Shown here one piece after another: positions 1 through 64,000 of a DNA stretch of 64,000 nt (position 1 is the stretch's first letter; the number at the start of each line of letters is the position of its first letter). The position numbers and the translations under genes are program-made. Source of the DNA: Halosimplex litoreum (lineage in GTDB: Archaea > Halobacteriota > Halobacteria > Halobacteriales > Haloarculaceae). Below the pieces are notes generated by a model. It did not search any database and had not been told where the DNA came from. It saw only the letters and a list, made by a program, of their open reading frames with translations. The stretch covers positions 3,533,836 to 3,597,835 of the forward strand of contig NZ_CP065856.1 of NCBI RefSeq assembly GCF_016065055.1. The letters run 5' to 3'.

Positions 1-1187
1 AGCAGGTGCCGGCGCACCGGGAGATGCGAGAAGTCGAAGTTGGCGATCAGCTCCCAGTCGAAGTACGTCTCCGGCTCGCCCGGGCCGCGCCACTCGTACC
101 ACTCGCGATACTCGCTGTCCGGGTCCGAAACCGCCGCCTGGTAGTAGGGGTGAGCCCGCGCGGAGTGGTTGCAGACCAGGTCGAACAGCACGCGCATGCC
201 GCGGTCGTGAGCGGCGTCGATCAGTCGTTCGTACTCCTCGCGGGTCCCCAGGTCCGCGGCGAGCGAGAAGAAGTCGGTCACGTTGTAGCCGTGGGGCGCG
301 TCGTCGGTCGAAAGCACCGGCGTCAGCCACAGCGTGTCGACGCCGAGCCCCTCGATGTAGTCCAGCCGCTCGCGGATGGCGTCGAAGACCCCGCCCGCCG
401 TCGCGGCGTCGCTGCCCTGTCCGGGGAACGTCCGCACGTAGATCTCGTAGATGACCGAATCCTCGGCCCACGCCGGCGGGTCGTAGGGGCGCTGGATGGT
501 GACGTCCCCTCCGTCGAGCCGGATATTGACCGCGTCGGGGACGCTGTACCCGTGGCGGCCCACCGCGACGGCGTGGACCCTGGCGCGGTCGGAGACGGCG
601 TCGAGCGGGATCGTCACCGTGCCGTCCGCGATCCGGGCGTCCTCGCGGTCGAGGTCGTCCCGGTCGTCGAACAGGACGGCCACGTCCAGGTCGGCGGCCG
701 TCTCGGCGCCGTCGGGGTGGGGCCGCGGGTCGGCCTCGACGACGACGTCGTCGCCCGCGACCGTCGCCGAGAGCGAGAGTCGCGGTCGGCCGCCTCCGTC
801 GGGGTCGGCTGGCGTTCCGTCGGTCTCGTCCGTCCGTCCGGAGCCGTCACCGGCGTCGCCGCTCGCGCCGGCGGCGGCCTCGTCGGCGGTGGTCTCGGTC
901 GCGCCCGACCGGGGATACGACGGGGCCTCCGACGCGGGCGCGAGCCCGCCGGGGAACGCGCGGACGGTCAGTTCGTGACGGCCGTCGGGCGCGTCGAGCG
1001 CGACGACGTAGCGACCTGGCTCGTCGGGGTTGAAATACTCGACCGGTTCGTCGCCCAGCGTCGCCGTCGAACCGGCGGGCGCGGCCGCGACCGTCCAGGC
1101 GTAGGTCGCCGCCGGATCCGGATCGCGCGGCGCGAGTTCGACCTCGTCGCCGACGGCCACGAATCGCGGCGGTCCCGGGTGGTGCAT
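1..1187 (-). CDS. Alpha-amylase family (GH13) protein, C-terminus off window
   Basis: The gene runs off the left edge, so about 395 N-terminal residues are visible. Residues 1-170 form a beta-rich N-terminal region with a Ser/Gly/Asp-rich linker. From about residue 225, WAEDSVIYEIYVRTF marks the start of the GH13 barrel. LFDLVCNHSARAHPYY near residue 335 is conserved region I (DxVxNH) of that family. The catalytic Asp and Glu would lie beyond the edge and cannot be checked. No signal peptide is seen, so the protein is probably cytoplasmic. The expected role is hydrolysis or transfer of alpha-1,4-glucan. The nearby GT4 enzyme and MalQ suggest an alpha-glucan metabolism locus. The start (MHHPGPPRF) is the first Met in frame. 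Confidence 0.9.
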   Translation of the reverse strand, partial: MHHPGPPRFVAVGDEVELAPRDPDPAATYAWTVAAAPAGSTATLGDEPVEYFNPDEPGRYVVALDAPDGRHELTVRAFPGGLAPASEAPSYPRSGATETTADEAAAGASGDAGDGSGRTDETDGTPADPDGGGRPRLSLSATVAGDDVVVEADPRPHPDGAETAADLDVAVLFDDRDDLDREDARIADGTVTIPLDAVSDRARVHAVAVGRHGYSVPDAVNIRLDGGDVTIQRPYDPPAWAEDSVIYEIYVRTFPGQGSDAATAGGVFDAIRERLDYIEGLGVDTLWLTPVLSTDDAPHGYNVTDFFSLAADLGTREEYERLIDAAHDRGMRVLFDLVCNHSARAHPYYQAAVSDPDSEYREWYEWRGPGEPETYFDWELIANFDFSHLPVRRHL

Positions 1188-1344
1188 GCCCCCACCTGCG
1201 CGCGTCTCCGCCTTCGGGTTTGCGGTGTGCGCCAATTCGGCGGTCGGGCGCGCAGTCACGCTCGCGGGCGTCCCGTGCCCGGACCGCGAGTCCCGAGGAC
1301 CGGCGACGCGAACAGTTAAGTCGTTCTCGGCCCGCGGTTGGGGC

Positions 1345-1683
1345 ATGACCGCGGCGAACGCGACGGGGCCAGTATCGGTCGACGTCGACGTCGACGACGG
1401 GCGAACGACTATCGAAGTGACGGGCCAGCGCCGAGTGGCGACGGTCGTCCGTTCGGAGTCGGGCGAACGGATCTACCTCCCGCCCGAACCCACCGAGGAC
1501 GAGGACGGCGAGGCGACGCCCTACCGGCCGACCGGCGGCGACAATCCCTACGAGGGCATCGCCGACGACAGCCCGTACGGGTCAAGTCGGCGCGCGCCGG
1601 CGACGATCGGCCGGTCGCCGACCGCCGACGGCTTCCGCATCGTCCACCCCGAACCCGTGACGGACGTGCGACTGCTGCGCTGA
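1345..1683 (+). CDS. Small acidic haloarchaeal hypothetical protein
   Basis: This is a 112-residue acidic protein starting MTAANATGPV. I recognise no domain. Residues 8-55 look like short beta strands (VSVDVDVDD, TTIEVTGQRR, VATVVRSESGERIYLPPEP), followed by an acidic linker and a Pro/Gly/Tyr-rich tail. There is no membrane segment and no cysteine pair. A longer reading from 1186 is possible, but its extension is low-quality Pro/Arg-rich sequence overlapping the amylase start, so ATG 1345 is preferred. It is divergent from the amylase and convergent with the GT4 gene. The function is unknown. Confidence 0.65.
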   Translation: MTAANATGPVSVDVDVDDGRTTIEVTGQRRVATVVRSESGERIYLPPEPTEDEDGEATPYRPTGGDNPYEGIADDSPYGSSRRAPATIGRSPTADGFRIVHPEPVTDVRLLR

Positions 1684-1714
1684 AGGGCCGCCCGGGTCGG
1701 ATCGAACGCCGACC

Positions 1715-2767
1715 CTACTCCTCGAGGATCTCTTCGTAGAACGCGACGTGCTCGTCGGCGACCGTCTCCCAGGTCCGTTCCTCGTACTCCAGGGGCGTGT
1801 CCGCGGCCAGCGCCTCGTCGATGCCGTCGGCGATGGAGTCGGAGTCGGTCTCGACCTCGACGACGCAGTCGTCGGGCAGGACCTCCGCCGCCCCGGACTC
1901 GCTGGCGACGACGCGGGTGCCGACCGACAGCGCCTCGACGATGGTGATCCCGAACGGCTCGGCCAGCGACGGCGAGACGAACAGATCCGCCGAGGCGTAG
2001 TAGTCGCCCAGCTCCGGCTCGGGGACGTAGCCGACGAACTCCACCTGGTCGTTCAGGTCGAGCAGGTCGACGAACTCCTTCAGCTCCTCGGTGAGGTGGC
2101 CCGTGCCGCCGAGGACGAGCGTCGCGTCGGCGCGGCGGAGCTTCGAGAGCGCGTAGATCAGGTGCGAGATGCCCTTCTGGTCGGTGTGGCGGCCGACGAA
2201 AAAGAGCATGGGGCCGTCGATGTCGAGTTCGGCTTTCAGGTCGCGGCCGGTGGGTTCGACCGAGGAGAAGCCGTTGTGGACGACGCGGGCGTCGCCGCCG
2301 TACTCGTGGACGATGTTCCGGCGAACGAGGTCGCTGACGGCGATGAGTTCGTCGGCGCGGTCGACGATCCGCTGTTCGGTCTCGACCTCGCGGTCCGGGG
2401 GCTGGCGGTTCCGGTCGGTCGTCAGCGAGTGGAACGTGGTCACCCACTCGGCGTCGTGGGTCGCCTGGGCGCGCGAGCCGGGACCGTAGCCGAACCAGTC
2501 GTGGGTGTGGACGATGTCGGCGTCGGCCGCGTAGTCGACGAACTCGCCGGCGAGTCGATTGATGCGCGTGCTCACGTCGCCGTCGCCGGTCGGGACGCCG
2601 TGGATGTTCTCGCGACCCTCGGGCGCGTACTCCGCCGGCAGGACGAGCTCGACCGCGACGTCGTCACGTGTGTCGAATCTGTCGACGAGTTCGCCGACCG
2701 CGGTGTCGAGGCCGCCGCTGACGTTCGGCGGGAATCCCCACCCGAGCATGAGAACGCGTGGTACCAT
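1715..2767 (-). CDS. Glycosyltransferase family 4 (GT-B fold)
   Basis: This 350-residue GT-B glycosyltransferase has an N-terminal domain (about 1-165) with the glycine-rich acceptor loop SGGLDTAVGEL and VHTHDWFGYG. The C-terminal domain carries FVGRHTDQKG and the EX7E signature EPFGITIVEAL that contacts the nucleotide-sugar donor. The layout resembles glycogen/starch synthases and other GT4 sugar transferases. The exact donor and acceptor cannot be read from sequence. Its position between an amylase and MalQ favours an alpha-glucan role (inference). It should be cytosolic, with no signal peptide or membrane segment. The start MVPRVLMLGWGFPPN matches the usual N-terminus of the family. Confidence 0.9.
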   Translation of the reverse strand: MVPRVLMLGWGFPPNVSGGLDTAVGELVDRFDTRDDVAVELVLPAEYAPEGRENIHGVPTGDGDVSTRINRLAGEFVDYAADADIVHTHDWFGYGPGSRAQATHDAEWVTTFHSLTTDRNRQPPDREVETEQRIVDRADELIAVSDLVRRNIVHEYGGDARVVHNGFSSVEPTGRDLKAELDIDGPMLFFVGRHTDQKGISHLIYALSKLRRADATLVLGGTGHLTEELKEFVDLLDLNDQVEFVGYVPEPELGDYYASADLFVSPSLAEPFGITIVEALSVGTRVVASESGAAEVLPDDCVVEVETDSDSIADGIDEALAADTPLEYEERTWETVADEHVAFYEEILEE

Positions 2768-2872
2768 CTACCAGCCAATTCGCGTTGCCCCCACTTTACC
2801 GATTCGGCCGAGAGAACGCCACTCGCGCCGACACGTTGGTCTATCGACTCGTTGTTCCGACCGCGAAGCCGG

Positions 2873-2995
2873 TCACTCGTCGGGCGAGGCGCCGCACCCG
2901 ACGCAGACGTACGCGCTGTTCGATTTCACGACAGGGGAATCGCACGACGGGCAGTTCAATCGCTCGTTCCGAGTCTGACGGGGGTATCGACTCAT
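2873..2995 (-). CDS. 40-residue zinc-finger protein
   Basis: This very short gene encodes 40 residues, from MSRYPRQTRNERL to GASPDE. It carries two CxxC knuckles, CPSC and CVGC, spaced like a zinc ribbon, and a basic N-terminus followed by an acidic end. A TATA-like ATAAAAG (plus-strand 3021-3027) lies about 29 bp upstream, which puts the transcript start at or next to the ATG and implies a leaderless mRNA. Such mini zinc-finger proteins are numerous in haloarchaea and their roles are mostly unknown. It is below the size cut-off of most gene callers. It lies upstream of the GT4 gene on the same strand, 105 bp away. Confidence 0.75.
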   Translation of the reverse strand: MSRYPRQTRNERLNCPSCDSPVVKSNSAYVCVGCGASPDE

Positions 2996-3020
2996 GTCCA
3001 ACGATATGGGCACCAATCCA

Positions 3021-3027
3021 ATAAAAG
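3021..3027 (-). promoter_or_regulatory. TATA-like box of the 40-residue zinc-finger gene
   Basis: CTTTTAT on the minus strand is centred about 29 bp before the ATG at 2995, the spacing expected for a leaderless haloarchaeal transcript. It lies in an unusually AT-rich island (about 3000-3095), which may also hold the promoter of the divergent malQ gene (for example the TAATAATAA stretch near 3070). Confidence 0.55.
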
Positions 3028-3216
3028 TTTACTATATCTACCCACAATGGAAAAATATTGGTGAATATGGGATAATAATAAATCATACGTTGCGGATCGT
3101 ACGTCTCAATACCAGTGGGGAGCCAGGGGTCGGAGGTCTGGGTTCGGTCCCGTGTCGGGTCGGGACGGCGACGGCGTACCCCGAGTTTGAAATCGTCGCG
3201 GAGTCAAGGCGAGGCC

Positions 3217-4707
3217 ATGCAACAGCAACGCCGGAGTGGCGTGTTCCTGCATCTCACCTCGCTGCCGGGTCCCCACGGGGTCGGCGACCTCGGCGCGGGG
3301 GCGCGGACGTTCCTCGACTTTCTCGACCGGGCCGACCAGTCGCTGTGGCAGTTCTGTCCGGTCGGGCCGACCTCGGACGCATACGGTCACTCCCCCTACG
3401 GCTCCTCGTCGGCGTTCGCCGGCAACCCGCTGCTGGTCGACCTGACCGACCTGGTCGACCGGGGGTACCTCGACGAGTCCGACCTCGACGGCCCCGAGGG
3501 CACCGAGCCCGGGAGCGTGAACTACGAGGTCGTCGCGCCGTTCGTGCGCGACCGGCTGCGCACAGCCCACGAGACCTTCGCCGCGAAGGCCTCGGGGGAG
3601 GAACGCGCCGCCTTCGAGTCGTTCCGCGAGCGCGAGTCGGCGTGGCTGGAGGATTACGCGCTGTACGCGGCGCTCAAAGGCGCCCACGGTGACGCGGCGT
3701 GGACCGACTGGCCCGCGGATCTGGTCCGGCGCGAGGCCGACGCGCTTTCGGCCGCGCGGGAGACCCACGCCGAGGCCGTCGACTACCACGCGTTCGTCCA
3801 GTGGGTCTTCGACACCCAGTGGCGCGAACTGCGCGCGGCGGCCGCCGAGCGCGGCATCGAACTCGTCGGGGATCTGCCCATCTACGTCGCGCTCGATTCC
3901 GCGGACGTGTGGGCCAACCAGGAGGCGTTCCGGCTGGACGACGACGGGCGACCGACGGCCGTCGCCGGCGTCCCGCCGAACCCCGGCGACGACGGCCAGC
4001 GCTGGGGCAACCCCGTCTACGACTGGGGCCGCCTGCGCGAGACCGACTACGAGTGGTGGCGCGACCGCCTCTCGCGGCTGCTCGACCTCGTCGATCTCGC
4101 CCGCATCGACCACTTCAAAGCGTTCGACGAGTACTGGGCGATCCCCGCCGACGCCGACGACCCCGCCGCCGGCGAGTGGCGACCCGGCCCGGCCGACGAC
4201 TTCTTCGAGACCGTACGCGAGCACCTCGGCGGGCTCCCGTTCGTCGTCGAGGACCTGGGCTTCCTCGACGAGAGCGTGGTCGGCCTCCGCGACCGATTCG
4301 AGTTCCCGGGGATGCGGGTGCCCCACTACGCCGACTGGTGCGCCGAGACCGACCGGTACAAACCCGCTACGTATCCCCGCCAGTCCGTCGGCTACACCTC
4401 GACCCACGACACCGACACCGCCGTCGGCTGGTACGAGTCGCTGTCGGAGGAGCAACGGGACTGTCTCCACTACGCGCTGGCGACCGACGGCGAACGGGTC
4501 GCCTGGGACCTGATCGAGGCCGTCTGGGACTCCGACGCGGCGCTGGCGCTGACGACCGTCCCCGACCTGCTCGAACTCGGAAGCGAGGCGCGGTTCAACG
4601 TCCCCGGCACCGCCGAGGGCAACTGGCGCTGGCGGGTCACCGCCGACCAGTTGGACCCCGACGTGGCCGACGAACTCGCGGGCGTCACCGCGGCGACGCT
4701 GCGGTAG
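3217..4707 (+). CDS. malQ: 4-alpha-glucanotransferase (amylomaltase, GH77)
   Basis: At 496 residues, this has the normal length of bacterial-type amylomaltases. It transfers alpha-1,4-glucan segments between maltodextrins in the cytoplasm. The N-terminal LTSLPGPHGVGDLG and SPYGSSSAFAGNP match the family. The GH77 catalytic residues are present and evenly placed: Asp298 in RIDHFKAF (nucleophile), Glu345 in VVEDLG (acid/base) and Asp398 in STHDTDT. The start MQQQRRSGVFLHL is the first Met of the conserved region. The leader is about 200 bp and AT-rich at its upstream end. It pairs functionally with the amylase and GT4 genes upstream. Confidence 0.95.
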   Translation: MQQQRRSGVFLHLTSLPGPHGVGDLGAGARTFLDFLDRADQSLWQFCPVGPTSDAYGHSPYGSSSAFAGNPLLVDLTDLVDRGYLDESDLDGPEGTEPGSVNYEVVAPFVRDRLRTAHETFAAKASGEERAAFESFRERESAWLEDYALYAALKGAHGDAAWTDWPADLVRREADALSAARETHAEAVDYHAFVQWVFDTQWRELRAAAAERGIELVGDLPIYVALDSADVWANQEAFRLDDDGRPTAVAGVPPNPGDDGQRWGNPVYDWGRLRETDYEWWRDRLSRLLDLVDLARIDHFKAFDEYWAIPADADDPAAGEWRPGPADDFFETVREHLGGLPFVVEDLGFLDESVVGLRDRFEFPGMRVPHYADWCAETDRYKPATYPRQSVGYTSTHDTDTAVGWYESLSEEQRDCLHYALATDGERVAWDLIEAVWDSDAALALTTVPDLLELGSEARFNVPGTAEGNWRWRVTADQLDPDVADELAGVTAATLR

Positions 4708-4818
4708 CTCGGGCGACGCGGTACGTCTCTTCGCGTCCCCGCGGTCCCGCGAGTCCGGAGACGGGGAGAGACCCACCGCGAAACCAAGAGATACGGCCGC
4801 CGCGGTGAACTCCCGGAC

Positions 4819-5517
4819 ATGGATCCGACGCTTCGCGATTCGCTGGACGGACAGGTCGCGCTCGTCACCGGTGGCAACCGCGGCATCGGTCGTGAAATCG
4901 TCCGCGGACTCCTCGACCACGGAGCGACCGTCTTCGCCGGCGTCCGCGACCCCGACGCGGACGTACCGGAGAGCGCGACGCCGGTCGAGCTCGACCTGAC
5001 CGACGAGGCGTCGCTAGCTCCGGCCGTCGAAACAGTCGTCGCGACGGCCGGCCGGCTCGACGCCCTCGTCAACAACGCCGGCGTCGGCGGGACCGGGTCG
5101 GGCGTGGCCGACCTCGACACCGCCGCGTTCGACGAGGTGCTCGACGTGAACCTCCGCGGCGCGACGCTGCTGGCCCGGGAGGCGCTCCCGTACCTGCTCG
5201 ACGGCGAGGGCGGGCGCGTCGTCAACCTCTCCTCGGGTGTGGGCATCCTCTCCGACCCCATCGAGGACGGGATGCCGGCCTACCGGATCTCGAAGGCGGG
5301 GATCAACGCCTTGACCGTCTCGCTCGACCGGACGTACGGCTCCGAGGGCCTGATCGCAAACTCCGCGGACCCGGGCTGGGTCGCGACGGAACTGGGCGGG
5401 TCCGAGGCGCCACGCGACCCGGCGAAGGGCGCCGAGACGCCCGTCTGGCTCGCCCGGTTCGCCCCGGACTCGCCGTCGGGGCTGTTCTGGAAGGACCGCG
5501 AGGTCATCGACTTTTGA
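4819..5517 (+). CDS. SDR-family NAD(P)-dependent oxidoreductase
   Basis: This classical short-chain dehydrogenase/reductase has 232 residues. VTGGNRGIG (16-24) is the Gly-rich cofactor-binding turn, LVNNAGVGG lies near residue 84, and the catalytic Ser is near 138, with Tyr155 and Lys159 in AYRISKAG. NRGIG without an acidic residue after strand 2 leaves NAD versus NADP undecided. The C-terminal DPGWVATELGG is typical. Plant and yeast carbonyl reductases have a similar layout, and the substrate is not predictable. It sits 111 bp after malQ on the same strand and may or may not be cotranscribed. Confidence 0.92.
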   Translation: MDPTLRDSLDGQVALVTGGNRGIGREIVRGLLDHGATVFAGVRDPDADVPESATPVELDLTDEASLAPAVETVVATAGRLDALVNNAGVGGTGSGVADLDTAAFDEVLDVNLRGATLLAREALPYLLDGEGGRVVNLSSGVGILSDPIEDGMPAYRISKAGINALTVSLDRTYGSEGLIANSADPGWVATELGGSEAPRDPAKGAETPVWLARFAPDSPSGLFWKDREVIDF

Positions 5518-5576
5518 TCCGCCGCCCGCGGCGCATCGAGGGTCCGGCCGGAGGCGACGGGCGAGCGTCGCGCCGC

Positions 5577-5882
5577 TCAGTCGGCGAGCGGTCCCTCGCT
5601 CGCGTCAGTCCCGTTCGACGCCCCCGCTCCGGTCGCGGTCGCCGATGGCGCGACAGGCTCGACGGCCACGGTGTCCGGCCCGTCGACCGTGACCTCGTAC
5701 CCGCAGTATTCGAAAGCAACCCTCGGGGACCCTCGACCGACCGCAGCCGGCCGGAACAGGTCGTTCAGCGCCTCGGGGTCGACGGTGTCGGACAGCGGCG
5801 GCAGGTCGACCGGGTCGACCCGTTCGGCGGCGGCGACTGTTTCGAGAACCGAGAGCACGGCCGTGCTTGCATCGTCTTCCAT
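5577..5882 (-). CDS. HalOD1 output-domain protein
   Basis: This 101-residue protein is made mostly of one HalOD1 (halobacterial output domain 1) unit. It has a helical first half (TAVLSVLETVAAAERVDP, then LPPLSDTVDPEALNDLF) and a short beta hairpin with FEYCGYEVTVDGPDTVAVEP. HalOD1 occurs in haloarchaea alone or fused to sensory or response-regulator domains, and its molecular role is unknown. Two ATGs are possible (5894 and 5882). A TTATTA box (plus 5906-5911) lies 26-27 bp before 5882 but only 14 bp before 5894, so 5882 is chosen as a leaderless start. Two paralogues lie at 22.7-23.4 kb. Confidence 0.8.
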   Translation of the reverse strand: MEDDASTAVLSVLETVAAAERVDPVDLPPLSDTVDPEALNDLFRPAAVGRGSPRVAFEYCGYEVTVDGPDTVAVEPVAPSATATGAGASNGTDASEGPLAD

Positions 5883-5905
5883 GGGCGCGTCCATTCCACC
5901 TGGCG

Positions 5906-5911
5906 TAATAA
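5906..5911 (-). promoter_or_regulatory. TATA-like box of HalOD1 gene
   Basis: TTATTA on the minus strand, 26-27 bp upstream of ATG 5882. It decides between the two candidate starts of the HalOD1 gene. Confidence 0.45.
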
Positions 5912-6168
5912 CGCTGCTTGCGAGGTCACTGCGACGCCCGAACGGATGAGACTCGAACGCGTGCGCGCTTCGTGTCGGCCGCACCCGACCTGACTGCGGT
6001 CGCTCCCCGGCACGCCCCAACCGCTATCGATGGTCGGGAGACGCTCGGCGTGGCCGAACTCTCAGAAGTAGCTGGGATCGGACGTGTCGTCGACGTCACC
6101 GGCGTGGCCGGGGCTACCGGCGGCGCGACGTGCGGTCGCCGCTACGGCGCGGTCGCACTCGAAGAGAA

Positions 6169-6459
6169 TCAGTCGATGTGGCCTTCGTCGCGGAGCTGCT
6201 CGGCGTCCTGTTCGGAGTAGCGCCACTCGATGTTGGCCTTCTCGTCCTGCCAGTCCCACGGTTCGACGAGGACGACGTCGCCCTCGCTGATCCAGGTCCG
6301 GTACTTCATGCGGCCGGGGATCCGGCCCATGCGGTCGACGCCGTCCTCACACTGGACGCGCACGTGGTTCCCGCCGTTGTGCTGTGTGACCACCGCGAAC
6401 AGTTCGTCGTTCGAGGGCATCCGGAGGTTCCGACGCCCGCTGTTGTCGCTCTCGCTCAC
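6169..6459 (-). CDS. eif1A: Translation initiation factor eIF-1A
   Basis: This 96-residue archaeal aIF1A has an S1/OB-fold core: [57 protein letters not shown]. It binds the small ribosomal subunit near the A site and helps place initiator tRNA on mRNA. The length and conserved W-x-W tail region are normal. TTTAAA (plus 6483-6488) lies 26-27 bp upstream of the ATG, so the transcript is probably leaderless. The 285 bp between this gene and the HalOD1 start hold no convincing gene. Confidence 0.97.
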
Positions 6460-6482
6460 AGGAGAAGTACGAGCCCGACACG

Positions 6483-6488
6483 TTTAAA
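6483..6488 (-). promoter_or_regulatory. TATA box of eIF-1A gene
   Basis: TTTAAA, a palindromic TATA core, is centred 26-27 bp upstream of the eIF-1A ATG. This is the standard position for a leaderless archaeal transcript. Confidence 0.6.
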
Positions 6489-6553
6489 TCACCTGAGTCT
6501 CGCGGTACCACGACCCACGCGTCGTCGCCCGGGGGCGCTGTCACGACGGGGGC

Positions 6554-7759
6554 TCAGACGTGTCGGACGAGCGCCCGCACCTTCGAGAGGTCACTCGCGT
6601 CGAAGGGGTACAACTCGAGGTAGTCCTGGAGCGTCAGCTCGTAGCGCTGGAGCCGGTCGACCTGCGCGTCCGAGAGGCGGCCGGCACTGGCGACGAACCG
6701 CCGCTGCTGGCCGGCCGTGAAGTCGTAGAGCAACTCGCAGACGATCCGCTGTATCCGCCAGTCGAGCCCCTTCTCGTCGTTCCAGCGGTTCTCGTAGACT
6801 GCGAGCCGTTCGCGGGAGGTGTCCCCGCGGTCGAGCGCGGCGAGCGCGACGGTCGCGGCCATCTCCGCCGACTCCATCCCCGGGCGAATCCCTTCGCCGA
6901 AGAGGGGATTGATGCTCGAGACGGCGTCGCCGACGGCGACCAGGCCGTCGGTCGCGCGCTGGTTGATGGAGTTGTTCGAGACGGCGTCGCCGGCGTGAGC
7001 GGCTCTGATCGATTCGACCTCCCAGCGCGGGTCGGCGGCGAGCCAGTCCTCGACGTAGTCGTCGATGGTGCCGTCGTCCGCCGGGGCGTGCGTCTCGTAG
7101 AAGTCGTCGATCCAGCAGATCCCGGCCTTGAACGCGTTCTCGCCGGCGGGGAACGTCCAGGCGTACCCGCCCGGCGCGTCATCGTGGTCGAACCGGAACA
7201 GCATCGAATCGAGGTCGTAGCGGCCCTCGACCTCGTACTCCTTGCCGACGCCGTGCTGGGCCGACTCGGGATCGAACATCCCGAGTTGCTTCGCGAGCAC
7301 GGCCCGCGGGCCGGTCGCGTCGACGACGAGATCAGCGCGGAGTTCGCGGTGCTCCCCACCGGCCGTGTACTCGACGCCGACGACGCGCCCGCCCTCGCGG
7401 ATGGGCGCCTGGACGCGTGCGCCGGTCCGAACCTCGGCGCCGCGGGACTCGGCGTCCTCGCCGAGGTACTCGACGAACGCGGGGAAGTCGAGCACGTGCC
7501 CCGGGATATCGAGCGTCGAACTCGCACCGGGCGCCTCGAAGACGACGTTCTCGTTCTCGGCCATGACCACGTCGTCTGGGATCCCGTAACGGTCGATAAC
7601 TTGTCGGAAGGTGCCACCGGTGGACTTGTCGTTGTCCGAGAGGGCGTCGTTGGCTTCCAAGACGGTGACATCGTACTCCGAGCGGGCGCCGATCTCGCGG
7701 GCGAACTGGAGGCCGGCCGGCCCGCCTCCGGCGACCACCACGTCAGCGTCTGCCGACAT
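6554..7759 (-). CDS. Geranylgeranyl-reductase-family FAD oxidoreductase
   Basis: This 401-residue flavoprotein belongs to the geranylgeranyl reductase / PHBH superfamily. VVVAGGGPAGLQFA (about 8-21) is the FAD-binding Rossmann motif. GYAWTFPAGENAFKAGICW matches the YxWxFP substrate motif of GGR enzymes, and GDAVSSINPLFGEGI is the second FAD motif. GGR enzymes saturate isoprenoid chains of archaeal lipids, quinones or polyprenols. This one could act on menaquinone tails or another prenyl substrate, which sequence alone cannot settle. It is 117 bp downstream of the squalene-synthase-like gene on the same strand, which makes an isoprenoid context plausible. Confidence 0.88.
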   Translation of the reverse strand: MSADADVVVAGGGPAGLQFAREIGARSEYDVTVLEANDALSDNDKSTGGTFRQVIDRYGIPDDVVMAENENVVFEAPGASSTLDIPGHVLDFPAFVEYLGEDAESRGAEVRTGARVQAPIREGGRVVGVEYTAGGEHRELRADLVVDATGPRAVLAKQLGMFDPESAQHGVGKEYEVEGRYDLDSMLFRFDHDDAPGGYAWTFPAGENAFKAGICWIDDFYETHAPADDGTIDDYVEDWLAADPRWEVESIRAAHAGDAVSNNSINQRATDGLVAVGDAVSSINPLFGEGIRPGMESAEMAATVALAALDRGDTSRERLAVYENRWNDEKGLDWRIQRIVCELLYDFTAGQQRRFVASAGRLSDAQVDRLQRYELTLQDYLELYPFDASDLSKVRALVRHV

Positions 7760-7875
7760 GGCTCGAGCTATCGACCAGTCCGACTAATCCGTTCCGATGT
7801 CGCCCGACGGCGAGGGCTCACGGGGAGTGCGACTCGGGAGAACCAGACCAGACCCGAACGGCCTCGGGTGGCCGC

Positions 7876-8922
7876 TCAGTACTCGTCGAGCGGCTGCTGG
7901 CGTATCTTCGAGCGCAGTTCGGCGACGGAGGGGTCGTCCTCGCCGGAGAACATGGCGAACAGCGTCGTCACCTCCGAGCGGGAGACCTTCACGTCCCCCT
8001 CCTCGATCACGTCCTCGGGGCGCTCCTCGAGTTCGCGCAGCGTGCCGACGGCCAACAGGAAGGGGATCGCCCACGCCGAGAGGGTGTTGCCGCGGATCTC
8101 CGGCATGGCTTCGAGCCAGGTCTGGGCGCCGTCGAGGTAGCCTTCGGCGCGGTCGACGACCCGGCGGATGACGGGGACGAACTCCTCGCCGTTGTCACCG
8201 TCGCGGATGTCCTCGGTGTCCAGTTGCTGGTCGTCGAGCAGCTCCTGGGGGATGTAGACGTTGTTCTCCTCCTCGAAGTCGGTGGCCACGTCCTTGGAGA
8301 CGTTGACCAGCTGGAGGAGCATGGCGAACGAGCGGGCGTTGTTCTGGAGCGTCTCGCTGACGGAGTCGTCGACGTTGCGCGAGAGCAGCCCAGTCACGAG
8401 CGTCCCGACGGTGCCGGCGGCGTACCAGCAGTACTCCTCGAGTTCGCCGAAGGTCTGGAGGCGGAGCCCACCCTGTTCGGCGTAGCGCTCGACGAACATC
8501 GCCATCCCGCTGACGAGCTCGCGGACCGGCGGCCGGATCGCGGACTGAGAGTCGTCGTCGAGCCCGTCGAACGCGCGGAACACGCGCGGCGACTGGGCGA
8601 CGACCTCCCAGTCGTCGTTCGGGCTCTCGGGGATCCACTCGTCGATGGCGGCCCGGAACTCGGCGATCACCGCGTCGTCCTCGGGGTCGAGCACCCGGTT
8701 GTACAGGTCCAGCAGGGTCCGCTGCTCGGCCGGCGGGATGTGCCCGGCGTCCTCGACGGTGTCCGCTATCCGACAGAGGAGGTAGCCGACACAGATGTCG
8801 CGCGACATCGGCTCGTCGAGCTCCGCGACCGTCAGCGCGAACGTGCGCGATACGTCCTGGACGGCGTCGTAACAGTAGTCGAGGTCGTCCTGAAACATCT
8901 GCTCGGTCTGGTTCCGTGACAT
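7876..8922 (-). CDS. Squalene/phytoene synthase family enzyme
   Basis: This 348-residue trans-isoprenyl head-to-head synthase has a first aspartate-rich motif DTVED (54-58) after LLCRIA. The second site is LLQLVNVSKDVATDFEE. YCWYAAGTVG and the flap region resemble squalene synthase (YxxxVAGxVG) more than bacterial phytoene synthase. Expected chemistry is condensation of two prenyl diphosphates to squalene or phytoene for membrane isoprenoids or carotenoids. ATG 8922 (MSRNQTEQMF) is preferred over GTG/ATG candidates upstream because AGTAAAAAG (8951-8959) gives a TATA-like box about 32 bp before it. It probably heads a two-gene unit with the GGR-family gene. Confidence 0.88.
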   Translation of the reverse strand: MSRNQTEQMFQDDLDYCYDAVQDVSRTFALTVAELDEPMSRDICVGYLLCRIADTVEDAGHIPPAEQRTLLDLYNRVLDPEDDAVIAEFRAAIDEWIPESPNDDWEVVAQSPRVFRAFDGLDDDSQSAIRPPVRELVSGMAMFVERYAEQGGLRLQTFGELEEYCWYAAGTVGTLVTGLLSRNVDDSVSETLQNNARSFAMLLQLVNVSKDVATDFEEENNVYIPQELLDDQQLDTEDIRDGDNGEEFVPVIRRVVDRAEGYLDGAQTWLEAMPEIRGNTLSAWAIPFLLAVGTLRELEERPEDVIEEGDVKVSRSEVTTLFAMFSGEDDPSVAELRSKIRQQPLDEY

Positions 8923-9173
8923 TCCCGATACACCCTCTTCGCGTTCCACAAGTAAAAAGCTCGCCTACTCCCCGCCGCGACGCCGAGTCCACCCCCTCCC
9001 GGACACCTCGAACGTCGCCTGTCGAGCCCCTCGGTACGTCGGAAATATACGAAAAACATCATATTCGGTCGGCGTCGTCAACGGCGGGTCGATCGACCGA
9101 TCGACATCCCGGGTCTCGGGACCGCGAACCACGGGAAAGAAAGGCTTTTTCGGGCGTGTTCCAACGGTCAAAT

Positions 9174-9482
9174 ATGGGTCGTGCGGGGACACGCTTTCGA
9201 CGGCAGTTGCGAGCGAGCAGCCCGTGGCTCGTCATGGCCGCGGTGGTCTACGCGGTGCTGTTCGGCGCCGGGCTGGCCGCGATGGCCGCGTACTACGACG
9301 CGGACCTGGTCGCGGCGGTCACGGGCTCGGTCGGCGGCTGGCTCTTTCTGGCCTCGGTTGGCGGGCTCGCGGCGTTCGGCGCCGAGCGCGTCCGGGAGTA
9401 CTTCCGGCCGAACTTCGAACCCGGTCACCCCCGCGACGAGTACCTCGCCTCGACCGCGCTGTGGTTCGACGACGAGGAGTGA
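9174..9482 (+). CDS. Small two-helix membrane protein
   Basis: The 102-residue product has two membrane helices: about 17-38 (WLVMAAVVYAVLFGAGLAAM) and 48-72 (AAVTGSVGGWLFLASVGGLA). A short basic N-terminus and an acidic polar tail (FEPGHPRDEYLASTALWFDDEE) flank them. I recognise no family. ATG 9174 follows a CTTTTTC stretch. It is divergent from the squalene-synthase-like gene across about 250 bp, which includes an AT patch at 9044-9062. The function is unknown. Confidence 0.7.
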   Translation: MGRAGTRFRRQLRASSPWLVMAAVVYAVLFGAGLAAMAAYYDADLVAAVTGSVGGWLFLASVGGLAAFGAERVREYFRPNFEPGHPRDEYLASTALWFDDEE

Positions 9483-9492
9483 GCGGGGAGCG

Positions 9493-9546
9493 CTCGCGAC
9501 CGACCGGAGACTCGCGACCGACCAGAGACTCGCGACCGACCAGTAA
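9493..9546. repeat. Three tandem 18-bp repeats
   Basis: Three consecutive 18-bp units (starting 9493, 9511 and 9529) share CTCGCGACCGACC; the last 4-5 bases vary (GGAGA, AGAGA, AGTAA). They fill the space between the convergent stop codons of the membrane-protein gene and the GlpA-like gene. The sequence is probably a minisatellite from slippage, with no evident function. Confidence 0.8.
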
Positions 9547-9550
9547 CCGA

Positions 9551-10771
9551 TCACCGACCGGCGACGTCGCTGTCTGACGGTCCGGGGCCGCCGATGTCGG
9601 CGACGAACTCGTCGAGTGCGTCGGGGTCGTCCCCGCCGGGCAGCGGTTCCGTCGCGGTGCGGCAGGGCTCGTCGACGCCGAGGCGCTCGCAGACGGTGTC
9701 GACCGTCCGCTCGGCCATGAGCCGGTAGGTCGTCAGCTTCCCGCCGACGACCGACAGGAAGCCGTCGACCCCCTCGTCGGCGTGGTCGAGCAGGAAGAAC
9801 CCTCTAGAGATGCCCCGGCCGCCGCGTTCGGCCTCGTCGGGTTCGTACAGTGGCCGGACACCCCACCACTCGCGGACGTGTGCGGCGTCGGACAGCGACG
9901 GACACATCGCCGCACATTCCTCGCGGACGCGCTCGCGCTCCCAGTCGGCGCGCTCGTAGTCGTCGGGGTCGTCGACCGTGACGCTCGTGGTCCCCAACAC
10001 CGCCTCGCGCTCGTGGGGGACGACGATGTCGCCGTCGCCCGGCTCGCGACAGCGGTTGAGGACCGTTCCGAGGTCGGAGTGCTCGACCGACTCCATCAGC
10101 CCGCGAGTCGGTCGCATCTCGACGGTCGCCCCGGCCATCGCTGCGACCTCGCCGGCCCAGGCGCCCGTCGCGTTGACGACGACGTCCGGATGGACCGTCT
10201 CGTCGAGGGCGCCGCCGACCGCGACGCCGGCCACCTCGCCCTCGTCGACCCGGATCCCCTCGACCGGCGAGTCGTAGTGGACGGCGGCGCCGCGGTCGGC
10301 CGCGTCGCGGGCGTTGGCGGCGACGAGCCGCGACGGCGAGACGACGGCGTCCGGGACACGCATCGCTCGCTCGACTCCCTCGGCGAGGGCGGGAACCGCG
10401 GCCCGTGCCTCGTCGCCGTCGATCACTTCGACGGGGATCCCGATCGCCTCGCAGGCGTCGCGCTTGGCCTCGAAGTACTCGGGGTCGTCCCCGGCCAGCT
10501 GGACGAACAGGCCGCCGGTGTCGGCGATGGCCGCGCCCGCGACGTCCCGAAGCGTCCGGTTCTCGGCGATGCACTCCTCGGCGCCGGTCTCGTCGGCTTC
10601 GGCGTAGCGCGCGCCGCTGTGGAGCAGGCCGTGCGAACGGGCCGTCGTTCCGTCCGCGAGGCCGCCGCGGTCGACGAGCGCCACGTCACACCCGCGGAGC
10701 GCGAGGTCGCGCGCGACGCCCGCGCCGGTCGCTCCGCCCCCTATCACGAGGACCGTGGTGTCTATTGCCAT
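9551..10771 (-). CDS. GlpA-like FAD-dependent oxidoreductase, short form
   Basis: This is a 406-residue DAO-fold flavoprotein similar to the FAD domain of anaerobic glycerol-3-phosphate dehydrogenase subunit A. It has VLVIGGGATGAGVARDLALRG (GxGxxG), TTARSHGLLHSGARYAE and the C-terminal SVVGGKLTTYRLMAE typical of GlpA/GlpD. Haloarchaeal GlpA proteins are usually well over 500 residues with a C-terminal 2Fe-2S-binding extension. This protein stops shortly after the KLTTYR motif, and no glpB, glpC or glycerol kinase gene is adjacent. It may be a stand-alone G3P dehydrogenase or an oxidase of another substrate. ATG 10771 (MAIDTTVLVIGGG) is chosen because upstream sequence is non-conserved. Confidence 0.85.
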   Translation of the reverse strand: MAIDTTVLVIGGGATGAGVARDLALRGCDVALVDRGGLADGTTARSHGLLHSGARYAEADETGAEECIAENRTLRDVAGAAIADTGGLFVQLAGDDPEYFEAKRDACEAIGIPVEVIDGDEARAAVPALAEGVERAMRVPDAVVSPSRLVAANARDAADRGAAVHYDSPVEGIRVDEGEVAGVAVGGALDETVHPDVVVNATGAWAGEVAAMAGATVEMRPTRGLMESVEHSDLGTVLNRCREPGDGDIVVPHEREAVLGTTSVTVDDPDDYERADWERERVREECAAMCPSLSDAAHVREWWGVRPLYEPDEAERGGRGISRGFFLLDHADEGVDGFLSVVGGKLTTYRLMAERTVDTVCERLGVDEPCRTATEPLPGGDDPDALDEFVADIGGPGPSDSDVAGR

Positions 10772-10952
10772 ACCCGAACATAGGGACGGAGACGGATGTG
10801 GGTGCCGACGGCGGGAGCCACTCGGTCCCCGACCGAGTCCGGAACGGGCTCGTGACGGTCTCGCGGTCCCCAGGACATCGCTCGGCCCCTCGAACCCCCG
10901 TCGCGTGGGGGAACAGTGATTACGGCGGCGGACGGAGGTTCGCCAACAGTCG

Positions 10953-13631
10953 ATGACTCGGTACAACCACGCCAGAGTGCAGGAGTACTGGCAGTACGTG
11001 TGGGACGCCGACGGAGTCTACGAGGTACCCGACGACGCCGCCGACCCGACGTACGTCCTCGGGATGTTCCCCTACACCTCCGGCACGCTCCACATGGGTC
11101 ACGTCCGCAACTACGCCATCACCGACGCCTACGCCCGCTACCGCTCGCTGCGGGGCGACGAGGTGCTCCAGCCGATGGGCTGGGACGCCTTCGGCCTCCC
11201 CGCCGAGAACGCCGCCTACGAGCGCGACACCGACCCCGAATCGTGGACCCGCTCCTGTATCGACCAGATGCGCGAGGAGCTGGAGACGATGGGGTTCGGC
11301 TACGACTGGTCGCGGGAGGTCACCACCTGCGACCCCGAGTACTACCGCTGGAACCAGTACCTCTTCAAGCGGTTCTACGAGGAGGACCTCGTCGAGTACA
11401 CCGGCGCCCGCGTCAACTGGTGTCCGGACTGCGAGACCGTCCTCGCCGACGCGCAGGTCGAGCGGCCCGACGACGCCGAGGCCGAGGCCAGCGCCGTCGA
11501 CCACGCCCACGCGGCGGGCGTCTGCTGGCGCTGCGAGACGCCCGTCGAACGGCGCGAACTCGACCAGTGGTTCTTCACGATCACCGACTACGCCGAGGAA
11601 CTCGACGCCGGCCTCGACGACCTCAAGGAGTGGCCCGACAGCGTCCGCGACATCCAGCGCAACTGGATCGGTCGCCAGGAAGGCGCCCACGTCTCCTTCG
11701 ACCTCGAAGGTGCGCCCCTCGACGGAGCGAGCGAATCGGTCGACGTGTTCACGACCCGGCTCGACACCGTCCACGGCGCCACCTTCGTCGCGCTCTCGCC
11801 GGGCCACGACCTCGCGCGGGCGGTCGCCGAGACGGACGAGGACGTGGCCGAATACGTCGACGACGTGACCAGTGCGGGCGCCGACGCCGGCGGCACCTCC
11901 GGCGTCGAGACGGGCCTGACCGCGACGCATCCGATCACGGGCGCGGAGCTACCCGTCTACGTCGCCGCGTACGTCCTCGACGACGTCGGCACCGGCGCCG
12001 TGATGGGCGTGCCCGCGCACAACGAGCGCGACCACGCCTTCGCCGCGGCGCAGGACCTCCCGGTCGCGGAGGTCGTCGAGCCGGTCGACGGCAGCGGGAC
12101 CGACCTGCCCGGCGCGCCTTACACCGACGACGGGATGCTCGCCAACAGCGGCGAGTACGACGGGCTCGCCAGTTCGGCCGCCCGCGAGCGTCTGCTGGGC
12201 GCCGACGGCGTCGAGTCCGCCGTCGAGTACCGCCTGCGCGACTGGCTCATCTCCCGCCAGCGCTACTGGGGTACCCCGATCCCGATGATCCACTGCGACG
12301 ACTGCGGGCGAGTTCCGGTCCCCGACGAGGACCTGCCCGTCGAGCTCCCGCCGTACGTCCGTACCGCGGGCAACCCTCTCGAAGAGAGCGAGGAGTGGAA
12401 GTCAGTCGACTGTCCGGACTGCGGCGGCCCCGCCGAACGGGAGACGGACACGATGGACACCTTCGTCGACTCGTCGTGGTACTTCCTCCGCTTTTGCTCG
12501 CCGAACCTCGATTCTGCGCCGTTCGACACGGATCGGGCGAACGACTGGCTCCCCGTCGACGTGTACGTCGGCGGCGAGGAACACGCCATCCTCCACCTGC
12601 TGTACATCCGATTTTTCACCCGGGCACTGGCGGACCTGGGACTGCTCGACACGCGCGAACCGGTCGAGCGGCTCATCAACCAGGGCACGGTGCTGTACGA
12701 CGGCGAGAAGATGTCCTCCTCGAAAGGCAACGCCGTCGCACCGCACGAGTACGGCGCCGAGACCACTCGACTCTTCCTGCTGTCGGCGGCCCACCCTGCA
12801 CAGGACTTCGAGTGGACGGTCAAGTCGGTCGGCGACGTGTACGACTTCCAGCAACGGCTCTACGCGATGGTCGCCGACCGCGACGACGTGGCGACCCGCG
12901 AGGAGGCCGCACCCCAGGACGCCTACCTCGACCGGGAGGTCGACCGGACGATCACCGCCGTCGCCGAGGAGTACGAGCGCTTTCGCTTCCACCGCGTCGT
13001 CAGCGAGACCCAGCGGTTCGCCCGGCTGCTCAGGCGCTACGCCGAGTACGGGCCCGTCGACGAGAGGACCTACCAGCGAGGGCTGGCCGCGCTGACGCGC
13101 TTCGTCGCGCCGATGGCACCCTATCTCGGCGAGGAGATGTGGAACCTGCTCGAGACCGACGGGATGGTCGTCGAGGCGGAGTGGCCGGCCGTCGAGGAGA
13201 CGATCGACGACTACGAACTGGAGCGGCGGCTGGTCGACCGGACGCTCGACGACGTGCGCGACATCACCGAGGTCGTCGACATCGACGACCCCGACACCAT
13301 CGAGATCGTCGTCGCCGAAGACTGGAAGTACCGCGCATACGAGCACGTCCGGGGAGCCGACCCCGGTGACGCGGTCGTCGGGTCGGCGCTGGACGACGAG
13401 GCCGTCGGTGCGGGCGGCGACCGCGCCGCCGAGTACCTCGGGGAGCTGGCTGGACAGGCCGGTGCCCTCGAACCCGTCCTCGACGCCGAGCGGGAGCTGG
13501 CCGTGCTGGACGCGGCCGGCTGGCTGTTCGCCGACGAGTTCGGCGCCGAGATCGAGGTTCGACGCGCCGCCGACGACGACGACCTCGCCGGCAAGGCCGA
13601 GCCCGCCAAGCCCGCGATCCACATCGAGTGA
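10953..13631 (+). CDS. leuS: Leucyl-tRNA synthetase
   Basis: This 892-residue class I enzyme charges tRNA-Leu. The HIGH motif is HMGH (47-50) in FPYTSGTLHMGHVRNYA, and the KMSKS motif is KMSSS (about 586-590) in GEKMSSSKGN. Zinc-binding pairs occur in CPDCETVLAD with CWRCETP and in CDDCGRVP with CPDCGGPAE. The inserted CP1 editing domain (about 220-400) contains TTRLDTVHGATFVALSP and GTGAVMGVPAHNERDHAFA. The catalytic part is bacterial-type. Haloarchaeal LeuRSs that join bacterial-type catalytic domains to archaeal tRNA-binding C-termini have been described, and this protein has the right layout. ATG 10953 gives the conserved start MTRYNHARVQEYW. Confidence 0.97.
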   Translation: MTRYNHARVQEYWQYVWDADGVYEVPDDAADPTYVLGMFPYTSGTLHMGHVRNYAITDAYARYRSLRGDEVLQPMGWDAFGLPAENAAYERDTDPESWTRSCIDQMREELETMGFGYDWSREVTTCDPEYYRWNQYLFKRFYEEDLVEYTGARVNWCPDCETVLADAQVERPDDAEAEASAVDHAHAAGVCWRCETPVERRELDQWFFTITDYAEELDAGLDDLKEWPDSVRDIQRNWIGRQEGAHVSFDLEGAPLDGASESVDVFTTRLDTVHGATFVALSPGHDLARAVAETDEDVAEYVDDVTSAGADAGGTSGVETGLTATHPITGAELPVYVAAYVLDDVGTGAVMGVPAHNERDHAFAAAQDLPVAEVVEPVDGSGTDLPGAPYTDDGMLANSGEYDGLASSAARERLLGADGVESAVEYRLRDWLISRQRYWGTPIPMIHCDDCGRVPVPDEDLPVELPPYVRTAGNPLEESEEWKSVDCPDCGGPAERETDTMDTFVDSSWYFLRFCSPNLDSAPFDTDRANDWLPVDVYVGGEEHAILHLLYIRFFTRALADLGLLDTREPVERLINQGTVLYDGEKMSSSKGNAVAPHEYGAETTRLFLLSAAHPAQDFEWTVKSVGDVYDFQQRLYAMVADRDDVATREEAAPQDAYLDREVDRTITAVAEEYERFRFHRVVSETQRFARLLRRYAEYGPVDERTYQRGLAALTRFVAPMAPYLGEEMWNLLETDGMVVEAEWPAVEETIDDYELERRLVDRTLDDVRDITEVVDIDDPDTIEIVVAEDWKYRAYEHVRGADPGDAVVGSALDDEAVGAGGDRAAEYLGELAGQAGALEPVLDAERELAVLDAAGWLFADEFGAEIEVRRAADDDDLAGKAEPAKPAIHIE

Positions 13632-13683
13632 TGGCTGCCCGCGGTCCGACGCGGCGGTGGCCCGTTCGGGGGGTCGACTGACC

Positions 13684-14817
13684 GTGCCGGCGTCTCGTCG
13701 AGCCGTCCTCGCGGGCTCCGCCGCCTCGGTCGCTGCGCTGGTGGGGACGGGTGGGGGCGTCCGGTGGCGGACACGCCGCTCGGTGCCGGCGAGGGTCCAC
13801 GAGGATGCGGACGCCTGGCTCGGGTTCGGCGGCGACGCGATGCTCGGCCGGAGCGTCGACGACCGCTGGGCCGGCAGCGAATCGGCTGGCTCGTCCCGCG
13901 ACCCCGCCGGGGTGTGGGGGTCCACGCTCCCTGCCCTGGGCGACCTCGACGGTCTCGTCTTGAACCTCGAATGCACGCTGTCGACCCGCGGCGAGCGAAC
14001 GCCCGATCGGGGGTACTACTTCCGGGCTGACCCCGGCTGGGCGGTGCCGGCGCTGGAGGCGGCCGGGACCGCCGCCGTCTCGCTGGCGAACAACCACCTG
14101 CTCGATTTCGGGCCGACCGCGCTTTCCGACACCGTCGACGCCCTCGACGACGCCAGAATCGCCGCCGTCGGCGCCGGCCGCGACCGCGCGGCGGCGTTCG
14201 AACCGACCGTCGCGTCCGCGGGTGCCCTCGACGTGGGCGTGATCGCGCTGACCGACCAGTCCTCCTCCTACCGCGCTGGCCCCGATGACCCCGGGACGGC
14301 GTGGCTGCGGCTGGACCCCGGGCGGTCCGAAACCAGAACGCGTGTGGGTGCGATGCTGGCGGCCGTCTACGCTCGCGATCCGGACCTCGTCGTGGCGTCG
14401 CTGCACTGGGGCCCCAACTGGGAGAGCCGCCCGTCGGCGACCCAGCGGCGGTTCGCCCGGTGGTTGATCGACCGGGGCGTCGACGTCGTCCACGGTCACA
14501 GTGCCCACGTCCTCCAGGGGATCGAGGTGTACCGCGGCCGGCCGATCTGCTACGATCTGGGCGACTACGTGGACGACTACGTCGTCGAGGAGGGCCTGCA
14601 CAACGACCGGAGCGTCCGCGTCGAACTCGTCGTCGCGGACGGGCGGCTCGACCGCCTGGACGTCCTCCCGGTCGAGATCGCCGACGAACGGGTTCGGCGG
14701 GCGCCGGACGAGGTGGCCGCGTGGGTTCGCGAGCGCGTTCGAACGCTCTCCGCGGCGTTCGGGACGAGCGTCGAGCGAAGGGGCCGAGGGCTGTCGGTCC
14801 CGCTGGCCGACGGCTGA
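13684..14817 (+). CDS. CapA-family metallophosphatase-like protein, probable Tat substrate
   Basis: The 377-residue protein resembles CapA/PgsA (poly-gamma-glutamate synthesis) calcineurin-like proteins: FGGDAMLGRSVDDRW, LNLECTLSTRG, VSLANNHLLDFG, SLHWGPNWESRPS and DVVHGHSAHVLQGIEVYRG carry the metal-ligand Asp, Asn and His positions. Family members elsewhere act on cell-surface polymers, but the substrate here is unknown. The N-terminus SRRAVLAGSAASVAALVG reads as a twin-arginine signal, suggesting export. The start is GTG 13684; no in-frame ATG lies close by, and an ATG overlapping the leuS stop is out of frame. It begins 52 bp after leuS, so it may be cotranscribed. Confidence 0.85.
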   Translation: MPASRRAVLAGSAASVAALVGTGGGVRWRTRRSVPARVHEDADAWLGFGGDAMLGRSVDDRWAGSESAGSSRDPAGVWGSTLPALGDLDGLVLNLECTLSTRGERTPDRGYYFRADPGWAVPALEAAGTAAVSLANNHLLDFGPTALSDTVDALDDARIAAVGAGRDRAAAFEPTVASAGALDVGVIALTDQSSSYRAGPDDPGTAWLRLDPGRSETRTRVGAMLAAVYARDPDLVVASLHWGPNWESRPSATQRRFARWLIDRGVDVVHGHSAHVLQGIEVYRGRPICYDLGDYVDDYVVEEGLHNDRSVRVELVVADGRLDRLDVLPVEIADERVRRAPDEVAAWVRERVRTLSAAFGTSVERRGRGLSVPLADG

Positions 14818-14899
14818 CCGGACGCGGCGGCCCGCGACGCGGTCGACGGCCGCGCGCGGCAATACGACCCGTTTAGTCGGAGGAGTCCGAACGGCCGCC

Positions 14900-15940
14900 A
14901 TGACATCGATCGGAGTCGTCGGCGCGGGCGCGGCGGCCGCGGCCGCGACGTACGTGCTCGACGGGGCGGTCCCGTCGGCCGAGGTGACGGTACTGGAGAA
15001 ATCCCGGGGCGTCTGCGGCCGGGCGGCCACTCGCCGCCGGGGCGACGTGACCTACGACTACGGCGCCAACTACGTCAAGAGCGACGACGACCGCGTCGTC
15101 GAACTGCTGACCGAGACGCTCGATTCGGACGGGCTCGTCGACGTGACCGAACCGATCTACACCTTCGACGCGGAGGGCACGGTTTCGGAGGGGCGCGACG
15201 CGGACGACCACAAGTGGAGCTACCGCGCGGGGCTGACCCAGATCGCGAAGCGGCTGCTCGGCGAGACCGACGCCACGGTGGAGAACGCGACCAGAGCCGA
15301 GACGCTCGTCCGCGACGGCGAACGGTGGCGCGTCGTCGACACCGACGGCGGAGAGTGGGGGCCGTTCGACGCTCTGTTGCTCAATCCGCCCGCGCCCCAG
15401 AGCGCCGAGTTGCTACGTGAGGCCGAGTGGGAGAGCGAGGCCCGGCGGGACCTCGCCGAGGCGGCCGATGCCGTCCCCTACCGCACGATCTGGACGGCGG
15501 TGCTGGGCTACGAGTTCGAACTCGACCGGCCGTACTACGCGCTGGTGAATCCGGACCGGGACCACCAGATCGGCTGGATCGCCCGCGAGGAGTGCAAGGC
15601 GGGCCACGTCCCCGACGGCGAGTCCGTGCTGGTGGTCCAGGCCAACCCCGACTGGTCGGTCGAGCGCTACGACGACGACGCGGCCGAGAACGTGGCGGAG
15701 TTGGCCGACCTGACGGCGGAAGTGCTCGACGACGAGCGACTGGCCGACCCCGAGTGGACCGACCACCAGGGCTGGCGCTACGCGCTCCCGGACGAGGGCG
15801 TCCGGCGGGGCGCGGTCGACGACGCGGCCCAGGCGGACCTGTACGCCCTGGGCGACTGGGTGGCCGGCGAGGCCCGCCTGCACGCCGCGCTCCGGAACGG
15901 GCTGGACACCGGCGAGCAGGTCGCTTACGCGCTGGAGTAG
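14900..15940 (+). CDS. Renalase-like NAD(P)/FAD-dependent oxidoreductase
   Basis: This 346-residue amine-oxidase-fold flavoprotein has IGVVGAGAAAAAATYVL at the N-terminus for FAD binding, EKSRGVCGRAATRRR (second Rossmann strand and arginine motif) and YDYGANYVKS. The C-terminal ALGDWVAGEARLHAALRNG is the terminal FAD-contact motif of the renalase / proto-oxidase group. Bacterial renalases oxidise aberrant dihydro forms of NAD(P)H; whether this archaeal relative does so is an inference. It is cytosolic. ATG 14900 sits 82 bp after the CapA-like gene. Its 3' end overlaps the convergent PAP2 gene by 16 bp. Confidence 0.87.
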   Translation: MTSIGVVGAGAAAAAATYVLDGAVPSAEVTVLEKSRGVCGRAATRRRGDVTYDYGANYVKSDDDRVVELLTETLDSDGLVDVTEPIYTFDAEGTVSEGRDADDHKWSYRAGLTQIAKRLLGETDATVENATRAETLVRDGERWRVVDTDGGEWGPFDALLLNPPAPQSAELLREAEWESEARRDLAEAADAVPYRTIWTAVLGYEFELDRPYYALVNPDRDHQIGWIAREECKAGHVPDGESVLVVQANPDWSVERYDDDAAENVAELADLTAEVLDDERLADPEWTDHQGWRYALPDEGVRRGAVDDAAQADLYALGDWVAGEARLHAALRNGLDTGEQVAYALE

Positions 15941-16800
15941 CGGGGTCCGACGACGGACTGCGGGCAGACGGAGCCGGTCGCGTCGTCCGAACTACCCAGG
16001 ATGGCGGGCGGGGCGAGCAGTCCGATACCGAGCGCGACGGTGAGCGCGAACACCACTCCCGACTGTGGATCGGCGATCGGGGTGGCGGCGCCCAGCGCGG
16101 CGAGAAGCGGGAGGAGTCCACCGACGAGCGCCAGCCGCCACAGCGACCGGTCGACCGTCGTTGCCTCGCTGGCGACCGCCCAGGCGGCGGCTCCGCCGAC
16201 TGCGAGTCCGAGGAGGGAAACGGCGTCGCGGTCGGCACCACTGACCGCGACGGCGAGGAGGGCGGCTGCGACCGCGAGCAGGAAGGCGAGCCGAGGATCG
16301 CGACCGGTGAGTCCGAACGCGACCACGAGGAAGACGGCGCCGAAGACGATCCCGGCCAGCACGTCGCGGACGAAGTGGACGCCGAGGACGACTCGCGAGA
16401 GCGCGATCAGGGAGACGAGGCCACCGGCCGCGGCGTAGCGGACTCTGGAGGAGCCGACGTCGAGGTCGAGGGCGAGAGCGCCGTAGGCGACGGTCGCGCC
16501 CATGGCGTGGCCGCTCGGAAAGCTGTGGCCGCCGGCCGGGACGGCGTTGACCGACGCGGGCGGTCGCGGCGCGGCGAAGGCGTGTTTGAGCGCGGTCAGC
16601 AGCGCCATCCCGGCGACGACGACACCCATGGCGTGAGCGCCGCGCTCGCGGTCGCCGAACCAGTAGTCGAGCGCGAACGCGGCCAGGAAGACGCCGAGGT
16701 TCCCGAGTCGAGTGATTCCGCGGAACACCGGCACGAGCCACGACGGCACGGCCGCGCGGACGGTTTCCCCCAGCGTCCCGAGAGCGACACTGCCGGGCAT
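15925..16800 (-). CDS. PAP2-superfamily membrane phosphatase
   Basis: This 291-residue integral membrane protein contains the three phosphatase motifs of the PAP2 superfamily: KxxxxxxRP (KHAFAAPRP, 72-80), PSGH (95-98) and SRxxxxxHxxxD (SRVVLGVHFVRD, about 134-145). These enzymes dephosphorylate lipid phosphates such as phosphatidate or polyprenyl diphosphates. The conserved part is followed by a long hydrophobic C-terminal half with several more helices. ATG 16800 starts just before the conserved SWLVPVFRGITRLGN. A paralogue with the same architecture lies at 50000-50848. Confidence 0.9.
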   Translation of the reverse strand: MPGSVALGTLGETVRAAVPSWLVPVFRGITRLGNLGVFLAAFALDYWFGDRERGAHAMGVVVAGMALLTALKHAFAAPRPPASVNAVPAGGHSFPSGHAMGATVAYGALALDLDVGSSRVRYAAAGGLVSLIALSRVVLGVHFVRDVLAGIVFGAVFLVVAFGLTGRDPRLAFLLAVAAALLAVAVSGADRDAVSLLGLAVGGAAAWAVASEATTVDRSLWRLALVGGLLPLLAALGAATPIADPQSGVVFALTVALGIGLLAPPAILGSSDDATGSVCPQSVVGPRYSSA

Positions 16801-16986
16801 CGTCACAGATCGGTCCCGGGAGTACTTGGACGTGTGGCCGGCCATCGCCGGCCGTTCGGACACCACGTCGGTCGGGGCTGTCGACGGGCACTCGTCGGTG
16901 GGGCGACACGCTACCGGCGCGGAGTCGACTCGAAACCGGCTCCGAGCGCCGGAGTACCACGACCTTACCGAGACGCGCGCGGGCGG

Positions 16987-17427
16987 TCACGCCGCCGCGG
17001 GCTCGTCGGTCGGCGCCGAGACGGCGGCGTCGGCGTACCACAGCACGGAGAAGTCCTGCGGGCTCGGCAGCGCACAGGCCATCCAGCCGACGGCGGCGAA
17101 GCGGACGAGGCCGTCGGTCGCGAACGGGTCGGCGACGACACCCAGTGGGACGGCCGCGAACGGCACGGCCAGCGCCAGCGGCATCATCGCCGAACACCGC
17201 AGGACCCACACAGGGGTCTCGGCGGTCGGACGCGGCTTGACCGCGGCCCAGCGCCCCCGCAGGCCCGCCCCGAGGACGCCGGTGTCCTCGCCGGGGAACC
17301 AGTCGATCCGGTAGGGGACGCCCGCGGCACCCAGTGCGGCCGCGTGGGCGAGTTCGTGGGCGACGAGGCCGGCGCTGACCGCGAGGGCGAGCACGGTCAC
17401 GGCCGCGGCGATCTCGATAGGCGTCAT
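16987..17427 (-). CDS. Small M50-like (HExxH) membrane protein
   Basis: The 146-residue membrane protein has HELAH (HExxH, residues 24-28) inside its first hydrophobic helix, followed by GVPYRIDWFPGE. This recalls the first zinc motif of site-2-protease-like or DUF3267-like proteins. A later hydrophobic stretch (PLALAVPFAAVPLGVV) and a third segment are present. I cannot see a clear second zinc-ligand motif (NxxPxxxxDG), so peptidase activity is uncertain. The next gene downstream on the same strand is the PAP2 protein, 187 bp away. Confidence 0.72.
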   Translation of the reverse strand: MTPIEIAAAVTVLALAVSAGLVAHELAHAAALGAAGVPYRIDWFPGEDTGVLGAGLRGRWAAVKPRPTAETPVWVLRCSAMMPLALAVPFAAVPLGVVADPFATDGLVRFAAVGWMACALPSPQDFSVLWYADAAVSAPTDEPAAA

Positions 17428-17520
17428 CTACTCGGGGTACGGTGGTCGTACCGGGCCGGTAATCGACTATCAATCTATCGGTCCCAGCGACCGGTCACGT
17501 CAGACGACGACGGCCCCGAT

Positions 17521-18110
17521 ATCACGACCGAACCGCCCGAGAGCCCGTTCCACACGACGGGCACCGACCACACCACCCGCATCGGTAGTACCGAGGAAGA
17601 CACGGGGGAGTTCTACCGTGACCTGCTGGGAATGGCGCTCGTCCTCCGCCGGTCACCCCTCGACGACCCCGACTCTACGCATCTCTCCTTCGACGCCGGT
17701 GACGCCCGCATCATCACCTCCGTGCTGACCGACGACCGGGAGTCGTCGGCTGCGCCGCTGGGCCACCAGGTCGGGTCGGTCCGCCACCTCCCCCTCGGCA
17801 TCGACCCGGAACGATTCGGCGAGGTCGAGCCCGCGCTGGAGGAGTTCGGCCACGGCTACAACGAGTTCGACCGCGGTATCGTCCACTCGCCGATCACCCG
17901 CAACCGGGACGGCCCCTCTGTCGAACTCGCGACCGTCCTGCGGATCCGCGTCGCCGACGACGCCGAGTCCGCCGAAGCCGAGCACTTGGAGCAGACGCTC
18001 GACGAATTCGGCATCGACGGCGAACCCGTGGAACTCCCGGACGCGCCGACCGGCCCCGGTGTGGCGTACCAGCACGAGCACGGCGGCACCGCGCACACCC
18101 GGACTCGCCG
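17521..18110 (+). pseudogene. Decayed VOC (glyoxalase-fold) gene
   Basis: The reading frame encodes a recognisable vicinal-oxygen-chelate protein: DHTTRIGS, FYRDLLGMALVLRRSPLDDPD, HLSFDAGDARIITSVL, HGYNEFDRGIVHSP and VELATVLRIRV. It has no ATG, GTG or TTG before the conserved region. The position where related proteins begin MTT reads ATC ACG ACC (17521). The frame also has no stop before the aldo/keto reductase gene. Family consensus residues are replaced (SPITRNRDG where a YTRDxxG-like stretch is expected). These defects suggest a gene remnant. A sequencing error or a rare ATC start remain possible for the 5' end only. Confidence 0.65.
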
Positions 18111-18163
18111 GGAACGGCTTCCGGGAAACCAACCTCTAAGCGAGCGGCCGCCGTGGGTCCGAT

Positions 18164-19171
18164 ATGGAGTACAGACGACTCGGAGAGACGGGACTGCAGG
18201 TGTCGCCGGTCTGTCTCGGCACCTGGCGCTTCGGCAAGGACCACGACGGCGTCGTCGAGACCGACCGCGAGGACGCCCACGAACTGCTCGACGCCTACGC
18301 CGAACGGGGCGGCAACTTCATCGACACCGCCAACGGCTACGGCGGCGGCGACTCCGAACGCTGGATCGGCGAGTGGCTGGAGGGCGAGGACCGCGAGGAC
18401 TACGTCATCGCCTCGAAGTGTTTCTGGTCCACCGTCTCGCGCTTCCAGGAGAACCTCTCGAAGAAGAACGTCCGGGCGGAGGTCGAGGGCTCGCTCGACC
18501 GACTCGGCACCGACTACCTCGACGTCCTCTACCTGCACCGCTTCGACGACGACACACCGATCGAACACACTCTGCGGGCCGTCGACGACCTCGTGAGCGA
18601 GGGGAAGGTCCACTACGTCGGCATCTCGACGTGTGACGCCTGGAAGCTCACCAAGGGCCTCTGGAAAGCCGACGTGAACAACTACGAGGCCTTCAGCCTG
18701 ACCCAGCCGCTCTTCCACGCCGCCTACTACGAGGACGTGGCCGAGTACCTCGACGTGTGCGCGGACCAGAACCTCGCGGTCTGCCCGTACTCGCCGCTCG
18801 CGGGCGGGTTCCTCACCGGCAAGTACGAGCGCGTCGGCGACGGCACCTACGACCTGGACGCCGACGAGGGGACCCGCGGCGACCTCGACCCGATGTTCGA
18901 AGACTGGTACGTCTCCGAGCGCGGCTGGCACGTCCTCGACGCGGTGCGCGCGGTGGCCAACGAGGTCGACGCCTCGCCCGCACAGGTCGCGCTGCGGTGG
19001 CTGATGGACCAGTCGGAGTTCGACTGCGTCCCCATCGTCGGCGCTCGGACGGTGGACCAGCTCGACGAGAACATGGGCGCCGTCGACGTGTCCATCTCCG
19101 ACGAGCAGTTCGACCGCATCTTCGAGGCCCGGTACGACGACGAGGGTGAGCTGTACGAGACGAACGCCTGA
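18164..19171 (+). CDS. Aldo/keto reductase
   Basis: This is a 335-residue NAD(P)H-dependent aldo/keto reductase with a TIM barrel. The catalytic tetrad is visible: Asp54 and Tyr59 in FIDTANGYGGG, Lys85 in IASKCFW and His125 in LYLHRFDDD. The cofactor-binding GARTVDQLDENM is near the C-terminus. It resembles the group that includes YhdN/Gsp69-type reductases and potassium-channel beta subunits. The substrate is unknown. ATG 18164 starts the usual MEYRRLGETGLQVS. Confidence 0.95.
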   Translation: MEYRRLGETGLQVSPVCLGTWRFGKDHDGVVETDREDAHELLDAYAERGGNFIDTANGYGGGDSERWIGEWLEGEDREDYVIASKCFWSTVSRFQENLSKKNVRAEVEGSLDRLGTDYLDVLYLHRFDDDTPIEHTLRAVDDLVSEGKVHYVGISTCDAWKLTKGLWKADVNNYEAFSLTQPLFHAAYYEDVAEYLDVCADQNLAVCPYSPLAGGFLTGKYERVGDGTYDLDADEGTRGDLDPMFEDWYVSERGWHVLDAVRAVANEVDASPAQVALRWLMDQSEFDCVPIVGARTVDQLDENMGAVDVSISDEQFDRIFEARYDDEGELYETNA

Positions 19172-19378
19172 CCACGCCGCGGGCAGCCCCGCCTCGCGAG
19201 CGTCTCCGTGTGCGCTCCGAGAACCCGCGCCCGGTTCTCGGTCGCCCGCTGAATCGGGAGGGTCGTCCGGCGTTCGTGCCGTCCCTCTCACTCTCCGCCT
19301 GTTCATCGCCCGTTTCCACGGGGTAGCAGTGCCGTACTCGCCCGTTCGGAGAGTCAGGACGACGCCGTCGACGGTGGG

Positions 19379-19615
19379 TCAGTCACGGTCCCATCTGTAG
19401 ATGACGAAGGCGAGCAACCCGCCGAAGAACGTCATGATCCCCAGTCCGCTCACGGCGAGGGCCCACAGCGCCGCGTTGTCGTTTCCGCGTCGGGAGGCGT
19501 CGGTGTACACCCAGTAGGCCAGAACGAACGGGACGGCCAGCAGGAGCAGCCCGATTATCAGGATGATGAACAGTTCGGTACCGCCGGGGATGCCGGCCTG
19601 CAGGGGAACAGTCAC
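19379..19615 (-). CDS. Two-helix membrane protein (PLDc_N-like)
   Basis: The 78-residue product has two membrane helices (FIILIIGLLLLAVPFVLAYWV and ALAVSGLGIMTFFGGLLAFVIY) separated by YTDASRRGNDNAALW and ending in RWDRD. The pattern of a Y-x-D-A-x-x-R-G loop followed by W-A-L and a Y-x-W-x-R end occurs in many small haloarchaeal membrane proteins related to the phospholipase D N-terminal (PLDc_N) domain. No enzymatic residues are present. The function is unknown. It is divergent from the FKBP gene, 90 bp away. Confidence 0.75.
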   Translation of the reverse strand: MTVPLQAGIPGGTELFIILIIGLLLLAVPFVLAYWVYTDASRRGNDNAALWALAVSGLGIMTFFGGLLAFVIYRWDRD

Positions 19616-19704
19616 AGGATATGTTCACTATCCGAACGGTGAAATGGTGCGGGGGTGACGGACGGAGTCCGCAGGCTTATCCGTCGTCCACCGCTCGAAC
19701 GGGT

Positions 19705-20175
19705 ATGGCTATTTCCACGGGCGACACCGTGACCATCGAGTACACAGGTCGACTGGACGACGGCAGCGTCTTCGACACGTCGCTGGAGTCCGTCGCCGAA
19801 GAGGAGGGGCTCGCCGCGGACCAGCCCGGCCGCGACTACCAGCCGCTCACCGTCGAGATCGGCTCGGGCCGCATCATCGAGGGGCTCGAAGAGGGCCTGA
19901 AGGGCATGGAAGCCGGCGACGAGGACAGCGTCGAGATCGAGCCCGAACGGGCCTACGGCGAGCGCACTGACGACCGCGTCGTCGAGTACGGCGCCGACGA
20001 GTTCGCCGAGATGCTCGGCGGTCGCGAAGTCGAGGCGGGTCTCGAGATCCAGACCGAAGAAGGCCTCCCGGGCGAGGTCGTCGACGCCGACGACGAGACG
20101 GTCACCGTCGACTTCAACCACGAGCTGGCGGGCGAACGGCTGACGTTCGAGGTCGAAGTCGTCGCCGTCGAGTGA
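19705..20175 (+). CDS. FKBP-type peptidyl-prolyl isomerase (SlyD-like)
   Basis: This 156-residue FKBP protein starts at ATG 19705 (MAISTGDTVTIEYTGRLDDG). The FKBP core is visible in VFDTSLESVAEE, LTVEIGSGRIIEGLEEGLKGMEAGDE and ERAYGERTDD, followed by an inserted IF-like region (EFAEMLGGREVEAG) and the returning strand DFNHELAGERLTFEVEVVAV. This matches SlyD-type prolyl isomerase chaperones of archaea that catalyse cis-trans isomerisation of prolyl bonds. It is cytosolic, with no signal peptide and no His-rich tail. Confidence 0.95.
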   Translation: MAISTGDTVTIEYTGRLDDGSVFDTSLESVAEEEGLAADQPGRDYQPLTVEIGSGRIIEGLEEGLKGMEAGDEDSVEIEPERAYGERTDDRVVEYGADEFAEMLGGREVEAGLEIQTEEGLPGEVVDADDETVTVDFNHELAGERLTFEVEVVAVE

Positions 20176-20293
20176 GGGCCGGGTCCACAGCGGACCGCCG
20201 ACCGGTTCGTCTCGCCGACGGCCGGGAGTAAATCAACGCATTACCGACGTTATACGGGGAATAACTACGGAACGGGGAGTGGTACCTCGCAAC

Positions 20294-20464
20294 ATGGCCG
20301 GGACCGACGACCGGGGACTGCGGGGGGGACCGCTCGGCGCGTGTCCGAACTGCGACGTGATGATCCCGACGGCGAATCTGCTGATCCGCTACGAATCGGA
20401 GGGGGAGTGGCCCCGGCTCTTCGCCGAGTGTCCCGACTGCGAAGACCCGGTCCATCCGGAGTGA
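20294..20464 (+). CDS. 56-residue zinc-ribbon protein
   Basis: This small protein is MAGTDDRGLRGG through PVHPE. CPNC (17-20) and CPDC (46-49) bracket MIPTANLLIRYESEGEWPRLFAE, a typical mini zinc ribbon. ATG 20294 is preferred over GTG 20279. Its stop overlaps the start of the next gene by 4 bp (GTGA), so the two are translationally coupled. The function is unknown. Confidence 0.75.
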   Translation: MAGTDDRGLRGGPLGACPNCDVMIPTANLLIRYESEGEWPRLFAECPDCEDPVHPE

Positions 20465-20616
20465 GCCCCGTGAGCCTGTTCGCATCGCTGGTCACGCGGG
20501 CCGCGCCAGAGACGGTCGTCGCCGAGTGTCGCCGCTGTGGCACCACCGTCGAACCCGGGACCGCCGTCTGCGCGACCTGCGGCTCCGAGGACATCGTCCG
20601 ATACACCATCGACTGA
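20461..20616 (+). CDS. 51-residue zinc-ribbon protein, coupled to upstream gene
   Basis: From GTG 20461 (or GTG 20470) the frame encodes about 51 residues with CRRC and CATC knuckles: VVAECRRCGTTVEPGTAVC and ATCGSEDIVRYTID. The GTG overlaps the stop of the preceding zinc-ribbon gene in a GTGA arrangement, which suggests translational coupling and possibly a complex of the two. It is too short for most gene callers. It is convergent with the epimerase gene 70 bp further on. Confidence 0.7.
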   Translation: MSPVSLFASLVTRAAPETVVAECRRCGTTVEPGTAVCATCGSEDIVRYTID

Positions 20617-20686
20617 CCGATCGACTCACCGCTCGACCGGCCGAAACGTGGCCGCCCGGAGTCCGTCGGGTCTCAGTTCCCCGGGC

Positions 20687-21691
20687 TTAGCCGTCGAACG
20701 CTTCGACGAACGACTCGGTCGAGTCGCGCCACGCGTCGATTATCTCGTCGTCGTTCTCGCTGTCGTAGTCGTCGATGGCGTCGCGGCGCTGCAGGTCGTC
20801 GATGGTCCGCTCGACGCCCTCGCGGAAGGAGACGGTGTACTCGAAGTCGAGGTCCCGTTCGGCCTTGCCGTTGTCGAACACCGTCGAGTACTGGAAGTGG
20901 TCGAGCAGCGGGTCGATGCGGTCGGGGACGGCCGCGACGAGCTTCTCGGTGGGGATGTACACCATCTCGGGCTCGGGCGCGTCCATGGCGTCGGCCACGT
21001 ACTCGTGGTACTGGTTCCAGGAGATGACCTCCTCGCTGGTGACGTGATACGCCTCGCCGTAGGCGGTCTCGTTGCCGATGGCGTTCACGAACGCGCCTGC
21101 CACGTCGTCGCGGTGGCAGGGACCCCACAGCGTCGCGCCGTCGCCGTGAACGATTATCGGCTCGCCCTTCCGCACGCGGTCGAGGTAATAGGTACCCCAC
21201 CCCATCGTGTGGATGACGGGGCCGCCCTCGCCGTAGGTGCTCCACGGACGGATCACGGTCGTCTCGAAGGCGTCGCCGTGTGCCTCGAAGAAGATGTCCT
21301 CGCACTCGGCCTTGTCCGCGCCGTAGTCGCTGACCGGCGGGTGGCGGGCGGCGTCTTCCGTCGCCGGGTTGGCGTCCAGTGGACGGTGGTACACGTCGAC
21401 CGTCGAGCAGAAAACGAACTGCTCGACGCCGTCGAAGGCTTCGACTGCGCTCTCGGCCTGGTCCGGCGAGAAACACACCATGTCGATCACGACTTGCGGG
21501 TCGACCTCGGCGGCCACCTCGGCCAGCCGGTCGTCGTCGTTACGGTCGCCGTGGACGTGGGCGACCGCCTCGGGGAGGTCGGCGTCGGTCTCGCCGCGGT
21601 GAAAGGCGGTCACGTCGTGGTCCGCCGCGACCGCCTGGCGCGCGATGCCGGTGCTTATCAGCCCGGTCCCGCCGATGATGAGTACGTCCAT
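20687..21691 (-). CDS. NAD-dependent epimerase/dehydratase family protein
   Basis: This 334-residue extended-SDR protein has LIIGGTGLISTGIARQA for NAD binding at the N-terminus, STVDVYHRPL in the serine region and SDYGADKAECE as the YxxxK catalytic pair. VIRPWSTYGEGGP and HRDDVAGAFVNAIG are typical of nucleotide-sugar epimerase relatives. The substrate is unknown. Upstream ATAAAA (plus 21716-21721) lies 27 bp before ATG 21691, so the transcript is leaderless and the longer reading from 21829 is wrong. It is divergent from the TIM-barrel isomerase gene. Confidence 0.9.
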   Translation of the reverse strand: MDVLIIGGTGLISTGIARQAVAADHDVTAFHRGETDADLPEAVAHVHGDRNDDDRLAEVAAEVDPQVVIDMVCFSPDQAESAVEAFDGVEQFVFCSTVDVYHRPLDANPATEDAARHPPVSDYGADKAECEDIFFEAHGDAFETTVIRPWSTYGEGGPVIHTMGWGTYYLDRVRKGEPIIVHGDGATLWGPCHRDDVAGAFVNAIGNETAYGEAYHVTSEEVISWNQYHEYVADAMDAPEPEMVYIPTEKLVAAVPDRIDPLLDHFQYSTVFDNGKAERDLDFEYTVSFREGVERTIDDLQRRDAIDDYDSENDDEIIDAWRDSTESFVEAFDG

Positions 21692-21715
21692 GGGCCACCC
21701 ATGGCGACGGCGCGG

Positions 21716-21721
21716 ATAAAA
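21716..21721 (-). promoter_or_regulatory. TATA-like box of the epimerase gene
   Basis: TTTTAT on the minus strand, centred 27 bp before ATG 21691. It fixes the epimerase start and indicates a leaderless transcript. Confidence 0.5.
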
Positions 21722-21839
21722 CGTCGCCTCGCGGAAGCCCCCGCCGCCGTCGGTCTCGTCGTCGCCGACTGTACCCGTCGTTCCGGTCGGTACTTCCCCC
21801 GACGGAACGCTTTTGCCTGAGTCACGCATCCACCGGTCC

Positions 21840-22592
21840 GTGTCTCACGATTACGATATCGGCGTTCAGAGCGTCGTCTTCCGGGACTTCTCGCTCGTCG
21901 ACCTGCTCGCAGAACTCGACGAGACCGACGTGACCCACCTCGAACTGTGGGGCCACCACCTCGCACCGGACCACGACGACGCGACGGTCGCGGCGGGACT
22001 CGACGCCCTCGAGGCGGCGGACGTGACCGTCTCTGGGTACGGCGTCGCCGACCTCGAATCGCCCGACGAGGCCCGCGACCACGCTGCCTTCGCCGACCGC
22101 CTCGGGGCCGACTACCTCACCGTCAACTACCCGCCGACCGCCGACGCGATCACCGAGGAGCTGATCGACCTCGCGGCGGAGTTCGGTATAGACGTCGGGA
22201 TCCACAACTACTCGTCGGTCCACCACGACGACCTCTCGCGAGTCTTTTCGACCATCGACGACGTTCGCGGCGTCCTCGACCGCTACGACCACGACCGGCT
22301 GGGCCTCTGTATCGACACGGGTCACTTCCTCGTCGAAGACGTGCGGCCCGACGACGTGGTCAGGAACCTGAGCGACCGCATCGTCGCCTGCCACCTCAAG
22401 GACACCTCCGAGGCCGAGATCGAGGACGTGCCCGGCGCGGGACAGCTCGACGTGGCGTCGTTCGTCGCCCTGCTCGACGAACACACCGAGCTGACCGCGC
22501 CGCTGGTGATCGAGTACGAGCTCCCTCAAGACCGCGCCCCGGCCGCCCTCCGCGAGGCCGTCGCGACCGTCCAGCGCGCGCTCGATGGCTGA
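21840..22592 (+). CDS. Xylose-isomerase-like TIM-barrel sugar isomerase/epimerase
   Basis: This 250-residue AP-endonuclease-2 / xylose-isomerase-like TIM barrel has LELWGHHLAP, LTVNYPPTADAITEEL, VGIHNYSSVHHDD, LGLCIDTGHFL, VACHLKDTSEAEIEDVPGAG and LVIEYELPQD. These carry the metal-binding Glu, His and Asp positions of the family. Members isomerise or epimerise sugars and inositol derivatives. The divergent epimerase suggests a sugar pathway (inference). The start is GTG 21840: TTTTG at 21811-21815 is about 27 bp upstream, fitting a leaderless message, whereas a TTG at 21813 would lie inside that box. Confidence 0.88.
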   Translation: MSHDYDIGVQSVVFRDFSLVDLLAELDETDVTHLELWGHHLAPDHDDATVAAGLDALEAADVTVSGYGVADLESPDEARDHAAFADRLGADYLTVNYPPTADAITEELIDLAAEFGIDVGIHNYSSVHHDDLSRVFSTIDDVRGVLDRYDHDRLGLCIDTGHFLVEDVRPDDVVRNLSDRIVACHLKDTSEAEIEDVPGAGQLDVASFVALLDEHTELTAPLVIEYELPQDRAPAALREAVATVQRALDG

Positions 22593-22705
22593 TACCCGGA
22601 TCCGCCGGATCCGTCCGCCTCCACGTCGGTGAAACGGGCCAAAATCGGTTGAAATCGAGCTAGCGACGATCCGTATTTAGGGTCGCAGGGTCCCCCGCTC
22701 CGGGT

Positions 22706-22984
22706 GTGAACGCATCGAACCAGATCCCCGAGGATCTCCCAATCGCGCGCACCGCCGTCGACGACGAAGCGGTCACCGACGCGCTGCTCAGGGCGGCCAG
22801 GCGAGCCCACGTCGACCTCGACGAGGCCGACCCGCAGATCTACGACCAGATCGACGCGGGTGCGCTCGACGCCCTGACCGCACACGGTCGCGCCACCGAG
22901 GCCGCTGGCGACTTCGTCCTCGTCGCCGACCTGTGGGGCCGCACGTTCGTCGTTCGACCGGACGCCGTCGATGTCTACCCGTGA
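22706..22984 (+). CDS. HalOD1 output-domain protein (tandem copy 1)
   Basis: The 92-residue protein starts at GTG 22706. Helices (EAVTDALLRAARRAHVDLDE, QIYDQIDAGALDALTAHG) are followed by a beta hairpin (FVLVADLWGRTFVVRPDAVDVYP), as in HalOD1 domains. It shares with its neighbour the order PIARTAxxxEAxxDAL, then DQIDAxALDALxAH, then FVLxAxLWG and a final YP. It is probably a recent tandem duplicate. HalOD1 is a haloarchaeal signalling-output domain of unknown mechanism. Confidence 0.78.
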   Translation: MNASNQIPEDLPIARTAVDDEAVTDALLRAARRAHVDLDEADPQIYDQIDAGALDALTAHGRATEAAGDFVLVADLWGRTFVVRPDAVDVYP

Positions 22985-23126
22985 CGACCCCGCTTCATCG
23001 TCGCCGATTCCGGTCGACCCCCGCCGGCGGATCGAGCGGATCGTTCGCCCTGGAAACCGGTACTACCGGTGGCGTACGATCGGGCACAATCGGGAACGAT
23101 AGAACCAACGACGACGGCGATTTACC

Positions 23127-23438
23127 GTGGTAGGGGACATCGGTCGGGATTCGAGTGCACGCACGGAGATCCCCGACCGGTCGCCGATCGCCCGGACCGC
23201 CATCGGGTCCGACGAGGCGGCGAGCGACGCGCTCGCCCGGGCGGCCAAGCGCGGCCACCCCGACCTCGCGCTCCTCGTCGACGACCCGGATATGGCCGAC
23301 CAGATCGACGCCGAGGCGCTGGACGCGCTGGTGGCACACCGTCGGTCGCAGGGTCCGGACGGCGCGTTCGTCCTGGCCGCCGAGCTGTGGGGGCTCCTGT
23401 TCGTGATCACGACCGACGTCGTCGAAGCGTATCCCTGA
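23127..23438 (+). CDS. HalOD1 output-domain protein (tandem copy 2)
   Basis: The 103-residue paralogue of the preceding gene starts at GTG 23127. PIARTAIGSDEAASDALARA, ADQIDAEALDALVAH and AFVLAAELWGLLFVITTDVV align with copy 1 without internal gaps, except for a slightly longer N-terminus and middle loop. The two genes are 142 bp apart on the same strand. No sensory or receiver domain is attached, so any input would come from a partner protein. Confidence 0.78.
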   Translation: MVGDIGRDSSARTEIPDRSPIARTAIGSDEAASDALARAAKRGHPDLALLVDDPDMADQIDAEALDALVAHRRSQGPDGAFVLAAELWGLLFVITTDVVEAYP

Positions 23439-23522
23439 GACGATGCCGCCCCGTGCCCCCGTGCCCGTCGACCCGCTCCCCGGAGCGTAAGGTGTTTGCG
23501 ACGGCCTTCCCTGGGGGAGGGT

Positions 23523-23858
23523 ATGAGCCTCGACGATCTGCAGGACGACGTGCAGGGCGAGTACAGCGACCTCGACGAGCAGCTGTCGGTCGACACCGAC
23601 CGCGAGACGCGCAACGAACTCGCGATGCTGCTCGCGGCGCTCGACACCGACGACCCCGACGAACTCGTCCGCCGGGCGGTGCACATGCTGTTCCAGTCCA
23701 CCGTCGAGACCGGCAACCTCGACTTCCACCTCCGCACCGAGTACGACGTGACCTACGACGAGTACCTCTCGGGGATGACCTTCGAGGAGATGACCGGCGG
23801 CGCGGAGATGCCCCAGACGGGAACGGGCGACCCCGACGACCGACGATATCAGTTCTAA
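23523..23858 (+). CDS. Haloarchaeal hypothetical protein, 111 residues
   Basis: This acidic, mostly helical protein starts at ATG 23523 (MSLDDLQDDVQGEYSDL). The middle is a predicted helix pair (RNELAMLLAALDTDDPDELV and RRAVHMLFQSTVETGNL), then FHLRTEYDVTYDEYLSGMTFEEM. It has no cysteines, membrane segments or known motif. A T-rich terminator follows immediately. The function is unknown. Confidence 0.72.
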   Translation: MSLDDLQDDVQGEYSDLDEQLSVDTDRETRNELAMLLAALDTDDPDELVRRAVHMLFQSTVETGNLDFHLRTEYDVTYDEYLSGMTFEEMTGGAEMPQTGTGDPDDRRYQF

Positions 23859-23865
23859 GGACCCC

Positions 23866-23878
23866 ATCTTTTTCCCGA
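23866..23878 (+). terminator. T-rich terminator
   Basis: CATCTTTTTCCC begins 8 bp after the TAA of the 111-residue protein gene. Archaeal termination needs little more than a T-run, and this is the clearest one in the window. Confidence 0.5.
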
Positions 23879-23881
23879 CGG

Positions 23882-23971
23882 GTTCCCTCGCGCGCCTTCG
23901 GCGCGCTGCGGGAACTCCGTCGACAAAAACATGAGTGAAAAAGGCCGGCCGCTCACTTCGTTCGCGGCCGG
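23882..23971. repeat. Two GC-rich hairpins
   Basis: Hairpin 1 spans 23882-23915: GTTCCC pairs with GGGAAC, and inside it GCGCGCC-TTC-GGCGCGC forms a perfect stem. Hairpin 2 spans 23945-23971: CCGGCCGC pairs with GCGGCCGG around an 11-base loop. They follow a terminator and precede a repeated non-coding element. They may help stop convergent transcription. Confidence 0.6.
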
Positions 23972-24033
23972 TGAATCGCGCTCGCTACGCTCGCGAGAAT
24001 GCTAACTACAGGTGATGTACTGAGCGGTGTGGT

Positions 24034-24376
24034 TGGCGCGTGCTGTCGAGCGGTGCGGGGTCGACCGGAGGGAGACCTCGATGCGAACGGGGAGCGAAGC
24101 GACCCGTGAGCGTGCCCGCCTCCTGGCGGGCCGCTCGAAACAGTCGCGCGAGGGATGAGGGAGCCTGCGACCGAATCGGTTGGGGAGGTGTGTGGCAGTC
24201 TGCGGTGCTGTACGGGGCGGTGCTATCCTGGTGGACTGAAAGGGCGAGGCGCGCTCGCGTTCATGTAGTCGCCTGAGCGGGCACTATCCGCGCGGGCTGT
24301 GCCGAGAGCGCGGATATCCCGATCAGCGACCGCGAGCGTGCCGAGGGTTTTCATCGCCTGCTGTCGAGTGCGGTCG
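24034..24376 (+). repeat. Structured intergenic element, copy A
   Basis: This non-coding stretch of about 343 bp aligns over its whole length with 35697-36054 in the same orientation. Shared blocks include GCTGTCGAG, a GCCCGCC-loop-GGCGGGC hairpin (24114-24131), CGCTCGAAACAGTCGCG, GGCAGTCTGCGG, GGGCGAGGCGCG, GTCGCCTGAGCG, a hairpin ATCCGCGC/GCGCGGAT (24286-24315) and CAGCGACCGCGAGCG. Copy A has an extra segment of about 60 bp (24051-24110) and lacks two hairpins seen in copy B. It lies between convergent genes. Whether it acts as RNA or as DNA is unknown. It has no start/stop structure supporting a protein. Confidence 0.8.
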
Positions 24377-24485
24377 TTGTCGTTCGACTTCGTTCCGCGA
24401 CTCGTTCACCAGAAGCCACTACTCAACTCACACGCCGAACTGTGCGGTTATCGAGGAGAGACGCCTGTCCCGGCCCGAGGCGATA

Positions 24486-25183
24486 TCACAGCAGAAACGT
24501 CACTAAAAATCCCACAGCGGTCGCGAGCGTGATGTACGGGCCGGCCTCCTCGTAGGCGTCGGGGTTGATTTCCCCGGCGAGGCTGGCGAGGATGGCGCCG
24601 GCGGCGAACGAGCGGATGGCGCCGATCCAGTAGTCAGGCAGGGGCGGGAGCAGGTGATAGCCGGCGATCACCGCCCCGCTGACGACGACTGCGGTGACGG
24701 CCCAGCCGGCCATCGTCCGCCGGTCGCCGTGGGTCTCGGACATGTTGGTCCCGGACATCATCGACTGGGAGCCGTTGGTGACGGCGAGCCCGAACAGCAG
24801 CGCGAGCGCGCCCTGGGCACCGCCGGCGAGCAGCGACCCCATCGCCGCGTTCTCGGGGATGCCGTCGGTGGTGACGATGGCCCACAGGCCCGCGCCCTGC
24901 TCTTGGCTCTCGTCGTCGGCCCAGCGGTCGATGAGTACGTCCAGCGTCCCGAAGACGGGGATCCCGCCGAGAAAATAGCCGGAGGCCGGATACCGGCCGA
25001 CGTTCCGGAACGCCGGCTCGAACAGTTCGAAGGCGAGCGAGACGACCAGCGACCCGCCGCCGACCGCGAGGAGCGTGGCCTGCCACTTGCGCTCGGGGAC
25101 CGCCCAGATGCCGACGGCCGACCCGAGCAGTAGCGACAGTGCCGAGAACCCGGCGTAGAACCACGGGTTCGAGAGGACGGCAC
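24486..25183 (-). pseudogene. ZIP-family metal transporter with disrupted 5' end
   Basis: The frame from about 25178 to the TGA at 24486 encodes about 230 residues of a ZIP-like membrane protein: SNPWFYAGFSALSLLLGSAV, ERKWQATLLAVGGGSLVVSL, FELFEPAF, TTDGIPENAAMG, AVIAGYHLLPPLPDY and SFAAGAILASLAGEINPDAY. No ATG, GTG or TTG occurs in this frame between the upstream stop (25293-25295) and Met at 24842, which lies far inside the conserved domain. A GTG at 25181-25183 is one base out of frame, exactly where the protein should start. A single-base deletion next to it would explain the defect. ZIP proteins move divalent metals (Zn, Fe) into the cytosol. It could be a fresh pseudogene or a sequencing error. 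Confidence 0.7.
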
Positions 25184-25373
25184 CCCCGTCGACTGTACGA
25201 CGGTCCCGAAGCCACTGGGACCGACCGCGAGGCCGCGACCGACCGCGCCGACGACGGATACCACGGTCGGCCGTCGGCCCAGATCCGGATGTCTATACGT
25301 GGATTACTCCGGGTAGTCACGAATTTCGTCGGGGGTCGCGGCGTTACCGGGGTTCGTCAGGGAGCGCCGAGGG

Positions 25374-26711
25374 TCAGGCCACGTCCCCGATAGCGTCGGT
25401 CAACAGATCGACGCCGAGGCCGATCTCCCGTTCGGTCACGTCGAGCGGTGGGAGCACGCGCAGGGTTTTGTGCCCGCAGGCGAGCGTCAGCAGGCCGCGC
25501 TGCATCGCCGCGGCCTGCACGTCGTCCCGGCGCTCTTTCGAATCGAACTCGACGGCCAGCATGAGGCCCTTCCCGCGCACGTCGACCACGGGGGCGAGAT
25601 CGGCGTCGCGCATCGACTCGAGGAACTGCCGGCCGCGGACGACGGCGTTGTCCATCAGGTCGTAGTCGTCGATCACGTCCAGCGTGAGCGCGCCCTGCAG
25701 GGCGGAGACGATGTCGCCGGCCCCCCACGTCGAGGAGAGCCGGCTGGTTTGCTCGGGGAACACCTCCTCGCGGGAGATGGTGGCGCCGACGCGCAGGCCC
25801 TTGGCGCTCGCGATCACGTCGGGGTCGAACGGGTAGTGGTCCGACGCCCAGAACTCGCCGGTGCGGCCCACGCCGGACTGGATCTCGTCGGCGACGAGGG
25901 TCAGGTCGTGCTGCTCGCAGACCTCGGCGATCTCCTCGGCGAAGGCGTCGCTCGGGAAGCGATAGCCGCCCTCGCCCTGGATCGGTTCCACGATCAGGTA
26001 CGCCACGTCGTCGGGATGGACGGCGCCGCGCTCGGGGTCGAGCAGTTTCCGCAACTGGGAGGTCTCGCCGTGGAAGAAGCCGCAGGTACAGCTCTCTGGG
26101 TCGCAGGTGCGGTCGTCGCAAAAGGGCACGTCGTGGACCTTCGGGATCTCGGGGAACTCGCGGCGGTAGACGGATTTGGAGCGGTTGAGCGAGAGCGCGC
26201 CGAGGGTGCGGCCGTGGAAGGCGCCCTGAAACGTGATCCCGTAGTCGGCGCCGGTGTGGTCGTAGGAGATCTTGATAGCGTTCTCGACCGCTTCGGCCCC
26301 CGAGTTCGAGAGGAAGACGGTGTCCATCCCGTAGTGGTCGCTGCGGTCGGTCAACCGGTCCATCAGGTCCGCGGGGGTGGGGAAGTCGTGGTCGCCGAGT
26401 TCGCCGCTGGCGACGTAGAAGTCCTGACCGGCGATCTTCATCGGATCGACGAGGTCGAACCCCTCCATGCGCTCCACGAGTTTGGGGTTGTTGTACCCCA
26501 GCGGCGAGGCGGCGACGTGGCTGGTGAAGTCCACGAGGACGTTGCCGTCGACGTCGGTGCAGAAGGGGCCCTCGGCGGGTTCGGTGTAGTCCCAGACGAA
26601 GTCGTAGACGTAGGTGCTCGGGGCGGCCGACTCGTGGTGGAACTCGACCCACTCCCGGGCGCGCTCGCCGGGGATCGACGACACCGTCGGTTCCGCCGTG
26701 TCCCTGTCCAT
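25374..26711 (-). CDS. Class III PLP-dependent aminotransferase
   Basis: At 445 residues, this resembles acetylornithine / 4-aminobutyrate-type aminotransferases. FLSNSGAEAVENAIKISYD binds PLP phosphate, FQGAFHGRTLGALSLNRS and LIVEPIQGEGGY are conserved, LVADEIQSGVGRTGEFWA contains the Asp that contacts the PLP ring nitrogen, and ASAKGLR holds the Schiff-base Lys. A Cys-rich loop (CDDRTCDPESCTCGFF) in the middle is unusual and might bind metal or simply be a family insertion. The substrate (ornithine, GABA, diaminobutyrate or another) cannot be assigned, since no pathway genes are adjacent. ATG 26711 is taken as start. Confidence 0.9.
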   Translation of the reverse strand: MDRDTAEPTVSSIPGERAREWVEFHHESAAPSTYVYDFVWDYTEPAEGPFCTDVDGNVLVDFTSHVAASPLGYNNPKLVERMEGFDLVDPMKIAGQDFYVASGELGDHDFPTPADLMDRLTDRSDHYGMDTVFLSNSGAEAVENAIKISYDHTGADYGITFQGAFHGRTLGALSLNRSKSVYRREFPEIPKVHDVPFCDDRTCDPESCTCGFFHGETSQLRKLLDPERGAVHPDDVAYLIVEPIQGEGGYRFPSDAFAEEIAEVCEQHDLTLVADEIQSGVGRTGEFWASDHYPFDPDVIASAKGLRVGATISREEVFPEQTSRLSSTWGAGDIVSALQGALTLDVIDDYDLMDNAVVRGRQFLESMRDADLAPVVDVRGKGLMLAVEFDSKERRDDVQAAAMQRGLLTLACGHKTLRVLPPLDVTEREIGLGVDLLTDAIGDVA

Positions 26712-26820
26712 GTCGACACTGAGGGAGAGTCGGCAGTTAAGTGATCTGACGGCGTCCGTCACGGACCGCTCGAACGCCCGCGGTGGGCCGTCGGTCCCGG
26801 CGACCGAACGGGGCGCTCGG

Positions 26821-28098
26821 TCACATCGTCGCCACGGCGGTGACGGCGCCGGCGGCGACCAGCAGGACGGTGCTGACGGTCGCGGTCTTGACGGCGAACT
26901 CCCGGTCGGGGCCGGCGAAGGTCAGCCCGGCTTTGACGACGATGCTGGAGGCCGTCGAGAGGAGGATGGCGAGGACTGCCGCCTCCGCCGAGAGGCCGCC
27001 ACCGCGGTAGAGGATCACCGCGGAGGTGGTCGCGCCCGCGGACGAGACCAGCCCGGTGAGCGCGGCAGTGACGTAGAAGCCCAGGCGGCCGAACTGCGCG
27101 GCGGCCAGCCCGCCGGCGACGACGACGATCAGGAACAGGCCGCCGAAGCTCAGGACGTTCCGCAGCGAGAAAGGGCTCTCCAGGTCCATCTCGAGGTTCT
27201 CCGTCCAGTCGGCGGTGTAGGCGGCGATGGCGACGCTACCGAGTATCACCGCGCCGAGCGGGACGACCGCGCCGAGCAACAGGCCCGTCTCGAATGTAAA
27301 GAGGAGCGCGATGGTGAGGTTGCGGGCGGCCATGGCCGCGTCGGCCAGCAGGATGGCCGCGACGGCGTAGGAGCTGACGGCCGGACGCTGTTCGACGTGG
27401 TCGAGCATCGCACCGACGACCGCGGTCGAGGAGGCCAGCCCGCCGAAGAAACCGGTGACGGCGATGCCGCGGCTGCCGTAGGTCTGGACGATGGCGTAGT
27501 TGACGATGCCGATGGCCGCGACGGTGACGACCATCAGCCAGATGACGCGCGGCTCGACTTCGACTATCAGGTCGCCGGCACCGACCTCGTAGCCCCCGGC
27601 GGGGAGCAGTGGGTAGACGACGAACGCGAGGATGGCGAACTCCGCGGCCGAGCGCAGTTCGGTCCGGGTCATCCCCCAGGCGAAGCTGTGCAGTTCGCGC
27701 TTGAGCACGAGCAGCAGGGCCGAGAAGACCGTCACCGTCACCGCCTCCAGCGTGTAGCCCGAGGCGACGAGCGTCCCGACGGCGTAGGCGACCAGCATCG
27801 ACGTCGACGTGGTCAGCGACAGCCCCTGGTCGCTGTCGTCCTCGGCCAGCAGTCCCCTGACCGCCAGCAGCGTCCCCTGAACGATGACGAGGACGCCGCC
27901 GACCACGACTAGCGGGGTCGAACCCAGCACCGTGAACGCGGCGCCGAGCATGCTTATCAGCGAGAACGTCCGTACGCCCGCCGACTTGTGCGACCACTCG
28001 CGCTCCAGTCCGAGGAACAGCCCGAGCACACCCGCCAGCGTGATCTGGAGCACCTCCGCGTCCAGCGGGATCGACGAGAACTGCGCGACTCCCGACAC
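26821..28098 (-). CDS. MgtC/DUF4010-type membrane protein
   Basis: The 425-residue polytopic membrane protein has about 12 helices. The N-terminal part (LAGVLGLFLGLEREW with following SAGVRTFSLISMLGA) is the MgtC/SapB signature. The C-terminal two thirds (FGGLASSTAVVGAMLDH, GLVSSAGATTSAVIL) match DUF4010, the usual fusion partner. MgtC relatives are linked to magnesium limitation and membrane energetics, but the transported species is unknown. A longer GTG start at 28161 is rejected because a clear TATA box (TTATAAATA, 28122-28130) lies inside that extension, 28 bp before GTG 28098. The gene is therefore leaderless from 28098. Confidence 0.88.
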   Translation of the reverse strand: MSGVAQFSSIPLDAEVLQITLAGVLGLFLGLEREWSHKSAGVRTFSLISMLGAAFTVLGSTPLVVVGGVLVIVQGTLLAVRGLLAEDDSDQGLSLTTSTSMLVAYAVGTLVASGYTLEAVTVTVFSALLLVLKRELHSFAWGMTRTELRSAAEFAILAFVVYPLLPAGGYEVGAGDLIVEVEPRVIWLMVVTVAAIGIVNYAIVQTYGSRGIAVTGFFGGLASSTAVVGAMLDHVEQRPAVSSYAVAAILLADAAMAARNLTIALLFTFETGLLLGAVVPLGAVILGSVAIAAYTADWTENLEMDLESPFSLRNVLSFGGLFLIVVVAGGLAAAQFGRLGFYVTAALTGLVSSAGATTSAVILYRGGGLSAEAAVLAILLSTASSIVVKAGLTFAGPDREFAVKTATVSTVLLVAAGAVTAVATM

Positions 28099-28121
28099 TG
28101 ACCGACGTATGCCGTTCTCGG

Positions 28122-28130
28122 TTATAAATA
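28122..28130 (-). promoter_or_regulatory. TATA box of the MgtC/DUF4010 gene
   Basis: TATTTATAA on the minus strand is centred 28 bp before GTG 28098 and sets that start. The divergent AI-2E-family gene has its own TTTTA at 28172-28176, about 30 bp before ATG 28204, so two promoters share the 105-bp gap. Confidence 0.6.
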
Positions 28131-28203
28131 GCGGGTCGATATCCGCCTCGACCTCCCGCACGACCGACCCGTTTTACGTGTCCGCCGGGAGAGACCACGG
28201 ACG

Positions 28204-29475
28204 ATGGTAGAGTTCGAGTTCGCCCCAGACTGGGGACGGATCGGCTGGGCCGCGGTCGGGGCGGTCCTCGTACTCGCCCTGCTGTGGGTGTTCTACTCGT
28301 TCGTCGGGACCTTCGTGTTCGCGCTCTTTATATACTACTCCATCAGGCGGGTCCACGGGGAGATACGTGACCGGATCGGGCAGCCGACCGTCTCGGCCGC
28401 GCTGGCGCTGGTCGCGCTCGCGCTACCGGCGGTGTTGCTCCTGCTGTACGCCACGGCCATCGGCGTTCAGGAACTCCAGGAGTTCGCCGGCACGACCGAC
28501 CTGAACCAGTACATCGCTGTCGCCGACCCGTATCTGAACGTCACGCAGGCCGTCGAGAACCCGCGAGGCGTCTTCGAGGGTGCCGGCGGGATGGATCTGG
28601 TGGGCTCGGCGCTGTCCCGCGGGACCAGTTATCTGGGCTTTCTCGGGACCGGCCTGTTGCACCTGTTCGTCATGTTCGCGGTCGCCTTCTACCTGCTGCG
28701 CGACGATCACAGACTGGCTGAGTGGGTGGCCGAGTTCGACGACGACGGGCCCACGGTCTTCGAGGAGTTCGCCCGCGAGGTCGACGACAGCCTGGAGATG
28801 ATCTTCGCCGGCAACATCCTCAACGCTGTCGTCACCGCCACCGTCGGCGCGATCACCTACAGCGTCCTCAACGTCTTCGCGCCCCCCGAAGTGGCCGTCC
28901 CCTACGCCGCGCTGGTCGGCCTGCTCGCCGGGATCGCCAGCCTCGTCCCCGTGGTCGGGATGAAGCTCGTCTACGTGCCCGTCTCGGTCTACCTCGCCGC
29001 GACCGCGTTCACCGAGGGGACGGGCTGGGTGTTCGTCGGCGCGTTCGTCCTCGTGTCGTTCCTGATCGTCGACGTCATCCCGGATCTCCTGGTCCGCCCG
29101 TACGTCACCGGCGGGACGCTCCACACGGGCAGTGTTATGTTCGCGTACATCCTGGGCCCGCTGCTGTTCGGCTGGTACGGCCTGTTCCTCGGCCCCGTCA
29201 TCTTGGTCTTTTTCACGCACTTCGGTCGGGTCGTCGTCCCCGCCCTGCTCGGCCGGGACCGACCGGCGGACGGCGACCATCGCAACGGGAGCGACGACGG
29301 CGGCGACACGACCGAAGCCGACGCGACCAGGGGCGACGGCGCGGCGGCCGAGAGATCTGAAACGAAGCGAACGAGCGGGACCGGTTCGGAGAGCGACTCG
29401 GACGTGGGCGGCGAACACGCCGATCCCGGCGCCGGTGACGACGCGTCTGACCGGTCCCGGTCGTCGGACGGCTAG
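28204..29475 (+). CDS. AI-2E/PerM-family transporter
   Basis: This 423-residue membrane protein of the AI-2E exporter (PerM) superfamily has paired N-terminal helices (GWAAVGAVLVLALLWVFYSF), YYSIRRVHGEIRDR, then a large extracytoplasmic region (about 90-150) and a C-terminal helix block with NILNAVVTATVGAITY, GLLAGIASLVPVVGMKLVYVP and LGPLLFGWYGLFLGPVILV. The last 80 residues are disordered and Asp/Ser-rich. Family members export small molecules or act as sodium(lithium)/proton antiporters. The halophilic host makes ion transport plausible, but the substrate is unknown. It is divergent from the MgtC-like gene. Confidence 0.9.
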   Translation: MVEFEFAPDWGRIGWAAVGAVLVLALLWVFYSFVGTFVFALFIYYSIRRVHGEIRDRIGQPTVSAALALVALALPAVLLLLYATAIGVQELQEFAGTTDLNQYIAVADPYLNVTQAVENPRGVFEGAGGMDLVGSALSRGTSYLGFLGTGLLHLFVMFAVAFYLLRDDHRLAEWVAEFDDDGPTVFEEFAREVDDSLEMIFAGNILNAVVTATVGAITYSVLNVFAPPEVAVPYAALVGLLAGIASLVPVVGMKLVYVPVSVYLAATAFTEGTGWVFVGAFVLVSFLIVDVIPDLLVRPYVTGGTLHTGSVMFAYILGPLLFGWYGLFLGPVILVFFTHFGRVVVPALLGRDRPADGDHRNGSDDGGDTTEADATRGDGAAAERSETKRTSGTGSESDSDVGGEHADPGAGDDASDRSRSSDG

Positions 29476-29484
29476 CGACGGCGG

Positions 29485-29760
29485 CTAGAGGTCGACGTAC
29501 TGCTCTTCCCACTCGCGGCGGGCCTCGATCTCTCGTCGGCCCCGCCGGGTGAGGCTATAGAAGTTCGTCCGTCGGTCGCGCTGGCCCTTCTCGACGAGCC
29601 CCTTGTCGACGAGCGTGTCCAGATTCGGGTACAGCCGGCCGTGGTGGATCTCCTTCTCGTAGTACTCCTCGAGTTCTTCCTTGATCGCGAGCCCGTGCGG
29701 TTCCTCTTTCCCCGCGATGACGTACAGCAAGTCACGCTGGAATCCTGTCAGGTCGTACAT
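29485..29760 (-). CDS. PadR-family transcriptional regulator
   Basis: This is a 91-residue winged-helix protein. LTGFQRDLLYVIAGKEEPHG begins the PadR domain, LEEYYEKEIHHGRLYPNLDT is the recognition region, LVDKGLVEKGQ follows, and NFYSLTRRGRREIEARREWE forms the wing and last helix. PadR proteins bind DNA as dimers and respond to small molecules, often repressing themselves. A TATA-like GATAAATAT (29797-29805) places the transcript start about 14 nt before ATG 29760, leaving a short leader. It is divergent from the amphi-Trp gene and convergent with the AI-2E gene, with 9 bp between stops. Confidence 0.92.
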   Translation of the reverse strand: MYDLTGFQRDLLYVIAGKEEPHGLAIKEELEEYYEKEIHHGRLYPNLDTLVDKGLVEKGQRDRRTNFYSLTRRGRREIEARREWEEQYVDL

Positions 29761-30018
29761 CGGTAATGTCCGTCCGTAAGTTACTGTCGGATATTGATAA
29801 ATATGTCGGCTGATGGGCGTGCCTGAATATTCGAACGTCCGGATTACTTCGGCGTTACCCGCTCTCTGAATGCTAAAGCCGTTGAGGTATCTCGAGTAGC
29901 GGTCGTATTCGATCGATTTCAGGTATCGGTGTCGAAAGGTCAGCTCCGGCCGTGGTCCGCGGTGGCTCGGCCCCCGGTGCAGGCAGACACTTATCTCGGC
30001 CGAGCGCGTACGGAAGAT

Positions 30019-30297
30019 ATGGTCGAAACAGTCCTCTTCGAAGACGAGCGACGACTCACCCGGACGGACGTGGCCTCGTACCTCCGGACGATCGCCGATA
30101 GACTGGAGACCGGCGAGCCGCTGACACTCGAAACAGGTGCCGACTCCGCCACGGTCGACGTGCCGCGTGAGGTCGAGTTCGAGGTGAAAGTCGAACGTGA
30201 GGGACCGGCCGACGGAGTCGGAGAGCTCGGCCTTGAACTCGAACTCGAGTGGAACGAGGACGCCGAGATGTCGGGCGACTCGCTGTCCATCCAGTAG
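30019..30297 (+). CDS. amphi-Trp domain protein
   Basis: The 92-residue protein is MVETVLFEDERR to SGDSLSIQ. It has a helix with DVASYLRTIADRLETGEPLTL followed by two long beta strands (VDVPREVEFEVKVE, LGLELELEWNED). This is the layout of the haloarchaeal amphi-Trp domain, a small alpha/beta domain of unknown role. TTATCT (29991-29996) is about 25 bp before the ATG, so the transcript is probably leaderless and the longer reading from 29929 is rejected. Confidence 0.82.
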   Translation: MVETVLFEDERRLTRTDVASYLRTIADRLETGEPLTLETGADSATVDVPREVEFEVKVEREGPADGVGELGLELELEWNEDAEMSGDSLSIQ

Positions 30298-30739
30298 AAC
30301 CGCTCGACGAACGGAGAACCGCTCGACGAACGGGTGGTTCGCCGGTCGAAGAGGCACTCCGACGAGGCGAATTCTCCGGCAGGGTGCACGCTCCCGGTCG
30401 AGAGGCACCGGAGCAGCCGCTGTGCGACGGTAACGACGAGCTACCGATACAGGCAGAGCTGGCGGATCGACGCCGCGAAAGGAATGGAAAGCGCCGCGTG
30501 GGCGAAAAGCCCACGCGAACGCTTGCCGCCCTGAATTGGTCCCCGCTGACGCTTCGGCCCTCCAAGCGAAGCGTCATCTGTATTTCTGGCCGGGAACAAC
30601 TTAAAAGTACCGACCTATGGTCCCCTCGTCGTCCGACGATCGGGTACGGAGTGCTCCGAGAGGTCGACGAGTGGGGCTCACGAGTGTCTCTCGGTGGTTC
30701 GACCGCGTCGACTTTAGGCGTTCGGGCGCAAGTCGGCCC
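30298..30739. other. Gene-free stretch with two strong hairpins and a TATA-like box
   Basis: No convincing protein is encoded. Two perfect stems stand out: CGCGTGGGC/GCCCACGCG around a short A-rich loop (about 30495-30517) and TGACGCTTCG/CGAAGCGTCA with a 10-base loop (about 30547-30576), followed by TCTGTATTTCTGG. ACTTAAAAG (30599-30607) resembles a TATA box, but the next gene has its own box, CTTTAGG (30712-30718), 25 bp before ATG 30740. The hairpins may be a terminator pair or part of an unrecognised structured RNA. Confidence 0.5.
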
Positions 30740-31459
30740 ATGAAGATCCGCGGCGAGCGCGAGTGCCGGGCGTGTGGCACTCGCTGGTCGTACTACGAGA
30801 CGGGGAGCGTCGTCTGCCCGGACTGCGGGAGCATCCGGAGCGTCGGGCTCGACGACCCCACCGAACACACCGCCGGCAACGCCCGGCTGGACCTGACCGA
30901 GATCCGCGCGCTCCTCGACGACCAGCCGCTCGCGGACGTCGCCGAGGCGGCCGCCGAGCGCTGCCGGGAGTACGTCCGCCAGTGCGGGTTCGTCAGTGGC
31001 GGGGAGTTGCGCCCGCTCGACGACACCTACCTCGGGGCCGCCGAGTTGCGGCTTGCGGGCGAGGAAGTCGCCCGGGCGATGCACCTCACCGACGACGAGG
31101 AGTACTATTTCCTCGACCTGCTCCGCGGCGCCGACGCGGGCGAGCGCCCGCCCGCCGACGAGGTCCCCGAGTCGATGCGGGCGGTCCGCGGTCTCGCCTA
31201 CGCCCGCGCGGTCGACGCCTACCGCTCGGATCTGCGCCGATACCTCGAGGACAACCCCGACGCGACCGTCCGGTCGCTGCTGACGACGCTCCGGGACCAC
31301 CAGAAGCGGATCGAGGCGCTCGACGGCGACGTCTCCGCCCGAACCGCGGGCGAACTCGTCTACGTCGTCCGCGCCGTCGGCCGCGCGCTGGCCGACGACG
31401 ACGAGACCGCCCTCGCCGAGGCCCAGCGTCGACTCGACGGCTTCGAGATCGACCTCTGA
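30740..31459 (+). CDS. Haloarchaeal zinc-ribbon plus helical protein
   Basis: The 239-residue protein starts with a zinc ribbon: MKIRGERECRACGTRWSYY, then CPDCGSIRS (CxxC ... CxxC). The rest is helical and acidic, with several repeats of a helix ending in RxY or LxxL patterns (VAEAAAERCREYVRQCGFV, LRGADAGERPPADEVPES, VRGLAYARAVDAYRSDLRRY). I know it only as a conserved haloarchaeal family of unknown function. CTTTAGG 25 bp upstream supports a leaderless ATG 30740 over 30617. It is convergent with folD (7 bp between the stops). Confidence 0.8.
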   Translation: MKIRGERECRACGTRWSYYETGSVVCPDCGSIRSVGLDDPTEHTAGNARLDLTEIRALLDDQPLADVAEAAAERCREYVRQCGFVSGGELRPLDDTYLGAAELRLAGEEVARAMHLTDDEEYYFLDLLRGADAGERPPADEVPESMRAVRGLAYARAVDAYRSDLRRYLEDNPDATVRSLLTTLRDHQKRIEALDGDVSARTAGELVYVVRAVGRALADDDETALAEAQRRLDGFEIDL

Positions 31460-31466
31460 GGCGGCG

Positions 31467-32360
31467 TCAGTCCAGCGTCGACTCGACGCCGGACTGCAGC
31501 GCGGCGGCGTTGACGGTGTTGTACAGGAGCATCGCGCGGGTCATCGGACCGACACCGCCCGGGACCGGCGTGATGGCCGACGCTTTCTCCTCGGCGCTCT
31601 CGAAGTCCACGTCGCCGACCAGTTCGTAGCCCTTCTCGGTGTCGGCGTCGACCTGGTTGATGCCCACGTCGATCACGACCGCGCCCTCGCCGACCATCGA
31701 GCCGTCGATCATCTCCGGGACGCCCGCCGCGGCGACGAGAATGTCGGCCTCCCGGGTCTTGGCGGCCAGGTCCTCGGTTCGGGAGTGGCAGACGGTCGTC
31801 GTCGCGTTGCCGCCGTCGCCGTACTGGATGAAGAGGTTCGCCATCGGCTTGCCGACCAGCCGCGAGCGGCCGACGACGACGGCCTCTTTGCCTTCGGTCT
31901 CGACGTCGGCGGCTTCGAGCAGTCGCTGGATGCCGTGGGGCGTGCAGGGCTTGTAGCGGGCGTCACCGGCGACCAGCCGGCCGATGTTCTCCGGATGGAG
32001 GCCGTCGACGTCCTTCTCGGGGTCGATGCTGCGGAGGACGCGTCGGTCGTCGACGTGGTCGGGAACGGGCATCTGGACGAGGATGCCGTTCACGTCGTCG
32101 TCGTCGTTCAGGTCGTCGATGGTGTCGTACAGCTCCGCGGCGTCGGCGTCGGAGTCGATGTCCACGTCGACGGTGTCGATGCCGACCTCCTCGCAGTCGT
32201 TCTGCTTCATCGAGACGTACGTCTCGCTGGCTGGGTCGTCGCTCATCAGCACCGTCGCGAGCGTCGGTGTCACGTCTTCCTCGGCGAGGTCGTCCACCGC
32301 GTCGCTCACGTCGGCGCGCACGTCCTCGGCGACCGCGTTGCCGTCGATGATCTCGGTCAT
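31467..32360 (-). CDS. folD: FolD bifunctional methylene-THF dehydrogenase/cyclohydrolase
   Basis: This 297-residue enzyme interconverts 5,10-methylene-, methenyl- and 10-formyl-tetrahydrofolate using NADP. Conserved signs are [17 protein letters not shown] (with the catalytic Lys after YVxxK), [58 protein letters not shown] (cofactor binding) and [19 protein letters not shown]. Presence of FolD is normal in haloarchaea, which use folates. It is cytosolic. The start ATG 32360 gives [14 protein letters not shown]; longer readings have no conserved extension. Confidence 0.97.
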
Positions 32361-32467
32361 ACTTCGAGGAGCGAGCGGAGACGGCAAGAAGGTCCCGGAA
32401 ACAGGGCCGGGACGGTCGACACAGTCGACACAGTCGCAGGCGACGCCCGCTCGTCGCCTCCGGCCGG

Positions 32468-32653
32468 TCAGGGGAGCAACCGCTCTTCGCAGGACCCGCA
32501 GACGAACAGGCCGTGCGACTCGGTGAGGTCGGTCAGCGACTCGCACAGGTCGCACTCCCGATAGACCGTCCGAGAATAGCCGTCCGCTTGCTCGACGGGG
32601 TCGTTCGGGCCGAGCGACGCGCCGCCGCCGGCCGGGGAGGGGGGTTCGGTCAC
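32468..32653 (-). CDS. 61-residue zinc-finger protein
   Basis: From GTG 32653 ([10 protein letters not shown]) the frame gives 61 residues. The C-terminal half carries CDLC (about 35-38) and CGSC (about 52-55): [20 protein letters not shown] then [11 protein letters not shown]. The N-terminal half is a low-complexity Pro/Gly linker. The zinc-ribbon layout is like the haloarchaeal mini-proteins elsewhere in this window. It sits 107 bp upstream of folD on the same strand and is divergent from the Pelota gene. Confidence 0.68.
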
Positions 32654-32782
32654 GGTCGATTCGAGTACGTCCCGCGGAGACAAGAACGTGGCGGGTGGCC
32701 CGCACCGACAGAACGCCGGTGCGGTCCACCCGGGTCGCCGCCGAATAACAGCACACTTGCCGCCGGAGGCAGAGATGCGAGT

Positions 32783-33859
32783 ATGCAGGTCAACGACCGC
32801 CACCCGACGACGGAGGGTCGGGAGCGGGTCACCCTCGTCCCGGAGAGCCTGGACGACCTCTGGCACCTCACCTACGTCGTCGAGCCGGGCGACCTCGTCT
32901 CCGGCGACACGACGCGGCGCATCCAGCGCAACGACGACGACATGCGCGACACCGGCGGCGAGCGCGAGCACATGTGGATCGAACTCGAGGTCGAGACCGT
33001 CGAGTTCGCCAAGTTCGCCAACCGCCTGCGCGTCGGCGGTGTCATCGTCGACTGCTCGCGGGAAGACCAGCTCGACTTCCACCACACGATCAACCTCGAA
33101 CCGTTCGAGGAGCTAGAAATCGAGAAGATCTGGAAGCCCGACCAGGACGACCGTCTCTCCGAAGCGGTCGAAGCCACCGAGAACCCGGACGTGGCCGTCG
33201 CCACCGTCGAGGAAGGCGAGGCGTACGTCCACACCGTCGCCCAGTACGGCACCGAGGAGCGGGCGTCCATCACGGGCCCCACCGGTAAGGCCGCGTGGGG
33301 CGACGGCGCCCGGCCGCGCGAGGAACTGTTCGAGGAACTGGCGACGGTCCTCGCACGGATGGACGTGGAGGCGATCATCCTCGCCGGGCCCGGCTTCACC
33401 AAGCAGGACGCGCTCGACTACATCCAGGAGAACGAACGGGACCTGTCCGACCGGATCACGACCGTCGACACCACCGGCGTCGGCGACCGCGGCGTCCACG
33501 AGGTGCTCAAACGGGGGGCCGTCGACGAGGTCCAGACCCAGACGCGCATCTCCGCGGAGGCCGACCTGGTCGACGAGCTGACCGAGCGGATCGCGACGGG
33601 TGCCGAAGTCGCCTACGGGCCCGAGGGAGTCGCCGAGGCCGCCGACTTCGGCGCCATCGAGCAGCTACTCGTCCTCGACGAGCGCCTGCGCGCCGAGCGC
33701 GGCGACGAGGGCGACTGGGACATCGACGTCGACGACGTCATCGAGACGACCGAACAGAAGGGTGGCGAGGTGACCGTCTTCTCCGGTGAGTTCGACCCCG
33801 GCCAACAGCTTCGCAACCTCGGCGGCATCGCCGCGCTGTTGCGCTACCGGATCGACTAG
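32783..33859 (+). CDS. pelA: mRNA surveillance protein Pelota
   Basis: The 358-residue archaeal Pelota (Dom34) is a homologue of release factor 1. With aEF1A/ABCE1 it rescues stalled ribosomes. Domain 1 is the Sm-like part (about 1-130; [44 protein letters not shown]). The central domain has [16 protein letters not shown] and [18 protein letters not shown], and the C-terminal domain [19 protein letters not shown]. The eRF1 GGQ motif is absent, as expected for Pelota. ATG 32783 gives [15 protein letters not shown]. Confidence 0.97.
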
Positions 33860-33965
33860 TCGACCGCCGGAGTCCACCGAGGGTCCGCCCGCGCCGCACG
33901 GGTCGGAACCGCCGCCGTGCGACTGCTCTTCGCCCGTCTCACAGTTGATAACGGCGGCGAAAGGG

Positions 33966-33973
33966 TTTATATA
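33966..33973 (+). promoter_or_regulatory. TATA box of the histidine kinase gene
   Basis: A strong TTTATATA lies 39-46 bp before ATG 34012. The distance implies a short leader of about 16 nt with a possible AGAGGT ribosome-binding site, unlike the leaderless neighbours. Confidence 0.5.
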
Positions 33974-34011
33974 CAGGTTCCCGAAGCTACGATAATTACT
34001 CAGAGGTCGCC

Positions 34012-35172
34012 ATGGGATTCGAACAACGACAGGACTTCGCACGGCAGGTCGCCGACCTCAACAAGTACGGACAGGCGCTGAACCAGTGCGAATCCGTCGA
34101 CGAGGTCGTCTCGCTGACGCTCGAGGCGATCACGATCCTCTTCGAGCTGACCGACGTGACCGTCGTCGAGGTCCGCAACGGCGACTTGCACGTCGTCGGG
34201 AGCACGAATCCCGAGGTTTCGGCCGGCGGAGCTCCCAGTGAGGTGGCCCGCGAGGCACACGAGACCGGTGAGACCGTCACCGTCTCCGGCGAGGCGGCGG
34301 GGCTCACCGACGACGACGACACCGCGGCGACACTGGCCGTTCCCGAGGGGATCGTCGACGAGCCGATCTGCGTGATCGTCGTCCGTTCGTCGAGTGACGA
34401 GGCGTTCGGCGACGAGGTGGTCCGGCCCATGGAGATCCTGGCGACCCACGCCGCGACGGCCATCAGCAACATCCGCTCGCGCGAGCGGCTGGAGCGCGCC
34501 CGGCAGGACCTCGAGACCCGCAAGGAGATGGTCGAGATGTACGACCGCCTGCTCCGCCACGACATCGGCAACGACCTGCAGATCATCGCCGGGTTCGCAA
34601 ACGCCGTCTCGGAGCTCGTCGAGGACGAACGGGCCGGCGAGTACGTCGGCAAGATCGAACGCGCGGCCGACAACTCGGCGGACCTCATCCAGCGCGTCGG
34701 CGATCTGGTCTCGACGCTCGAAGCCCAGAACGAACCCGACGCCCGGGACCTGCGACCGCTACTCGAAGACACCGTCCGTGACGCGACCGACCAGTACGAG
34801 AGCCTCTCGGTCGAGTTCGACCCCGCCGAGTTCGAGCACCGCGTCTACGCCGGCGACCTCCTCGACTCGGTGTTCACCAACGTTCTCACCAACGCCGCGG
34901 TCCACAGCGACGGCGACGTGACCGTCGACCTGTACGCCGAGACACCTGCCCCCGACCGACTCGTCGTGGGGATGGCCGACGACGGGAGCGGTATCGACTC
35001 CGAGTTGCGCGAGGACATCTTCGAGATGGGCGTCAAAGGAGAAGACAGCGAGGGGACCGGGTTCGGCCTCGGGTTCGTCCGCGCGCTTACCGAGTCCTAC
35101 GGCGGGGGGGTCGACGTCCGCGAGAGCGCGGCCGGTGGCGCCGACTTCCGCGTCACGCTCGAACGGGTGTAG
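34012..35172 (+). CDS. GAF-like sensor histidine kinase
   Basis: This 386-residue cytosolic kinase has a GAF-like sensor domain (about 15-155) containing QCESVDEVVSLTLEAI and ATHAATAISNIRSR, then a coiled-coil helix and the H-box RLLRHDIGNDLQIIAGF with phospho-acceptor His183, and an HATPase_c domain with NVLTNAAVHS (N box), DDGSGI (G1) and GTGFGLGFVRALTESYGGG (G2). There is no membrane segment, so it would sense an internal signal. No cognate regulator is adjacent, which is common in haloarchaea. TTTATATA (33966-33973) puts transcription start near 33996, giving a leader of about 16 nt that contains AGAGGT. Confidence 0.92.
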   Translation: MGFEQRQDFARQVADLNKYGQALNQCESVDEVVSLTLEAITILFELTDVTVVEVRNGDLHVVGSTNPEVSAGGAPSEVAREAHETGETVTVSGEAAGLTDDDDTAATLAVPEGIVDEPICVIVVRSSSDEAFGDEVVRPMEILATHAATAISNIRSRERLERARQDLETRKEMVEMYDRLLRHDIGNDLQIIAGFANAVSELVEDERAGEYVGKIERAADNSADLIQRVGDLVSTLEAQNEPDARDLRPLLEDTVRDATDQYESLSVEFDPAEFEHRVYAGDLLDSVFTNVLTNAAVHSDGDVTVDLYAETPAPDRLVVGMADDGSGIDSELREDIFEMGVKGEDSEGTGFGLGFVRALTESYGGGVDVRESAAGGADFRVTLERV

Positions 35173-35224
35173 CCGGACCGAGATTTATCTCCCCGCCGCA
35201 CCACGTCCCGATAGAGACCTCGCG

Positions 35225-35671
35225 ATGGACCGACTCACCGGCGACTGGGACCGCGAGCGGACCGAACAGTTCCTGGACGAACAGACCATCCCGGTGCGGC
35301 TCGCGACCCACACACCGCGAGACGGCCTCTGGATGCTCTCGCTGTGGTACCGCTACCGCGACGGCCACCTGGAGTGTGCTACCGGCGCCAGTGCGAAGGT
35401 CGTCGACTACCTCCGCGAGAACCCCGGAGTCGCCTTCGAGATCTCGACCAACGACGTGCCCTACCGAGGCGTGCGCGGTGCGGGAACCGCCGACATCGCC
35501 CCCGACGACGACAAGGCCGTCCTCCGTGACCTCATCGAGCGCTACCTCGGCGACACCGACTCGAAGCTCGCCCGCTCGCTCCTCTCGCCCGACCGCGACG
35601 AAGTGCGCATCCGCGTCGACGTCGACCGCGCCTACACCTGGGACTTCTCCGACCGGATGGGCGGGGAGTGA
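35225..35671 (+). CDS. Pyridoxamine 5'-phosphate oxidase-like FMN-binding protein
   Basis: The 148-residue split-barrel protein has VRLATHTPRDGLWMLSLWYR, YRDGHLECATGASAKVVDYL, NPGVAFEISTNDVPYRGVRG and LARSLLSPDRDEVRIRVDVD, as in PNPOx-like flavin reductases and F420/FMN-binding proteins. Its partner and substrate are unknown. It begins 52 bp after the kinase stop on the same strand and may be cotranscribed. It is followed by the repeated structured element (copy B). Confidence 0.88.
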   Translation: MDRLTGDWDRERTEQFLDEQTIPVRLATHTPRDGLWMLSLWYRYRDGHLECATGASAKVVDYLRENPGVAFEISTNDVPYRGVRGAGTADIAPDDDKAVLRDLIERYLGDTDSKLARSLLSPDRDEVRIRVDVDRAYTWDFSDRMGGE

Positions 35672-35696
35672 GTGTCGCTCTAGGGGTCGCACACGG

Positions 35697-36054
35697 TGGC
35701 GCGCGCTGTCGAGCGTGCCCGCCTCGTGGCGGGCCGCTCGAAACAGTCGCGTGAGGGATGAGCATCGCAGCGTGCGAGAAGCGCAATCGGCTGGGGAGGC
35801 TCGTGGCAGTCTGCGGTTGCTGTGCGGGGCGGTCGGGGTGCTGTCCCTGGCGAACTGAACGGGCGAGGCGCGCGTGGCGGCGTAGCCGCCACGGACTGTG
35901 GCGGTCGGCGGAGTCGACCGCCCGCTCACGCTTGCGTGGTCGCCTGAGCGACCCCCATCCGCGCGGGCGGTGCCGAGAGCGCGGATATGTCGCTTCAGCG
36001 ACCGCGAGCGCGTCGAGGGCGTTCATCACCTGCAGTCTCCGTCGGGTGCGGTCG
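35697..36054 (+). repeat. Structured intergenic element, copy B
   Basis: This is the second copy of the element at 24034-24376. It retains the GCCCGCC/GGCGGGC hairpin (35717-35734, loop TCGT where copy A has TCCT), the CTCGAAACAGTCGCG block, GGCAGTCTGCGG, GGGCGAGGCGCG, GTCGCCTGAGCG, the ATCCGCGC/GCGCGGAT hairpin (35957-35986) and CAGCGACCGCGAGCG. It carries two extra stems absent in copy A: CGTGGCGGC/GCCGCCACG (35873-35893) and GGCGGTCG/CGACCGCC (35900-35922). It again lies between convergent genes. No protein is supported here. Confidence 0.8.
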
Positions 36055-36116
36055 CGACGCCAGCGAAAGGCGGGACGAACGACTTCCGAGAACTTCGAAC
36101 GAGAACCACGACCGAA

Positions 36117-36905
36117 TCAGTCGATGTCGAGCGACAACCCGTCGGAGGCGAAGCGAACGTCGCCGTCGTAGCGCTGGTCGATCGAGTCCAGCATCTCGTC
36201 GTGGCGGCCGTCGGTGTGGGGGTAGAGGTGGGTCAGGTACACCCGACCGACTTCCGCGTCGGCTTCCGCCAACGCCGTGCCCAGCTCGCTCGGTGTCGGG
36301 TGGTTGTCTACGTCGACGCTGTCGGGGAACGAGCAGTCGTGGGCCAGCACGGCGGCGCCGTCGGCGAACGCCACCAGTTCGGGAAACGCCTCGGTGTCGC
36401 CGCTGAAGACGAACGCCGGGCGGTCGCCGTCGTCGTCGTCGGCGTCCGACGGGGACGCTCCCGACTCCTCGAAGCGGTAGGCGAGACAGTCCATCGAGTG
36501 TCGGACCTCGAACCCGGTCACGTCGAAGCCCGCGAGCGAGAACGACTCGGGGCCGACCTCGCGAAAGTCCAGGTCCACGCGGCCCTGCATGTAGTCGTGA
36601 ACGCCGAGCAGGTCCGATATCAGGCCTTCGGTGCCTTCGGGACCTGCTATCGTCAGCTCGGTCGCGCCGGCGAGCCAGCGGGCCTTCAGCAACGGGAGGA
36701 GGTCGGAGACGTGGTCCAGGTGATGGTGGGTCAGGAGGACGGCGTCGATCCCTTCGTAGCCGACGTCTGTCCGCTGGAGGCCGTGGAGGACGCCGCTGCC
36801 GCAGTCGACGAGCAGGTTCCCGCCCCCGGACTCCAGCAAGATGCCGGTCTGGAAGCGCTCGCCGGTCGGCATGGCGCTCCCGGTGCCCAGAAACGTGACG
36901 CGCAT
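36117..36905 (-). CDS. MBL-fold metallohydrolase, RNase Z-like
   Basis: The 262-residue metallo-beta-lactamase-fold protein has MRVTFLGTGSAMPTGERFQT, VDCGSGVLHGLQ, LLTHHHLDHVSDLLPLL (HxHxDH metal ligands, 60-65), VFSGDTEAFPELV and YLTHLYPHTD. It is closest to the RNase Z / arylsulfatase-like group, but lacks an obvious tRNase Z exosite arm. RNA or other phosphodiester hydrolysis is possible; the substrate is unknown. ATG 36905 gives the family's usual VTFLGTGSAxPT start. It lies 70 bp downstream of nothing conserved: the G8-protein gene upstream on the same strand ends at 36976. Confidence 0.88.
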   Translation of the reverse strand: MRVTFLGTGSAMPTGERFQTGILLESGGGNLLVDCGSGVLHGLQRTDVGYEGIDAVLLTHHHLDHVSDLLPLLKARWLAGATELTIAGPEGTEGLISDLLGVHDYMQGRVDLDFREVGPESFSLAGFDVTGFEVRHSMDCLAYRFEESGASPSDADDDDGDRPAFVFSGDTEAFPELVAFADGAAVLAHDCSFPDSVDVDNHPTPSELGTALAEADAEVGRVYLTHLYPHTDGRHDEMLDSIDQRYDGDVRFASDGLSLDID

Positions 36906-36975
36906 ACCGCTCCCGTCGGGCGCGACCGACAAAAGTCGTGTCGTGGGTCCGGGCAGCCCGGACCGCGAGCGTTCG

Positions 36976-39519
36976 CTACTCGTCGGTCGTCCGGGCCGAC
37001 GGCGTGAGCCGGCTGTTGTGCCGCCGGTCGACGTCGACGTACTCGACGTTCGACGTCGTCGGCGCGGCCTTCTCGTACCGACCGCCGTTGGTGGCGTCGT
37101 GCATCGCCGGCCCTTCCAGGTCGGGGCCGCCCGTCTTGAACCGCGTCGGCGGCGGCGCGACGTCGTTGTCGGTCCCGTCGCGGCCGACGAACACGGTGTC
37201 TCGGGTCTCCGAGCCGCCCATCGCGAAGTGACCGATATTGAAGTCGGCGATCACGCTGTCCTCGAGGACGGACGTCTGGAACTCGGTCCAGACGGCCGAG
37301 TGTTCGCACTTGTAGGCGGTGAAGCCGGTGAGGCGGTCCGTCCGGTCGCTCGGGATCTCGTCGGGGTCGATCTCCATCGGTTCGAGCTGCATCATCAGCC
37401 CGATCCCCTGACAGAGGTGCTGGTAGTGGGACATCCGCCACGAACGCAGGAGTTGGTCGCCGTCGACGTCACCGGTGTAGCCGTCCAACTGCCGCTGCGG
37501 GCGAACCGAATAGGAGTGGGCGACGTTGTCCTCGAACCGGACGTCGAACTGGGTCGCGTCGAGTCCGACCTCGGTCTCGTCGTGCCCGTCGTAGAAGAAG
37601 CCCATCGCGCCGTAGCCGCCGGCGGCGTGGTTCCCCACGAGGGTGTTGTTGGGGTTGGAGATCCAGAACGCGGCCGGTCGGAACGCGTTCTGCTGTTTCG
37701 GTCGGCGGCGCACGTCGCCCGGGTTCACCAGATCCCCGCCGAAGGCGCGGTCGCGCTCTCTGACGACCTTCGTGAGCATCGCGAGGTTCTCGCTGAAGAC
37801 GTTGCCCTCCTCCGCCGGGAGGCCCTGCTCGACGAGATAGGAGTGGCCGATCGTGTCGAACACGACGTTGCGCTCGATCTCGACGTTGCCGGTCCCGTGA
37901 GCGTTGATGCCGCGATTGAAGCTGTGCCAGACGCTGTTGTGCTTGAGGTACGACCCTTCCTGGTCGCCCGCGTGGTGGAAGTGCAGCGGGTACCTGGCCC
38001 GGTGGCCGGACTGGCCGCAGCGGAACGCCTCGAGCCCCTCGATCCGAACTCTGCCGGGGTCGGCGAAGATGGCGTGGCCGCCGAAGCCAGCGGCGTACTC
38101 CGAGTCGACACCGCTGTCACGGTCGACGTAACTGAGGTCGTCGCCGCGGAGTTCGACGTTTCGCGTGAGCAGTCCGACTTCCGCTCGCATGTCGAGGTCC
38201 GCCCCGGCGTGACGCTCGACGGCGCCGTAGTGGTCGTGGTCCAGCGGGTCCTCGAGCGTCACCTCGTTCCCGTCGACCGACTCGACCGTCCGCCGTTCGG
38301 CCTGCCAGGGATCCGAGCCGCTAGGCGCGATCGCGATCCGGTCGCCCGCCTCCCAGTCGACCGCCTCGGCGAGCGTGAGCGTCTCCGCGCCCGCGTCGGC
38401 GTGGGCGTCCAGTTGCGTCCAGTCGGTCTTGTCCCGACTCGCCCCGTGGATCTCGATCGATCCGCCGTCCCAGGTGCCGAGGAGCTTCGTCCCGATCGCC
38501 ATGACGTCCTCACCTCTGACGTTCCCGTGGCCGAGTCCCACGAGCGTGATCCGGGCGTCGTGCTCGTACGGGTCCGCCTCGGACCCGATTCGAACGAGTG
38601 CGTCCGACCCCTCGGCGAGCAGCCACGTCGTCGTGAGTTCCAGGTCGACGTCGTCGCCGTCGTCGTCCACTGGCACGATCGAACAGGCCTCGACCTCCTG
38701 CCAGACCCGTGCCTCGCCCGGCTCGTCGTCCTGCGTGTACCACTGGGCCTCCCAGTTTTTGCCGTCGTACGAGACCACGTCACCCGACCGGTAGGCGGTC
38801 TCGTGAGAGTCGCTCGGTCGCCAGCGAGGGGCACACGCGGCTGCGTCACCGTCGAACTGGCCGCCGTCGTCGGTGTTCTCCGTGCCGGGTGACCCGGCTC
38901 CGACCGCCGCGTCGGCGTTCTGTCCGTCGGTTTCTCCCTCGCCACTCTCGTCACACGGCCCGATCTCTTTCCAGGGCCCGTAGCGCCGTGCGCCCGGCTG
39001 GTCGCCCCTGGTCCACCACTTGGCTTCCCAGCGCGTGCCGTCGTACGTCGCCTCGTCACCGTCCCTGTACACCGTCTCTGAATCCCAGGCCGGTGCACAG
39101 GGCGACTCACCACCGCTATCGTCGTCACCGTCGGCGCCGTCTCCACTGCCTCCCTCACCGCTTCCACTGCCGCCGTTATCGCTTCCGTCGCTGCCGTCAC
39201 TGCCGTCGTCGTGGGTCGATTCGACGATCGATCCGTCGGCGAATTCGAGCGTCCCGTTGACGAGGACGCCGTTCAGCGGCGGCGGGCTCGTGTCGAGGAT
39301 GACGTGGTCGCCCTCCTCGATAATCACCTTGTCTCCCCGTTCGGGAAGCGAGCCGTCCCACGTCTCCGGGTCCGACCATTCGGTCCGTTCGTCGTCTGTC
39401 TGTGCCGTTCCCGTTTCCGTCGCGAGGGCTCCCGCAGCGACGAGACCGCCGGCCGCCTGAAGAAACCGTCGCCTGTCCAGCGCCCCCCGATGCGTATCGC
39501 TATCGTCGTGATCTGACAT
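36976..39519 (-). CDS. Tat-exported G8-domain beta-helix protein with two CBM5/12-like modules
   Basis: This is an 847-residue extracellular protein. Residues 16-40 (DRRRFLQAAGGLVAAGALA) are a twin-arginine signal. Residues 47-98 (TEWSDPETWDGSLPERGDKV, GDHVILDTSPP, NGTLEFADGS) form the first half of a G8 domain. A Ser/Gly/Asp linker leads to two CBM5/12-like modules with Trp/Tyr pairs (141-188 WDSETVYRDGDEATYDG; 228-278 TAYRSGDVVSYDGKNWEAQW). The G8 fold then resumes at about 290-330 (LELTTTWLLAEGSDALVRIG). The remainder is a right-handed beta-helix with LHFHHAGDQEGSYLKHN and NAHGTGNVEIERN, like animal CEMIP/TMEM2. Polysaccharide binding or cleavage is likely. ATG 39519 starts MSDHDDSDTHRG. 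Confidence 0.88.
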   Translation of the reverse strand: MSDHDDSDTHRGALDRRRFLQAAGGLVAAGALATETGTAQTDDERTEWSDPETWDGSLPERGDKVIIEEGDHVILDTSPPPLNGVLVNGTLEFADGSIVESTHDDGSDGSDGSDNGGSGSGEGGSGDGADGDDDSGGESPCAPAWDSETVYRDGDEATYDGTRWEAKWWTRGDQPGARRYGPWKEIGPCDESGEGETDGQNADAAVGAGSPGTENTDDGGQFDGDAAACAPRWRPSDSHETAYRSGDVVSYDGKNWEAQWYTQDDEPGEARVWQEVEACSIVPVDDDGDDVDLELTTTWLLAEGSDALVRIGSEADPYEHDARITLVGLGHGNVRGEDVMAIGTKLLGTWDGGSIEIHGASRDKTDWTQLDAHADAGAETLTLAEAVDWEAGDRIAIAPSGSDPWQAERRTVESVDGNEVTLEDPLDHDHYGAVERHAGADLDMRAEVGLLTRNVELRGDDLSYVDRDSGVDSEYAAGFGGHAIFADPGRVRIEGLEAFRCGQSGHRARYPLHFHHAGDQEGSYLKHNSVWHSFNRGINAHGTGNVEIERNVVFDTIGHSYLVEQGLPAEEGNVFSENLAMLTKVVRERDRAFGGDLVNPGDVRRRPKQQNAFRPAAFWISNPNNTLVGNHAAGGYGAMGFFYDGHDETEVGLDATQFDVRFEDNVAHSYSVRPQRQLDGYTGDVDGDQLLRSWRMSHYQHLCQGIGLMMQLEPMEIDPDEIPSDRTDRLTGFTAYKCEHSAVWTEFQTSVLEDSVIADFNIGHFAMGGSETRDTVFVGRDGTDNDVAPPPTRFKTGGPDLEGPAMHDATNGGRYEKAAPTTSNVEYVDVDRRHNSRLTPSARTTDE

Positions 39520-39882
39520 TGTTGGTGTGCGTGTTCGTTCCGTCGGCTCTGGGACGTCGACGAACGAACGCCGCACCGGTCCGGGCCGTCCCACACGGCG
39601 GATCTATCGCTCCCGTCGTGTGGAGACGCGACGCTGCGAAGCCGATTCCCCCCCTTGCAGCACGGGTCCCCCTGTCGCACGTCCCAGTTCGATCGTCTAG
39701 TTGCGTTCAATTAAACGTTCTCATCGAAAGACACGATCGGGTAGTTGAGGATACTACCAAGTTACTAGCCAGATACTGGCCGGCCGGGGACCCCACTCGC
39801 TCGCCGTTCCGGACGGGACCACTTTCACTCCACGGTCCAAACCCACTTGACGGCGTAGTCCCAACCGGAGAGCCGAGGTCAC
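39520..39882. other. Divergent promoter region of the G8 and helicase genes
   Basis: This stretch of about 360 bp has no gene. TTTAATTG on the minus strand (about 39709-39717) could be a promoter for the G8 gene, giving a long leader of about 160 nt. An inverted repeat GGTAGT/ACTACC (39740-39758) and the AT-richer stretch up to about 39780 lie on the helicase side and may be an operator. Nothing else is recognisable. Confidence 0.4.
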
Positions 39883-42627
39883 ATGGGAGGACGCGAGCTG
39901 TTGGACGCGGCGGACGTGGGCGTCGACGCCGCCGAGGCCGCGATCGACGACGGCGACGTGCTCGAGTTGCTGGAGCCGCCGGTCCGGGAGTGGTGGGTCG
40001 AGCAGTTCGGCGCGTTCGTCCCCGAGAACGACGGGTTCTTCACGCCGCCCCAGAAAGAGGCCGTCCCGCTCATCCACGAGGGCGAGAACTCGCTCATCGC
40101 GGCGCCGACGGGCAGCGGCAAGACGTTGAGTGCGTTCTGTTCGATCATCAACGAGCTGTTCCGCCGCGAGCGCGCCGACGGACTCGAAAATTCGGTGTAC
40201 TGCCTGTACGTCTCCCCGCTCAAGTCGCTCGCCAACGACATCCACCGCAACCTGGAGGTGCCCCTCGACGGCATCACGGCGAAACTCGACGAGCGGGGCG
40301 AGGACGCCGAGATACGCCACGCGATCCGCCACGGCGACACCAGCGACAGCGAGCGCCAGAAGATGCTAGAGACGACGCCGCACATCCTCAACACGACGCC
40401 CGAAACCCTCGCGATCCTCCTGAACAGTCCGAAGTTCAGGGAGAAACTGCGGACCGTCGAGTACGTCGTCGTCGACGAGATCCACAGTCTCGCCGAGAAC
40501 AAGCGCGGGACACATCTCTCGGTGTCGCTGGAGCGACTCGAGGCGCTCGCCCACGGGTCGCCGACCCGCATCGGCTGCTCGGCGACGGTCGAACCACTCG
40601 ACGCGATGGCGGAGTTCCTGGTTGGCCAGGCGTCGCCCGGCGGCGACCCCCGCGACTACGAACTCGTCGACGCTCGCTTCGCCCGGGAGTTCGACGTGGA
40701 ACTGACGTGTCCGACCGACGACCTGGTGAACACGCCGCCGGACGTGGTCACCGACCGGTTCTATCGCGACCTGGACGACCTGATCGGCGAGCACACCAAC
40801 ACGCTCGTGTTCACGAACACCCGGTCTGGCGCCGAGCGCGTCCTGCAGAACCTCCGCGAGCGCAGCGACGACTACGACGAGGACAATTCCGGCTGTCACC
40901 ACGGCAGCCTCTCGAAAGAGCGTCGCCAGGAGATCGAGGAGAAGCTCAAATCCGGCGCCCTCGACGTGGTGACCACCTCGACGAGCCTTGAACTCGGCAT
41001 CGACATGCCCCACATCGACCTGGTCGTGCAGGTCGGATCGCCCAAATCCGTCGCCGCTCTGCTCCAGCGCGTGGGCCGGGCGGGCCACCAGCTCGGCGAG
41101 ACGGTGACGGGCCGGGTCGTCGCGCTCGATCGCGACGAACTCGTCGAGTGTGCGGTGATGCTCAAGAAGGCCGAGGAGGGGTTCGTCGACCGGGTGTTCG
41201 TCCCCGAGCGCGCCCAGGACGTGGCTGCCCAGCACGTCTACGGCATGGCGATCGCCGAGATCCGGCCCGAGGCGGAGACCCGAGCTATCCTCGAACGGGC
41301 GTACCCCTACCGGAACTACACCGACGAGGAGTGGGAGTCGCTGATGCGGTATCTCACCGCCGACTACGAGGGGATGGAGGACAAGAACGTCTACGCGAAG
41401 GTGTGGCGCGACACCAACGACGCGCCCGACGGCGAACACCACTACGAGGAGTACCCCGTCGGCGAGGACCTGATGGGCAAGCGCGGCCGGCTCGCCCGGG
41501 TCATCTACATGACCAACATCGGCACCATCCCCGATTCGTTTACTTGCGACGTGTACACTCGGTCGGGCGACGAATGGGTCGGCCAGTTAGACGAGGAGTA
41601 CCTCGACACCCTCGAGTCGGGCGACGTGTTCGTCCTCGGGGGCCGGAACTTCGAGTACCGCTACCGCCGCGGGTCGAAGGTGTACGTCGACCCGACGAGC
41701 GCACGACCGACCGTCCCCTCGTGGTTCTCCGAGCGGTTGCCGCTCTCCTACGATCTGGGCCGGGAGATCCTGATCTTTCAGCGGGAACTGCTGGAGAAGA
41801 TGGATCGGGGCGGCGCCGGTGCGGTGCGACACTGGCTTCGGGAGTACCCGCTGGACGAGCACAGCGTCCGGGCCGTCGCGCGGATGTTCGAGCAGCAGGT
41901 GAAGTACGCCGGCGCCGAGAGCGTCAGCACCGACGAGCGCATCGCCGTCGAGGAGGAACTCGACCGCGAGGAGTACGAACGGCGCTACTACGTTCACTCG
42001 AACTACGGTCGCCGGTTCAACGACGGCTTCTCGCGGCTGCTGGCCTACCGGATCGCACAGGAGGCCAACGCCAACGTCCAGGTCGCCGTCGCCGACAACG
42101 GCTTCTCGCTCTCGATGCCGCTGAACCGGAAAGTCGACGTGCTCGGTGTCATCGACGATATCCACCCCGCCGACGTGCGCGCGGACCTGCGGGCGAGCCT
42201 GGACGGCACCGACCTGCTCCAGCGCTACTTCCGGATCGACGCGACGCGGGCGCTGATGATCCTCAAACGCTACAAGGGCTACGAGAAGTCGGCGGCCGAA
42301 CAGCAGATGAACTCGGAGATGCTGCTCGGGTTCGCCGAGGGCCTGGAGGGGTTCGCCGTCATCGAGGAGACCTATCGGGAAATTCTGGAGGACAAGCTCA
42401 ACGTCGGTGCGATCGAGGACGTGCTGGAAGCCGTCCAAGCCGACGAGGTCGCCGTCGAGCACTTCCGCGTCCGCTCGCCGTCGCCGCGGGCGTTCGGCCT
42501 CGCGACGCTGATGGCCTCGGACGTGGTGCTCGCCGAGGACGAGAGCGAGGTCCTCCAGCGCTTCCACGAGCGCGTCATGGAGGAGATCGGCGAGGAAGAT
42601 CTCGGCGAGTCCTCGCTCACGGGATAA
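39883..42627 (+). CDS. Lhr-type superfamily 2 ATP-dependent helicase
   Basis: This is a 914-residue helicase of the Lhr-core family. APTGSGKTLSAF is the Walker A motif, VVVDEIHSLAENKRGTHL the DEIH Walker B motif, CSATVEP motif III, VFTNTRSGAERVL motif IV, and TSTSLELGIDMPHIDLVVQV with LLQRVGRAGHQ motifs V and VI. The C-terminal Lhr-core region has FTCDVYTRSGDEWVGQLDEE, VFVLGGRNFEYR and RSPSPRAFGLATLM. Lhr proteins are 3'-5' DNA/RNA translocases linked to repair or RNA processing. Length is as expected for the core without the long bacterial tail. Its stop is 1 bp from the stop of the convergent HEAT gene. Confidence 0.95.
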   Translation: MGGRELLDAADVGVDAAEAAIDDGDVLELLEPPVREWWVEQFGAFVPENDGFFTPPQKEAVPLIHEGENSLIAAPTGSGKTLSAFCSIINELFRRERADGLENSVYCLYVSPLKSLANDIHRNLEVPLDGITAKLDERGEDAEIRHAIRHGDTSDSERQKMLETTPHILNTTPETLAILLNSPKFREKLRTVEYVVVDEIHSLAENKRGTHLSVSLERLEALAHGSPTRIGCSATVEPLDAMAEFLVGQASPGGDPRDYELVDARFAREFDVELTCPTDDLVNTPPDVVTDRFYRDLDDLIGEHTNTLVFTNTRSGAERVLQNLRERSDDYDEDNSGCHHGSLSKERRQEIEEKLKSGALDVVTTSTSLELGIDMPHIDLVVQVGSPKSVAALLQRVGRAGHQLGETVTGRVVALDRDELVECAVMLKKAEEGFVDRVFVPERAQDVAAQHVYGMAIAEIRPEAETRAILERAYPYRNYTDEEWESLMRYLTADYEGMEDKNVYAKVWRDTNDAPDGEHHYEEYPVGEDLMGKRGRLARVIYMTNIGTIPDSFTCDVYTRSGDEWVGQLDEEYLDTLESGDVFVLGGRNFEYRYRRGSKVYVDPTSARPTVPSWFSERLPLSYDLGREILIFQRELLEKMDRGGAGAVRHWLREYPLDEHSVRAVARMFEQQVKYAGAESVSTDERIAVEEELDREEYERRYYVHSNYGRRFNDGFSRLLAYRIAQEANANVQVAVADNGFSLSMPLNRKVDVLGVIDDIHPADVRADLRASLDGTDLLQRYFRIDATRALMILKRYKGYEKSAAEQQMNSEMLLGFAEGLEGFAVIEETYREILEDKLNVGAIEDVLEAVQADEVAVEHFRVRSPSPRAFGLATLMASDVVLAEDESEVLQRFHERVMEEIGEEDLGESSLTG

Positions 42628-42628
42628 C

Positions 42629-45100
42629 TCACCACGGTCGGCCGTTCTGCCGTCGGCACTGGATCCCGTCGCGCCAGCCGCCACGGGGTCTTCGGCCCCG
42701 CCGCGCCAAGTTCCGTCGGGCCAGCGAAACCCGCTCGTCGCCACATTCGAGGACGCGCCGACGTTTTTCGAGGACCGTTCGGCAGGCCCGTTCGTCGGTT
42801 ATCTCGTATCCTTGCGACCCGACGATGTGATGGGCTTCCCCAGTGGAGAGGTCGACCGCCTCGGCTAGCAGTCGCTGATAGGCCGGTTCGGTGCTACGCG
42901 TACAGAGGAGTTCAGTCGCGAGATTGTGGAATCTCAGTCCCGCGTCATCGGCCGGTATCCGTCGCATCTGTGGGTCTAACGGTGGATCGTTGAGTGCGTC
43001 CCTGATGACTGACCGCACCTCTCGGGCGGTCTCACGGGATAAATCCAGGCTGGCTGTCAGCACGCCCAGCCCACAGGCGGCCCCCACCCGGACTGGCCAG
43101 GGCGGATCGTCCCCGGTGACCCGGTCGAAGACGTCGAGGTCGTCTGGGTCGCCGCAGTACCCGAGACCGAACAGTGCCGCACCGCGTTCGTGAGGGTCTG
43201 AGGTGTCTTCAGCCGTCCGTCGCAGTCGCTCGCGGCCGTCCGATGGGCCGGCGAGTGCCGCGGCGCCCCATCGTCCGCGGGACGGGGTCTCCGAACCGAG
43301 CACGGCAGTGACCGACGATCGGTCGACCGGGAACGTCGCGCCCGCGTGGGTCCAGCCTGAGCGGAGCGCGAGGCCGAGCGCCCTTTGTTCGCGGGCCTCG
43401 TCGGCCGATTCGAAGCGGTTCCACAGTCGCGGCGCCACCAGGGCGGCCGTCTCTGGCGCGTTCGCCAACGCCCCCGCGACCGCCGTTCGAACCCTGGGCG
43501 ACTCGTCGGACAGCCCCTCGCGCGCCATCGAGGGAGTGAACGCGTTCGCTTCGGCGAGGGCGTACGCAGCGCCGGCGCGCCCGACGGGCGTGTCGGCGTC
43601 GGTCAGCTCCGCGACGACGTCCTCCCGGGGCGTCGAGAGTGTCGCGCTGAGGGCGTCCGCCGCGACGTGTGCGACGCCGTCGTCGTCGTGATCGAAGAGA
43701 GCGATCAGGTCGTCGGACGCGTTCCGAAGCCGCTCGACCGGTGGATCGGGCGACTCGCCGCCGGCACCGAGGGCTCGCCGGAACGCGACGACCGCGCCCG
43801 ACCGGACCCTCCGGGACGGGTCGTCGAGACCGTCGACGAGCAGCGTCACGCCGTCGGATTCGCCCGCGACTTCCAGCGCGGCGATGCGGACCCGTTCGTC
43901 GTCGTCGCGGTCGTAACAGTGCCGGGCGACCGTCCGCAACTCCTCGTCGGACGCCGACGCGACCGATACTGAGAGCGCGGCCATCGCGACGCCACGGACT
44001 CGCGGAGACGGATCGTCGCGGACCCGCTTGACGAGTTCCCGCCTGGCCGCGCGACCTTCCATCGTCGCGAGCCCGCTGGCAGCCGCCCGGCGGACCTCGG
44101 TGTCGTCGTCGAGGAGGCTGGCGAAGTACCCGCCTTTCGTCCCGTCGCTGTCGGACGTCCACTCTCTGTCCGCGAACGCGTCCAGCAGGGCGGCCCGAAG
44201 AGCGGGTTCGTCCGGTTCAGTCGGGTCGATCGGGACCCCTGCGGTGGTGAGCCGTCGGCGCCGCTCCGAATGGTCGGAAACCGATGCAGCGACCGACAAC
44301 ACCGCACTCGCGCGCTGCCGCGGCGCTCCTTCGGCGAGGATTCGGTCGAGCCACTCGCGGTCAGCGTCCCGACTGTCGCCCGGTCCGTGTTCGGGGTTCC
44401 AGCCGTCTAGCCCGCCGACCGCGGCGCACAACCGGGTTGGCGCATCAGGTTCGGCTTCGAACGGCGGGTCAGGGAGTCGGCCGAGACACTTCGGTCTGCG
44501 CGCCGTCGGGTCGCGAAGCGACCAGGCCGCTCCCCCCGAAATATTGAGCGAAATAAGGGCGACGCTCCCGTTTTTGTACTCTCGAACGGCCGTCGCGGGC
44601 GTCGACAGCAGACGCTTGCGGCCGACCCGATCGACGAGATTGGGGCCGAAGAACGTTACCGGTCCCGATCGCCACCAGGCACCGGGGTGGAGCCATCTCG
44701 GCGGTGGTCGCCCGATCTGTGCGAACTCGGCGTGTCCGTATCGAAACCCCACCCGGTCGAACAGCGGTCCGAGTGTTGCTACGTAGTCGAGGAGCACGTC
44801 GGGATCCTTGTGGGGTTTCGGAAGCCAGAAGCCGATCCGGTGGTCCATATACGGCCGGTCGTGTTTACCGATCGGTGGCCTGAACGTGACCTCGAATGGC
44901 GAGCTCTGGAACTCGCTGTCAGGACAGTCGAAGGTCAACTCGACCGACCACTCGTCGCTAGCCGACACAAGGTCGAGGTCCGACTGGGTCGGTCCGTCGC
45001 GCTCGTACCCCAGCTCGTCGAGCGCGTCGGCGAACTCGCCGATAAAGGCCGCGTCGAAGGGCTCCGGTCGCTCGAAGTAGAGGATAACGTCCGACCCCAT
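42629..45100 (-). CDS. HEAT-repeat protein with unknown N-terminal domain
   Basis: The 823-residue protein has an N-terminal domain (1-200; MGSDVILYFERPEPFDAAF, FADALDELGYERDG, SDEWSVELTFDCP, YRHAEFAQIG-type aromatic segment PPRWLHPGAWW) that I do not recognise but that looks like an alpha/beta module similar in feel to immunity-type domains. From about 330 to 720, HEAT-like helix pairs follow: LLDDDTEVRRAAASGLATME, VRDDPSPRVRGVAMAALSV, LDDPSRRVRSGAVVAFRRAL. These form a protein-binding solenoid. The tail is basic. ATG 45100 is preferred to GTG 45112. It is convergent with the Lhr gene. The partner is unknown. Confidence 0.72.
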   Translation of the reverse strand: MGSDVILYFERPEPFDAAFIGEFADALDELGYERDGPTQSDLDLVSASDEWSVELTFDCPDSEFQSSPFEVTFRPPIGKHDRPYMDHRIGFWLPKPHKDPDVLLDYVATLGPLFDRVGFRYGHAEFAQIGRPPPRWLHPGAWWRSGPVTFFGPNLVDRVGRKRLLSTPATAVREYKNGSVALISLNISGGAAWSLRDPTARRPKCLGRLPDPPFEAEPDAPTRLCAAVGGLDGWNPEHGPGDSRDADREWLDRILAEGAPRQRASAVLSVAASVSDHSERRRRLTTAGVPIDPTEPDEPALRAALLDAFADREWTSDSDGTKGGYFASLLDDDTEVRRAAASGLATMEGRAARRELVKRVRDDPSPRVRGVAMAALSVSVASASDEELRTVARHCYDRDDDERVRIAALEVAGESDGVTLLVDGLDDPSRRVRSGAVVAFRRALGAGGESPDPPVERLRNASDDLIALFDHDDDGVAHVAADALSATLSTPREDVVAELTDADTPVGRAGAAYALAEANAFTPSMAREGLSDESPRVRTAVAGALANAPETAALVAPRLWNRFESADEAREQRALGLALRSGWTHAGATFPVDRSSVTAVLGSETPSRGRWGAAALAGPSDGRERLRRTAEDTSDPHERGAALFGLGYCGDPDDLDVFDRVTGDDPPWPVRVGAACGLGVLTASLDLSRETAREVRSVIRDALNDPPLDPQMRRIPADDAGLRFHNLATELLCTRSTEPAYQRLLAEAVDLSTGEAHHIVGSQGYEITDERACRTVLEKRRRVLECGDERVSLARRNLARRGRRPRGGWRDGIQCRRQNGRPW

Positions 45101-45334
45101 GGCGACTTCCACGCGTACCCGTGGGAAAAACGTTCCCTGGGTGTGTCACTTCGTCACCGAGGTCAGTACCCGCCGGCCTCACTATCGCTGTCGCGGGGAG
45201 TACCCGTCCACGGCCCGCCCATCCGGAACTCATACGGATTGTTGCAAACGTGTACCGGGTCGCCCGTACGACTGCGTGCGGTCGATCCCGGACTGTCTTA
45301 CAATACTCCGCATCAGATGCGGCCGATATCGACC

Positions 45335-45784
45335 CTACATCCCGTCGTCGGTCTCGGTCCCGCCGCCCATCGTCTCGTTGCCCATCCCGCCCATGCCGCT
45401 GTCCGTCTCCGTCGCATCCATTCCGCTGCCCATGCCGTCGTCGGTTTCGTCGCCCATCCCATCCATTCCGCTCTCGGTGTCGGTCGTCCCCATCTCGCCG
45501 TCCATGCCACCGTCTGTCCCGGTCATCATCCCGTCGCCCATGCCGTCGGACCCGTCCATCGACCCGTCCATCGCGTCGGTGGAGCCGTCGTCCATCGACC
45601 CGTCGGACCCGTCCATCGAGTCGTCCATCGCGTCGGTGGAGCCGTCGTCCATCGAGTCGTCGCCGGAGTCGCCGGAATCGTCGGTCGGGGTCCCCTCGCC
45701 CTGATTCGAACAGCCGGCGAGCGTACCGACTGCGGCGGTCGCGAGCGCGCCGCGAACGAACGTGCGTCGAGTGTGTTCCGTCAT
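45335..45784 (-). CDS. Met/Asp/Gly-rich Tat lipoprotein
   Basis: This is a 149-residue secreted lipoprotein. The twin-arginine signal TRRTFVRGALATAAVGTLAGC ends in a lipobox with Cys25 (TLAGC). The mature part is almost only Asp, Gly, Ser, Thr and about 19 Met residues, with a 19-residue tandem repeat (S44-G62 and S63-G81). It has no hydrophobic core and is likely disordered. Met-rich extracellular segments can bind copper or silver in other proteins, but here this is only an inference. The gene's third-codon bias is normal for the window. Confidence 0.8.
   Translation of the reverse strand: MTEHTRRTFVRGALATAAVGTLAGCSNQGEGTPTDDSGDSGDDSMDDGSTDAMDDSMDGSDGSMDDGSTDAMDGSMDGSDGMGDGMMTGTDGGMDGEMGTTDTESGMDGMGDETDDGMGSGMDATETDSGMGGMGNETMGGGTETDDGM
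45542..45655. repeat. 57-bp tandem duplication inside the Met-rich lipoprotein gene
   Basis: Two nearly identical 57-bp units (45542-45598 and 45599-45655) encode the two 19-residue Asp/Met repeats. Only a few bases differ, so the duplication is recent. Copy-number change would alter protein length in frame. Confidence 0.75.
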
Positions 45785-45948
45785 GGCTTCGTCAGCGACC
45801 GCGCCCGGCTGCCGGATAAGCTATTTTCGAACTCCCCTCGGAAGGTCCGCAAACTCCGTTCGGTCCGCGGTCGGAGTGGGTACAAACTCCGTTCAAAATT
45901 CGGGGGCCGAGCGAGTCCCGTGCAGCCGGCGGCGACGGCGGCCGCGAC

Positions 45949-48609
45949 TCACTCCAGACGGTCCACGATCCCGCGGTCTCCGTCGACTCGGACGCGCTGA
46001 CCGGACCGGATCCGCGCCGTCGCGTCGTCGACGGCGACGACCGCCGGGATGCCGTGTTCGCGCGCGACGAGCGACCCGTGGGTCAGCCGCCCGCCGACCT
46101 CGGTCACGAGCCCGGCGGCGTTCAGGAACAGCGGCGTCCACCCCGGGTCCACGTACGGGCAGACGAGTATCTCGCCGGCCTCGAGGTCGGCCGTCGCGGG
46201 GGTGGTCACGACGCGTGCGACTCCCTCGACGACGCCCGCCGAAGCACCGGTGCCGGCGAGGGCCGCCGAGGGGTCGCTCGCCCGCTCAACGCGCGCCCGC
46301 GGAACCTCGCCGTCGCTGGTGACGAACCGTGGCGGCCGGAGCCGCTGGTGGCGCTCGAACTCCCGGCGGCGGTCCGAGAGGTCGACGCTCGCCTCCGGGT
46401 CGTCCAGGAGGGTCGCGAGTTCGTCGAGCCGGAGCAGCCACACGTCCTCGGGGTCGTCGAGCCGTCCGGTTTCGGTCAGGGTCTCGCCGGCGCCGAGCAC
46501 CTGTTCCCGGGTCTCTGCGAACAGCGGCGAGATGCCGAACTTCGGGAGTTCGCGGACGCCGAAGTAGCCGCGATACACCGCGGCGAGGTGGTCGACCAGC
46601 CGCCGTCGAACGGGGCCGGCGATCCCGGTATCGGCCGCCGAGCGGAGTCGCTCGCGGGCCGCCGTTGCCCTCGCTCGCAGGCGCCGGCTCCGATCCCGTG
46701 GGCTCTCGTCGGTGTCGGCGGCCAGGAGTCCGCGGACCGTCCGGAGCAGCGGGGCGGGGTCGTCCCGGTAGCGCGGTCGGCTGAAGTCGATCTCGCCGGC
46801 GGCGCGGAAGCCGTACTCGTCGAGAAAGGCGTCGAGCGCGGCCGCGAAGGCCTCGCCGCCCTCGCGTCGGCGGACGGTCTCGTACTCCTCACCGGCGCGG
46901 AGCGCGTCGGCCACTGCCGGGTTCTCGCGGGCGACAACCGCCACGTCGCCCAGCGCGAGGTTCATCGCGGTCACGGGGTCGTCATCGATGCCCCGCACGA
47001 GCGCCTCGATGTCGTCGCGGCCGTCCGGACAGAGCCGCTCCAGGAGCGGCCGCGCGACCATCGCCGCGTAGAACGGGTAGAACTCCTCGAAGACCCACTC
47101 CAGCGAGGCGGCGGTCTCGTTCATCGCGCGGCGGATCCGCGTGTCGTGGTCGGCGCCCGCGCGGATCCGCCCGACCGCCTCGTCGCACCGCGCCCCGTAG
47201 AACCGGCGCGTGCGAACCGGCGCCGACAGCGGGTCGGGGTCGACGAGCCCGGAGACGAGTCCGACGACCATCTCGGCGACCCGGGGAGCCAACCGGGAAC
47301 ACAGCGAGCCGGCCGTCCGTATCCGCGACACCGCGTCCGTCTCGACGGGTGGCAGTTCGTCGGCGCGCTCGTCCAGCAGGTCACGCAGGTCGGCGACCAT
47401 CGGTTCGTCGATGGCCTCGAAGCGGTCGAACAGCAGGTCGCGGAGCCGGGGCCGAGCGAGGTAGGGCGTGATGTCGATATACAGTCGGCCGCCCGCTTCG
47501 GCGCCGAACCGCCCCGGGATCCCGAACTGTGCCGTCACCTCGTCGGTGAGGCGCCGCCAGTAGTCGAGCACGAACGGCGGCATCGCGTCGGGCATTCCCT
47601 GGCGATGCCCGAAACTGTAGTACACGCGGAGCTCGTCGGTCGGTGCCCCGTCCGGAACCGGGAACAGCGCAGTGACCGGGCGGGCTTGCAGGACGTGGAA
47701 TCGCCCGTCTGCGAGCGCCCATTCGACGTCCTGTGGCTCGTCGAACAGGGACTCGATGCGGTCGCCGTAGGCCGCGAGCGTCAGGACCTGGTCGTCCGTG
47801 AGGACGCGGCCCGTGCTGTCGGCCTCCGACACCGGAACGCGCTCCGTCCCGCCGCCCCCCGTCGGTCGGACCGCCTGCTCGGGTTCGCCGACGCGGTAGT
47901 CGAGTATCTCGCCGCTCCGTTCGTCGACCCGGACCGTGTCCGCGGTGACGCGCCCGCCGACCTGCGCCTCGCCCAGCCCGTATCCCGCGTCGATCGTCGT
48001 GACGGTTCGTGTGCCGGTGACTGGGTCGGCGGTGAAGGCGATTCCGGAGGCGTCCGCGTCGACCATCTCCTGGACGACGACCGCCATCGACACCTCGCCG
48101 TGGTCGATCCCGTTCCGGGCGCGGTAGGCGATCGCCCGGTCGGTGAACAGGCTCGCCTGACACGCCCGGACGGCCGCGACGACCGCCTCGGGCCCCGATA
48201 CGTCCAGCACGGTCTCGTGTTGGCCCGCGAACGAGGCCCCCGGGAGATCCTCGGCCGTCGCGCTCGACCGCACGGCGAACGCCGCGTCGGCCGGAAACGC
48301 CGACAGTTGCTCGGTGACGGCCGCGCGGACCCGTTCGGAGACCGGCGCCTCCCGTATCGCCGACCGCAGTCGCTCGCCGAGGTCGGCGGCGTCCGGCTCT
48401 CCGGGTTCGAGTCCGTCGAGCCGGTCGACGAGGTCCGGGACGGCTGTCCCGTCGACGGCGTCGTGATACGCCGCCGTCGTCACGCAGAACCCGTCGGGGA
48501 CCGGGAGGCCGGCACCCGCGAGCCGCGCCAGGTTCGCGGCCTTCCCGCCGGTCAGTTCGCCGTCGGTCGCTCGTTCGGCCGTCAGCGGGAGCGTGGACAC
48601 CTGAGACAT
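45949..48609 (-). CDS. Rifampin phosphotransferase-like / PEP-synthase-like protein
   Basis: The 886-residue protein begins with a PPDK/PEP-synthase ATP-grasp domain (about 1-320): TGGKAANLARLAGAGLPVPD, AVRSSATAEDLPGASFAGQH, FTADPVTGTR and PQDVEWALADGRFHVLQARP. A long helical middle domain (about 330-770) follows. The C-terminal swivelling phospho-His domain is EVGGRLTHGSLVAREHGIPA with His844, 42 residues from the end. True PpsA has a PEP-binding TIM barrel after the His domain, and this protein does not. The order ATP-grasp, large helical domain, His domain and the length match rifampin phosphotransferase (Rph) better. The substrate in an archaeon is unknown. Confidence 0.85.
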   Translation of the reverse strand: MSQVSTLPLTAERATDGELTGGKAANLARLAGAGLPVPDGFCVTTAAYHDAVDGTAVPDLVDRLDGLEPGEPDAADLGERLRSAIREAPVSERVRAAVTEQLSAFPADAAFAVRSSATAEDLPGASFAGQHETVLDVSGPEAVVAAVRACQASLFTDRAIAYRARNGIDHGEVSMAVVVQEMVDADASGIAFTADPVTGTRTVTTIDAGYGLGEAQVGGRVTADTVRVDERSGEILDYRVGEPEQAVRPTGGGGTERVPVSEADSTGRVLTDDQVLTLAAYGDRIESLFDEPQDVEWALADGRFHVLQARPVTALFPVPDGAPTDELRVYYSFGHRQGMPDAMPPFVLDYWRRLTDEVTAQFGIPGRFGAEAGGRLYIDITPYLARPRLRDLLFDRFEAIDEPMVADLRDLLDERADELPPVETDAVSRIRTAGSLCSRLAPRVAEMVVGLVSGLVDPDPLSAPVRTRRFYGARCDEAVGRIRAGADHDTRIRRAMNETAASLEWVFEEFYPFYAAMVARPLLERLCPDGRDDIEALVRGIDDDPVTAMNLALGDVAVVARENPAVADALRAGEEYETVRRREGGEAFAAALDAFLDEYGFRAAGEIDFSRPRYRDDPAPLLRTVRGLLAADTDESPRDRSRRLRARATAARERLRSAADTGIAGPVRRRLVDHLAAVYRGYFGVRELPKFGISPLFAETREQVLGAGETLTETGRLDDPEDVWLLRLDELATLLDDPEASVDLSDRRREFERHQRLRPPRFVTSDGEVPRARVERASDPSAALAGTGASAGVVEGVARVVTTPATADLEAGEILVCPYVDPGWTPLFLNAAGLVTEVGGRLTHGSLVAREHGIPAVVAVDDATARIRSGQRVRVDGDRGIVDRLE

Positions 48610-48712
48610 GGCTGATCACCGGAACCGCGGCGGCGGTTCTCGATGGGTGCTAGACGTTCGTCCCGAGCGACAGTAACGGTGTCGGGGGCCCGGGTGAGGG
48701 GCGGTCCGCGAC

Positions 48713-49936
48713 TCAGACGAGCAAGGTATCGAGCGCGTCGGGGACGACGAGCACATCGCTGCCCGGTTCGACGGCGTCGGCGACGGAATCGCGGGTGTCC
48801 ATCAGACACTCCTCGACGACTGCCGGGGCCTCGCTGTCGGTGACGTAGATGTCGTGGTCCCTGAGCGCGCGGGCGACGACGAACGCACGCTGGGCGCCGG
48901 GCTCGTAGCCCTCGCGCATCTCCTCGTAGAGCGCTTCGGCGCTCTCGGCCGATGAGAGCCGGTCGTAGAAGCGGCGTTCGCCGGTCCCGTCGCCTGCACC
49001 TTCCGGGAGCGCGGCGGGGATCACGACGCGGCCGCCGTCCCGAAGGGGATTGTTCGCACCCAGGACCACGTAGGTCGCCGCTCGCGTGGTCTGGTAGAGG
49101 TTGGCGTCCTTCGGCGCACCGACGCCCGCGACGACGGCGTCGTATCCGTCCACGACGGGCGTGGCGAGCGCGTCGCGGGCCGTCTCGGCCAGGTCGCGGA
49201 CCACTGCCCGAGGATCGCCCGCGGCGGCGCCGAGGATGCCGCTGGGGCTGTGGGTCACGTTCAGCGAGAACGCGACGCCCGCCAGGTCGCCCGCCTCGTC
49301 GACGAACTCCCGGAAGGGGTTGTCGTCGACGCGACCCAGCCGCACGCCGTCGCGGGCGAGCAGTTCGGGGCCGTGGGAGTGGCCGATCTGCGACTCACTG
49401 CCGGCGCCGACGACGACGGTCTTGGCGCCGCCGGAGAACCCGGCGTACTGGTGGGGTTCGACCATCCCCGTGGCGAGGACGGTGTCGACCGCCGTCAGGG
49501 TCTCGTTGATCTCGATGGGGACCCCGTCGACCGTCCCGACCTCGACTATCGCGTCGGGGTCGTGGTTGATCGCGAGGTCGGCGTGGTCGCCGAGCGCGCG
49601 CTCGATCTCCGCCTCGTCCATCGGTCGGTGGAGTCCGAGCCCGAGGATCACCGTCACCTGCTCGCGGGCCACGCCCGCCGTCCGGAGTTCGTCCAGCAGG
49701 ACATCGAGCAACACGTCGTCCGGGGTCGCGCGGGTCACGTCGGTGACGACGATTCCGACGGTGTCGTCGGGGTCGACGCGACGAGCGAGTCGCGGGCCGT
49801 GCGGGTCGGCGACGGCTGCTTCGGCGGCCGACCGCGGGTCCACGGCTTCGCCCCCGGGCGGCCGACAGACGGTCACGTCGCAGTCGGGGAGCGATACGGA
49901 GACGGTCCCCTCGCCCAGCGGGAGTTCGACTGACAC
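48713..49936 (-). CDS. larA: LarA-family lactate racemase-like protein
   Basis: The 407-residue protein matches nickel-pincer racemase LarA. VILGLGLHRPMDEAEIERAL carries the catalytic His (His108 in the Lactiplantibacillus enzyme). VEPHQYAGFSGGAKTVVVG places His and the cofactor-attached Lys ten residues apart (His174/Lys184). GHSHG places another His sixteen residues after that Lys (His200). Spacings are therefore conserved. LarA needs the Ni-pincer nucleotide made by LarB, LarC and LarE, none of which is nearby. Substrates in LarA homologues vary among 2-hydroxy acids. GTG 49936 (VSVELPLGEGTVSVSLPD) is preferred to the GTG at 49981. Confidence 0.86.
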   Translation of the reverse strand: MSVELPLGEGTVSVSLPDCDVTVCRPPGGEAVDPRSAAEAAVADPHGPRLARRVDPDDTVGIVVTDVTRATPDDVLLDVLLDELRTAGVAREQVTVILGLGLHRPMDEAEIERALGDHADLAINHDPDAIVEVGTVDGVPIEINETLTAVDTVLATGMVEPHQYAGFSGGAKTVVVGAGSESQIGHSHGPELLARDGVRLGRVDDNPFREFVDEAGDLAGVAFSLNVTHSPSGILGAAAGDPRAVVRDLAETARDALATPVVDGYDAVVAGVGAPKDANLYQTTRAATYVVLGANNPLRDGGRVVIPAALPEGAGDGTGERRFYDRLSSAESAEALYEEMREGYEPGAQRAFVVARALRDHDIYVTDSEAPAVVEECLMDTRDSVADAVEPGSDVLVVPDALDTLLV

Positions 49937-49999
49937 GTTCGTCCGTAGCACGGCCGCCACCGAGAGCCTACCGGTCACCACCGGTTCGGAACTCCGCTC

Positions 50000-50848
50000 T
50001 CAGTCGCCCGTGGACGTGCCCTCGAACCCGTCGAACCGCCCGACAAGCGCCGGCAGCGCCACGATACCGACGACTAGTCCGAGGTTGGCGACCGCCGTCG
50101 GGATCAACGCCGGCTCGACCGTCTCGACGACGACGATGGCGGCGACGAGGAACGCGACGCCGCCGCCGGTGAGCGCCGCCCGCTCGGTCCACGAGCGGAA
50201 CCGCTCGGCACGAGTTCGCCACAGCGCCCCCGCCAGCCCGCCGACGCTCCCCCCGGCGGCCAGCGCCGCGTCGCCGGGTTCGGTCGTCAGGACCGCGGCC
50301 GGCACGGCGCAGACGACCGCGAGTCCGAAGACCGCAGCCGGGCCGCGGTCGAGCGCGACGGCGACCACGCCGACCATCACGAGTCCGACGGCGACGCCGG
50401 CGAGCACGTCGCCGAGGTAGTGGACGCCGATGACGACCCGGGAGAGCCCGACCAGGGCGACCAGCGCGCCCGCCCCCGCGAGGAGCGTCGGGTCACGGTA
50501 GCGGTCGAGCGCCACCAGGGTCCCGCCGTAGACGGTTGTCGCCGCGATGGCGTGCCCGCTCGGGAAGCCGACGGGGCTCGGGTCAGCGGCGACCCGCCGG
50601 ACGGCCGCCGGCGGTCGCGGCAGCCCGAACCAGTACTTCAGCGCCAGCGTCAGCGACACCGCGACGAAGGCGACGCCCACCACCGTCAGCAACTCGCGCC
50701 GGCGGGACTGGTCGTTCCAGTACGCCAGCGACAGCGCCACCATCAGGAACTTCGCGCCCCCGAGGACCGTGAGCAGCCCGAACACCGGCACCAGATACCC
50801 CGGGACGGCCCCCCGGATCGCCTCGCTCGCCGCGACCAGCCGGAACAT
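50000..50848 (-). CDS. PAP2-superfamily membrane phosphatase (paralogue 2)
   Basis: This is a 282-residue homologue of the gene at 15925-16800. It has KYWFGLPRP, GFPSGHAIAATTVYGG and SRVVIGVHYLGD (the three PAP2 motifs), preceded by GAVPGYLVPVFGLLTVLG and followed by a hydrophobic C-terminal half. The common layout points to one ancestral gene. TATAAA (plus 50873-50878) lies 27 bp before ATG 50848, so the message is leaderless and the longer reading from 50887 is wrong. A 46-bp tandem array sits just upstream of this promoter. Confidence 0.9.
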   Translation of the reverse strand: MFRLVAASEAIRGAVPGYLVPVFGLLTVLGGAKFLMVALSLAYWNDQSRRRELLTVVGVAFVAVSLTLALKYWFGLPRPPAAVRRVAADPSPVGFPSGHAIAATTVYGGTLVALDRYRDPTLLAGAGALVALVGLSRVVIGVHYLGDVLAGVAVGLVMVGVVAVALDRGPAAVFGLAVVCAVPAAVLTTEPGDAALAAGGSVGGLAGALWRTRAERFRSWTERAALTGGGVAFLVAAIVVVETVEPALIPTAVANLGLVVGIVALPALVGRFDGFEGTSTGD

Positions 50849-50872
50849 ATCCGAGTCGCGGCCCGCCGCCCG

Positions 50873-50878
50873 TTTATA
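50873..50878 (-). promoter_or_regulatory. TATA box of the second PAP2 gene
   Basis: TATAAA on the minus strand, centred 27-28 bp upstream of ATG 50848. The transcript is expected to be leaderless. Confidence 0.6.
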
Positions 50879-50926
50879 CCTTCCCACCGCCGGTGGCCGC
50901 CAGCGGCCCCGCCGAGGCGACCGGAA

Positions 50927-51110
50927 AACTAATCATAAATCCTCGCCACGGAGTGAAACTGAAACGGTCGGTAACTAGATATAAACCCTGGCCACACGGT
51001 GAAAGTGGAGCGGCGACTCACTAGTCAAAAGTGATAGCCACGGGGTGAAAGTGAAAGTACGGATCGCTAGTAAAAAATCATGGCCACGGGGCGAAAGTGG
51101 AAAACGACGG
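50927..51110. repeat. Four tandem units with an exact 46-bp period
   Basis: GCCACG/A-type boxes begin at 50945, 50991, 51037 and 51083, exactly 46 bp apart. Each is followed by a GTGAAAGTG-like stretch and preceded by an A/T-rich ACTAG-containing box. CTAG occupies the same phase in the middle three (50975, 51021, 51067), and the first unit has CTAA there. Minus-strand reading of the core is CACTTTCACCCCGTGGC. The array sits between the 3' end of the Dna2-like gene and the PAP2 promoter, about 50-230 bp upstream of the TATA box. It could be a tandem operator, iterons or a minisatellite. It is not a CRISPR array. Confidence 0.85.
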
Positions 51111-51145
51111 TTGACGACTTCCAGCAGTGAAAATACGATCGCCGG

Positions 51146-53917
51146 TCAGCGCGCCCACTCGACCATCCGACCGTAGGTGTCGTCGGTGGCGAGAGCGTCG
51201 GCGTCGCCGACGAGGACGAGCGCCTTCTTGGCGCGGGTGAGCGCGACGTTGACGCGGCGGTAGTCCTCGAAGATGGGCGAGTCCAGCGACCCCGTCGCGA
51301 CGAACGAGATGACGATGACCTCCTTGCTGGAGCCCTGGAAGCGGTCGACGGTGTCGACGGCCACGTCGTCGGGGAGTCGCTTGCCGATCGCCGCGACCTG
51401 CGCGCGGAACGGCGCGATGACGCCGATCTCGTCGGCCGGGACGCCCGCCTCGCGATAGGCCCCGACCGTCTCCGCCACGGTCTCGGCCTCGGTCGGATTC
51501 GTGTTCCCGTTCGCACTCCCGTCGGGGTCGACGAACGCGACCTGGTTTCGGAGGTGGTCGGGGAGCGCGCCCACGTCGACACCGTCGAGTTTTCGGAGGT
51601 GCTGGCCCGCCACTTCACCGGTCGCGGGTCGCAACTGCCCGTCGTAGAACTCCCGGGATGCGAACGCCTGGATGCGCTGGGCCATGCGGTACTGCCGGTC
51701 GAGCATGACGGAGGCGTCGGGATAGCGCTCGATGAGCCGCTGGAACAGCGACCGCGAGAGCGCGGCGCCGGGGGCGGGGTTCCCGTCCTCGTCGGTCGGG
51801 AGGTCACCGGCGTCGGGCTCGTCGGCCTGGACGACCGGCGGGAGCTGCTGGTGGTCGCCGACGAGGACGAACCGCTCGGCGAGGTTCGTCGCCGCCAAGG
51901 TACCGGGTTCGGTGAGCTGGCCGGCCTCGTCGACGACGGCCACGTCGAAGTCCTGCTCGCGCATGATCCGCGAGCCGCAGGTAGCGGTCGTCGCCGCGAC
52001 GACCCGTGCGTCGCGCAACTCGGCAACCCGCTCGTCGGGGTCGCCCGCTCGTTCCAGTCTGTACTCCTGCATGTCGGCGCGGACGCCGCTCTCGGTGCCG
52101 ACGCGGACGAAGTCGGTAAAGCCCTGCTCGACGAGCGCTTCGAGCGCGTTGTCGACCGCCCGGTTGGTAAAGGCCGACAGCAGGACGCGTTCGCCCCGAT
52201 CGACGAGCGCTTGCACGACGTGTGCCAGCGTATACGTCTTGCCGGTGCCCGGCGGGCCGTGGATCAGCGCGCAGTCCTCGCAGCCGACCGCGAGTTCGAC
52301 GGCCTCGTTCTGGGCGTCGTTGTTCGGAACGAACGTCTCCTCGACCCGGCCGAACTCGGGTTCGCGACGGCCGAACAGCACGTCCTTCTCCTCGGGCGAC
52401 TGGGTGAGGACGGCGTCGTGCAGCGCCGTGAGCATCCGGTCGGTCGAAAGTTCGGAGGGGTACACGTCGAGGCGACGCAGTTCGACCGGCTCGTCGGCGG
52501 TGACGACGATCTCCGGACCGCGGGCGGCCTCGCCGCCGTCGGCGGTCGGGTCGTCGGTCTCCCGGTCGTCACCGCTCCCTCCAAGCCGCTCGACGCGGGC
52601 GAGTTCGGCCTCGCCGGCGATCGGGTCGCCGTCGCTCGCGAGGACGAGATCGCCCTCGCGGATCTTCGAGACCGCGCCGGTCCCGCGAGCGCGCAGTTCC
52701 CAGGTGCCGCCGTCGAGTTCACGCCGGTCGGTCGGTTCGAGGTCGACGAGCGCGCGGTCGTCGTCGGCCCGTTCTTCGGGGCTCTGCTCCCAGAGCTTGG
52801 CGTACTCCCGGTGGACGGCGCGCCGTTCGCGCTCGATGGACTCGTAGACGCGGTCGAAGTACTCGCGCTCTTCGTCGGGGACCGGCGAGCCGACCACGCC
52901 GGCTTTGGACTCCTGGCCGAGCCGGCCGGAGACGGCCATACAGGTGTCCTGCTCGAAGCAGTACTCGCACTTGGCGTCGGCCTCGTAGCCGGTCGGCACG
53001 TCGACGCCGTACTCCATGGCGGCCAGCGCGTTGCGGGTCCGGAGGACGAACTTCAGGAAGCCCGAGCCGATCGAGAACTCCTTGGCGGGCGAGAGGTCGC
53101 CGGACTCCTCGTTGCGTTCGACGGCGGCGTTCTTCGTGTACAACAGGGTGCCCGTGTCCGGCGGTTCGCCGCGACGCTCGCCGAGGATGAGCGCGTAGCA
53201 GGTCGCCTGCACCTTGTCGTGGAATCGGGGTTCGCGCTTGGTGTTCTTGCCCGTCTTCAGCTCGACGGGCATCCCGCGACGAACGGCGTCCGCTCGCCCC
53301 TTCAGCCCGTAGGTCTCGCTGACCAGCGTCATCTCCGAGCGCCACTCGTCTTCGTCCGTGAGCGTTCCCTGCTGGAGCCACCCTTCGATCGCCGAGGCGT
53401 TCTGGCGCACCTCCTCGCGGACCTCTTCGGCGCTCCGGCCGAGCATCCCGAGTTCGAGCCCGGCCTCCTCGACGCGCTCGTCGATGGACTCGTCGAGGTC
53501 GCGCCCCCTGAGGAGGTCGCCGAACACCTCGTGGACGATGGTCCCCTTGACCACGGGGTAGGCGTTGGGCACGCCGCCGATCTTGTTGAGGTAGTACATC
53601 CGCGGGCACTGCACCCACGAGCGCACGTCGGTCACGTCCACGAGGAAGTCCGGTTCGACGACGACCATCGAGTCGCCCGTCGTCGAGAACTGCTGTTCGC
53701 CGCGGTACTCGCGCTCTTCGGGGTCGGTCACCGCCAACTCCATCCCGGTTTCGAGGTACGTCGCCGTCTCGGTCCACTTGTCCCACAGCGTCACGGTCGT
53801 CGGCTCGCCACGGCCTCGGTCGGGCCTGAGACTCACCTCGACGAGTTCGCTCTCGCCGTACTGCGTCGAGACGGTCTTCGGGTCGCTCACGTCGACGACG
53901 ACACCGCGGATAGTCAC
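51146..53917 (-). CDS. Dna2-like Fe-S nuclease/SF1 helicase
   Basis: This 923-residue protein has a Dna2-like layout. An N-terminal OB-like region (1-95) precedes a Cas4/RecB-type PD-(D/E)XK nuclease with Cys104 (WVQCPRMYYL), His129 (VHEVFG), Asp210 (LKGRADAV), Glu219/Lys221 (VELKTGK) and Cys317, Cys320 and Cys326 (KCEYCFEQDTC), which together would bind a 4Fe-4S cluster. The SF1 helicase has GPPGTGKTYTL (about 555), VVDEAGQLTEP, GDHQQLPPVV, LDRQYRM and DTVDRFQGSSKEV with NVALTRAKKALVLVGD. Dna2 trims 5' flaps and resects ends. The start is GTG 53917. It lies 39 bp after the MoxR stop and is probably the last gene of that operon. Confidence 0.93.
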   Translation of the reverse strand: MTIRGVVVDVSDPKTVSTQYGESELVEVSLRPDRGRGEPTTVTLWDKWTETATYLETGMELAVTDPEEREYRGEQQFSTTGDSMVVVEPDFLVDVTDVRSWVQCPRMYYLNKIGGVPNAYPVVKGTIVHEVFGDLLRGRDLDESIDERVEEAGLELGMLGRSAEEVREEVRQNASAIEGWLQQGTLTDEDEWRSEMTLVSETYGLKGRADAVRRGMPVELKTGKNTKREPRFHDKVQATCYALILGERRGEPPDTGTLLYTKNAAVERNEESGDLSPAKEFSIGSGFLKFVLRTRNALAAMEYGVDVPTGYEADAKCEYCFEQDTCMAVSGRLGQESKAGVVGSPVPDEEREYFDRVYESIERERRAVHREYAKLWEQSPEERADDDRALVDLEPTDRRELDGGTWELRARGTGAVSKIREGDLVLASDGDPIAGEAELARVERLGGSGDDRETDDPTADGGEAARGPEIVVTADEPVELRRLDVYPSELSTDRMLTALHDAVLTQSPEEKDVLFGRREPEFGRVEETFVPNNDAQNEAVELAVGCEDCALIHGPPGTGKTYTLAHVVQALVDRGERVLLSAFTNRAVDNALEALVEQGFTDFVRVGTESGVRADMQEYRLERAGDPDERVAELRDARVVAATTATCGSRIMREQDFDVAVVDEAGQLTEPGTLAATNLAERFVLVGDHQQLPPVVQADEPDAGDLPTDEDGNPAPGAALSRSLFQRLIERYPDASVMLDRQYRMAQRIQAFASREFYDGQLRPATGEVAGQHLRKLDGVDVGALPDHLRNQVAFVDPDGSANGNTNPTEAETVAETVGAYREAGVPADEIGVIAPFRAQVAAIGKRLPDDVAVDTVDRFQGSSKEVIVISFVATGSLDSPIFEDYRRVNVALTRAKKALVLVGDADALATDDTYGRMVEWAR

Positions 53918-53956
53918 GCTCCGATCACGGGCGGGCCGCGGGAAAAACGCTGTCGA

Positions 53957-55069
53957 TTAGATGGGGTCGCCGGCCTCGTGGTCTCGGGAGTCGTCGGGCT
54001 CGGACTCCCGGTCGCCCCCGCCGTCGACTCTGGGTCGCCCCGGCTCGTCGAGTTCGGTCTCGGTCCGGTCTTCGCGCTCGTTCCCGTCGGGGTCGGGCGC
54101 GTCGGGCGAGACGGCGGGCACGTCGACCGCCGCGAGGGCGTCCGAGACGACCCGTTCCGGGTCGATCCCTTCGACGGTCGCCTCGGTCGTCATGACCAGA
54201 CGATGTGCCATCGTCGCGCGGGCGAGCCGTTTGACGTCGTCGGGCGTCGCGTAGTCGCGGCCGGCGACGACTGCGCCGGCCCGCACTGCCTCGAACACGC
54301 GCTGGACGCCCCGCGGCGAGACGCCGATATCGGTGCGGCCGTCCTCGCGGGTCTCCCGGGCGATGTCGATGATGTACCGCCTGACCTTGTCGTCGACTCG
54401 AACGTCTTCCGCGAGGTCCTGCAGTGCGAGGACGGTCTCGGGCTCGACCACGGGGTCGACGCTCGGCGCCAGCGACCGGCGGCTCGCGCGCTTGTCCAGG
54501 AGGTCCATCTCCCCCTCGACATCGGGGTAGCCCATCGAGGTCTTCACCGCGAAGCGGTCCCGCTGGGCTTCGGGCAGCCGGAAGGTCCCCTCCTGCTCGA
54601 CGGGGTTCTGGGTCGCGATCACGACGAACGGCTCCGGGAGGTCGTGAGTCGTGCCGTCGACGCTGACCTGCCCCTCCTCCATCGATTCCAGCAAGGCGGC
54701 CTGAGTCTTGGGCGGCGCGCGGTTGATCTCGTCGGCCAGGACGACGTTGGTGAACACCGGTCCCTCGGCGAACTCGAAGGCGCGGTCGTGCTCGTTGTAG
54801 ACGTTCGAGCCGGTCACGTCCGCCGGGAGCAGATCGGGGGTGAACTGCAGGCGGGTGAACCCGAGCCCGAGCGACTCGGCGAGGACGCGAGCCAGCACCG
54901 TCTTCCCCGTCCCCGGCACGTCCTCGACGAGGACGTGTCCCCTCGCGATGACGGCCGAGAGCGTCTCGAACAGCACCGACCGCTCGACGACGACGGCCTC
55001 CTCGACCCGCTCGACAACGTCGAGACACGCCGCCGTCGCCTCGTCGACGGTCAGCTCCTGGTCGGCCAT
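53957..55069 (-). CDS. MoxR-family AAA+ ATPase
   Basis: The 370-residue MoxR AAA+ chaperone-like ATPase has GHVLVEDVPGTGKTVLARVL (Walker A), FTPDLLPADVTGSNVYNE, VFTNVVLADEINRAPPKTQA (Walker B) and VVIATQNPVEQEGTFRLPEA (sensor 1) followed by QRDRFAVKTSMGYP. A Ser/Asp/Glu-rich tail of about 70 residues follows. MoxR proteins assist maturation of VWA- or DUF58-containing partner proteins. Here it is in one operon with DUF58 and DUF4129 genes. It begins 70 bp after the preceding membrane-protein gene. Confidence 0.93.
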   Translation of the reverse strand: MADQELTVDEATAACLDVVERVEEAVVVERSVLFETLSAVIARGHVLVEDVPGTGKTVLARVLAESLGLGFTRLQFTPDLLPADVTGSNVYNEHDRAFEFAEGPVFTNVVLADEINRAPPKTQAALLESMEEGQVSVDGTTHDLPEPFVVIATQNPVEQEGTFRLPEAQRDRFAVKTSMGYPDVEGEMDLLDKRASRRSLAPSVDPVVEPETVLALQDLAEDVRVDDKVRRYIIDIARETREDGRTDIGVSPRGVQRVFEAVRAGAVVAGRDYATPDDVKRLARATMAHRLVMTTEATVEGIDPERVVSDALAAVDVPAVSPDAPDPDGNEREDRTETELDEPGRPRVDGGGDRESEPDDSRDHEAGDPI

Positions 55070-55139
55070 ACCGACGCCTGTGACCCCACCGACAAGAAGC
55101 TATGCGTTCCGTCGGTACGAGTCGGTTCGTGTTCGGAAC

Positions 55140-56561
55140 TCATCCCCGGAGGAGCGCACCGAGCACCAGCGTCCCGACGACGGCAGCGGTCATGGCGAGG
55201 GTGTGACCGCCGCCGCCACCGGTTCGAACCGCGTACAGCGCGGTCGCGCCGAGGACCGCGACCGCCCCGATACCGACGGCGAAGACGCCGTGGTACAGTT
55301 CGAGCCGCCTGGTGTCGGGACGGTGGCCGAGTTCGGCCGTGAGCCCGAGCCCGAACGAGCCGATGTCCCAGACGACCAGCGCGCCGGCGACGGTGGCGAA
55401 CACCAGCGGCGCGGGCAGCCCCATCGAATCGGCGCCGACGGCCGCCAGGACCAGCCCGACCGCCGCGAGCGCGGGCCCGCCGACCCGGTCGGGGAACAGG
55501 CCGACCCGGACGGCGACGAGGGCCGTCCCGACGGCGACGAGCACCGCCAGCGGCACGAGCAACACGCCGCCGAGGGCGACGAGCGGATTGAAAACGAAGA
55601 GCCCTGCCGCCCCCGGGAGGGCGCCCAACAGCAGTACGACCAGATACCCGCCGCCGGCCACGCCGGCCGCGACCGTCTTCGTCTTCCGCTCGCCGTAGCG
55701 CTGGGTCACCTGCCGGGCGGCCACGGCGGTGCCGGCCGTCAGGAGCGCGAGCCCGCCGACGGCCAACAGCGGCCCGACGACCGGAGCCGACGCGAGGACT
55801 CCGACGACCGGGGTCGCGCCGGGGACGAGCGCCAGCGCGGGCGAGTCGGTCGCGGTGAAGACCAGCGAGACGAGTCCGACGCCGACGGCGACGACCGCGG
55901 CCAGCGCGACCGCTCGCTTGCCCCGTCCGAGACGCCGTCGAACTGCCTCGCGGCGGGACCGAGGGGTTAGCTGGACGACAGGGAGCGCGCCAACTGAGAG
56001 GCGGACCGCACCGAACACGGCGCCGAGGAGCAACAGGAAACCGACGGCGGCGACCGTCGGGTTCTCGGCGGTGACGGTGCTGTCGACGAGGCGCCGGCCG
56101 AGATAGCCCGCGCCGAGGGCGATCCCGCCCCCGATCAGCCAGCCGAGCCCGAAGACGTACGAGAGGATGCCCTGCGAGAGCGCCGAGTCGAGCGCCTCGC
56201 CGTCGGCCGCGTCCGCCCACGCGGCCGCCGTCCCAACCAATGCGAGCGCGTAGCCGCCGACGAGAAACGGGTTTCCGGGGGTCAACGCGACGAGCAGTCC
56301 CAGCAGCGTCGCGCCGGGGAGAAAGAGGAGGTGGCCGACGACCGTCTCGCCGAGGCCGTTCCGGTCGAGCAATGCGACGCCGGCGGTCGCCAGCCCGGCC
56401 ACGAGCCCCAGGCCCGTCAGGAACGTGGGCTGGCCGACGACGACCCCGGTCGCCAGCGCGAGGCCGACGACGGTCGCGGCCGCGATACCGAGGCTCGTCG
56501 CCCTGGGTCGGCCCTCGTCGCCGACCGCAGAGGGCCGGTCGAGTCGCGGACCGAACGGCAT
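55140..56561 (-). CDS. Polytopic membrane protein of the MoxR-DUF58 operon
   Basis: The 473-residue protein has roughly 12 hydrophobic helices (for example AAATVVGLALATGVVVG, GNPFLVGGYALALVGTAAAW, GAAGLFVFNPLVALGGVLLV). No known transporter motif is seen. It probably belongs to a haloarchaeal family found only in this gene neighbourhood. Its ATG overlaps the stop of the DUF58 gene by one base (TGATG), so translation is coupled. By context it could anchor the MoxR/DUF58 complex. Confidence 0.75.
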   Translation of the reverse strand: MPFGPRLDRPSAVGDEGRPRATSLGIAAATVVGLALATGVVVGQPTFLTGLGLVAGLATAGVALLDRNGLGETVVGHLLFLPGATLLGLLVALTPGNPFLVGGYALALVGTAAAWADAADGEALDSALSQGILSYVFGLGWLIGGGIALGAGYLGRRLVDSTVTAENPTVAAVGFLLLLGAVFGAVRLSVGALPVVQLTPRSRREAVRRRLGRGKRAVALAAVVAVGVGLVSLVFTATDSPALALVPGATPVVGVLASAPVVGPLLAVGGLALLTAGTAVAARQVTQRYGERKTKTVAAGVAGGGYLVVLLLGALPGAAGLFVFNPLVALGGVLLVPLAVLVAVGTALVAVRVGLFPDRVGGPALAAVGLVLAAVGADSMGLPAPLVFATVAGALVVWDIGSFGLGLTAELGHRPDTRRLELYHGVFAVGIGAVAVLGATALYAVRTGGGGGHTLAMTAAVVGTLVLGALLRG

Positions 56562-57865
56562 CAGGCGCCACCCCCTGTGGCCCCCGCCGAGCGCCTGGCT
56601 TCGACTTCGAGCGCGTACTCCAGCGCCAGCGCCAGCGGCGTCCCGCGGCGCCAGTCGACGGTCCGCGCGCCGGTCGACTGACAGCGCGCCAGCCGCGTCC
56701 GCCGCCGAATCCCGTCGAGCCGGCCACCGACGGTCGTCGCCGAGACCACGTCCGGCGAGAGGACGGTCCGCGCCCGCCCGAGCGAGGCCCACGTCTCGAC
56801 GGCCTCGACGGGCCGGCCGTCGAGCAGCGGCGAGACGAGCAGCAGTTGCGCGCGTGGCTCCGCTACCTCCGCGACCTTCCGGAACTGGTAGGTCGCGTCG
56901 ACCGGCGTCTCCACGTCGTACTCGACGGCGCGCTCCACGCTCGCCGTCAGTCGCGAGCGGTGGTTCGATCCCGAGCCGGGCTCGATCCAGTCTAGTCCGC
57001 CCGGCCCCCTGGCCTCCCGGCCGACGACGGCCAAGCCCACGTCGTGGCCGGCGCGCATGAGCGCGGTGACCGTCCGTACGGCGGCGTAGGCCGACCGTTC
57101 GACGGCCGTGGGCCGTCCGGGACCGGCGGCGACGCGGTTGCGCCCGCGGGCGTCGAGGACGACCACGACCGTCGTCGAGACCCACCGCTCGTACTCGACG
57201 GTGGCGAGTTCGCCCCGCTGGGCGTAGCCGCGCCAGTCGATACGGTCGGCGGCGTCGCCGTGGCGATACTCCCGCGTCGAGTGAAACTGCACACCCCGTC
57301 CCGGTCGGTCGGCGGTGAGCCGGCCGACGAAGTCGTCGCCGCGCTCGGCCAGCGGCGGCGCGTCGGCGTCCAGCCGACAGACCAACCGCTCGTCACCCGA
57401 CGGCTGGGGCTCGACGGTCGCGACCATGCCGGCTCCGGCCGACCGCAAGCGGGCCCGCGGCGAGTCGAAGTCGTACTCGCCGCGACGAGCGACGACGGTG
57501 TACTCGACCGTACGCGACTCGCCAGGGCCGAGCGTCGCCCCCGCTCGGGGGGACCCGTCGACGACCTGCAGGTCGTCGGGCACCCCGTCGACGAGCCGCA
57601 GGTCCGACAGCGTCCGGTCGCCCTCGTTGGTCGCAGTCAGCGCGACGGAGACCGGTCGTCCCGGCGGTGCCGGTGTCGGGTCGACGGTCCGGGAGACGGC
57701 CAGGTCGTCGGGCGGGTCCACCGTCGAGAGCGTGCCGTAGGCGACGAACACGAGCGGGATGGCAGCGCCGAGGACGAGCGTCGCGCTGCGGTTCCAGACC
57801 CCCGCGACGGCGAGGACGAGCGCCGCCGCGACCGCCCCGCGCCAGCGGACCCGCCGCCTACGCAT
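56561..57865 (-). CDS. DUF58 domain protein
   Basis: The 434-residue protein has two N-terminal membrane helices (AVAAALVLAVAGVW, ATLVLGAAIPLVFVAYG), an extracytoplasmic beta-sandwich (about 50-190), and the DUF58/VWA-like core with GVQFHSTREYRHGDAADRI then DWRGYAQRGELATVEYERW and a following TVVVVLDARGRNR strand. DUF58 proteins are MoxR clients of unknown biochemical role, often linked to cell-surface functions. ATG 57865 overlaps the upstream gene by 8 bp. The C-terminus (DWRRGTPLALALEYALEV) has no recognised motif. Confidence 0.88.
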   Translation of the reverse strand: MRRRRVRWRGAVAAALVLAVAGVWNRSATLVLGAAIPLVFVAYGTLSTVDPPDDLAVSRTVDPTPAPPGRPVSVALTATNEGDRTLSDLRLVDGVPDDLQVVDGSPRAGATLGPGESRTVEYTVVARRGEYDFDSPRARLRSAGAGMVATVEPQPSGDERLVCRLDADAPPLAERGDDFVGRLTADRPGRGVQFHSTREYRHGDAADRIDWRGYAQRGELATVEYERWVSTTVVVVLDARGRNRVAAGPGRPTAVERSAYAAVRTVTALMRAGHDVGLAVVGREARGPGGLDWIEPGSGSNHRSRLTASVERAVEYDVETPVDATYQFRKVAEVAEPRAQLLLVSPLLDGRPVEAVETWASLGRARTVLSPDVVSATTVGGRLDGIRRRTRLARCQSTGARTVDWRRGTPLALALEYALEVEARRSAGATGGGA

Positions 57866-58736
57866 CGTCCCACACCTCCCCGAGCAGGTCCTCCGAGTCC
57901 TCCGCGTCACCCTCGGTCCCGAGGTCGTCGCCTCGCTCGGAGGAGCGGGACCCGCGAACCGACGCCCCGTTCGCGTCGCCGCCGGCCGCATCTTCTCCGT
58001 CGTCGGGCTCGCCGTGTTCGGCCGCACCCGACCGCTGGAGCCGCCCGTCGGCGGCACGCTGGAGGCCGCCGAGCGCGGGCGCCAGCGTCGGGACCGTTCG
58101 CGGGGCGTCCCGACCGACGACCGACGGGAGTTCGCGCTCGGCCGCCTCGTCGACGGCCGCGACCGCGCGAGCCGTCCCGCGGCGGACGACGCGCTCGGGG
58201 AACAGCCACGCGCGCAGGCGCTGTCGGAGCGACAGGCGGGGGAGAGCGACCCGTTCGTCGACGACCGCCGCGGCGACGGGGTCGTCCGTCCAGGCACCGG
58301 TCGCGAGCGCCTCCTCGACGTCGTCGGTATCGCTCCCCCCGGCCGCGAGCACCCGACTCAGCGCGTCCCGGAGCGGCGGCCGGACGACCGCGAACCCCTC
58401 CTCGACCGTCTCGGACTCCCTGGCGCGCTCGCGGGCCTGCTCCACGAGCGCCGCGAGTTCGTCGCCGGTCACGTCCGCGGGGTCGGCCGTCTCCTCGGGC
58501 GTTCCGTCGACCAGTCCGCCGCCCTCGTCCCAGGGCGCCGGCGCGACCGCCTCCCCGTCGGCGCCCGACCGGTAGAGTTTGCCCGCCGCGAGGCCGAGAC
58601 CGGTCACCACGAGGAGGAGCGCACCCCCGCCCGCGTCGGAGGCCGACACCGGCGTCAGCGTGACCGCGAGCACGAGCCCCACGCCGATCGCGCCGATCCC
58701 GGCGACGCCAACCAGTCCCGCGAGCCAGCGGTTCAC
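57858..58736 (-). CDS. Small membrane protein in the MoxR operon
   Basis: The 292-residue protein has two N-terminal helices (LAGLVGVAGIGAIGVGLVLAV, GGGALLLVVTGLGLAAGKLY). The rest is a cytosolic acidic helical region with EELAALVEQARERARESETV-like and DVEEALATGAWTDDPVAAAV segments, then a disordered Asp/Gly-rich tail. I do not recognise the family. Its start overlaps the DUF4129 stop by 4 bp (ATGA), and its end overlaps the DUF58 start by 8 bp. Tight coupling suggests a fixed stoichiometric partner. Confidence 0.72.
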   Translation of the reverse strand: MNRWLAGLVGVAGIGAIGVGLVLAVTLTPVSASDAGGGALLLVVTGLGLAAGKLYRSGADGEAVAPAPWDEGGGLVDGTPEETADPADVTGDELAALVEQARERARESETVEEGFAVVRPPLRDALSRVLAAGGSDTDDVEEALATGAWTDDPVAAAVVDERVALPRLSLRQRLRAWLFPERVVRRGTARAVAAVDEAAERELPSVVGRDAPRTVPTLAPALGGLQRAADGRLQRSGAAEHGEPDDGEDAAGGDANGASVRGSRSSERGDDLGTEGDAEDSEDLLGEVWDDA

Positions 58737-60874
58737 GGTTCGTCCTCCTCCCGTTCACGTTCACGCTCGCGGTCGATAGACTCGAAGGCCTCACGGGCGC
58801 GGTCACCACGGTCGCCGGCCGGCCGGTCGCCGTACTCGACCTCGCGGAAGGCATCGGTCAACGCCCGTACCGGCCGCTCGGGTAGCCCGCGTTCGATGGC
58901 CGCCCGCGACACTTCGCCCGGCGTCGACTGGCGCCACCTGCGCGGCCGGACCCGCTTGGCGAACCGTCGCCAGAGCGCGCGGATCGACCGCCGCTTCCGG
59001 CGGCCCCCGTCGTCCCCGGTCGCGCTGGGACCGGTCGCGACCGCCGAACGCCCGCCTTCGCTGGCCCCGTCGTCGGTGTCGGGCACCTCTCGAGTCAACC
59101 GGCGGTACGCGACGGCGGCGATCCAGAGCGCGACGAGTCCGCCGAGGAACCCGAGGGGCCCGAACAGGCGCGTGAGCGCCGCGAGCAGTCCGGCCGCGAG
59201 CAGGGCGGCCGCGACGCGGCGGACGGTGAGTCGAGCCGACGCGAGTCGAACCGCGATCCACCGTCGCACCCGACCGGGGAGCGCCCGGAACCACCCCCAG
59301 AGACGGGCGGCGATCGCCCGGAGCGACAGGGGGAGGTCGGCGACGCGACTCGCGAGTCGGCCGAGCAGCGCCGCGAGTCGGTCGAGCCCCGCCGCGACGC
59401 CGTCGGCGACCGCGAGCGCCGCGCGGCGTGTCCACGCTGTGAATCCGCTCGACCGCTCCGCGACCGTCCGGCCGCCCGCCGCGACCGCTCGCCGATGTCG
59501 AACCGCTGCCACGAGACCGACGAGAGTGCCAGTCGCGAGCAGCCCGACCCCCTCGCCGACGGCGAAGCCGACGAACAGGGCGACGAGTGCGACCCACCAC
59601 GTCGCGATGCGTCGTGCGGCAGTTCGATCGCGAACCCGTGCGGCGGCCCCCGTCGCGACGATCCCCCCGAACAGCACGAGTCCGCCCCCGAGCATCGTCG
59701 ACGCGTAGGCGGTCCACAGCGGCACCGTCGCCGACTGGCGGTCGGTCTCGACGACGACCGTCCCACGGGGGTCGGCGGGGAGCACGAGAGCCACCGTGCC
59801 GTTTCGGTCGGTCGATCCCAGCCGCGACCCGTCGATTGCGACCCGGGCGTCGGTCGCGGGGTCCGGGCCCGCGGCGGCGGCCACCAGCGCCGGCTCGCCG
59901 GGGACGGGCAGTCCTTCCTGGGGGACGATCGCGGCCTCGAGTTCCCACACGTCGATAGTCCGCGAGCCCGAGAAGTCGCCGCGCTCGACAGTCACCGACA
60001 GCTCGGCCGCGTCGGCCGGGACTGCGAGTTCGTAGCGTCCCTCGGCGGTCGTCCGCCCGACCCGCTCCCCGCCGACGGTCACGGCCGCGCGACCAACTGG
60101 AATCCCCTCGATCGCGGCGCGGACGGTCACGTTCGTGCCGGGGTAGGGGTCGCCGACGACCGAGACGTTCACCGCTCCGTCGACCGCGTAGCCGCCGGTG
60201 TCGTTCCCGTCGCCCGTCCGCTGTCTCACGCCGGAGTTCGGGCCGACCCCGTGCGCTCCGCGGTGGGCGCCGACCGCCGCCCACCCGACGCGGTCGACCG
60301 ACCTCGCGCCGGCTCCGACGGACAGCTCGACGGGGCCGTCCCCCTCGTCGTCGGTCGGCGGTCGGAAGAACTCGCAGTCCTCCCCGGGCAGCCGGACGGT
60401 GACGTTCAGCTGGCGCGTGTACGGCACGCGGCCGTCGACGCGACCGGCCCGGTCGGTCCGGCCGACGAAGCGGTCGCCGAACCAGACGGACACGTCGGGC
60501 GCCGGTCGCAGGTCGTCGTAGACCCGCACGGAGACGACGTCGCCCGGGACCGGATCGTCCTCGACGACGACGCCGCACCCCCGCTCGATCGGGGCCCCGT
60601 CGTCGCCCGGTATCGGCAGCGGCTCCTCGACACCGTCCCCGTCGTCCTCGCCGCCTCCGTTGCCGCCACCGCTCCCACCGCCGTCGCGTCCACCGCCACC
60701 GTCGTCGTTCGATTCGCGTCCCGGGTCGAACCCGCCACCGTCCGGCGAGACCGGTGCGACGAACGCGGCGACGACGAGCCCGATCAGACAGAGCCCGACG
60801 AGCGCGGCCTGACGGCGGTCGACACCTGCGGCTTCGCCGCGGCCGGTCCCGTCCGTCGGTTCGCTCTCTGACAC
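58733..60874 (-). CDS. DUF4129 protein with Ig-like repeats
   Basis: This 713-residue membrane protein heads the operon. From GTG 60874 (VSESEPTDGTGRGEA) there is one N-terminal helix (ALVGLCLIGLVVAAFVAP), then a low-complexity Gly/Asp linker and three repeats of a carboxypeptidase-regulatory-like fold (VSVWFGDRFVGRTDRAGRVD, AAVTVGGERVGRTTAEGRYE, ARVAIDGSRLGSTDRNGTV). Several further helices follow. The C-terminal region TPGEVSRAAIERGLPERPV to EAFESIDRE is DUF4129. These proteins co-occur with MoxR and DUF58 in prokaryotes. The upstream GTG/ATG at 61045 is not used because its extension is non-conserved. Confidence 0.8.
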   Translation of the reverse strand: MSESEPTDGTGRGEAAGVDRRQAALVGLCLIGLVVAAFVAPVSPDGGGFDPGRESNDDGGGGRDGGGSGGGNGGGEDDGDGVEEPLPIPGDDGAPIERGCGVVVEDDPVPGDVVSVRVYDDLRPAPDVSVWFGDRFVGRTDRAGRVDGRVPYTRQLNVTVRLPGEDCEFFRPPTDDEGDGPVELSVGAGARSVDRVGWAAVGAHRGAHGVGPNSGVRQRTGDGNDTGGYAVDGAVNVSVVGDPYPGTNVTVRAAIEGIPVGRAAVTVGGERVGRTTAEGRYELAVPADAAELSVTVERGDFSGSRTIDVWELEAAIVPQEGLPVPGEPALVAAAAGPDPATDARVAIDGSRLGSTDRNGTVALVLPADPRGTVVVETDRQSATVPLWTAYASTMLGGGLVLFGGIVATGAAARVRDRTAARRIATWWVALVALFVGFAVGEGVGLLATGTLVGLVAAVRHRRAVAAGGRTVAERSSGFTAWTRRAALAVADGVAAGLDRLAALLGRLASRVADLPLSLRAIAARLWGWFRALPGRVRRWIAVRLASARLTVRRVAAALLAAGLLAALTRLFGPLGFLGGLVALWIAAVAYRRLTREVPDTDDGASEGGRSAVATGPSATGDDGGRRKRRSIRALWRRFAKRVRPRRWRQSTPGEVSRAAIERGLPERPVRALTDAFREVEYGDRPAGDRGDRAREAFESIDREREREREEDEP

Positions 60875-61060
60875 GGTCTGGCCCTCTCGACCGGCACCGC
60901 GGGCGCGGCCGCCGCCGCGGTCGCCGGGTAGTTGTACACCTGTCAGGTTCCCCCGACTATGAATCGTCCGGTCGCGGGAGTCGCCGCGGGGCCGCGAACC
61001 GTCGGGCGGACGGCCGGGACCGATGCCTTCATTCACCGGGGGCACCTACCCGCGACCGAC

Positions 61061-61612
61061 ATGCGCGTGCGCGACTGGCAGGACATCCTGGAAGACGTCG
61101 TGGAGAGCGACGCCGACCCCGGCGGCTGGCGCGCGGCCGGCGGCGACCGCGCGAGCGGTATCGGGGAGGATCTGTACTTCGGGCACCCCTCGGTGGGGGT
61201 GTTCCAGGTCAAGACCTACGCGAGAAACCCCTACGAGGTGCAGGGGGTCGGCGCAGAGGTCGCACGCAAGATCGACGACGATCTGGACCCGCTGTTCCCC
61301 GAGGAACCGGGCGACGGCGGGATGTTCGGCGTCCAGCAGCCGATGGAGGACGAAGCGGCCGCCGAGGACGCCGCGACCGAACTGGAGGAGGTCGTCCAGG
61401 CCCACGCCGACGCGCCGACGACGCCCGACGCCCTGTTCGAGGACGTGATGGACACGCTCGACTCGCCGGCCTACGGCCCGATGGAGTACGACCAGTACGG
61501 CCGCCCCGACCGGGTCGAGGACCTGGCCGACACGTTCGAGGAGGCCGAGCAGCTGCTCGACTCCGAACTCGACGACCTGATCGACGAGAACGTCGACAGA
61601 GGGTTCCAGTGA
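61061..61612 (+). CDS. Haloarchaeal hypothetical protein, 183 residues
   Basis: This acidic protein starts MRVRDWQDILEDVVESDAD. An N-terminal part with FGHPSVGVFQVKTYARNPYE looks like a short beta core. The remainder is helical and acidic (AAAEDAATELEEVVQAHAD, DTFEEAEQLLDSELDDLIDE). It has no cysteines, membrane segments or signal. It is divergent from the MoxR operon. Its stop overlaps the next start by one base (TGATG), so the two are translationally coupled. Confidence 0.75.
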   Translation: MRVRDWQDILEDVVESDADPGGWRAAGGDRASGIGEDLYFGHPSVGVFQVKTYARNPYEVQGVGAEVARKIDDDLDPLFPEEPGDGGMFGVQQPMEDEAAAEDAATELEEVVQAHADAPTTPDALFEDVMDTLDSPAYGPMEYDQYGRPDRVEDLADTFEEAEQLLDSELDDLIDENVDRGFQ

Positions 61613-62064
61613 TGAGCGCCGCCGACCGGGTCCGGACCTACTACGACGCGCTCCGCAGCGGCGAGCCGCTGGCCCCCTTCTTCGCCCCGGTCGACGGCGC
61701 GGTCAAGGTCGGCATCTCCGAGCGACTCGTCGGCGGCGAGACCGTCGCCGACGGCCTGCGCGACCAGAGCGAGCACACGACCGACTGGAGCGTCGACAGT
61801 CGGGACTTGCGGGTCACCGAGCGCGAGAGTCACGCCTGGTTCGGCGACCGCGTCTCGCTGGCCTGGACCGACACCGACCGGCGCATCCGCTACGAGTTCG
61901 ACACCCGCTGGAGCGGCACGCTCGAACCCCGCGAGGTGTCCGACGAGGGGATCGCGTCCCCGACCGAAGGGAGAGACGACGGAAACGACGACACGGCCGA
62001 CGACGGAAGCGACGACCGGTGGCAGTTCGTCTCGATGCACGTCAGCACGGCGAGGGATCTCTGA
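61612..62064 (+). CDS. NTF2/SnoaL-like protein
   Basis: The 150-residue protein begins MSAADRVRTYYDALRSGEPL. The pattern of a helix (VRTYYDALRSGEPLAPFF), then strands (VKVGISERLVGGETVADGL, SRDLRVTERESHAWFGDRVS) and a curved sheet (IRYEFDTRWSGTLEPRE, WQFVSMHVSTAR) fits an NTF2/SnoaL cone fold. Its acidic insertion (GRDDGNDDTADDGSDDRW) is disordered. A small ligand or stress-related role is possible. It is coupled to the preceding gene. Confidence 0.75.
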   Translation: MSAADRVRTYYDALRSGEPLAPFFAPVDGAVKVGISERLVGGETVADGLRDQSEHTTDWSVDSRDLRVTERESHAWFGDRVSLAWTDTDRRIRYEFDTRWSGTLEPREVSDEGIASPTEGRDDGNDDTADDGSDDRWQFVSMHVSTARDL

Positions 62065-62101
62065 TGGACCGGACGACTCGACGCTCGGGAGGTGAGCGCT
62101 G

Positions 62102-62488
62102 ATGGTCGGTCCGATCTCGGCCGAGGAGCGCTCGGCGTTCAACCGCCGGGTCGTCTACGGGACGACGTTACTGGTGGGGCTGTCGGGCGGGTTGATCACG
62201 CTGCAGATAGAGACGACCGCGGTCCAGACCCTGGGCGCCGTCGTCCTCGGGCTACTCGTCGGCTACCCGCTGGCGCAGTACGTCGTCCCGACCGGCCCCG
62301 CGCCGGCCGACCGTCAGCGCGAGCGCCTCGACCGCGAGAACCCCTTCACCGACGGCGGTGACGGTACCTCGGACGCCGAGGGCAGCCGACGCGGCGGTAC
62401 CGACCCCGAACGCGAAAGCGGCCGGGGTGACGGTGCCGGCGAGTCCCGCCGGTCTCGGTCGCGCTCGGACGATTACGGACGGCGCTGA
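62102..62488 (+). CDS. Two-helix membrane protein with charged tail
   Basis: The 128-residue product has two hydrophobic helices (VVYGTTLLVGLSGGLITLQ and VQTLGAVVLGLLVGYPLAQYV) followed by a long disordered Asp/Arg/Gly-rich tail. It starts ATG 62102 (MVGPISAEERSAFNRR), 37 bp after the NTF2-like gene. I recognise no family. Confidence 0.7.
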   Translation: MVGPISAEERSAFNRRVVYGTTLLVGLSGGLITLQIETTAVQTLGAVVLGLLVGYPLAQYVVPTGPAPADRQRERLDRENPFTDGGDGTSDAEGSRRGGTDPERESGRGDGAGESRRSRSRSDDYGRR

Positions 62489-62522
62489 CGGGACGACACG
62501 GCGTGAAGACGGTTCTGCGGCC

Positions 62523-63473
62523 TCACTCGGCGACGCGAGCGAGCCACAGCGTCGGGTCGTCGAGTTCGGCGTCCGTGGGGAGGGTCTCGGGCGACTCCCA
62601 GACGGTGGCGGCGCCGGCGACGCCTCGCTCGTCGGCGACGACGTCGAAGAAGGCCTTCCCGCGTTCGTACTGACGTCGTTTCATACCGAGGCCGAGTAAC
62701 CGGCGCATCACCCGGGAGAGGGGGCCGCGGCCGCGACGGCGCGCTTCGACTTTCTCGCGGAGGTCGGCGTACTCGTCGTCGAACGCCCGGTCCATGACGA
62801 GCTCGGCGTAGCCCTCGACGGCCGTCATCGTGGTGTCCAGACCCTGCAGGGCGTCGCGGTCGAGGCTCCCCTCGCCGAGCGCCGCGACGGCCTCCTCCAT
62901 CGTCGTTTCGAGGTGCTCGGACAGCCAGGGGGCGGCGCCGAACTCGGCGGCGTGGGCCACTTCGTGGAAGGCGATCCAGCGGCGGAAGCGGTCGAAATCG
63001 GCGTCGAGGGCGTCGGCCACCGTCTCGATGTTCGGGTGGACGAAATACAGCGCGTGGTCGTCGCCCTCGGCGAGCAGCAGGGGGTCGTACTGCCCGAGGA
63101 CGTTGTTGCCGAGGAAGGCCAGGGCGACGCTCATCGTCCCGGTGTTGACGACCCGGCTGGCGCCGGGGAACATCGTCACCTGTTCTTCGAGCGGGCGCAT
63201 GACCCGCTCGAAGGTGGCGACGTTGGCGTCGACCCAGTGGTGGCGGTTCTGGATCTCGACGACCTCCGGCAGGTCGAACTCCACGGCGCCGACCGACCGC
63301 ACGCGGTCGCGAGCGTCGCGCACGTCGGCCGCGTAGGCGGCCTCCTCCTCGCGTGTGAGCGCGATCGACCCGGGGTCGGTCGAGGCCTTCGCGGCGTCGG
63401 CGACGGCGGCCCAGTCGACCGGCCCGTCCCCCGACGCCGTCGTGACCGCCCGGACGCTCTCGTACAGTCCCAT
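62523..63473 (-). CDS. Zinc-metalloprotease-like protein (DUF2342 type)
   Basis: The 316-residue protein has HEVAH (HExxH) in FHEVAHAAEFGAAPWLSEHL, preceded by VNTGTMSVALAFLGNNVLGQ and followed by VEGYAELVMDRAFDDEYADL, where a Glu could be the third zinc ligand. The N-terminal WAAVADAAKASTDPGSI and the final WESPETLPTDAELDDPTLWL match the DUF2342 / F420-associated zinc-dependent protease-like family. Peptidase activity has not been shown for most members. It is cytosolic. The start ATG 63473 (MGLYESVRAVTT) is unambiguous. Confidence 0.85.
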   Translation of the reverse strand: MGLYESVRAVTTASGDGPVDWAAVADAAKASTDPGSIALTREEEAAYAADVRDARDRVRSVGAVEFDLPEVVEIQNRHHWVDANVATFERVMRPLEEQVTMFPGASRVVNTGTMSVALAFLGNNVLGQYDPLLLAEGDDHALYFVHPNIETVADALDADFDRFRRWIAFHEVAHAAEFGAAPWLSEHLETTMEEAVAALGEGSLDRDALQGLDTTMTAVEGYAELVMDRAFDDEYADLREKVEARRRGRGPLSRVMRRLLGLGMKRRQYERGKAFFDVVADERGVAGAATVWESPETLPTDAELDDPTLWLARVAE

Positions 63474-63520
63474 ACCTGACCCACGTCATCCGACGGGATA
63501 GGCCTTCTCCCCGCCCGTCC

Positions 63521-63835
63521 TCAGAGGCGCGCCCGGAGCCCGCCGCTCTCGGCCTCCTCGCCCGCCGACTCGTCGAGGACCGGCTCGCCCGACCCGCCGA
63601 GCAACCGCCGGAGCGCGACGACTGCGAGGATCATCCCGGCGAAGGTGAGGACGATCCCGAAGGGGTTGGTCCCGTCCTCGTCGCTCGCCGTCTCCGCCGT
63701 CTCGTCGCCCTCGTCCTCCCCGAACGGGAGGCCGCCGAATCCGGTGTCGTCGTCGGGCTCGCCCTCGCTGTACGGTGCGTTGGCGGTGAACTCGGCGCCG
63801 TCGAGGTGGATCTCCAGGAGCGTGAACTTCGCCAT
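63521..63835 (-). CDS. Single-pass membrane protein, 104 residues
   Basis: The protein starts at ATG 63835 (MAKFTLLEIHLDGAEFTAN), has an acidic segment, then one helix NPFGIVLTFAGMILAVVAL with an RR following, and an acidic Gly/Glu tail. It is probably inserted with the N-terminus outside. No motif is recognised. It is 47 bp upstream of the metalloprotease-like gene on the same strand, so cotranscription is likely. Confidence 0.72.
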   Translation of the reverse strand: MAKFTLLEIHLDGAEFTANAPYSEGEPDDDTGFGGLPFGEDEGDETAETASDEDGTNPFGIVLTFAGMILAVVALRRLLGGSGEPVLDESAGEEAESGGLRARL

Positions 63836-63955
63836 GGATGACGTTCGACGACGGGCCAGATAGTGGTTTCCCCGGCATACCCGTGGCGGGGGATCCCGAC
63901 GACACGCCGGCGGACGGGGCCCGCGCGGTGGCCCTGGGGAGGCGATGCAGCGGCG

Positions 63956-64000
63956 TTACCGCGCCTCGGCGAGGAACCAGTCGAGGACGCGTTCGACGGC
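63956..64000 (-). CDS. C-terminal end of a gene cut by the window edge
   Basis: Only the last 14 codons are visible: AVERVLDWFLAEAR followed by TAA. A C-terminal ERxxDWFLxxL-like helix is common in alpha/beta hydrolases, but 14 residues cannot establish that. Confidence 0.5.
   Translation of the reverse strand, partial: AVERVLDWFLAEAR

Follow-up and report, generated by a model that had tools for sequence, protein, structure and literature searches.

Two carbohydrate-binding modules nested within the G8 domain of a haloarchaeal CEMIP/TMEM2-type beta-helix protein

INTRODUCTION

A gene of the haloarchaeon Halosimplex litoreum raises the question of how a G8 domain can be divided by two carbohydrate-binding modules (CBMs), and what the resulting protein might do outside the cell. 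The best-known proteins of this type, CEMIP and TMEM2, are relevant to hyaluronan turnover, hearing, and cancer. In TMEM2 (8C6I) and CEMIP (KIAA1199/HYBID), as in the haloarchaeal protein, G8 leads into a CEMIP right-handed beta-helix, and the crystal structure of TMEM2 revealed that G8 is itself part of that continuous helix (PMC10206443). The same study detected no hyaluronidase activity for TMEM2 and assigned no active site (PMC10206443), whereas Narita et al. reported that the protein is intrinsically active (PMC10474455). Here, we describe the gene within its window, that is, the whole 64,000-nucleotide stretch of DNA that was analyzed, and compare it with relatives from archaea, bacteria, and animals.

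RESULTS AND DISCUSSION

Anatomy of the protein

The gene can be read part by part as follows, in the order of the polypeptide.

36976..39519, minus strand: whole gene, 847 aa; probably secreted G8-(CBM5/12)x2-CEMIP beta-helix protein (open reading frame and Pfam)
39400..39519, minus strand: probable Tat signal, aa 1-40, RRRFLQAAGGLVAAGALA...TAQ, without a lipobox cysteine (sequence and sub-threshold profiles)
39229..39387, minus strand: first half of G8, aa 45-97, covering profile positions 1 to ~48 and the opening turns of the beta-helix
38641..39228, minus strand: insert, aa 98-293, not in CBM-less orthologues (alignments)
38953..39099, minus strand: CBM5/12 module 1, aa 141-189, with flanking cysteines and the WW pair in EAKWWT
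38683..38835, minus strand: CBM5/12 module 2, aa 229-279, with flanking cysteines and the WY pair in EAQWYT
38410..38640, minus strand: second half of G8, aa 294-370, profile 46-123 (Pfam and AlphaFold2 pLDDT)
37510..38088, minus strand: CEMIP beta-helix, PF24606, aa 478-670 (Pfam; 8C6I by profile and fold)
37975..37995, minus strand: RYPLHFH, aa 509-515; Y510, H513, and H515 invariant in 60/60 sequences and also in TMEM2
37891..37899, minus strand: HGT, aa 541-543; H541 invariant
37810..37830, minus strand: aa 564-570; two invariant glutamates, E564 and E570, that may be catalytic acids

Considered as anatomy alone, we are nearly certain that two CBM5/12 modules are nested within the G8 domain of a CEMIP/TMEM2-type beta-helix protein. 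Export by the Tat pathway, which had been suggested from the sequence in an earlier note on this DNA, still appears likely. Although Tat profiles matched the protein below their curated cut-offs (Pfam, E 0.042; NCBIfam, E 0.011), the twin arginines R16 and R17 are invariant in the alignment of all eight orthologues. The neighboring genes encode a metallo-beta-lactamase-fold protein, an Lhr helicase, a GAF histidine kinase, and a HEAT protein, and say nothing about the substrate. Among the orthologue loci compared, synteny around the gene is kept solely in Halosimplex carlsbadense. Elsewhere in the window, two long open frames (15427-18636 and 57759-59708, both plus strand) had no Pfam match at 1e-5; they could be unknown proteins or frames without coding function in a G+C-rich genome.

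A G8 domain in two pieces

Our results reveal that the G8 domain is complete but discontinuous. Its Pfam score was 76.4 bits (curated cut-off, 22.9), spread over two collinear pieces: a first stretch, which matched profile positions 1-49 in the genome search, and a better one, in which aa 290-370 match positions 46-123. Between them lie about 196 residues (aa ~98-293) made up, in order, of an acidic Gly/Ser linker, a CBM, a linker, a second CBM, and a short linker. The earlier note had placed two CBM5/12 modules inside G8, and Pfam indeed found CBM_5_12 twice between the halves. The second half of G8, which the note put at about 290-330, extends farther, to about residue 370. With profile positions 46-123 lying at aa 290-370, the domain is not complete before residue 100.

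The same split was found in four CBM-bearing orthologues at 71-87% identity, the nearest being that of H. carlsbadense 2-9-1 (87%) and the others standing at 77-78% and 71%. Three further orthologues, from Natrinema altunense AJ2, a second genome of the same genus, and Haloarcula amylolytica (50-53% identity), carry no CBMs. They resemble the window protein in G8, beta-helix, and twin-arginine N terminus, but differ in another C-terminal tail and in a contiguous G8. Specifically, Pfam reported one unbroken domain (profile 1-123/124) in each of the three, and in the alignment LEF.DG runs directly into ELT at the seam where the window protein has its additional residues. One genome, G368, has CBM-bearing and CBM-less forms together. 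Across 392 Halobacteriales genomes, 26 of 30 G8 domains were contiguous; the remaining four, all broken at profile 46-49, belong to the clade of the window protein. Deinococcal-class G8 domains were all contiguous, and plasmid records held distant relatives only (<60% identity).

Nested insertions are unusual, and an argument could be made that unrelated genes or a misassembly interrupt a G8 gene, which would make the architecture a prediction artefact or an assembly chimaera. Yet, five genomes have the same architecture, with both flanks of the insert conserved in the orthologues, and G+C content is uniform (0.685 in the insert versus 0.679 in the host gene). We consider an artefact exceedingly improbable and reject misassembly on these grounds.

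In a tree of 60 sequences from which the insert was left out, the five CBM-bearing proteins formed one haloarchaeal clade (support 100/99) that is sister to the three CBM-less orthologues (100/100), so that a single gain of the insert within the clade suffices. Gain is also a simpler reading than loss in the sister clade, because CBMs occupy the seam in no other aligned row. All eight haloarchaeal orthologues lie close to Bacteroidota sequences in the tree (92/89), and a second haloarchaeal group is distant from them. This group (L032-L055) is widespread; its G8-CEMIP proteins, mostly about 930-1100 aa long, have a contiguous G8 and weak PF24606 scores, and are separated from the window-protein clade by a deep split.

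Searches of the open-access literature yielded no description of an archaeal G8 protein, of a CBM inserted in G8, or of an archaeal CBM pair nested in the opening turns of a helix of the CEMIP type. The two building blocks themselves belong to known families. The existence of forms with and without CBMs offers a clean, natural test of what a carbohydrate module does when it lies inside a beta-helix protein instead of being attached at its end.

Kinship with TMEM2 and a candidate active site

The claim that a CEMIP/TMEM2-like beta-helix follows G8 held at the level of both sequence and fold. CEMIP_beta-hel (PF24606) matched aa 478-670 with 153.4 bits, against a cut-off of 27.3 (E 9.3e-45). A profile built from the 60 sequences had human TMEM2 (8C6I) as its sole sequence match in the PDB (E 2.9e-117), and TMEM2 was likewise the top Foldseek match (E 5.8e-22), ranking ahead of a capsule polysaccharide lyase, tailspikes and depolymerases of phages, and beta-helix enzymes of GH110 and GH87. 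AlphaFold2 run with the 60-row alignment gave a pTM of 0.75, in which the G8 halves and the following helix were mostly above 90 pLDDT: about 95 for the first half, and mostly >90 for the second, with lower values around 330-340. The insert was poorly scored in that model. When eight close orthologues alone were supplied, the first CBM was well folded and the helix reached a pLDDT of 40. The contiguous homologues and the confidence of the model suggest that the two G8 halves (aa 45-97 and 294-370) are in contact. The earlier note's picture of a separate G8 barrel did not survive, since the TMEM2 structure has G8 as the first turns of the beta-helix (PMC10206443).

The window protein and TMEM2 both have a carbohydrate-binding-type domain inserted in the helix, but the site differs. 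In TMEM2, the lectin-like domain follows G8 (chain about 165-336, between G8 and the main helix), and the seam is a short loop, GDNKDGS, in the alignment to 8C6I; in the archaeal protein, the CBM5/12 pair sits at the seam inside G8. When the family profile was aligned to 8C6I, the POMGNT1-type lectin-like domain had no matching residues; we treat that domain as a trait of the animal (TMEM2) subfamily, not of the whole CEMIP/TMEM2 family. Furthermore, the archaeal protein differs from TMEM2 in having no transmembrane anchor and, judged by length, in lacking the C-terminal domains.

W389, Y510, H513, H515, H541, E564, and E570 are invariant in 60/60 archaeal and bacterial sequences, R509 is arginine in 58 and lysine in two, and H430, H482, E408, and R453 are nearly invariant. 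Six of the invariant residues (Y510, H513, H515, H541, E564, and E570) are conserved in TMEM2 as well, within RYPVHFH, HGT, and FFLEDGIE, so that the motifs RYPxHFH, HGT, and E..G.E are common to TMEM2/CEMIP and the window protein. H515, H541, and E564 are spaced 23-26 residues apart, or about one helix turn, a spacing that would fit a cluster on one face of the helix. We nominate the conserved H, E, and Y residues as a candidate active site of the CEMIP/TMEM2 family. As the TMEM2 structure paper could assign none, these residues are a direct and testable proposal. Mutagenesis and crystallography could be simpler on soluble prokaryotic members, which have these invariant residues too, and the haloarchaeal protein provides a simple system for probing a poorly understood family.

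The CBM5/12 modules and their target

The modules are clear members of their family. CBM_5_12 matched twice in Pfam with 60.4 bits (cut-off, 26.2; E 1.7e-16), while the genome search scored the modules singly at 39.3 and 36.9 bits and found no other CBM5/12 domain in the window genome. Rather than being part of an unrelated fold, they have the CBM5 fold with its exposed aromatic pair, and one module superposed on the Streptomyces griseus chitinase C chitin-binding domain at 1.0 A over 49 columns. The fold and the WWT/WYT pair are common to ChiC (2D49/1WVV) and to haloarchaeal CBM5-PKD-GH18 chitinases, and the flanking cysteines are as in ChiC. In contrast to the modules of those chitinases, the window modules sit in a loop of another domain and are accompanied by neither PKD nor GH18. 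Modules 1 and 2 are 49-57% identical in orthologues where both were compared, apart from the G368 orthologue (L056:8772-11249, minus strand), where the two CBMs share 84% identity, a pattern that suggests recent duplication or gene conversion.

As for what the modules bind, we have a modest preference for chitin over cellulose. The closest relatives of the modules, in sequence and in structure, bind chitin, and the CBM-less orthologue of Haloarcula amylolytica sits between CBM5/12-PKD-GH18 chitinase genes. Besides the chitinases and the CBM-less G8-CEMIP gene, that locus (L061:2118-15448) includes a subtilase and a CBM5/12-PKD protein (L061:13592-15448); Pfam found no match in the C-terminal ~390 residues of the latter. 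Within the orthologue flanks (about 15-20 kb), a chitinase cluster was found beside this CBM-less gene only. GH18 occurs in all three CBM-less genomes, compared with 62 of 392 genomes across Halobacteriales, but two of the three are from one genus, and the association is thus not independent evidence.

Alternatively, the CBMs could bind cellulose, and the protein could be an accessory factor with which cellulose-growing Halosimplex acts on some polymer that accompanies the cell walls of plants or algae. H. carlsbadense 2-9-1, host of the 87% orthologue, grows on amorphous cellulose (PMC10267330), and HArcel2, a Halosimplex-like strain, shows growth with cellulose but none with chitin (PMC4569967). 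In addition, the profile search found no GH18 in the window genome, nor is there any in three of the other four CBM-bearing genomes, so that a chitin-degrading context is lacking in genomes that have the CBMs. The window protein also has one weak, sub-threshold match to CBM_5_12_2 ("cellulose-binding"). Nevertheless, the best relatives of the modules in structure and sequence bind chitin, and a haloarchaeal GH18 chitinase carries modules similar to them. On balance, the cellulose reading strikes us as rather unlikely.

Function of the protein

How the polypeptide might work can be followed along its length. The chain would begin the beta-helix as the first half of G8, leave it at a turn on the surface, where flexible acidic linkers carry the two CBM5/12 modules, and then re-enter, complete G8, and climb the helix toward a putative active-site face bearing R509, Y510, H513, H515, H541, E564, and E570. 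We infer a Tat-exported, endo-acting depolymerase of a polysaccharide containing GlcNAc, uronate, or both. Through its CBMs it would be anchored to an insoluble beta-1,4-glycan, either chitin or cellulose, with the substrate in or near that glycan. Such anchoring would parallel the function that has been proposed for the lectin-like insertion in the helix of TMEM2. Taken jointly, the anatomy and a secreted depolymerase function seem to us somewhat more probable than their negation.

The same parts could instead make up a non-catalytic adhesin, where the beta-helix only binds glycan and the protein as a whole fastens cells or other enzymes to particles. Binding or presentation without cleavage would fit the study in which no TMEM2 hyaluronidase activity was detected (PMC10206443), and the inserts at the same seam in Pirellulales (see below) resemble adhesion or docking modules. 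However, we saw no cell-wall anchor in the sequence of the window protein, and the strict conservation of H, E, and Y across archaea, bacteria, and an animal protein exceeds what a scaffold would appear to need. The intrinsic activity of TMEM2 reported by Narita et al. (PMC10474455) also argues against a purely adhesive role, which we regard as improbable.

A reused insertion seam

The seam is not peculiar to haloarchaea. By tracing G8 matches that begin at profile 46-49 (33 in one case), we identified Pirellulales G8-CEMIP proteins (L078/L137, L134, L132, and L133) where another module breaks the domain at about profile position 46. In L078/L137 and L134, from two genomes, the insert is a LamG (ConA-like) domain with its C-terminal half before its N-terminal half, and a dockerin match lies between these permuted halves in L134. 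In L132 and L133, two proteins of one genome, the insert is about 50 residues of EF-hand/dockerin-like sequence, for which the dockerin label is weak (Pfam, E 0.013 and 0.26). While the seam is identical, these inserts are unrelated to the archaeal tandem CBM5/12, so the same G8 loop was used independently. Comparison of these sequences identifies the seam as a reused insertion site, which we did not find described in the open-access literature and which marks a site for engineering.

A more general reading is that the seam (profile 45/46) is a plug-in socket, filled independently with targeting modules in different lineages, by tandem CBM5/12 in haloarchaea and by permuted LamG or EF-hand/dockerin-like segments in Pirellulales, with a lectin at the next junction in animals; that H/H/H/E/E is the true active site; and that the prokaryotic members depolymerize GlcNAc or uronate polymers. 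We offer this combination tentatively, as possible and short of probable. If it is true, the disputed catalysis of CEMIP and TMEM2 would be settled.

Several minor observations concern the bacterial G8 proteins. The LamG domain within G8 looks circularly permuted at L134:2222-6223 (minus strand) and L078:5080-8583 (plus strand). At L072:3036-6797 and L076:5863-8898, the open frame that encodes the CEMIP helix continues into a G8-like stretch, and the G8 order appears repeated or permuted. Finally, a dockerin type I module is inserted at another loop of G8, around profile position 29, at L135:1083-3845 (minus strand) and L136:4152-5462 (plus strand).

Follow-up and report, generated by a model that had tools for sequence, protein, structure and literature searches.

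The window analysed here is a 64,000-nucleotide stretch of Halosimplex litoreum DNA and part of a 4.16-Mb single-contig genome. Between the 3' end of a gene encoding a Dna2-like nuclease/helicase and a gene encoding a PAP2-superfamily membrane phosphatase (here denoted PAP2) lies an array of tandem units oriented toward PAP2 (Table 1). The PAP2 ATG at 50848 and the TATA box upstream of it are placed as expected for a leaderless promoter, and the LarA-like gene behind PAP2 is likely co-transcribed with it. An intrinsic-terminator scan of positions 50700-51300 found no terminator. Elsewhere in the window, a single degenerate box of the same motif family precedes a gene encoding an Lhr-type helicase; beside this box we noticed three 11-bp repeats, GATACTAGCCA, at 39750-39781, where CTAG is found too.

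Table 1. Features of the PAP2 locus and of the Lhr-type helicase locus (window coordinates)
Feature	Position	Strand	Remarks
Lhr-type helicase box, CACTTTCACTCCACGG	39820..39835	+	Single, degenerate, same motif family; 63 nt upstream of the Lhr-type helicase gene; Lhr orthologs elsewhere carry the box
Lhr-type ATP-dependent helicase gene (DEAD_assoc, WH_Lhr)	39883..42627	+	
LarA-like gene (PF09861)	48713..49981	-	18 bp after PAP2
PAP2-superfamily membrane phosphatase gene (PF01569)	50000..50848	-	Sole gene directly downstream of the array
TATA box of the PAP2 leaderless promoter	50873..50878	-	TTTATA on the plus strand; 59-73 bp from box 1 in 7 species
Tandem array, four 46-bp units	50927..51101	-	Oriented toward PAP2; from repeat search; kept in 7/7 Halosimplex genomes read
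A/T-rich TATA-like element, unit 1	50928..50939	-	ACTAATCATAAA on the plus strand; CTAG lost
Box 1	50945..50961	-	Minus strand runs on as TTTCAGTTTCACTCCG; 1 mismatch to TTTCACTTTCACYCCG
TATA-like element, unit 2	50974..50985	-	CTAG at 50975
Box 2	50991..51007	-	CACTTTCACCGTG variant, kept in all 7 species
A/T-rich element, unit 3	51020..51030	-	CTAG at 51021
Box 3	51037..51053	-	Minus strand TTTCACTTTCACCCCG; exact TTTCACTTTCACYCCG match; includes the published 11-mer TTTCACTTTCA at 51046-51056
A/T-rich element, unit 4	51066..51077	-	CTAG at 51067
Box 4	51083..51099	-	Minus strand TTCCACTTTCGCCCCG; 2 mismatches to TTTCACTTTCACYCCG
Dna2-like nuclease/helicase gene (PF08696)	51146..53917	-	3' end faces the array

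GCCACGG and its variants begin at 50945, 50991, 51037 and 51083, giving a period of exactly 46 bp, and the units diverge among themselves by about 30%, which confirms the coordinates and spacing of the four tandem units that the first-pass annotation had placed upstream of PAP2. A repeat search returned a three-copy family with spacings of 46 and 46 bp and 67-71% identity to the reference copy. Tandem Repeats Finder, run on the window, did not report the array, as expected at such unit divergence. Read on the minus strand, toward PAP2, the core of the array is CACTTTCACYCCG. Allowing up to 3 mismatches, the 16-base core matched the window seven times, as compared with 0.47 matches expected; none of 100 shuffles reached seven, and four of the seven matches are the array units. 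With at most one mismatch, the 11-mer TTTCACTTTCA had two matches in the window (0.04 expected), both inside the array: the exact one in box 3 and one with a single mismatch at 50954-50964. The remaining two units carry it with 2 mismatches. Three of the four boxes lie within 2 mismatches of TTTCACTTTCACYCCG; box 3 matches all 16 bases and has an A at position -2.

On the minus strand each box is followed, about 9 bp on, by an A/T-rich element that mostly includes CTAG. These elements are probably TATA-like in every unit, with a CTAG site in all but unit 1; those of units 3 and 4 are poor TATA boxes. Compared with canonical promoters, the elements are shifted about 3 bp toward the box (about +25 vs. 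+28). The alternating ACTAG box of the first-pass annotation thus stands for three units and fails for unit 1, which has ACTAAT instead. CTAG is rarer than expected across the window (22 found, 52 expected), and the accessible text of PMC6471742 describes it as the site that a conserved orphan methyltransferase of Halobacteria targets. We regard the retention of CTAG in most units as a lead and not as a result.

Eight genomes of the genus were available, including our own, and the array was read in seven of them (G001, 71% complete, was left out). All seven carry the array upstream of PAP2, with three to five units. Five genomes (G002, G003, G004, G006 and G007) have three units at 46 and 46 bp, our genome has four at 46, 46 and 46 bp, and H. 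aquaticum (G005) has five at 43, 46, 45 and 46 bp. The position upstream of PAP2 and a near-constant 46-bp period are hence common to these relatives; a period that never changes, as had been claimed, is true of the window's own genome and not of H. aquaticum. Among named records, an array-specific pattern matched only Halosimplex (H. aquaticum, H. pelagicum, H. carlsbadense and H. salinum). The 138-bp array of the five three-unit species aligns without gaps, with a mean pairwise identity of 96% in the boxes, 77% in the A/T-rich/CTAG segment and 83% in the short linker. Since this gapless alignment and the near-identity of the boxes are kept while the distance from the PAP2 TATA box to box 1 varies (59, 59, 59, 59, 61, 67 and 73 bp in the seven species), the array is under constraint. 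The earlier proposal of selection on spacing survives to this extent. Strict selection for 46 bp does not follow from it, as duplication of a unit would account for the shared period equally well, the number of units varies and H. aquaticum departs from the period. Two Halosimplex genomes (G000:C1:4123966-4124023, L269, and G006:C1:3060353-3060410, L271) also share another box pair, spaced by about 49 bp, with a small unnamed ORF downstream.

Outside the genus the picture at PAP2 is different. Among the PAP2 loci fetched, the array was present in 6/6 from Halosimplex (G005 was outside this sample), and all 24 loci of other genera had neither an array nor a single box upstream, so PAP2 is not a conserved box target. 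In several other genera PAP2 follows the Dna2-like gene after a short gap, with no array. Exact double boxes of the form CACTTTCACYCCG-N15..44-CACTTTCACYCCG were found in none of 293 genomes, a null that is uninformative because the window's own array fails the pattern too. A looser box-pair pattern matched 9 of 392 genomes, namely all three sampled Halosimplex genomes and six others. One of these six matches lies at an orc1 promoter (G032) and two look alike to it (G268, G403); two look low-complexity (G109, G186) and one is unexplained (G392).

The single box is widespread. The exact sequence TTTCACTTTCACYCCG was found in 164 of 243 Halobacteriales genomes, whereas the reversed control gave one match in one genome. 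In a sample of the phylum comprising 246 genomes (43 Halobacteriales, the rest outside), ANTTTCACTTTCACYCCG occurred in 34, only three of which lie outside the order. To name the genes downstream, one representative per cluster was scanned with family profiles. In a non-random sample of 90 box sites (30 automatically fetched loci and 60 hand-chosen among the matches listed, with two families dominant), 36 precede genes of seven DNA repair or recombination families: 11 Lhr-type helicases, 7 RPA, 6 topoisomerase VI-B, and 3 each of Hef, RadA, UvrA and RadB-like proteins, the last a weak assignment below the curated cut-off. The remaining targets are mostly small unnamed proteins or unclear. A TATA-like element follows the box by about 12-14 bp in most of the 90 sites, the distance from the start of the box to the chosen ATG is 56-71 nt in 54 of them, and an A at -2 is present in 46 of 57 non-redundant sites, all selected for TTTCACTTTC. 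At these sites the box is a single promoter element. The best matches of our genome outside the array include those at top6B (0 mismatches), radA (1), RPA (1), hef (2), an orc1/cdc6 gene (2) and mutS (3), and there is one exact match at 2.269 Mb without a clear gene.

The radA loci were sampled independently of the motif. Out of 30, 17 carry the exact 11-mer and 22 carry it within one mismatch, at a near-constant position. The reversed 11-mer was found at the same loci exactly in 8/30, within one mismatch in 12/30 and within two in 21/30; being nearly contained in the extended box it is no independent control, and the real evidence is therefore the fixed position. Searching the core in this genome and in related haloarchaea, as the first-pass annotation had suggested, thus returned a conserved haloarchaeal promoter motif. 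Across Halobacteriales its position is nearly fixed relative to the genes that follow it, namely radA, RPA, top6B, uvrA, hef and those for Lhr-type helicases and RadB-like proteins. The box-bearing genes have the look of a common damage regulon, for which our literature searches gave no named regulator. They are not all known to be UV-induced, as uvrA was not induced in Halobacterium according to the available text of PMC1224876.

Several features of individual box sites were noticed along the way. Eleven of them (L037, L094, L098, L164, L171, L252, L253, L256, L264, L265 and L277) share a conserved TCACACGC with a C/T-rich stretch, at roughly +58 to +76 relative to the box and close to where transcription should begin, mostly without a leaderless ATG. 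These sites possibly specify a damage-induced small RNA or leader; Rfam gave no match for nine loci searched, eight of the eleven and L270. The commonest single non-helicase target is a family of cysteine-containing proteins of about 50 residues (13/90 sites; L134, L137, L141, L170, L173-L176, L180, L182 and others), one representative of which had no Pfam or NCBIfam match. The radA promoters (L286-L315) share one more conserved element, approximately TGTTAACGNG, which lies between the UV box and TATA. In a non-haloarchaeal relative outside Halobacteriales (L266), a full box and a TATA-like element precede a gene that, from its translation, apparently encodes a radical-SAM protein. At L145 the box precedes an ORF resembling TnpB/transposase (putative), recalling the UV-induced npa of Halobacterium.

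Taken together with its place and orientation, the array reads, in our judgement with somewhat better than even probability, as a cis-regulatory DNA-damage region of PAP2, multi-copy and specific to the genus. It would consist of tandem copies of the haloarchaeal UV/DNA-damage box, the 11-mer TTTCACTTTCA extended to ANTTTCACTTTCACYCCG. A putative regulator would occupy the boxes once DNA is damaged and increase PAP2 transcription, probably together with that of the LarA-like gene. Transcription might start from the units' own TATA-like elements, or the boxes might act on the PAP2 TATA some 60-70 bp away, and several boxes could provide higher occupancy or several start sites. Several facts weigh against this reading: PAP2 has a TATA box of its own; box 1 lies 59-73 bp from it, as compared with the usual distance of about 12 bp; the units' TATA-like elements are too near the box, and two of them are poor; the PAP2 loci examined outside the genus lack a box; and not all box-bearing genes are known to be UV-induced. 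The first-pass annotation had suggested a cooperative operator. The operator is borne out by the conserved promoter motif and by the presence of the array throughout Halosimplex, while cooperativity is conjectural.

The array might instead be the operator of a different regulator, with a site that only looks like the UV box; PAP2 would then answer to some other cue, for example phosphate, envelope or lipid stress. PAP2 is no repair gene, and the units have GTGG after the box, a 9-bp gap between box and TATA-like element and CTAG, all absent from canonical UV promoters. However, box 3 matches the 16-mer perfectly, down to the A at -2 seen in most non-redundant sites, and three of the four boxes lie within 2 mismatches of it; we consider this alternative unlikely.

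The array could serve something other than PAP2, either as a decoy that titrates the regulator or as promoters from which a short RNA would be made. The multiple sites could sequester a regulator, every unit has a TATA-like element, and some single boxes elsewhere precede conserved non-ATG sequence. The array, however, always lies directly upstream of PAP2 and in the orientation of PAP2, and an Rfam search at the array gave no match, so that such a role appears improbable. A more elaborate form of damage control, which we likewise give little weight, is a methylation-sensitive switch in which UV boxes and CTAG sites in the 46-bp register would bind a cooperative regulator. If true, DNA damage would elicit from a membrane phosphatase a response that is sharp, dose-dependent or epigenetic, and the array would be an archaeal counterpart of arrayed operators.

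That the array is a leftover of tandem duplication, retained largely by chance, we consider very unlikely. Duplication alone would preserve the period, and three to five units are found in different species; yet the array aligns without gaps, its boxes are better conserved than the segments between them, the box variant of unit 2 is kept in all seven species, and CTAG is mostly kept despite its depletion across the window.

The first-pass annotation had also raised replication-type iterons, and tandem phased A/T-containing units beside a Dna2-like gene could suggest an origin bound by Orc1/Cdc6. A family search of the genome placed orc1/cdc6 genes above the family cut-off at 0.14, 1.98, 2.50 and 2.69 Mb and a weak match at 3.95 Mb; there was none in the window (3.53-3.60 Mb), and the nearest, the weak match, is about 0.35 Mb off. 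The pattern TCCACNGGAAACGRAGGG, derived from sequences near two orc1 genes elsewhere and presumably an ORB sequence, had no match in the window with up to 3 mismatches. GC skew, proposed earlier as a check for an origin, shows no marked turn at the array. With all three tests negative, and the boxes elsewhere being single promoter elements, an origin here is so improbable that we dropped it.

The preferred reading, damage-responsive control of PAP2, would make this phosphatase a candidate non-repair target of the damage response, in a group of organisms for which the SOS response is thought to be absent according to the accessible part of a 2017 review (PMC5626843). The Halosimplex array would also offer a natural multi-site bait for the putative regulator, and a test case for the number and spacing of sites that the regulator needs.

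Known systems resemble the array to different degrees. Like haloarchaeal ORBs and plasmid iterons, it is made of short repeated sites in an intergenic region, but its sequence differs and no orc gene is adjacent. In Saccharolobus islandicus, Orc1-2 binds the DNA Damage Response Element ANTTTC (PMC9738581, in the part available to us). The haloarchaeal box in its extended form, ANTTTCACTTTC, can be read as two ANTTTC hexamers side by side, and the link to damage genes is common to both systems; the element is a hexamer there and a 16-18-mer in haloarchaea. ANTTTC is found in haloarchaeal damage-gene promoters, where the A at -2 recurs among sites selected for TTTCACTTTC. We considered Orc1 as an autoregulated regulator, as the window's own genome has a box at 2 mismatches at its orc1 gene at 2.689 Mb. 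This was the only one of 30 loci of that orc1 family across the order with a box within 4 mismatches, so an Orc1-2-like haloarchaeal regulator is unsupported. Separately, orc1 genes in several genera (L223-L229 and similar loci) keep GTGAAAGTGATG at the start codon.

The closest relative is the UV-B motif of Halobacterium sp. NRC-1. In the parts of Boubriak et al. 2008 (PMC2556686) available to us, the 11-bp TTTCACTTTCA is reported upstream of TATA in the UV-B-induced radA1, top6B, vng17 and vng280, with a near-match at npa, a transposase-like gene, and comparable motifs at radA of other haloarchaea and of Methanospirillum, and the authors propose it as a regulator-binding site. The single box is thus not new. 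The array shares with it the core sequence, including the 11-mer itself, and a location upstream of TATA-like elements, and top6B and radA of our own genome carry the motif. There, however, the motif occurs as single copies about 50 bases upstream of starts (PMC2556686), whereas the Halosimplex array has three to five tandem copies at 46 bp, farther upstream and before PAP2. As to the published layout, with a TATA box close by and a start codon about 50 nt away, an A/T-rich element follows each box by about 9 bp and the PAP2 TATA lies 59-73 bp from box 1. As far as our searches reach, which covered the literature by motif strings (including TTTCACTTTCAC, CACTTTCACC and TTTCACTTTCA) and by topic, the arrangement of the box in tandem, its setting before PAP2, the longer consensus and the broader range of targets appear to be new.
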